Source: a virus
Length of the DNA: 20,393 nt
Virus record (IMG/VR): IMGVR_UViG_3300042555_000162
Location: 1-20,393 of that record
Direction: 5' to 3' (one strand)
Below the pieces are notes generated by a model. It was not told the DNA's origin and ran no database searches. It saw only the letters and a program-made list of their open reading frames with translations. This document shows, in pieces, positions 1-20,393 of the stretch (positions are counted from its first letter, which is position 1; every line of letters starts with the position of its first letter). The position numbers were made by a program, and so were the translations under genes.

Positions 1-14
1 TAGATAATATTAAA

Positions 15-52
15 TTTGTATAGTTTAAACTTTTTAAGTATATTATAATGTA
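15..52 (+). promoter_or_regulatory. Promoter P1, Bacteroidota-like with extended -7 motif
   Basis: TTTG at 15-18 is followed, after exactly 20 nt, by TATATTATAATGTA at 39-52. The layout resembles the Bacteroidota -33/-7 promoter (TTTG and TAnnTTTG). The motif recurs at 10931-10945 and 17748-17762, both in intergenic DNA just upstream of operons. If position 46 ends the -7 box, the transcript would start near 50 and the leader before the gene at 64 would be only about 14 nt. The repeat is seen directly; promoter function is inferred. Confidence 0.6.
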
Positions 53-63
53 AACCAACTGTT

Positions 64-285
64 ATGAGTAAGAAACAATACGTAGAAGGAACCACCTCTA
101 GTCATTATATACAGACTAAGGATAATTATGGTAATCCAGTGAATATCCCTGTGGTAGATGTAAGGGATGGTATTGGAGAAAGAATGCTAGCCATGGCTAT
201 TCTTAAGGCTAGTCAGAGTAGTAAGTATATTAAATACAATGAGTATCACGTATCTAGGAAACCAGTTAATAACTTAAGTGAATAG
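64..285 (+). CDS. Small hypothetical phage protein, 73 aa
   Basis: I do not recognise this protein. It is a short soluble polypeptide with no membrane segment, no signal peptide and no cysteine. The middle (GIGERMLAMAILKASQSS, about residues 37-54) looks like one amphipathic helix, flanked by polar, Tyr-rich ends. It is the first gene after promoter P1, and the ATG lies 12 nt after the promoter motif, so it heads the operon. No Shine-Dalgarno site is visible, as for nearly all genes here. The next gene starts 4 nt after its stop, which supports real, coupled expression. Function unknown. Confidence 0.7.
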   Translation: MSKKQYVEGTTSSHYIQTKDNYGNPVNIPVVDVRDGIGERMLAMAILKASQSSKYIKYNEYHVSRKPVNNLSE

Positions 286-289
286 TCTT

Positions 290-586
290 ATGAGTTTACA
301 TGATTGTAATATACATTGTCACACTATACATCCAGATAAGATGGATCTTCTTAATATAGAGGAAGACCAGGGTAAGTGGATGCCGTTTCTTTTTGATCTT
401 GATATAGTGGTAGCAGCTAAGCAGACGTCTGAAGACGAGGAAGAGTTGGTTTATAATGCCACCACAATATTTACAGACTCAGGAGATACGTATATAATAG
501 ATACTCCCTATTACGAATTCTTTAAATTATGGAAATCTCACACCGGTTTAACCAGTTCATCTGGTTCTGGAGAGATTGAATTATAA
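290..586 (+). CDS. Hypothetical phage protein, 98 aa
   Basis: Not recognised. I chose the ATG at 290, 4 nt after the previous stop, over an in-frame GTG at 278 that would overlap that gene. The N-terminus has a Cys/His cluster (HDCNIHCHTIH, residues 4-14) that could bind metal, but there is no second cluster to complete a standard zinc site. The middle is acidic and alternates hydrophobic and polar residues, suggesting a small mostly beta fold. The C-terminus is Ser/Gly-rich and ends acidic. There are no membrane segments. Its place in a dense operon supports it being real; the role is unknown. Confidence 0.65.
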   Translation: MSLHDCNIHCHTIHPDKMDLLNIEEDQGKWMPFLFDLDIVVAAKQTSEDEEELVYNATTIFTDSGDTYIIDTPYYEFFKLWKSHTGLTSSSGSGEIEL

Positions 587-608
587 TAACAAACAAAAAC
601 CAAATATT

Positions 609-956
609 ATGTCTGAAGAACAAAAGACTCCTACCAAGGAAGAGATCATGTCTTTTCTTAAAGAACAAATTGAAGTGAAAGAACTTCAGTTGAAGTTACA
701 AGAAATTAACGCTGGCTTAGCAGTTGCTAGAGCTGAAGAATTAAAAGCATTAGCCTTTATTGGACAGATGACTACACAAGGTGGTGGTCAGAAGTCAGAG
801 CAGCCTCAAGGCACTCCTCACACTATTACACAAGAAGACTTGGATGCAAATCCAGAACTTGTTGAAGCAGGTGTGCAGGTGGGTGATGATATTATTATAC
901 CAACAGCTGCAGAGCAAGCTGAAGGTGTTCCAGCTAAAAAGTTAAAAAAGAAATAG
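609..956 (+). CDS. Coiled-coil-containing phage protein, 115 aa
   Basis: The frame is open from a TTG at 576, but the ATG at 609 is the better start because a leader with AAAAACCAAA stands before it, as before three other genes here. Residues about 5-50 are charged and leucine-rich and should form a helix or coiled coil. A Gly/Gln/Pro-rich linker follows. The C-terminal part contains a compact segment (ITQEDLDANPELVEAGVQVGD, written here as residues about 69-89) and ends in a Lys-rich tail. I infer a small oligomeric or virion-associated protein; the family is not identified. Its own leader may mean it is translated independently of the gene before it. Confidence 0.7.
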   Translation: MSEEQKTPTKEEIMSFLKEQIEVKELQLKLQEINAGLAVARAEELKALAFIGQMTTQGGGQKSEQPQGTPHTITQEDLDANPELVEAGVQVGDDIIIPTAAEQAEGVPAKKLKKK

Positions 957-965
957 ATTATTCTT

Positions 966-1397
966 ATGACAACTCTTTACAAACTACGAGACTATAAGTT
1001 AGCTTACAAGTTTGAGAAGGAACATCCCAAATCCATCCAATGGGACCAGAAGTATAAAACATACGTCTTGTCCCAGGGTGATGGGATTCAGGGTATATGG
1101 TTCAAAGATAAGGATGACTTAGTAGCTGAAATTATAATGTCATGGACTAGTAATAATGTAGTGAAGGTGGACTCTTTTACCGTTATGCCTTCTCATAGAG
1201 GACAAGGACTAGGACATCAACTTGTTAAAGAAGCATTAGATTGGGCAATTGAATCCGGCTTTAAGTATTTTATAGGAGAAGCACGTAAGGGTGCTAGTTG
1301 GAAAGTGTTCCAAACATTTGGAGCAGAAGAAATCCTCACTTACCAAAACTGGAGTAAGACTAATGAGGAATATATCAGTTTTAAAATAGAATTATAA
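966..1397 (+). CDS. GNAT-family N-acetyltransferase
   Basis: GNAT enzymes transfer acetyl from acetyl-CoA to an amine on a protein or small molecule. The signature is in the second half: a strand (VDSFTVMPSHR, residues 68-78) runs into the acetyl-CoA pyrophosphate loop RGQGLG at 78-83, followed by the usual helix (HQLVKEALDWAIESG). The next strand and helix (YFIGEARKGASWKVFQTFGAE) match the pattern where the C-terminal strands close the CoA site. At 143 aa it is the normal length for one GNAT domain. Its stop overlaps the next start by 1 nt (TAATG). The substrate cannot be read from sequence; a host or virion protein is one possibility. Confidence 0.85.
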   Translation: MTTLYKLRDYKLAYKFEKEHPKSIQWDQKYKTYVLSQGDGIQGIWFKDKDDLVAEIIMSWTSNNVVKVDSFTVMPSHRGQGLGHQLVKEALDWAIESGFKYFIGEARKGASWKVFQTFGAEEILTYQNWSKTNEEYISFKIEL

Positions 1398-1768
1398 TGG
1401 CAATAGTAAACCAAGTAGATAAAAGAGTGAGGATGACCACTTGGCAAATAGTCAAGTATCAGATCCTTACCCATTGTTATCTATATAATATACAAGTGAG
1501 TGAGGCAGATTTAGATTGTCTTACACTTTTGGCTATAGAAGGAGATCAGGAATTAACATCATTCTGTACAAAAGCTCATGACAAGAGTATATTCTCTTCT
1601 CAGCAGTCTGTACGTAACTGTCTCACTAAAGCTGAAAAGAAAAACCTTATTGTAAAAGAAGGAAAGAACAAAAAGAAGATATTTATTAATCCTGTTATCA
1701 ATGTTCATAGTAAAGGGAATGTATTATTAGATTTTAAATTCTTGTCAATTGAGACCCAAGAAAGCTAA
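1397..1768 (+). CDS. Putative winged-helix DNA-binding protein, 123 aa
   Basis: No confident family match. The segment from about residue 66 to 98 reads as helix-turn-helix plus wing: IFSSQQSVRNCLTKAEKKN is a plausible recognition helix region, followed by a hairpin (LIVKEGKNKKKIFINP) resembling a wing. The first 60 residues are helical and contain four cysteines without a clear metal-site pattern. It starts on the TAATG shared with the acetyltransferase stop and overlaps the next gene by 20 nt. DNA binding fits either a regulator or a packaging partner of the terminase, but neither role is shown by the sequence. Confidence 0.65.
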   Translation: MAIVNQVDKRVRMTTWQIVKYQILTHCYLYNIQVSEADLDCLTLLAIEGDQELTSFCTKAHDKSIFSSQQSVRNCLTKAEKKNLIVKEGKNKKKIFINPVINVHSKGNVLLDFKFLSIETQES

Positions 1769-2153
1769 ACAACTATTACCAGAGGTAGCAGAAAAGGTTG
1801 ACTTGCCAGAACAAGCAGTTAAAGATATAATTGATTTTTACTGGCAAGATGTAAGAAAAAGTCTTTCTAGTTTAAAACATAGTAGAGTGCATATAACCAA
1901 TCTTGGAGACTTCACTATAAAACACTGGAAACTTGATGATAGAATAGCTATGTTAGAAAAGTTTAAAGAAAACTTTAAACAACGAGGATTGCAGGAGATA
2001 GTTACTAGGTTTAGAACAGATGAGACACTTTTTGATCTAAAAGCTATCAAGACAATGATGGAAGAAGAAAAACACAGAAAGGATTTTATTAAACTACATA
2101 AAACACAATCACATGAGTCTACGAGAAAACATAATAAGGGTTTGGAAGAATAA
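1749..2153 (+). CDS. IHF/HU-like DNA-bending protein
   Basis: The first half matches the HU/IHF architecture: a helical N-terminus (LLPEVAEKVDLPEQAVKDII, residues 9-28), a second helix ending in LSSLKHSRV, then the hallmark turn and strand ITNLGDFTIK at about 49-58, corresponding to the conserved LGxF of HU/IHF. HU-type proteins are about 90 aa; this one is 134 aa and replaces the usual beta-arm region with a helical, basic extension. IHF-like genes in the structural block are known from crAss-like phages. The start is TTG at 1749, because the frame is closed by TAG at 1728-1730 and has no ATG that fits. It could organise phage DNA or assist packaging (inference). Confidence 0.8.
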   Translation: MRPKKAKQLLPEVAEKVDLPEQAVKDIIDFYWQDVRKSLSSLKHSRVHITNLGDFTIKHWKLDDRIAMLEKFKENFKQRGLQEIVTRFRTDETLFDLKAIKTMMEEEKHRKDFIKLHKTQSHESTRKHNKGLEE

Positions 2154-2442
2154 GGGTCAGATACTAGAAGGTGTGACTAATTCTATATTTAAAAAAGAAG
2201 ATGTTGAACAGATTGCACAACAGAGAATGCAGATATGTGAGAAATGTGCACTTTTAGATGTGCAAGGAGATGGGTGTATGGTGGGAGGAACTGCTCCTTG
2301 TTGTGACCAAACTAAAGGTGGATGTGGTTGTAGTCTTACATTTAAAACAAGATCTTTATCTTCAGAATGTCCTAATGGTTATTGGAAAGCAGAAGTGACA
2401 CAAGAAGAGGAAGATGTTATAAACCAAAAATTAGGACTATGA
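2113..2442 (+). CDS. Cys-rich putative zinc-binding phage protein
   Basis: The N-terminal 40 residues are a basic helix region (KNKGQILEGVTNSIFKKEDV). Eight cysteines follow at about residues 42, 45, 55, 63, 64, 71, 73 and 86, in a CxxC - C - CC - CxC - C arrangement with a GGCGC turn, consistent with two zinc knuckles or a treble-clef-like fold. I recall similar Cys-rich proteins near the terminase in crAss-like genomes but cannot name a Pfam family. The gene starts inside the IHF-like gene with a 41-nt overlap, which is long for this window. The matching N-terminal helix favours this start. It ends in an ATGA overlap with the nuclease gene. Confidence 0.75.
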   Translation: MSLRENIIRVWKNKGQILEGVTNSIFKKEDVEQIAQQRMQICEKCALLDVQGDGCMVGGTAPCCDQTKGGCGCSLTFKTRSLSSECPNGYWKAEVTQEEEDVINQKLGL

Positions 2443-3278
2443 GTATATTGATATTTACACCAGAAGATCATAAGTATAGAAGTCTTGACGTAACTGATAA
2501 AACTGATTGGTTATCTGTTACTTCTTTTATAGGAAATTTTAAGAAGCCGTTTGATGCAGATACTATTGCAGAAAAAACTTCTAAGTCTAAAAAGTCTAAG
2601 TGGTATGGAATGACTCCTGATGAAATTAAAGCTGCATGGAAGGCAGAAGCTCTTCGTGCTACAACATTAGGAACATGGTATCACAATTGTAGAGAAGCAG
2701 ATATTTGTGAACTTAACAACATGGAAAGACATGGTGTTACAATTCCTGTATTTAAACCTATAGAGAAAGATGGATCTAAATATTCTCCTAATCAGAAACT
2801 TACCGATGGTATCTATCCAGAACATTTAGTTTATTTAAAATCAGCAGGCATATGTGGTCAGTCAGATCTTGTTGAGGTGATTAATGGAGAAGTGCATATT
2901 ACAGACTATAAGACTAATAAAGAAATTAAGACAGAGGGTTTTACTAACTGGGAAGGTAAGGTGGATAAGATGTCATCTCCTCTTTCTCATTTAGATGATT
3001 GTAACTTGATGCACTATGCATTACAATTGAGTATGTATATGTATATGATACTAAAACATAACCCAAAGCTAAAACCAGGAACCCTCACTTTGCATCATAT
3101 TCTATTTGAAGAATCTGGTAGAGACAAATATGATAATCCTATTACAGCTTTAGATTCTAATGGTGATCCTATTGTAAGAGATGTTGTTCCTTATGATGTA
3201 CCATATTTAAAAGCAGAAGCTATATCTCTTATACATTGGTTAGAAGATAATAGATCTAAACTAAAACCAAAATATTAA
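2439..3278 (+). CDS. PD-(D/E)XK nuclease, Cas4/RecB-like
   Basis: The frame extends upstream, but ATG 2439, overlapping the previous stop as ATGA, is the natural start and gives 279 aa. The PD-(D/E)XK exonuclease signature is present in order: GTWYH at 78-82 (the conserved GxxxH), an acidic residue at E128, GQSDLV with D143, DYKT at 156-159 (catalytic D and K), and the QxxxY-type motif QLSMY at 196-200. These residues coordinate metal and cut DNA. There is no Cas4-type iron-sulfur Cys cluster, so it is closer to RecB/PDDEXK_1 phage nucleases. Such nucleases occur near TerL in crAss-like phages, fitting DNA end-processing or recombination; the exact step is unknown. Confidence 0.85.
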   Translation: MSILIFTPEDHKYRSLDVTDKTDWLSVTSFIGNFKKPFDADTIAEKTSKSKKSKWYGMTPDEIKAAWKAEALRATTLGTWYHNCREADICELNNMERHGVTIPVFKPIEKDGSKYSPNQKLTDGIYPEHLVYLKSAGICGQSDLVEVINGEVHITDYKTNKEIKTEGFTNWEGKVDKMSSPLSHLDDCNLMHYALQLSMYMYMILKHNPKLKPGTLTLHHILFEESGRDKYDNPITALDSNGDPIVRDVVPYDVPYLKAEAISLIHWLEDNRSKLKPKY

Positions 3279-3898
3279 TGATATTAAATCATAACATAGA
3301 TAATATAAAGTGTTTAGTTAGACTTTCTCACTTTACTCATAAAGAAGAGGACCGTAATACATTTCATAATGCTTATCTATTTGCAATACAATCTATATCT
3401 GGAAAAATCTTAACTTTTCATATAATGACTGATTATGGTATGATGAGAAGTAGAGTGCCTCTTAGTGAAATATTTTTAAAAGAGCCAGACAATGACATAC
3501 CTTTTCATTTTAAACAGTTATGGGATTGTTTTAGTGAAAATGTATCTGTTATTGTATATGACTACTTATATGAGAAAAGATGTCAAGTAGTTTTAAAAGA
3601 CGGTAGTAAGATATGGGCCACTTATTTATTTACAGTGGATTGGTATAATAACGCCTATTCAGATGAACCAAGTGATTATAAATGTGGCCATGTTTTAGTA
3701 GCAGATGATGGATATTTACTATGTCAACCAAATAATAGAATATTTTGGAAAGATTCTAATTGGATTACAATATCATTTCCTATTGATCCTAAACAAATAA
3801 AAGTGGATAAAGAACTTGTATCTGTAGAAGGAGTTTCAGATAGATGGGTTAGTGAAGACACTGACTCTTATTATTACGATATAAATAGAGAAGATTAA
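3278..3898 (+). CDS. Hypothetical protein, 206 aa
   Basis: Not recognised. It is a soluble, aromatic-rich protein (many Tyr, Trp and Phe) with alternating hydrophobic and polar residues, suggesting mostly beta structure. A conspicuous stretch (LLCQPNNRIFWKDSNW, about residues 147-162) looks like a conserved core, and the C-terminus is acidic. There is no signal peptide, membrane segment or catalytic motif that I can identify. It is joined to both neighbours by TAATG stop/start overlaps, so it is co-translated with the nuclease before it and the SET protein after it, but the role cannot be inferred. Confidence 0.65.
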   Translation: MILNHNIDNIKCLVRLSHFTHKEEDRNTFHNAYLFAIQSISGKILTFHIMTDYGMMRSRVPLSEIFLKEPDNDIPFHFKQLWDCFSENVSVIVYDYLYEKRCQVVLKDGSKIWATYLFTVDWYNNAYSDEPSDYKCGHVLVADDGYLLCQPNNRIFWKDSNWITISFPIDPKQIKVDKELVSVEGVSDRWVSEDTDSYYYDINRED

Positions 3899-4278
3899 TG
3901 TTAGTTGTAGAAACATATTTAGCAGAATCACCAGGAAAAGGATTAGGTTTATTTGCTAAAAACTTTATTCCTAAGGGTGATCTTATATGGCAATTTGTAG
4001 AAGGCTTTGATATAAAAGTGCATAAAGATGAGTATGATGCTTTATCAGATGTTCAAAAAACATTTATAGATACCTATTTTTGGAAAGAAGGAGATTATTT
4101 ATACGCATCTTGTGATCATTCTAATTTTCAAAATCATAGTGATGATCCTAACTCAATAGGACTTGATGATGATAAGATGATTGCAGCAAGGGATATTTAT
4201 CCAAATGAAGAAATATTAGTAAGTTATGAAAGCTTTGACGATGATTATGAACTTTATAAAGACAACCTACAATGGTAA
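3898..4278 (+). CDS. SET-domain protein (putative lysine methyltransferase)
   Basis: SET enzymes methylate protein lysines using S-adenosylmethionine. All core motifs are visible in 126 aa: GKGLGLFA at 13-20 (SET-N, SAM contact), NHSDDPN at 79-85 (the NHxxxPN active-site and SAM knot), and EEILVSY at 104-110 (the GEEL...Y motif whose Tyr is catalytic). The central insert is short and acidic, and the Cys-rich post-SET domain is absent, as in compact bacterial and viral SET proteins. It starts with a TAATG overlap and ends 7 nt inside the next gene. Targets could be phage structural or host proteins; this is inference. The fold call is firm, activity is likely. Confidence 0.85.
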   Translation: MLVVETYLAESPGKGLGLFAKNFIPKGDLIWQFVEGFDIKVHKDEYDALSDVQKTFIDTYFWKEGDYLYASCDHSNFQNHSDDPNSIGLDDDKMIAARDIYPNEEILVSYESFDDDYELYKDNLQW

Positions 4279-4784
4279 GATTATTTGATATACAGAATGG
4301 ACAGGTGACAGCAAGTGAACATTGTTACACTTTAAAGTTCCTTAACAAGATTATGGTAGAATATCCTTTAGATTATTTAAAGGTGTACACATACTTGTTT
4401 TATATGACTTGTCCGAATCCAGATATAAATCCTTTTTTTCACTTTCCTGAAAATGAGAAAGAAGAGGTTATATTAGAAGAAGTGGATGGTGAATTTTCAC
4501 CAGAAGATGATGCTATAGTGTATGCATTACAGAGATGTAAGCAAATGTATGAGACAGAAACATCTAGAGCATATTATGGAATCAAAACAGCTCTTGACAA
4601 TCTAGGAAAAGTATTAGCTACAGAAACTCCTACATTTGGTAGAGATGGATCAGCTGTAGGTATTCTTAGAATAGCAGAAAGATTTGATGCTGTAAGACAA
4701 TCTTATAAAGGAGTGTATAAAGATTTAATGGATGAACAACAGTCTTCTGTAAGAGGAGGACAAGATTTAGCATATGACCAGTAA
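4272..4784 (+). CDS. Hypothetical protein upstream of the packaging genes, 170 aa
   Basis: I cannot assign a family. The protein looks mostly helical: residues 15-50 contain hydrophobic, Tyr-rich helices (LKFLNKIMVEYP, then LKVYTYLFYMTCP), an acidic loop follows (EEVDGEFSPEDD), and the second half (YALQRCKQMYETETSR, then GIKTALDNLGKVL) resembles helical bundles. The C-terminus (about the last 12 residues) is polar and flexible. Its ATG lies 7 nt inside the SET gene. Size, helicity and position ahead of TerL would suit a small terminase-like or scaffold accessory protein, but nothing in the sequence proves that. Its stop is only 5 nt before the tRNA-like RNA. Confidence 0.65.
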   Translation: MVRLFDIQNGQVTASEHCYTLKFLNKIMVEYPLDYLKVYTYLFYMTCPNPDINPFFHFPENEKEEVILEEVDGEFSPEDDAIVYALQRCKQMYETETSRAYYGIKTALDNLGKVLATETPTFGRDGSAVGILRIAERFDAVRQSYKGVYKDLMDEQQSSVRGGQDLAYDQ

Positions 4785-4789
4785 TAAAT

Positions 4790-4956
4790 TGTAGGATGGT
4801 GAAAAAAAGTATCTCAGTATACTTAGGCATACACACCCACTCGTCTCGTGGGCACAGATCATGAAATAGAAAAGTAGTACGGGGTTGACCACCAGCTTGC
4901 AAGTACTATGCTACTTTTTGAATCACTGTATGAAGGTTCGAGTCCTTCTCCTACAG
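4790..4956 (+). ncRNA. Expanded class-II tRNA-like RNA with D-loop and variable-arm inserts
   Basis: The ends form a perfect 7-bp acceptor (TGTAGGA 4790-4796 with TCCTACA 4949-4955), discriminator G 4956. The T-arm is canonical: GAAGG 4932-4936, loop TTCGAGT, CCTTC 4944-4948. T8 and G9 are present. The D-stem GTG 4799-4801 pairs with CAC 4832-4834, as in class-II tRNAs, and GG at 4826-4827 suits G18G19. A hairpin (AAGTAT/ATACTT, 4807-4824) is inserted in the D-loop. The anticodon-like stem CCCAC 4836-4840 / GTGGG 4848-4852 encloses loop TCGTCTC, which lacks U33 and a purine 37. The variable arm (ACAG 4854-4857 / CTGT 4926-4929) carries a long hairpin, 4870-4918. At 167 nt it is about twice the usual tRNA length. 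It may be a degenerate tRNA, a tRNA mimic or a novel RNA. Confidence 0.6.
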
Positions 4957-4980
4957 CTAATATATTAAATTAAAAAAAAC

Positions 4981-5325
4981 ATGAAAGTAGAACAGATTGC
5001 ACAAGTTGCACATGAAATTAACAAGGCTTATTGTGAAGCTATTGGAGATAATAGCCAAACAAGTTGGGAAGATGCACCACAATGGCAGAAAGAATCAGCT
5101 GTATTAGGTGTTATATTCCATATGGAAAATCCAGATGCAGGTCCTGATGCTAGTCACAATAGTTGGATGAAACAAAAGATAGAAGATGGGTGGAAGTATG
5201 GTCCAACTAAAGACCCTGATAATAAATATCATCCTTGTATCCTACCTTTTGAAATGCTACCTAATGAACAAAAAGCTAAAGACTTTTTATTCCGTCAAGT
5301 AGTTCATAGTTTAAAAAATGCATAG
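4981..5325 (+). CDS. RyR-domain protein
   Basis: Nearly the whole 114 aa matches the RyR domain, named after ryanodine receptors but widespread in bacteria and phages. Diagnostic stretches are VAHEINKAYCEAIGDNSQ (residues 9-26), SWEDAPQWQKESAVLGV (28-44), NPDAGPDASHNSWM (50-63) and the GWKYGP...HPC...LPFE core (70-92), ending in AKDFLFRQVVHSLK. In receptors this domain is a structural repeat; in phages its function is not established, though ligand or protein binding has been proposed. It follows the tRNA-like RNA by 24 nt and has an A-run leader with no Shine-Dalgarno. The next gene begins 2 nt after its stop, so they are coupled. Confidence 0.9.
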   Translation: MKVEQIAQVAHEINKAYCEAIGDNSQTSWEDAPQWQKESAVLGVIFHMENPDAGPDASHNSWMKQKIEDGWKYGPTKDPDNKYHPCILPFEMLPNEQKAKDFLFRQVVHSLKNA

Positions 5326-5327
5326 TT

Positions 5328-5612
5328 ATGAAAACAGAAGTTTACACAGATCTAGAAATTAAAGAGTTTGCTGCTATTGGTGAAGAGTTAAGACCAGAAT
5401 CAGATTACATGAATGATTGGGTATTTCATTTTAATCCCTACAATCAGTTATGGAATGCTATTCCAAGAAACGTTTGTAATGAGTATTGGAGTAATAGTCA
5501 ACATCATGCTGTATTAAGAAGCAAACATTTAAACACACTATTAGATATGCTTCACCGTACAAAAGGTGATGTAGGAATGATAGAAGATCTTACCCGTGGA
5601 GAAATTAAATAA
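5328..5612 (+). CDS. Hypothetical protein, 94 aa
   Basis: Not recognised. It is a small soluble protein rich in Trp, Tyr, Asn and His. The middle (VFHFNPYNQLWNAIPRN, about residues 32-48) looks like a strand-loop-strand unit that could bind a ligand. The C-terminal third (SKHLNTLLDMLHRTKG) is helical. There are no catalytic motifs. It sits 2 nt after the RyR gene and overlaps the terminase start by 17 nt, so its translation is coupled to TerL. That placement suggests co-expression with packaging, but not necessarily a packaging function. Confidence 0.65.
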   Translation: MKTEVYTDLEIKEFAAIGEELRPESDYMNDWVFHFNPYNQLWNAIPRNVCNEYWSNSQHHAVLRSKHLNTLLDMLHRTKGDVGMIEDLTRGEIK

Positions 5613-7809
5613 CGATATATATAAGGAGGTGCCCACTTATAAAGATGGGTCTTGGGATACCACTGTGTTTTATTCACGTGAGGAATTCCGAGACTTTCTT
5701 ATACCCTTATTTAAAGAACCTGGAGAATATCATTTTGATGAGGTGAGTAAAATATTTAATGCTGAGGGACGTAAGTTTCAAAAGCAAGGATATTACTGTT
5801 CTGCCCCTGTAAAGACTAAAGACTTTATTAAATATTGGGATGATCAGAAGCATAAGTGTCGTAATGGTATTATAGTACATAGTGAAGATAAAACCTGGTA
5901 CGTGTCTAGAGATTACTACATGTGGTTAAACTTTCTTCCTATTTATGATAAGGAAGAAAAACGTTTTGACTTTGCTAAGATAAGAGATGCCCAATATCAT
6001 ATGGCTCTTTATGAACATCTTGCAGAATTGCACTGGAAGCATGCTATTATTTTAAAGAAACGTCAGATAGCTTCTTCTTATTTTCATATGGCTAAACTTA
6101 TTAACCAATGGGTATTTGAATCTGGAGCTGTGTTAAAAATAGGTGCTAGCCTTAAAGATTATATTAATGAAAAAGGTTCTTGGAAGTTTTTAGAAGAATA
6201 TAAAAACTTTATTAACCAACACACTGCTTGGTATAGACCAGCTGAACCTGATAAGGTGGGAGCATGGAACCAACAGATTAAGGTGAGAGTGAATGGACGT
6301 GATACGTATAGAGGATTAAAATCTTCTATTAACTCTTACTCATTTGAAAAGAATCCTACAAATGGTGTCGGTGGTCCTGTAACTTATTTTTTTCATGAGG
6401 AAGCAGGTATTGCTCCTAATATGAATGATACATATGGATTCATGAAACCAGCACTTAAGTCTGGTCATATGATTACTGGTCAGTTTATTGCAGCAGGATC
6501 AGTCGGTGATCTTGATCAATGTGAACCATTAAAACTTTATATAGACAAACCAGAAGAAAATGGATTTTATGGTGTAAAGTCTAATCTTATAGATAAAACA
6601 GGTACTATTGGCGTTACCGGCTTGTTTATTCCTGAGCAATGGTCAATGCCTCCATATATAGATCAATATGGTAATTCTCTTGTACAAGAAGCTCTTGATG
6701 CCCTTGAAGAAGAGTTTGTAAAGCTTAAGAAAGATCTTGAACCGGCAGCTTATCAACTTGAAGTATCTCAGCATCCTCGTACTATAGAAGAAGCTTTTGC
6801 CACAAGAAAGCTTTCTATATTTCCTCCTCATTTAATTTCTAAACAACAGCAACGTATTCAAGATAAACAATATCCTGTAGAATATTTAGAGTTATCTAGA
6901 GATGCTGATGGAAAGATTATAGATAAACCTTCTAGAAAGATACCTATTACAGAATGGCCTATTTCTAAAAAGACAGAAGATAAAGAAGGAGTGTTGTGTA
7001 TCTATGAAAGACCTCACAAAGATCCAAGTTTTGGAATGTACTATGCATCTGTCGATCCAGTAGGAGAAGGTAAGACAACTACATCAGATTCCTTATGTGC
7101 TATTTACGTATATAAGAATCCTGTAGAAATTATTAAAGACTCTGGAAATGGCAATGTAGAAAATAGTATAGAACGTGATAAGATCGTGGCATCTTGGTGT
7201 GGACGTTTTGATGATATTAATAAAACTCATGAGCGTTTAGAATTGCTCATAGAATGGTATAATGCCTGGACTATTGTAGAAAATAACGTAGCTTTGTTTA
7301 TACAATATATGATTAGCAAGAAAAAACAGAGATACTTGGTTCCTAAGGATATGATCTTATTCTTAAAAGACATTGGTGCCAATCGTAACGTATTCCAAGA
7401 ATATGGATGGAAGAACGTAGGTACATTATTTAAAGGAACTGTATTATCTTATGCTATTGAGTTCTTAAAAGAAGAGCTTGATCAAGAAACTACTGCTGAT
7501 GGAACTATAGTAAAAACCATATATGGAGTGGAAAGAATTCCTGATCCAATGCTCCTAAAAGAAATGCAAGCTTACCAAGATGGTGTCAACGTGGATAGAC
7601 TTGTAGCTTTTTCAGCCTTAATAGCCTTTGCAAAGGTGCAACAATCTAACCGTGGATTGGCTAAACGTGTAGAAGTTACAAATGAAAATTTGGCTAACTC
7701 CCAAAAATTTAGTAAATTAAATTACAGCCCCTTTAGACATATGGGTAGTTCTAAGAGAGGATCAGGTAGTAGTCAACCCCCTAGAAATCCTTTTAAAAAT
7801 ATAAGATAA
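5596..7809 (+). CDS. terL: Terminase large subunit (packaging ATPase-nuclease)
   Basis: TerL powers DNA translocation into the prohead and cuts the concatemer. At 737 aa it fits the large TerL of crAss-like phages. The ATPase half has an atypical Walker A region (LKKRQIASSYFHMA, about 153-166) without the classic GKT/S, and a Walker B VTYFFHEEA (262-270) ending in the acidic pair E268-E269. The RNase H-like nuclease half shows motif I YASVDPVGEG with D487, motif II TIVENN with E562, and a C-terminal acidic motif (QDGVNVDRLVAFSALIAFA) with D662/D667. The start is GTG 5596, overlapping the previous gene by 17 nt; GTG 5629, directly behind AAGGAG, is too close to use that site. Confidence 0.93.
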   Translation: MEKLNNDIYKEVPTYKDGSWDTTVFYSREEFRDFLIPLFKEPGEYHFDEVSKIFNAEGRKFQKQGYYCSAPVKTKDFIKYWDDQKHKCRNGIIVHSEDKTWYVSRDYYMWLNFLPIYDKEEKRFDFAKIRDAQYHMALYEHLAELHWKHAIILKKRQIASSYFHMAKLINQWVFESGAVLKIGASLKDYINEKGSWKFLEEYKNFINQHTAWYRPAEPDKVGAWNQQIKVRVNGRDTYRGLKSSINSYSFEKNPTNGVGGPVTYFFHEEAGIAPNMNDTYGFMKPALKSGHMITGQFIAAGSVGDLDQCEPLKLYIDKPEENGFYGVKSNLIDKTGTIGVTGLFIPEQWSMPPYIDQYGNSLVQEALDALEEEFVKLKKDLEPAAYQLEVSQHPRTIEEAFATRKLSIFPPHLISKQQQRIQDKQYPVEYLELSRDADGKIIDKPSRKIPITEWPISKKTEDKEGVLCIYERPHKDPSFGMYYASVDPVGEGKTTTSDSLCAIYVYKNPVEIIKDSGNGNVENSIERDKIVASWCGRFDDINKTHERLELLIEWYNAWTIVENNVALFIQYMISKKKQRYLVPKDMILFLKDIGANRNVFQEYGWKNVGTLFKGTVLSYAIEFLKEELDQETTADGTIVKTIYGVERIPDPMLLKEMQAYQDGVNVDRLVAFSALIAFAKVQQSNRGLAKRVEVTNENLANSQKFSKLNYSPFRHMGSSKRGSGSSQPPRNPFKNIR

Positions 7810-8111
7810 TGCAAGAAGAAATGCCATTACATGCTCAAAAAGTAGCTATACTATCTCGTTTAATAAAAGAAAGTTCTCTTACACTTGAGGAAGCTTTGCT
7901 TATTTTAAAAGAAGAAGAGGTAGAATCAACAGTTGTTTCAACACCAGGTTGGTCAACTGGAACTACGACACCATGGACAGTACCTATTCAACCTTATGGA
8001 ACCATTAATGGTAATCCAATTACATTTACTACTTCAAACTCTTTAACTGGGTCAATGACTACTACTAGCAGTACTAGAAGTTTTACAGCTGACTTAGACT
8101 TAAATAATTAA
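7809..8111 (+). CDS. Small Thr/Ser-rich protein between terL and portal, 100 aa
   Basis: Two parts are visible. Residues 5-40 form a charged, leucine-rich helical segment (KVAILSRLIKESSLTLEEAL, then LILKEEEV), like a small helix-turn-helix or oligomerisation unit. Residues 43-95 are Thr/Ser/Gly/Pro-rich and look extended or disordered, as in virion decoration or fibre-attachment proteins. No homologue comes to mind. It is coupled to TerL by a TAATG overlap and precedes the portal by 5 nt. A minor virion or head-vertex role is inferred only from this place and composition. Confidence 0.65.
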   Translation: MQEEMPLHAQKVAILSRLIKESSLTLEEALLILKEEEVESTVVSTPGWSTGTTTPWTVPIQPYGTINGNPITFTTSNSLTGSMTTTSSTRSFTADLDLNN

Positions 8112-8116
8112 GAATC

Positions 8117-10861
8117 ATGCAGATATATAACGCAATGGATCTCAAAGCTGGTAAAAAAGCTGACTATAACAAGATGGGTACACTTACCCAACCTATTCAA
8201 TTCATATCTGAAAATGAGAAGAATGAGGAGTGGAGAGCCTGGAACTTAGATTGGTTAGAGTTTCAAGGTATGAAACAGCTTAGACGCAATGCTCGTAGAC
8301 TCATGAAAAACTATAACCTTGCCAAAGGTATTATAGACAAAACTGACTACATTATAGAAGAAGATAACGAGGTGGCTGATCTTATAGATACATTAACTAA
8401 ACAAGATGAATCAGCTTTAGAGCTTAAATTTTACCCTATTATTCCAAATGTGGTGAATGTACTTACTAATGAATTTAGTAAACGTACTTCTAAAATCATG
8501 TTTAGAGCTATAGATGATATATCTTATAATGAAATGCTAGAAGCTAAACGTCAAATGGTAGAAGACGTTTTGTTACAACAAGCTCAGCAAAAGATGTTCA
8601 TGAACTTGATTAATCAAGGAATGGACCCTGAATCAGAAGAAGCTCAACAGATGTTATCTCCTGAAAGTTTAAAGACTCTTCCTGAAATTGAAGACTATTT
8701 TAAAAAGGATTATAGATCTATGATTGAAGAGTGGGCCACCCATCAAATGAAGGTGGACACTGAAAAGTTTGGTTTACAAGAACTAGAAGAGCGTGCTTTT
8801 AGAGACATGCTTATTACAGATAGAGAATTTTGGCATTTTAAAATGAATGAGGATGACTATGAAGTAGAGCTTTGGAACCCGTTACTAACCTTTTATCATA
8901 AGTCTCCAGATGTACGTTATATTTCTCAGGGTAACTGGGTAGGTAAAATGGATATGATGTCTGTATCAGACGTTATTGACAAGTTTGGCTGGATGATGAA
9001 TCAAGAGCAGTTAGAAGCTTTAGAAGCTATTTATCCTGTAAGAGCTGCTGGTTATGCTATCCAAGGTATGCAAAATGATGGAAGTTACTATGATCCTACA
9101 AGATCTCATGACTGGAATACTCAAATGCCATCATTGGGGTATAGACAATTTGCTTCTGTATATGACTCTAAGTTTGGTACAGGAGATATAGTTGAATGGA
9201 TCTTATCAGATTCAGAAGATACTATTGACTTTGGTAAATCTCATTTATTACGTGTATCTACAATTTATTGGAAGAGTCAACGTAAAGTGGGTCATTTAAC
9301 TAAGATTACAGAAGAAGGAGAGATTATACAAGATATTATATCTGAACAATATAAAATTACAGATAAGCCTCAGTATAACACTGTGGTATATAAACAAAAG
9401 ACTAAGGACAACTTAATCTTTGGTGAACATATTGACTGGATATGGATTAACGAAACTTGGGGTGGTGTTAAAATAGGACCCAATCGTCCAGCATTCTGGG
9501 GTATGAATAACCCAGGTGGTATTAACCCAATCTATTTAGGCCTTAATGGTGGTAAGCCAGGTAAGGTTCCTTTTCAGTTTAAAGGTGATAGTACATTATA
9601 TGGATGTAAACTTCCAGTGGAAGGTGCTGTATTTGGGGATAGAAACACCCGCAGTATTTCATTGGTTGATCTCATGAAACCATATCAGATAGGTTACAAT
9701 ATTGTAAATAACCAAATAGCTGACATTTTAGTAGATGAGCTTGGTACGGTTATTATGTTAGATCAGAACTCTTTGCCACGTCACTCTATGGGAGAAGACT
9801 GGGGTAAAAATAATCTGTCTAAAGCCTATGTGGCCATGAAGAATTTCCAGATGTTACCTTTGGATACATCCATTACTAACACTGAGAATGCTCTTAACTT
9901 CCAACACTATCAAGTGTTAAACTTAGAGCAAACTAACCGTTTACTTTCTCGTATTCAATTAGCTACATATTTTAAGAACCAAGCATTTGAAACTATTGGT
10001 CTAAATCCTGAACGTATGGGTCAGCAGATTGCTCAACAGCAAACTGCTACAGGTATAGAGCAAGCTATGAATGCATCTTATGCTCAGACAGAACAGTATT
10101 TTATACAGCATTCTGACTATTTGATGCCAAGAGTTCACCAAATGAGAACTGACTTAGCTCAATACTATCATTCTAAGAAGCCAAGTTTACGTCTTCAATA
10201 TATAACTGGTAATGATGAAAAGATTAATTTCCAGATAAATGGAACAGATCTTTTAATGAGAGACTTTAATATTTTCTGTACTACTAAGACTAATCAAAGA
10301 TCTGTAATGGAGCAGTTACGTCAGATTGCATTAAATAACAATACTACTGGAGCTTCTATATTTGATCTTGGTAATGTTGTTAAATCTGAATCTATTGCTG
10401 AACTTACTGGTGTTCTTAAGGATGCTGAACAAAAAGCTAATGCTCAGAAACAAGCTGAGATGGAACAACAGCAGAAGATGCAAGAAGAATTACTTGCTTC
10501 TCAAGAACGTCAGAAGCAAATGGATCTTCAGTTTAAAGCTGAACAAGCTGATCTTGATAGACAAAATAACATCACTCTTGCTGAGATTAGATCAGCTGGT
10601 TATGGTGCTATGATGGATATTGATAAGAATCAAGTATCTGATTATCAAGATGTTCTAGCTAATATTCAGAAACAGCAAAGTTATCAAGACACTATGAGTT
10701 TTAAACGTGAGCAGGAAGTTAATAAAACTGCTACTAATGCTCAGAAGTTAGATATTGAACGTCAGAAGTTACAAACTCAAAAGGAAATTGCTGACAAACA
10801 ATTACAGATAGCTAAGGAAAATAAGAACAAATATGATGTTTCTTCTAAGAAGAAGAAATAA
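8117..10861 (+). CDS. Portal protein (crAss-like, 914 aa)
   Basis: The portal is the dodecameric ring at one capsid vertex through which DNA is pumped. Position (after terL, before scaffold and capsid genes), length and domain plan support the call. The N-terminal and central region is mixed alpha/beta with a Tyr/Trp-rich wing. A long helical stem and crown stretch follows (about residues 580-760, including GQQIAQQQTATGIEQ). From about residue 765 to the end comes a Gln/Lys/Glu-rich helical tail (EQQQKMQEELLASQERQKQ), ending in KKKK, that would form the barrel inside the capsid. It is longer than common portals (500-750 aa), matching the extended crAss-like type. A + strand frame at 10362-10613 inside it is a shadow of the Gln/Leu-rich codons. 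Confidence 0.88.
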   Translation: MQIYNAMDLKAGKKADYNKMGTLTQPIQFISENEKNEEWRAWNLDWLEFQGMKQLRRNARRLMKNYNLAKGIIDKTDYIIEEDNEVADLIDTLTKQDESALELKFYPIIPNVVNVLTNEFSKRTSKIMFRAIDDISYNEMLEAKRQMVEDVLLQQAQQKMFMNLINQGMDPESEEAQQMLSPESLKTLPEIEDYFKKDYRSMIEEWATHQMKVDTEKFGLQELEERAFRDMLITDREFWHFKMNEDDYEVELWNPLLTFYHKSPDVRYISQGNWVGKMDMMSVSDVIDKFGWMMNQEQLEALEAIYPVRAAGYAIQGMQNDGSYYDPTRSHDWNTQMPSLGYRQFASVYDSKFGTGDIVEWILSDSEDTIDFGKSHLLRVSTIYWKSQRKVGHLTKITEEGEIIQDIISEQYKITDKPQYNTVVYKQKTKDNLIFGEHIDWIWINETWGGVKIGPNRPAFWGMNNPGGINPIYLGLNGGKPGKVPFQFKGDSTLYGCKLPVEGAVFGDRNTRSISLVDLMKPYQIGYNIVNNQIADILVDELGTVIMLDQNSLPRHSMGEDWGKNNLSKAYVAMKNFQMLPLDTSITNTENALNFQHYQVLNLEQTNRLLSRIQLATYFKNQAFETIGLNPERMGQQIAQQQTATGIEQAMNASYAQTEQYFIQHSDYLMPRVHQMRTDLAQYYHSKKPSLRLQYITGNDEKINFQINGTDLLMRDFNIFCTTKTNQRSVMEQLRQIALNNNTTGASIFDLGNVVKSESIAELTGVLKDAEQKANAQKQAEMEQQQKMQEELLASQERQKQMDLQFKAEQADLDRQNNITLAEIRSAGYGAMMDIDKNQVSDYQDVLANIQKQQSYQDTMSFKREQEVNKTATNAQKLDIERQKLQTQKEIADKQLQIAKENKNKYDVSSKKKK

Positions 10862-10897
10862 TTATAGCTCTATTATCCAGACCTTAGATGCTTTATT

Positions 10898-10919
10898 TTA
10901 AAAAATTGTAAATTTTTAA
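10898..10919 (+). terminator. Weak AT-only hairpin after portal gene
   Basis: TTAAAAAATT (10898-10907) can pair with AATTTTTAA (10911-10919) around a 3-nt loop, with one bulged A. It has no GC pairs and no clean T-run afterwards, so termination here would be inefficient. It overlaps the -33 TTG of promoter P2, so it may only reflect base composition. Confidence 0.25.
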
Positions 10920-10945
10920 GATTTAAGTTGTATATTTTTAATGTA
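10906..10945 (+). promoter_or_regulatory. Promoter P2 upstream of scaffold/capsid operon
   Basis: TATATTTTTAATGTA at 10931-10945 matches the motif of P1 and P3 (shared pattern TATATTwTwwATGTA). A TTG at 10906-10908 lies 22 nt upstream, against 20 nt in the other two. It stands in the 109-nt gap after the portal gene, 25 nt before the next ATG, so the leader would be short and contain AAAAACCAA. Confidence 0.55.
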
Positions 10946-10970
10946 GAGATACACATAAAAACCAAACAAA

Positions 10971-12251
10971 ATGACTGATAATCAGAACACTGTACAGACA
11001 TCTGTACAACAAGTAGACCTTGACATTGATAGTTGGTTAGGAGCTCCTGGAGCAGACAGTATAGTTACCCCAGCAGGTGGTAATCCAACTGGAGAAACTA
11101 CAGAGCTTAAACCTAGCATTTTTAGTCAGGGCAAACCAGATCTTAGTTTCTTAGATAAAGAGATTGAAGATACTGAAGAACATAAGGATAAAGACGGAAA
11201 TGTCTTACCTAAAGTTACTAAAGAAGAAACTAAAGACCTTATAGATAGTCTAGAAGGAAATCCTGATGAGGATGACGAAGACGGTAAATCTAAAGGAGGA
11301 AGACCTAAAACAGATAAGTCTGGATTAATAGGGTTTCTTAAAAAACGTATAGAGTCAAAGGAAATGTTTGCCTTTGATGACTATGATGAAGAAAAACAAG
11401 ATCTTGAAGAGTATTTAGGTACTCTTGGAGAGAAAGATATAGAAGAGCTTTGGCAAGCTAATATAGACAATATGAAGTCTGAAGTGGCTGCTAAAACTCC
11501 AAAAGAGTTTTTTGAGTCTTTACCTGAAGAACTTCAATATGCTGCAAAGTATGTAATGGATGGTGGAACAGACTTAAAAGGAATGTTTCAAGCTCTAGCT
11601 CAAGTTGAACAAGTAAGGTCTTTAGATCCAACTAATGAAAATGACCAAGAAGGTATTGTAAGATCTTATTTACAAGCTACCGGTTTTGGTAATGAAGAAG
11701 AGATTGATGAAGAAGTAACTACTTGGAAAGATTTAGGTGTATTAGAAAAGAAAGCTAAACAATTTAAGCCTAAGTTAGATCAGATGCAAGAAGAGATTGT
11801 TCAATCTGAGATTGCAGAACAAGAAGCTAGAAAACAACAACAGGAACAAGCTGCTGAAGCTTACATGAAAAATGTGTTTGAAGCTTTAAGACCGGCAGAA
11901 ATTAATGGTCTTAAGTTAGATAAGAAGACACAAGCTCAGTTATACAGCGGTCTTGTTCAACCTCAATATCCTTCTATTAGTGGAAGACCTACTAATCAGT
12001 TAGGACATTTGTTAGAGAAGTATCAGTTTGTAGAACCAAACTATCCTTTAATAGCTGAGGCATTATGGTTACTATCTAATCCTGAGGAATACCGTCAGAA
12101 TTTAGTAAAACAAGGTAAGAATCAAGCTGTTGAACAAACAGTTAGAACTCTAAAAACTGAACAATCTAGAAAAACTAGTAGCACTCATCAAGAAGATGAC
12201 GAGCCAAGATCTAGAAAGTTAGTAAGACCTACAAATATATTTAAAAGATAA
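10971..12251 (+). CDS. Putative scaffold / capsid assembly protein, 426 aa
   Basis: The call rests on position between portal and major capsid genes and on composition, since I see no named domain. The N-terminal 45 residues are polar and flexible. Residues about 60-115 are extremely acidic (NPDEDDEDGK) and include a basic GGRPK turn. The middle is helical and Glu/Lys/Gln-rich, with a clear coiled-coil stretch at about 265-300 (EQEARKQQQEQAAEAYMKN). The C-terminus is basic (PRSRKLVRPTNIFKR), as in scaffolds that bind coat protein through a basic tail. Arg codons are mainly AGA, unlike the capsid gene next door. It is probably expressed from P2; a structural internal protein is the main alternative. 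Confidence 0.65.
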   Translation: MTDNQNTVQTSVQQVDLDIDSWLGAPGADSIVTPAGGNPTGETTELKPSIFSQGKPDLSFLDKEIEDTEEHKDKDGNVLPKVTKEETKDLIDSLEGNPDEDDEDGKSKGGRPKTDKSGLIGFLKKRIESKEMFAFDDYDEEKQDLEEYLGTLGEKDIEELWQANIDNMKSEVAAKTPKEFFESLPEELQYAAKYVMDGGTDLKGMFQALAQVEQVRSLDPTNENDQEGIVRSYLQATGFGNEEEIDEEVTTWKDLGVLEKKAKQFKPKLDQMQEEIVQSEIAEQEARKQQQEQAAEAYMKNVFEALRPAEINGLKLDKKTQAQLYSGLVQPQYPSISGRPTNQLGHLLEKYQFVEPNYPLIAEALWLLSNPEEYRQNLVKQGKNQAVEQTVRTLKTEQSRKTSSTHQEDDEPRSRKLVRPTNIFKR

Positions 12252-12265
12252 TTCTTATAATTTCT

Positions 12266-12288
12266 AACCCTTAAAATTAAAAAGCCTT
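12266..12288 (+). promoter_or_regulatory. Leader motif before the major capsid gene
   Basis: The 23 nt directly before the capsid ATG read AACCCTTAAAATTAAA followed by AAGCCTT. Almost the same string stands directly before the gene at 16324 and nowhere else that I found. There is no Shine-Dalgarno site, so this may be a translation-enhancing leader for highly expressed virion genes, or a regulatory site. Confidence 0.5.
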
Positions 12289-13908
12289 ATGGCAACTCCA
12301 GTTTTGAATAATGGTATATTTCTACGTGATACCACTTATCAGACAAGTTCACACGTAGACTCGTATCACCTTTCAAACTTACTGAAGTCAGCTGAGCCTA
12401 CAGACTTAGGTCCTGTAGACTTATGGGCTATGGCACAAAAAGTAGAAATGCCTTTGTACCAGATGTCTAGCTTCGGTGGTAAGAACGTTATCTCTGTAGA
12501 TAATGCTCGTGGTGAGTACAAATGGCAGATTCCAGTAACGCAGGATCTTCCTTACATTACAGAAGACATTGAATCAGCTAATGCCACTAAAGGTATTGAT
12601 GGTCAGTCTTTCAAAATCAAATTGAATAAGCGTTCTTTTGGTCATGGTGATATCATCACTTATGACAAGTACAATGGTGTTGAAATGTACATCACTGCTG
12701 ACGATATTATCCCAGCTGGTGACGGTTTCATCTACACTGTACAGTTAGTAAACAACGACAATGCTAAGTACTTGGATAACAAATACTTAAAAGTTGGTAC
12801 TAAAGTTTTCCGTAAAGGTTCTGCACGTGGTGAGTACGGTGAAAGATTTTCTGACATCGGTAACATCAATGCAGGTTTCCGTGAATTCTACAACTACGTT
12901 GGTGGTGCTGAAGCTCACGTTCACTATTCTGTAAGCTCTAGAGCTGACTTAATGATGAAAGGTGGTATGAAAGCTGATGGTACAGTTCCTGTAATTGAGA
13001 TGTGGAGAAACTTTGACAAGAGTGTTGATCCTTCTATTTCTAACTTAGAAGACATGGCTTCTAAAATGGGTAAAGATTATGTAAAGAAAGCTTACCAATC
13101 TGGTCAGTTAACTCGTACATTCTTAACTACAATGGAAGCAGCTCACTTGAGCAAAATTGCAAATGACATTGAAACCTACTTAATGTGGGGTCAAGGTGGT
13201 AAGGTTAAGCAAGATGGTCCAGACGATATCAGATTATCTGTAGGTCTTTGGAAGCAATTGGATAACTCTTACAAGCGTATTTACAACAAGGGTAGTTTCA
13301 ACTTGGATTTATTCAAGAGTGAAATCTTTAACTTCTTCAACGGTAAAGTTGAGTTCCAAGGTCCAGATCCTAAGCGTCAATTAGTTGTACAAACTGGTTT
13401 AGGTGGTATGAAATTGGTTAACGAAGCTATCAAGAAAGAAGCTATCAACTCTGGCTTAGTGATTAATGCATCTGAAATTGGAGCTATCACTGGTAAAGGA
13501 ATGGACTTAAACTTTGGTTTTGCTTACACTCAATACGTTATTCCGTTCTTGGCTAACGTTAAGTTTGTATTGAACCCAGCGTTTGATAACATCCACACTA
13601 ATGATATTGAGAACCCAATCATTGATGGTTTCCCATTAAGTTCTTACAATTTCATTATCTTTGACATCACAGATAATACTAACGACAATATTTATTTATT
13701 GAAGTTAAGCTGGGATAATCAATTAAAATGGTTCTATCAAAACGGTACAATGGATTACATGGGTCGTACACAAGGCTTCCAGTCTTCTGGAAACTTCAAC
13801 GGTTACCGTGTATTCATGACACAAACAATGCCAGCTATTTGGGTTAAAGATCCAACTAAGGTATTGAAGATCGTTATGAGAAACCCAGTTACTGGCGGAT
13901 CATTCTAA
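12289..13908 (+). CDS. Major capsid protein (HK97-fold, crAss-like)
   Basis: This 539-aa protein builds the icosahedral shell. The call comes from position after portal and scaffold-like genes, size, the absence of catalytic motifs, and a layout compatible with the HK97 fold: an N-terminal arm (first about 60 residues, ending PVDLWAMAQKVEMP), an E-loop-like glycine-rich region (SFGGKNVISVDNARGEYKW), a long spine-helix region around 250-290 (EDMASKMGKDYVKKAY) and a late beta-rich domain. Arg codons are 11 CGT to 5 AGA, and TAC, AAC and TTC are common, unlike its neighbours and typical of very high expression. The private leader at 12266 fits that. Capsid lattice details cannot be read from the sequence. 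Confidence 0.85.
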   Translation: MATPVLNNGIFLRDTTYQTSSHVDSYHLSNLLKSAEPTDLGPVDLWAMAQKVEMPLYQMSSFGGKNVISVDNARGEYKWQIPVTQDLPYITEDIESANATKGIDGQSFKIKLNKRSFGHGDIITYDKYNGVEMYITADDIIPAGDGFIYTVQLVNNDNAKYLDNKYLKVGTKVFRKGSARGEYGERFSDIGNINAGFREFYNYVGGAEAHVHYSVSSRADLMMKGGMKADGTVPVIEMWRNFDKSVDPSISNLEDMASKMGKDYVKKAYQSGQLTRTFLTTMEAAHLSKIANDIETYLMWGQGGKVKQDGPDDIRLSVGLWKQLDNSYKRIYNKGSFNLDLFKSEIFNFFNGKVEFQGPDPKRQLVVQTGLGGMKLVNEAIKKEAINSGLVINASEIGAITGKGMDLNFGFAYTQYVIPFLANVKFVLNPAFDNIHTNDIENPIIDGFPLSSYNFIIFDITDNTNDNIYLLKLSWDNQLKWFYQNGTMDYMGRTQGFQSSGNFNGYRVFMTQTMPAIWVKDPTKVLKIVMRNPVTGGSF

Positions 13909-13921
13909 TAATACTTACAAT

Positions 13922-13944
13922 CCTGGGAGGTAAAATCTCCCAGG
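13922..13944 (+). terminator. Hairpin after capsid gene, terminator-like
   Basis: CCTGGGAG (13922-13929) pairs perfectly with CTCCCAGG (13937-13944) around a 7-nt loop, 13 nt after the capsid stop. The following bases (CTCTTGTATC) are only partly T-rich, so it may attenuate transcription or protect the capsid mRNA 3' end rather than stop all transcription. A hairpin with the same CCTGGG/CCCAGG core and TCTT-type tail lies at 15117-15151. Confidence 0.6.
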
Positions 13945-13964
13945 CTCTTGTATCTATATCCTCC

Positions 13965-13983
13965 CTTAGAATAGTATTCTAAG
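13965..13983 (+). repeat. Inverted repeat, perfect 8-bp hairpin
   Basis: CTTAGAAT (13965-13972) and ATTCTAAG (13976-13983) are perfectly complementary around a 3-nt loop. It lies between the capsid terminator-like hairpin and the three-way-junction RNA. It could be an RNA hairpin or a protein-binding site; nothing distinguishes these. Confidence 0.45.
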
Positions 13984-13987
13984 AAAA

Positions 13988-14067
13988 CCTAACCTGTTGT
14001 ACGCAGACTGGCTGATCACCGGAGAGCTTGCAACTCTCAACAGGTTCTAACATTAGGTCTTCGGACC
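13988..14067 (+). ncRNA. Three-way-junction structured RNA element after MCP
   Basis: Nested complementarity is exact: outer stem CCTAA 13988-13992 / TTAGG 14053-14057; inner stem CCTGTTG 13993-13999 / CAACAGG 14038-14044; and inside it two abutting 4-bp hairpins with 7-nt loops, CTGG-CTGATCA-CCGG (14008-14022) and AGAG-CTTGCAA-CTCT (14023-14037). A UUCG-tetraloop hairpin GGTC-TTCG-GACC follows at 14056-14067 and competes for two bases of the outer stem. The element lies 25 nt upstream of the next ATG, so it is in that gene's leader. Part of its core recurs in the tRNA-like RNA at 4878-4902. The second loop resembles an anticodon loop, but no T-arm is present. Known class: none recognised. 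Confidence 0.55.
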
Positions 14068-14092
14068 ATGTATAAAAACCAAAAAACCAAAT

Positions 14093-15109
14093 ATGAGTAG
14101 TGTAACAATCGTGGAAAAGTATCCACAGAACAAGAAGTCTAGCATAGCTATACGTCCTTATTTTGATCCGGCTGTAGACAATATGGGTTTACAGAAATAC
14201 GGATTAAGTCTTTTTGACGGAGCGTTCCACGAGGAACAATTAGCTTGTTTAGAAATCAATGGTATTAAAAGATACCTTACAGGTCTTAACGAGTTTGCTC
14301 CAGAAGTAAAGAACTTACCAATGGAAGAACAAGAAGCTAAGATTAAAAGTATTCGTAGCATTATTGTACAACTTGAAAGAGAGTTAGCTGCTAATATGAT
14401 TGAAGCTAATGACAAAGAGTTTTGGAATAAAGTAAAACTTCTTAAACCAGATAATAGTGATTTCTGGGATAAGATTAAGATAAGATGTGGTAATGAACCT
14501 GTGTTTTTAGAGCCTGACAAAGATCCTTATGATCTTATTAGACTTTATGCAATAGACGCTGGTGGTTTTTCAATAATAGCTAAATCTTTAGATGAAGCTC
14601 GTAGAATGCCAGTTCCTCCTAAGTTTTATTTAGATAAATTAGAAGAAACTGCTACACTTAACACTGAAGTTAAGAAGTTAAGAAACAAGGCTTTATCAGA
14701 ACTTCAGAAGTTATTTGATAAAAACACTAATAAGTTATTCTACATTGCTAAAGTGTTAGATGCTAATAGTGCTCAGTATAAGAAGTCAACACCTAATGAC
14801 ATTGTTTATGATAACATGGACAAGTATATTAATGGAGACTTAGTAGACAAGAATAAGAAAAAGACCGCTGAGAGATTCTTAGATATAAGCAATCTTGATA
14901 TGGAAACTTTAAAAATAAGAGCTATTGTAAAAGATAGTGGTTATTATAAGTTCATTGCTACAAAAGCTGACGGATTTATTTACCACATGGAAACAACAAC
15001 AATGATGGGTAGAACCCCTTCAGATGTGGTAGAATATTTAAAGAATCCTTTGAATGAAGAACTCTTAGTAAATCTTACTAAGAAGGTAGAAGGATACTGG
15101 AATCAGTAA
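14093..15109 (+). CDS. Structural-module protein of unknown function, 338 aa
   Basis: Not assigned to a family. The N-terminus has a strand-like segment and a compact motif (IAIRPYFDPAVDNMGLQKYG, residues 19-38). A helical region follows (EEQEAKIKSIRSIIVQLERE, about 82-101), then an acidic, Trp/Lys-rich middle and a Lys-rich helical part (VKKLRNKALSELQKLFDKN, about 199-217). The C-terminus is a mixed fold ending in YWNQ. Position directly after the capsid gene and before a connector-like gene suggests a head-completion or head-tail joining role, as genes here do in crAss-like genomes. It has its own leader with AAAAACCAA and the structured element at 13988, so it may be controlled separately from the capsid gene. 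Confidence 0.7.
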   Translation: MSSVTIVEKYPQNKKSSIAIRPYFDPAVDNMGLQKYGLSLFDGAFHEEQLACLEINGIKRYLTGLNEFAPEVKNLPMEEQEAKIKSIRSIIVQLERELAANMIEANDKEFWNKVKLLKPDNSDFWDKIKIRCGNEPVFLEPDKDPYDLIRLYAIDAGGFSIIAKSLDEARRMPVPPKFYLDKLEETATLNTEVKKLRNKALSELQKLFDKNTNKLFYIAKVLDANSAQYKKSTPNDIVYDNMDKYINGDLVDKNKKKTAERFLDISNLDMETLKIRAIVKDSGYYKFIATKADGFIYHMETTTMMGRTPSDVVEYLKNPLNEELLVNLTKKVEGYWNQ

Positions 15110-15116
15110 AAACAGT

Positions 15117-15151
15117 ACCTGGGTTGCTTCCCGTGAGATCAGCACCCAGGT
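15117..15151 (+). terminator. Hairpin with CCTGGG/CCCAGG core, terminator-like
   Basis: ACCTGGGT (15117-15124) pairs with ACCCAGGT (15144-15151), and GCT/AGC extends the stem after a bulged T, leaving a 12-nt loop. The tail CTTTATA is only weakly T-rich, and the next ATG is 11 nt away. It resembles the hairpin after the capsid gene, suggesting a common attenuator or RNA-processing signal inside the late operon. Confidence 0.5.
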
Positions 15152-15162
15152 CTTTATAAAAT

Positions 15163-15864
15163 ATGAACAATAGTACATTACAAATAAAGTTTAAGCAGCG
15201 TCTGAATAAGTTGGATTCTATGGACTATGATAACATAGAATGCTGGCAGATAACAGAAGCTTTCAATAAAGCTCAAATAGAATGGGCCCGTAGACAGTTA
15301 CATGGTAACAACGGTGCAAAGCAGCTGCCTGAACAAAGTATTACTGCTATTGATGATTTACAAGTTTTATTAGTAGAGAGAGATCTTAAACTTAAAAACT
15401 TAGACTTGTTCTTTGAATCTTTAAAAATACCTGATGACTACTTACATTTTGTAAGAATGAGTGGGTATGCTAGTTCAGATTGCTGTCCTAGACGTCCATT
15501 GTCTATCTACCAGGCTGAAGAAGCTAACGTAGATATTATGTTATCGGATAGTTTTAAATCACCTTCTTTTGAATGGGCAGAGACTTTCTGTACAATTATG
15601 GGAGATAAGATTAGAATTTATAGTGACAATAAGTTTGCTATAGAAGATGCTAGTCTTGTTTATTACAGAAAACCAAGAGCTGTTCAAATATTAGGTTGTG
15701 TAGATCCAGCTAACGGTTTACAGTTTAAAGCTAACCAAACTTGTGAATTAAGAGATGATATTATAGAAATTATTATAGATGACGCTGTAGCAATACTAGC
15801 TGGAGATATGGATAATGTAACACAGTATCAGAGAAATTTACAAAACGCAACTAGAAACAGTTAA
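15163..15864 (+). CDS. Putative head-to-tail connector / ring protein, 233 aa
   Basis: The sequence has the feel of phage adaptor or ring proteins: an N-terminal helical part beginning LQIKFKQRLNKLDSMDYDN and ECWQITEAFNKAQIEWARRQL (residues 5-23 and 27-47), a middle beta section starting IPDDYLHFVRMSGYA, and a C-terminal helix (LRDDIIEIIIDDAVAILAGD) followed by a polar tail. Connector proteins stacked under the portal commonly show this helical start and a conserved helix near the end. Its place between the capsid gene and tail genes agrees. Cysteines (SDCCPRR and two later) show no complete zinc pattern. The specific ring identity is not determined; a tail-stabilisation protein is the alternative. 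Confidence 0.6.
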   Translation: MNNSTLQIKFKQRLNKLDSMDYDNIECWQITEAFNKAQIEWARRQLHGNNGAKQLPEQSITAIDDLQVLLVERDLKLKNLDLFFESLKIPDDYLHFVRMSGYASSDCCPRRPLSIYQAEEANVDIMLSDSFKSPSFEWAETFCTIMGDKIRIYSDNKFAIEDASLVYYRKPRAVQILGCVDPANGLQFKANQTCELRDDIIEIIIDDAVAILAGDMDNVTQYQRNLQNATRNS

Positions 15865-15866
15865 TA

Positions 15867-16283
15867 ATGGCTTTACAGAAATTATCTAGACCAACCCCAA
15901 TGGGACCTTGCACTGAGACAGCAGCAATGATAGCTCATGCACAAGCTCTTACTGTGAGCATGCATCAGCTACATCTGAAGATTACAGGACCTGGTTCATT
16001 ATCAGTTCATAAAGCTCTTAATGAGTTTTATGGTGGAATGCCAGATCTAATTGATGCTGTAGCTGAACAGTATCAAGGAGCTCGTGAGAAGCTTCTAGAT
16101 CTTCCAGCAGTACCTGCATATAAATGCGGATCTGTACAGGAAGCTATTTCTCACATGAAAGAACTATATACAGAAGTTGTTGATTTACAGAAGATTATGC
16201 CTTTCTCAGAAGTAACAAACCAACTAGATGAAGTGAAAAGCTTGATCTCCTCAACTAAGTATAAGTTAATGTTCTTAAGTTAA
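15867..16283 (+). CDS. Ferritin/Dps-like four-helix protein
   Basis: At 138 aa, nearly all helical, it carries a segment like the Dps/ferritin-like fold: HAQALTVSMHQLHLKITGPG (about 28-47), then HKALNEFYGGMPDLIDAVAEQY (52-73), echoing the HW...GP...LHE..gelYeel..aaDeiAER pattern of Dps. His and Glu at 35, 39, 52 and 57 could bind metal, but the full ferroxidase set is not evident. Similar phage proteins are annotated as DUF5856 or Dps-like, as far as I recall. The C-terminal half is a coiled-coil-like helix pair. It lies inside the virion operon, 2 nt after the connector-like gene. It may be a structural or chaperone-like protein rather than an iron store. Confidence 0.6.
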   Translation: MALQKLSRPTPMGPCTETAAMIAHAQALTVSMHQLHLKITGPGSLSVHKALNEFYGGMPDLIDAVAEQYQGAREKLLDLPAVPAYKCGSVQEAISHMKELYTEVVDLQKIMPFSEVTNQLDEVKSLISSTKYKLMFLS

Positions 16284-16303
16284 AAACAATTTTTTTATTT
16301 ATA

Positions 16304-16323
16304 AACCCTTAAATTAAAGCCCT
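16304..16323 (+). promoter_or_regulatory. Leader motif before the 448-aa virion gene
   Basis: AACCCTTAAATTAAAGCCCT directly abuts the ATG and matches the leader of the major capsid gene (12266-12288) apart from four indel or single-base differences. Only these two genes carry it. This suggests a common boost or timing control for two abundant proteins. Confidence 0.5.
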
Positions 16324-17670
16324 ATGTATTTTCCTAATGCATTCCGCAAGTCATTCTTGCCTGCTAGCACAACATTAGCTAGCTCAGGATCAACTGCTGC
16401 TTTAACTGCTGGACAAATTGGTTTCTTTGATGCCAAGACTTTCCAAGCTGTTACTGCTCAAGCTGCTCCATTTATCTTAGCTCAAGGTAGTTACTTTGCT
16501 GCTGACAAAATTGGCCCTGTTCACGGTGGTTACAAAGAGTCAGTTAAGTCTAAAGTAATTAACCCTAAGTACATCAGCCGTCTTATTAAAGTGACTTCTG
16601 ATAGTGCTCAGAATCAAATCGTTAAAGTAGAAGCTAATGCTTGTGCAGGTCTTGCTTGCGACAGCACTATCCGTTTACGTCTTGACGTTAAAGGTTCTCC
16701 TGCTCTTCGTTTTTTAAATCATCAGTTGTACAAGACTTTAGATGCATACACAGGATGTTGTGATGCAAACAGTGCAGCAATTGATCATACTGTAGCTCTT
16801 TTAAAATGGGCTGATCAGATCAATGAAGCTCCTTTGTTAAAAGATTTTGTACAAGCTAAAGTATGGTTAGAAACTACAGCTTCTGTAGCTATTGATCCTA
16901 CTGCTGGTTCTACAACTATTGTTGTGGCTAATGCTGATGCAGCTGCTTTTACAGCTGGTGAGAAAGTAGTTCATGCTTCTTTAGCTCCTAACAGCATTGT
17001 TGTAAGTGTTGGTGCTGCTGATTCAGCTAGCTCTGGTAATGCAAACGTTGTTCTTTCTGTAGCTGCTGTTAGCTCTACAAATGGTAATGCTGCTGTTTTT
17101 ACTGCACAAACTACTGCTGGTTACACTCCTGCTACTTCTAGTTTAGGATCTGTAAACTCTCATTTAGACATTGCTGCTGCTTATGTTGAAACTAAGTTTG
17201 GAACTTGTACTTTTACTCCTACTGACAAGTATGAATTAGAACCATTGTTTATCTACGCTTCTGTAGTAGACGAGTCTGGTGAGCCTTGTAAAGTAGAATG
17301 TATCACTGTATCAGAAACACAAGCTCCTAAGCAAGCTTCTGGTTTAGGTGAGACTGTATTACGTGAATTGATCTTAGACGGTCGTTATTTACAAAACGCA
17401 TATCCTGATAGCTCTCGTGTAGATAGCTTAAGAATGCGTGAGATTGAAGCAGATCCTGCTTTAGCTACAGTAAATAAAGCTGGTTTATACGATCAGGTGT
17501 TAATCTTGCACAATGTGCCTCGTTTTAACAACCCTTCTAGCACTTTTGATAATGATCAGTATTTGATCGTAGTTCACGTACCAGCTGGTACTTCAACTAG
17601 CTCAATTACTAACTTCATTGCATCTAGTGCAAGTGCGGCTGGTAATGCAGTAACTTTAGAGACTGTATAA
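16324..17670 (+). CDS. Probable abundant virion structural protein, 448 aa
   Basis: I do not recognise a named family. The start, MYFPNAFRKSFLPA, is a short aromatic arm like an assembly arm. Residues about 20-180 are a mixed alpha/beta core with Cys pairs (ACAGLAC, TGCCD). Residues about 182-275 are an Ala/Val/Thr/Ser-rich beta segment (GSTTIVVANADAAAFTAG) looking like an inserted Ig-like or decoration domain. The C-terminal 170 residues return to a mixed fold. High expression is suggested by Arg codon use (10 CGN to 1 AGA) and by the leader shared only with the capsid gene. It ends the operon before the strong terminator. Candidate roles are tail tube, auxiliary capsid or other major tail protein. 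Confidence 0.7.
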   Translation: MYFPNAFRKSFLPASTTLASSGSTAALTAGQIGFFDAKTFQAVTAQAAPFILAQGSYFAADKIGPVHGGYKESVKSKVINPKYISRLIKVTSDSAQNQIVKVEANACAGLACDSTIRLRLDVKGSPALRFLNHQLYKTLDAYTGCCDANSAAIDHTVALLKWADQINEAPLLKDFVQAKVWLETTASVAIDPTAGSTTIVVANADAAAFTAGEKVVHASLAPNSIVVSVGAADSASSGNANVVLSVAAVSSTNGNAAVFTAQTTAGYTPATSSLGSVNSHLDIAAAYVETKFGTCTFTPTDKYELEPLFIYASVVDESGEPCKVECITVSETQAPKQASGLGETVLRELILDGRYLQNAYPDSSRVDSLRMREIEADPALATVNKAGLYDQVLILHNVPRFNNPSSTFDNDQYLIVVHVPAGTSTSSITNFIASSASAAGNAVTLETV

Positions 17671-17688
17671 TCTATTTACTCTATAGAC

Positions 17689-17725
17689 AAAAGGGAGGAA
17701 CCAAAAGTTCTTCCCTTTTTTGTTT
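17689..17725 (+). terminator. Strong intrinsic terminator
   Basis: AAAAGGGAGGAAC (17689-17701) pairs with GTTCTTCCCTTTT (17707-17719) over 13 bp, with one G-U pair and a 5-nt loop CAAAA. It is followed by TTG and TTTT, so the stem runs into a T-tract. It lies 18 nt after the stop of the 448-aa gene and directly before promoter P3, separating the head/virion operon from the tail/fibre operon. Confidence 0.9.
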
Positions 17726-17762
17726 TGGAGAAGTCCAAAAAAATGTTTATATTATTTATGTA
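17723..17762 (+). promoter_or_regulatory. Promoter P3 of the tail/fibre operon
   Basis: TTTTG at 17723-17727, then exactly 20 nt, then TATATTATTTATGTA at 17748-17762. This is the third copy of the motif and has the same spacing as P1. It comes right after the terminator, and the next gene starts 42 nt downstream. Confidence 0.65.
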
Positions 17763-17773
17763 GACTAAGTCTA
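17761..17773. promoter_or_regulatory. 13-bp palindrome at the P3 start region
   Basis: TAGACT-A-AGTCTA is a perfect inverted repeat with a 1-nt centre, overlapping the end of the P3 motif near the expected transcription start. It may be an operator or a short 5' RNA hairpin. P1 and P2 lack it, so any control would be specific to this operon. Confidence 0.35.
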
Positions 17774-17804
17774 TTTCTATATTAAATTTTTAAAGTTTAT
17801 CATA

Positions 17805-18359
17805 ATGGCTACCAAACATCAGCTAAGTTTAGAGCTACCAGAATCTAACAATATTAAGGTTTTCCGTGTATTTGACACCAGTATTTATGCTGAGGGTATG
17901 ACTATTGATTGTGGTACACTACGTATAACTTCACCTGGTTTTAACTTGCCAGTATCTATAGAAACCCTACCTAACTTTAACTTAGTACTTTCTGCATGTA
18001 GCTTAGGATTACAAAGAAGTTTTTGTGGGGAAAATTTTCAGAATATTCCAGATGGTATTTATGTGATTAACTATTCAGTATCACCTAACTCATCTGTATT
18101 TGTTGAGTATAATCATTTAAGGACTGCTCAAACTATGAATCAGTATTATAATATTTTAGCTTCTTTAGAATTAGCTGCTTGTGATCCAGAACCTGAGATC
18201 AAAGAAAAGCTTGCTGAGTTAAGAATGATAAAAAGTTTTATTGAAGCAGCTAAAGGTAAAGTGGAATACGCTCATGAGCCTGAAGCAGGTATGGAATTAT
18301 TTGGTTATGCTAAAAAAAGATTAAGTAAATTAGTAAGCAGTATGGCTTGCTATACTTAA
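17805..18359 (+). CDS. Probable tail-module protein, 184 aa
   Basis: Two parts can be seen. The N-terminal about 105 residues are beta-rich (SLELPESNNIKVFRVFD, GTLRITSPGFNLPVSIE, IPDGIYVINYSVSPN), like a small Ig-like or jelly-roll sandwich. The C-terminal 75 residues are helical (YNILASLELAACDPEPEI, IKEKLAELRMIKSFIEAAKG). I recall the same combination in other phages near tail-fibre genes but cannot name the family. It is the first gene after P3 and leads an operon of apparent adhesin genes, so a baseplate, fibre-attachment or chaperone role is possible. The ATG is preceded by an AT-rich leader with no Shine-Dalgarno. Confidence 0.65.
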   Translation: MATKHQLSLELPESNNIKVFRVFDTSIYAEGMTIDCGTLRITSPGFNLPVSIETLPNFNLVLSACSLGLQRSFCGENFQNIPDGIYVINYSVSPNSSVFVEYNHLRTAQTMNQYYNILASLELAACDPEPEIKEKLAELRMIKSFIEAAKGKVEYAHEPEAGMELFGYAKKRLSKLVSSMACYT

Positions 18360-18385
18360 CTTTGTAATTATAAAAACCAACATAT

Positions 18386-18580
18386 ATGAGAACATGTACT
18401 AACTGTGGCTCTCAAATTACCTGTAGTTGTCAAGACAGAGTAGCCACTGATGGAAAAAAAGTTTGTGGTAGCTGTATTGTAAGCTATGAACAAAAATTAA
18501 TTGCACAAAGAAACTTAGATAGTCAGCAAAATGGAGAGATCCAAGCTAGTCTTACTATGGATGAAAAATTTAACTCTTAA
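18386..18580 (+). CDS. Small zinc-ribbon-like protein, 64 aa
   Basis: Six cysteines stand at residues 4, 7, 13, 15, 27 and 30: a CxxCG knuckle, a CxC pair, and a CGSC knuckle. Two CxxC-type knuckles about 20 residues apart suit one zinc ribbon. The second half is polar and helical. The leader has TATAAAAACCAA before the ATG, as for three other genes. It sits between two tail-module genes and may be an assembly factor or a tiny structural protein; the sequence does not decide. Confidence 0.65.
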   Translation: MRTCTNCGSQITCSCQDRVATDGKKVCGSCIVSYEQKLIAQRNLDSQQNGEIQASLTMDEKFNS

Positions 18581-18591
18581 CTAAAAGATAG

Positions 18592-19191
18592 ATGAAGAAC
18601 TTCTTATTTCATAAAACAAAACATACTTTAAACTATGCTGATTCTGTTTACAGAAAGTTTAAAGAAATTAGATATGGTATAAGTTCTTGTAAGCCAGAAT
18701 TAGAATCTGACTTAATATTTATGAGAAAAGAGTTAACTGATTGGCAAGCTTTTGATGATGCAGGTGCTTTAACAACATCTAATTTACAACATCAAACTTG
18801 GTTACCAGTAGAGTATGATCACAATATATACTTACATGGTGGTCATGGTTATTATATGACTAATGAAAACATTGGTCCACAAAGATTGGCTATTAACTAT
18901 CAAGTTAGCGGTGCACCTGACACAAGTGTTATTCAAGTAAATGCTCATGGAGCTATTACTAGAATTAATCTTAGTCCGGCTATCACAATTAATAATAACA
19001 TGTCTTATGTATACACTCAAGCTGCTCCTGCATTAGTATGGATGGTTGAGCATAAAATGGGCTTTAAACCTAGTGTATTTACAGAAGATGCTTCAGGAAC
19101 TGATATACAAGGTGTTATTGAATATGTTGATCTTAATAACTTAAGAATTACGTTTAATCAACCTGTTGCAGGAAAAGCATACTTATCATAA
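18592..19191 (+). CDS. Tail-fibre-associated protein with a C-terminal attachment module
   Basis: The N-terminal 45 residues are basic and helical (FLFHKTKHTLNYADSVYRKF). The middle is a beta-rich domain with a Gly/His/Tyr-rich turn (YLHGGHGYYMTNENIGP). The last 50 residues (from about 149) form a module opening WMVEHKMGFKPSV and closing VAGKAYLS. The same module, with the W-x-x-x-H-x-x-x-x-x-PSV and GKA(Y/F)L signature, ends the next gene, and such modules are common in phage fibre proteins. This indicates a small fibre, tip or adaptor protein. Its stop overlaps the next start as TAATG, so the two are made together. Confidence 0.65.
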   Translation: MKNFLFHKTKHTLNYADSVYRKFKEIRYGISSCKPELESDLIFMRKELTDWQAFDDAGALTTSNLQHQTWLPVEYDHNIYLHGGHGYYMTNENIGPQRLAINYQVSGAPDTSVIQVNAHGAITRINLSPAITINNNMSYVYTQAAPALVWMVEHKMGFKPSVFTEDASGTDIQGVIEYVDLNNLRITFNQPVAGKAYLS

Positions 19192-19718
19192 TGGCATTAC
19201 AGAAGATATATATAGACTATGACTTTAATAAGAATAGTATTCTTAATGCTAAGTTACAACCTGTAACTACTGCAGAAAGAAATACGTTAGGGTCTGGTTA
19301 TAATTCTAACGATGCTGGTATTATCGTATATGACACTACATTAAAAATGGTGTACTCATGGGACGGTAATGAATGGGATCAAGTAAGTTTATCCGATACT
19401 CAACTTGCTCAAATAGCTGAGGCTTTTAATAAAACAGTAGTTGATATTACTGTAACATCTGATAATGAGAATAGAACTATTATTCTTACATATAGAGACA
19501 CACTTTCTATACAAGAGACTTACAAGTTTTCTCATATTCATACTCAAACGGTTTCATCTTCTACATGGAGCATAACACATAATTTAAATAAATACCCATC
19601 TGTTTCTGTAGTTGATTCAAGTAATGAAGAAGTTATTGGGGAAGTACAACATATTAATTCTAATTCATTAACAGTTAAATTTTCTGCACCATTTAGTGGG
19701 AAAGCATTTTTAAACTAA
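19191..19718 (+). CDS. Short tail fibre protein, 175 aa
   Basis: The N-terminus (DFNKNSILNAKLQPV, residues 10-24) and the following IIVYDTT...YSWDGNEW section match the attachment domain of many Bacteroidota phage fibres, and the next gene has the same arrangement. The middle is a short beta strip (IILTYRDTLSIQETYKFSH). The C-terminus (from about residue 127) opens WSITHNLNKYPSV and closes FSGKAFLN, the same module as in the previous gene. At 175 aa it is a bare head-plus-tip version of a fibre, perhaps an adaptor linking fibre to tail. There are no catalytic residues. It is coupled by TAATG to the gene before. Confidence 0.75.
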   Translation: MALQKIYIDYDFNKNSILNAKLQPVTTAERNTLGSGYNSNDAGIIVYDTTLKMVYSWDGNEWDQVSLSDTQLAQIAEAFNKTVVDITVTSDNENRTIILTYRDTLSIQETYKFSHIHTQTVSSSTWSITHNLNKYPSVSVVDSSNEEVIGEVQHINSNSLTVKFSAPFSGKAFLN

Positions 19719-19734
19719 TTATAATACAAATACT

Positions 19735-20393
19735 ATGTCTAAAAAGTTTTTAACCAATCTGGACCTCACACAAAACCAGATTTTAAACGTAGCGGTTCAC
19801 AACAAAGTTGGTCCACCGTCTAGTCCAGTAGTTGGTCAAATCTATTTTGACACTACTCCTTCAGTTTTAAGAATGTTCTTCTGGGATGGCACCGCATGGG
19901 TGGATATGTCAGGAGATATTCAAGACGTTCTTGGTGGTGCTGGTCTTACAGCATCTACATCTGCTAATGGTGATGTAATCACATTAGATGTAAACGTAGA
20001 TAATGCTACTATTGAAATTGATTCTGATAGTCTTAGAGTTAAAGATCTTGGTATCGTTACTGGTAAGTTAGCTAACTCTGCAGTTACCACTGTAAAGATT
20101 AATGCTAATGCTGTAACTTTTGATAAGTTACAACAAATTGCTAATCTAAGAGTGATTGGTAATGTATCTGGAGCTACAGCTAACCCAGCTGAAGTTACCA
20201 TTATTACAGACATGGCTAACTCTAGTTCTACTACTCTTGCTACATCTACAGCAATTAAAACTTACATTGATACTAACGTAGGTAATTTAGGTAATTTAGA
20301 AGGAGCATGGGATGCTTCTAGTGGTTCATTTCCTGTAGGATCAAGTCCAGTTGCTGGCACTAAAGCTGGTGATTACTGGTATGTATCTACAGC
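19735..20393 (+). CDS. Tail fibre / receptor-binding protein, 3' truncated by window
   Basis: The frame opens at ATG 19735, 16 nt after the previous stop, and stays open to the window edge (219 codons seen). Residues 8-16 (NLDLTQNQI) and the IYFDTTP...FFWDGTAWVDMSG section repeat the attachment domain of the upstream gene. From about residue 60 come Gly/Ala/Asp-rich repeats typical of trimeric beta-helical shafts: ITLDVNVDNATIEID, then GKLANSAVTTVKINANAVT, then LRVIGNVSGATANPAEV. A late segment (EGAWDASSGSFPVGSSP) looks like another small fold starting. The protein is probably much longer and carries the receptor-binding tip beyond the window. A minus-strand frame at 19920-20213 is a shadow. 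Confidence 0.8.
   Translation, partial: MSKKFLTNLDLTQNQILNVAVHNKVGPPSSPVVGQIYFDTTPSVLRMFFWDGTAWVDMSGDIQDVLGGAGLTASTSANGDVITLDVNVDNATIEIDSDSLRVKDLGIVTGKLANSAVTTVKINANAVTFDKLQQIANLRVIGNVSGATANPAEVTIITDMANSSSTTLATSTAIKTYIDTNVGNLGNLEGAWDASSGSFPVGSSPVAGTKAGDYWYVST

Follow-up and report, generated by a model that had tools for sequence, protein, structure and literature searches.

Comparison of homologues confirms that positions 4790-4956 of the window, our term for the whole stretch of DNA analysed, a 20.4-kb IMG/VR virus record, hold a real RNA that belongs to a family without any Rfam model. We read this RNA as a processed, non-decoding tRNA mimic, the phage branch of an RNA family of Bacteroidota, which is directed at AspRS and is dimeric in phages. 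This is the reading that we prefer, and taken as a whole it remains tentative. The fold, the family, the pattern of synthetase determinants and the palindrome are established by comparison; dimerisation, processing, AspRS binding and a regulatory consequence are inferred, with confidence falling in that order. Family and dimer are well supported, and the engagement of AspRS is an inference. Conserved in crAss-like phages, in large phages and in a portion of one major bacterial phylum, the RNA is seemingly unnamed: it has no Rfam match and no description was found in the literature searched, which included few subscription journals, so that an earlier description is not excluded.

The window encodes proteins of crAss-like phages, among them a terminase (PHROG 6681), a portal and a major head protein. 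The terminase has ~25% identity to those of the uncultured human-gut phages cr116_1 and cr50_1 and of Flavobacterium psychrophilum phages; from these protein matches and from what is generally known of the group, we presume the phage to be crAss-like. The gene upstream of the RNA ends in a stop codon at 4784 and the next one starts at 4981; the two are co-oriented, and the RNA is encoded on the coding strand in the gap between them. No promoter or terminator signal above chance was found for it in the window, so it is probably released from a longer transcript by cutting. The gene directly downstream (4981-5325) is from a family found widely among phages (PHROG 5154 and others), which has more than 80 relatives in IMG/VR and includes one annotated as RyR-domain in a Pectobacterium phage. 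An intergenic sequence, AGGTTGACTGGAATAGCGTAC..., at L002:2865-2940 (+) recurs in many relatives immediately after the RNA and is possibly a further structured RNA. At L003:2303-2430 (+), an insert of ~130 bp separates the upstream gene from the RNA. The insert is missing in the window, where the flanks are 92-99% identical, and its end, ACGTAATAAGTTACAACATTG, is found again upstream of the RNA in other members.

Fold and covariation

The covariance models R1 and R2 match the RNA end to end over 4790-4956. Its parts are as follows.

4790-4956, plus strand: whole tRNA-like RNA, 167 nt, ending in the G73 equivalent; boundaries common to ~102 distinct homologues
4790-4796, plus strand: acceptor 5' strand, 7 bp with 4949-4955; all cells (100%) paired, double changes in 6 of 7 pairs
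4799-4801, plus strand: D-stem 5' strand GTG, 3 bp with 4832-4834; G-C/A-U/U-A and U-A/C-G switches
4807-4824, plus strand: D-loop hairpin AAGTAT(CTCAGT)ATACTT; optional in the family
4826-4827, plus strand: G18 G19 equivalents (D-loop to T-loop contact); invariant columns
4836-4852, plus strand: anticodon-like arm CCCAC-TCGTCTC-GTGGG; 5-bp stem, GUC at 4843-4845, C38 at 4847
4854-4857, plus strand: 5' strand of variable-arm helix V1, pairing with 4926-4929; comparative pairing
4862-4864, plus strand: 5' strand of variable-arm helix V1b, pairing with 4923-4925; 3 of 3 pairs doubly changed
4870-4879, plus strand: 5' strand of the long variable-arm helix V2, pairing with 4909-4918; 7 of 10 pairs doubly changed
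4881-4893, plus strand: apical motif GGGGTTGACCACC; near-invariant in phage members, present in many chromosomal members
4896-4903, plus strand: self-complementary apical sequence CTTGCAAG, the proposed kissing-dimer site; 10 nt in most relatives, GCTTGCAAGC
4932-4948, plus strand: T-arm GAAGG-TTCGAGT-CCTTC; canonical, pairing seen in homologue alignments
4956, plus strand: discriminator G73; G in 101 of 102 distinct members, with the next base C kept in nearly all

The RNA has the cloverleaf of tRNA, with a 7-bp acceptor, D, anticodon and T arms, G18G19 and a TTC loop; the equivalents of U8 and G9 follow the acceptor 5' strand. A sequence-only reading of this stretch had proposed a class-II (Leu/Ser type) tRNA frame. 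The acceptor, T8/G9, D-stem, 5-bp anticodon-like stem, T-arm and D-loop hairpin are all found where it had placed them, and homologues covary in the cloverleaf, with a core that, by this comparison, has a class-II (Leu-like) frame. In the acceptor, U1-A72 and G2-C71 are near-invariant and pairs 3-7 covary. Bacterial tRNA-Leu and class-II tRNAs share with the RNA U8, A14, G18-G19, the GAAATTGGCAGACGC-type 3-bp D-stem, the T-arm, the 5-bp anticodon-like stem and the position of the variable arm. The RNA differs from them in having G73 instead of A73, a GUC loop without fixed U33 and R37, D-loop inserts and a ~70-nt variable arm of three helices. This arm, which had been called long and branched, is indeed long; however, it is not branched, since its three helices (4, 3 and 10 bp) form a linear stack that contains an internal loop and ends in a conserved apex. 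The 3-bp helix is an addition by RNAalifold, which also predicts a small GG..CC pairing at the apex.

The D-loop hairpin is present in the window, as had been claimed, but it is optional among homologues. Members without an insert have a D-arm of the tRNA-Leu type (GAAATTGGCAGAC). In others the insert is an 8-20-nt perfect palindrome or a hairpin of 6-7 bp that ends in a UCUCAGU-like loop, the type of the window; a few have another hairpin. Homologues that keep the acceptor and T-arm together with both hairpins, whose absence would have refuted the sequence-only reading, do exist: 37 of the 102 distinct members have the UCUCAGU-type D-loop hairpin and the variable arm.

Folded as a single sequence, the window RNA gives no significant signal (z -1.14), and the evidence has to come from homologues. 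Over 33 diverse sequences, 97.1% of the cells of the named structure are paired and 25 of 34 pairs have changed on both sides. Double-change cells number 240, against 68 ± 8 in shuffles (none of 500 reaches the observed number); sliding the pairing partners leaves only 12-34 and the covariation signal is lost. In the alignment of phage and chromosomal members, 29 of 37 pairs show double changes. The argument that an intact acceptor and T-arm speak against random decay is thereby strengthened, the cloverleaf covarying and GUC and G73 being invariant or nearly so.

ARAGORN found no tRNA in the window, and Rfam gave nothing at the RNA even at E up to 10 (noise only); neither ARAGORN nor the Rfam tRNA model called the tested family members tRNA. 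A tmRNA has similar tRNA-like ends on a longer RNA, but here there is no tmRNA model match (ARAGORN, Rfam) and no tag reading frame or resume region was seen. An intron-containing tRNA was considered and dropped, because the arms pair with nothing taken out and neither inspection by eye nor Rfam revealed a group I signature. Allo-tRNA and tRNA-Sec-like variants are also class-II tRNAs of unusual build from metagenomes; they differ in the lengths of acceptor and T stems (e.g. 9/3, compared with 7/5 here) and they decode, whereas this RNA is a non-decoder by sequence (PMC7609411).

Distribution in phages and in Bacteroidota chromosomes

In IMG/VR the family comprises ~155 contigs and ~102 distinct sequences (103 distinct sequences were parsed, of which one, from L178, was spurious). 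A scan with the apical motif returned at least 119 stretches, nearly all with the full architecture. Additional diverged members came from a scan on another part of the RNA and from four scans in which the palindrome was left unspecified, and the loci of the neighbouring protein gave two relatives with the RNA. The first-look filters of the genome searches may lose members. A covariance model finds one strong copy in each of the phage genomes searched with it. The carriers range from crAss-like phages, as in the window, to a 326-kb phage, and the RNA is often inside tRNA arrays; 73 of 155 loci have an ordinary tRNA within 300 bp, in each case on the strand of the RNA. The TerL of the window is present in only 6 of 23 member-bearing records, some of which are fragments; the RNA therefore very likely crosses phage lineages, up to the 326-kb genome. 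When members from phages and from chromosomes were compared by blastn with isolate phages and plasmids, no homologue came up, and any matches were short, mostly to a tRNA T-arm or D-arm.

A covariance model of the family, a check that had been proposed, was built and searched, and it recovered relatives in both phages and Bacteroidota chromosomes. Of 296 genomes of Bacteroidota, the phylum of a Flavobacterium assembly, 31 match the phage model strongly, one of them through that assembly's own phage-type copy. With the combined phage and chromosomal model, ~40 of 395 Bacteroidota genomes have members, scoring at least 89.6 bits; apparent class-II tRNAs of 76-87 nt score at most 66 bits and are separated from them. 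Copies from phages and from chromosomes fit this single model over their full length, as one family. Two other phyla (200 and 149 genomes, reached via Variovorax and acidobacterial loci) gave no match at E <= 1e-17.

The chromosomal members are 110-195 nt long and sometimes occur two or three in tandem. They are solitary genes, many of them preceded by a TAnnTTTG promoter motif and followed by a terminator-like hairpin. In 23 of the 31 genomes examined, a gene for an Lrp/AsnC-family regulator is divergent from the RNA gene, a placement typical of a regulator and its target; the remaining 8 loci lack it. These regulators are homologues, 48-81% identical to the first. The BatR locus of B. thetaiotaomicron co-occurs with Lrp/AsnC proteins; BatR was considered as a named relative, without sequence comparison.

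The palindromic apex

The tip of the variable arm in phage members consists of a near-invariant GACCAC followed, in most, by GCTTGCAAGC. The alternatives at this place are GCCGGCCGGC, TCCTGCAGGA, GCTGGCCAGC, GCATGCATGC, GCTAGCTAGC, AAGCCGGCTT, GCTCGAGC, GCTCGCGAGC, GCTGCAGC, GTGCGCAC and GCTAGC. The apical palindrome, of 6-10 nt, has thus been rewritten in at least 12 ways and is still self-complementary, without a spacer; in every case in which the palindrome is the best inverted repeat, the spacer is 0. A self-complementary run of at least 8 nt is found in 76 of 94 apical segments and in 6.4% of shuffles, although the 94 include partly overlapping reads of some members and are not all independent. 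As duplexes, the apical sequences have energies of -8 to -24 kcal/mol, and as hairpins, of 0 to -2.6. A 3-bp hairpin formed by the palindrome was dropped as a candidate, because the central four bases stay palindromic and such hairpins are at ~0 kcal/mol.

The mark of a kissing loop, self-complementarity kept by compensatory rewriting with the central bases included, is therefore present, and the symmetric kissing loops of the OLE and GOLLD homomers were argued from the same kind of evidence (PMC12286853). Because the palindrome is rewritten, free of a spacer and more stable as a duplex than as a hairpin, a homodimer is its natural reading. That phage copies of the RNA kiss through the apical palindrome is inferred, with good support, from aligned sequences, and no dimer has been observed. 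The retroviral dimer initiation site is alike in its self-complementary apical loop; it is unrelated, and the present family is a small RNA acting in trans, not a genome. The RNA would be among the rare natural homodimers of RNA in which sequence by itself reveals the contact. The palindrome is not found in chromosomal members, nor in the phage members that have diverged most. GGGTTGACCAC is common to the apex of most longer chromosomal members, and in those read, no palindrome follows it.

Anticodon-like loop and synthetase determinants

The loop TCGTCTC of the window has no U33 and has a pyrimidine at 37, for which reason decoding had been called doubtful. The homologues bear this out. Among the 102 distinct members, position 33 is T in 62, C in 35, A in 4 and G in 1, and position 37 is always a pyrimidine (T in 95, C in 7), so the family fails on the codon-reading features U33 and purine 37. 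GTC, by comparison, is invariant in alignments of members that were found without requiring it. Conditional on GTC, C38 is kept in 100 of 102, G73 in 101 and G2 in all 102; G10 is kept in 69 of 102 and U1-A72 in nearly all. The proposal of a non-decoding tRNA mimic, serving regulation, capture of host tRNA enzymes or processing, thus agrees with a covarying cloverleaf, drifting positions 33 and 37, and solitary chromosomal genes, many with promoter and terminator motifs. It had named no particular enzyme; the palindromic apex, the set of AspRS determinants and the chromosomal relatives come from the comparison of homologues.

The published set for bacterial tRNA-Asp consists of five strong determinants, G73, G34, U35, C36 and C38, along with G1-C72 and G2-C71 (PMC9976931). 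G1-C72 is said to be strictly conserved in bacterial tRNA-Asp. The RNA has the five strong determinants and G2-C71. It differs from tRNA-Asp in its class-II frame, its pyrimidine 37, its U1-A72 in place of G1-C72, and its failure, by sequence, as a decoder; G10 is only partly kept. From these features the RNA would appear to be an AspRS ligand that does not decode, binding and aspartylation being inferred. The invariance of GUC could instead come from pairing with the invariant apical GAC. Both are constant, so comparison cannot decide.

Proposed function and alternatives

In the mechanism that we propose, RNase P and tRNA 3' processing would free the RNA from a longer transcript, and the variable-arm palindromes of two phage copies would kiss to give a homodimer. 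The mature RNA would be bound by AspRS, itself a dimer, and perhaps charged, without reading codons; of this step we are less sure. Such a ligand may tune the supply of aspartyl-tRNA or aspartate/asparagine signalling. The level of the chromosomal gene would be set by the divergent Lrp/AsnC-type regulator according to amino-acid state, and the phage would bring a dimeric version outside this control. The regulatory role is conjecture. A more extended proposal, which we consider doubtful, is a new Bacteroidota class of regulatory RNA in which an AspRS-charged, non-decoding mimic is paired with the Lrp/AsnC-type regulator and senses or buffers the supply of aspartate/asparagine, and which many of their phages have captured and made into a homodimer that sequesters the dimeric synthetase. 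The family offers a direct way to ask whether phages and bacteria employ tRNA mimics aimed at synthetases as regulators. Several points stand against an AspRS mimic. There are no expression or processing data, the first base pair and G10 depart from the Asp set as described above, tRNA-Asp has no long variable arm, such an arm could get in the way of AspRS, and the regulator is not found at every chromosomal locus.

The RNA could act as decoy or sponge, drawing off a host defence nuclease that cuts tRNA or another enzyme that binds it, with the dimer raising affinity and aminoacylation irrelevant. The phage location, the tRNA frame and the invariant anticodon-like loop suit such a role, which is nonetheless unlikely, because the chromosomal relatives adjoin an Lrp/AsnC-type regulator, not defence genes, and a nuclease that cuts the loop needs neither five scattered AspRS determinants nor G2-C71.

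A structural or multimeric RNA, functionally like GOLLD/ROOL, would use the tRNA frame only for processing and stability and would build a higher assembly through kissing loops. The palindromic apex and a second palindrome in the D-loop of some members are in keeping with this, and GOLLD/ROOL share with the family the location in phage tRNA islands, the kissing loops and, for OLE and GOLLD, the switching of palindrome sequence (PMC12286853). However, those RNAs are large and ornate (659 to >800 nt), they have no tRNA frame, and no Rfam covariance match to them was found. Since the palindrome is missing from chromosomal and most diverged phage members, assembly is unlikely to be the core function; GUC, C38 and G73 would also be left unexplained. 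We regard this explanation, too, as improbable.

The acceptor might instead mimic that of another tRNA, making the RNA a ligand of GlnRS or SerRS and not of AspRS. U1-A72, G2-C71 and G73 are determinants of the bacterial Gln acceptor, and G73 with a long variable arm fits Ser (PMC9976931), a fit that also weakens the case for AspRS. We nevertheless find a Gln or Ser mimic very unlikely: GUC and C38 are determinants of neither and are invariant or nearly so, the G3-C70 of Gln is absent, and A72 stands where Ser has C72.

Any palindrome in RNA is also one in DNA, and the apex could be a protein site or a recombination scar with no relation to RNA dimers; its constant place, behind the invariant GACCAC in a loop closed by a covarying RNA helix, and its free sequence with self-complementarity kept leave little credence for this. 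A functional, if aberrant, tRNA-Asp(GUC) that decodes Asp codons in infection despite its long arm is hardly tenable: it would account for the GUC anticodon, G73, the intact acceptor and T-arm and the place in tRNA arrays, but U33 is kept in only 62 of 102 members, 37 is never a purine, tRNA-finding models are silent on the tested members, and many of the phages (17 loci) also carry an ordinary tRNA-Asp, with a CTGTCAC loop (U33, A37) and G73 in nearly all sequences listed.

Other tRNA-framed RNAs in phages

The 'tRNA arrays' of large phages hold tRNA-framed RNAs that tRNA finders miss. A second set in these arrays, at L315:2302-5224 (-), L316:2482-2602 (-), L317:4779-5351 (+), L308:603-1033 (+), L295:5808-5915 (+), L105:145-264 (+) and L278:5274-5435 (-), has near-identical ends, AGTCAGGTGGCGGAATTGGTAGACGC ... 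TACAGGTTCGAATCCTGTCCTGACTA, and wholly different interiors in place of the anticodon and variable arms. At least five lie in one array, none is called as tRNA by ARAGORN, and they look like one tRNA scaffold with swapped cargo. Another RNA, of ~140-150 nt (GGTTCTATAATTGTTTAGGTCGC ... GATGGGTTCGATTCCCATTAGAGCC), is alike in four phages, at L251:3746-3886 (+), L317:6150-6288 (+), L318:4085-4234 (+) and L246:602-742 (+), and has no ARAGORN call. A further long RNA with tRNA-like ends (CTTGGTGTGTCGGAATCGGTAAACGAG...) is near-identical in two phages, at L296:6268-6415 (-) and L303:7047-7194 (+).
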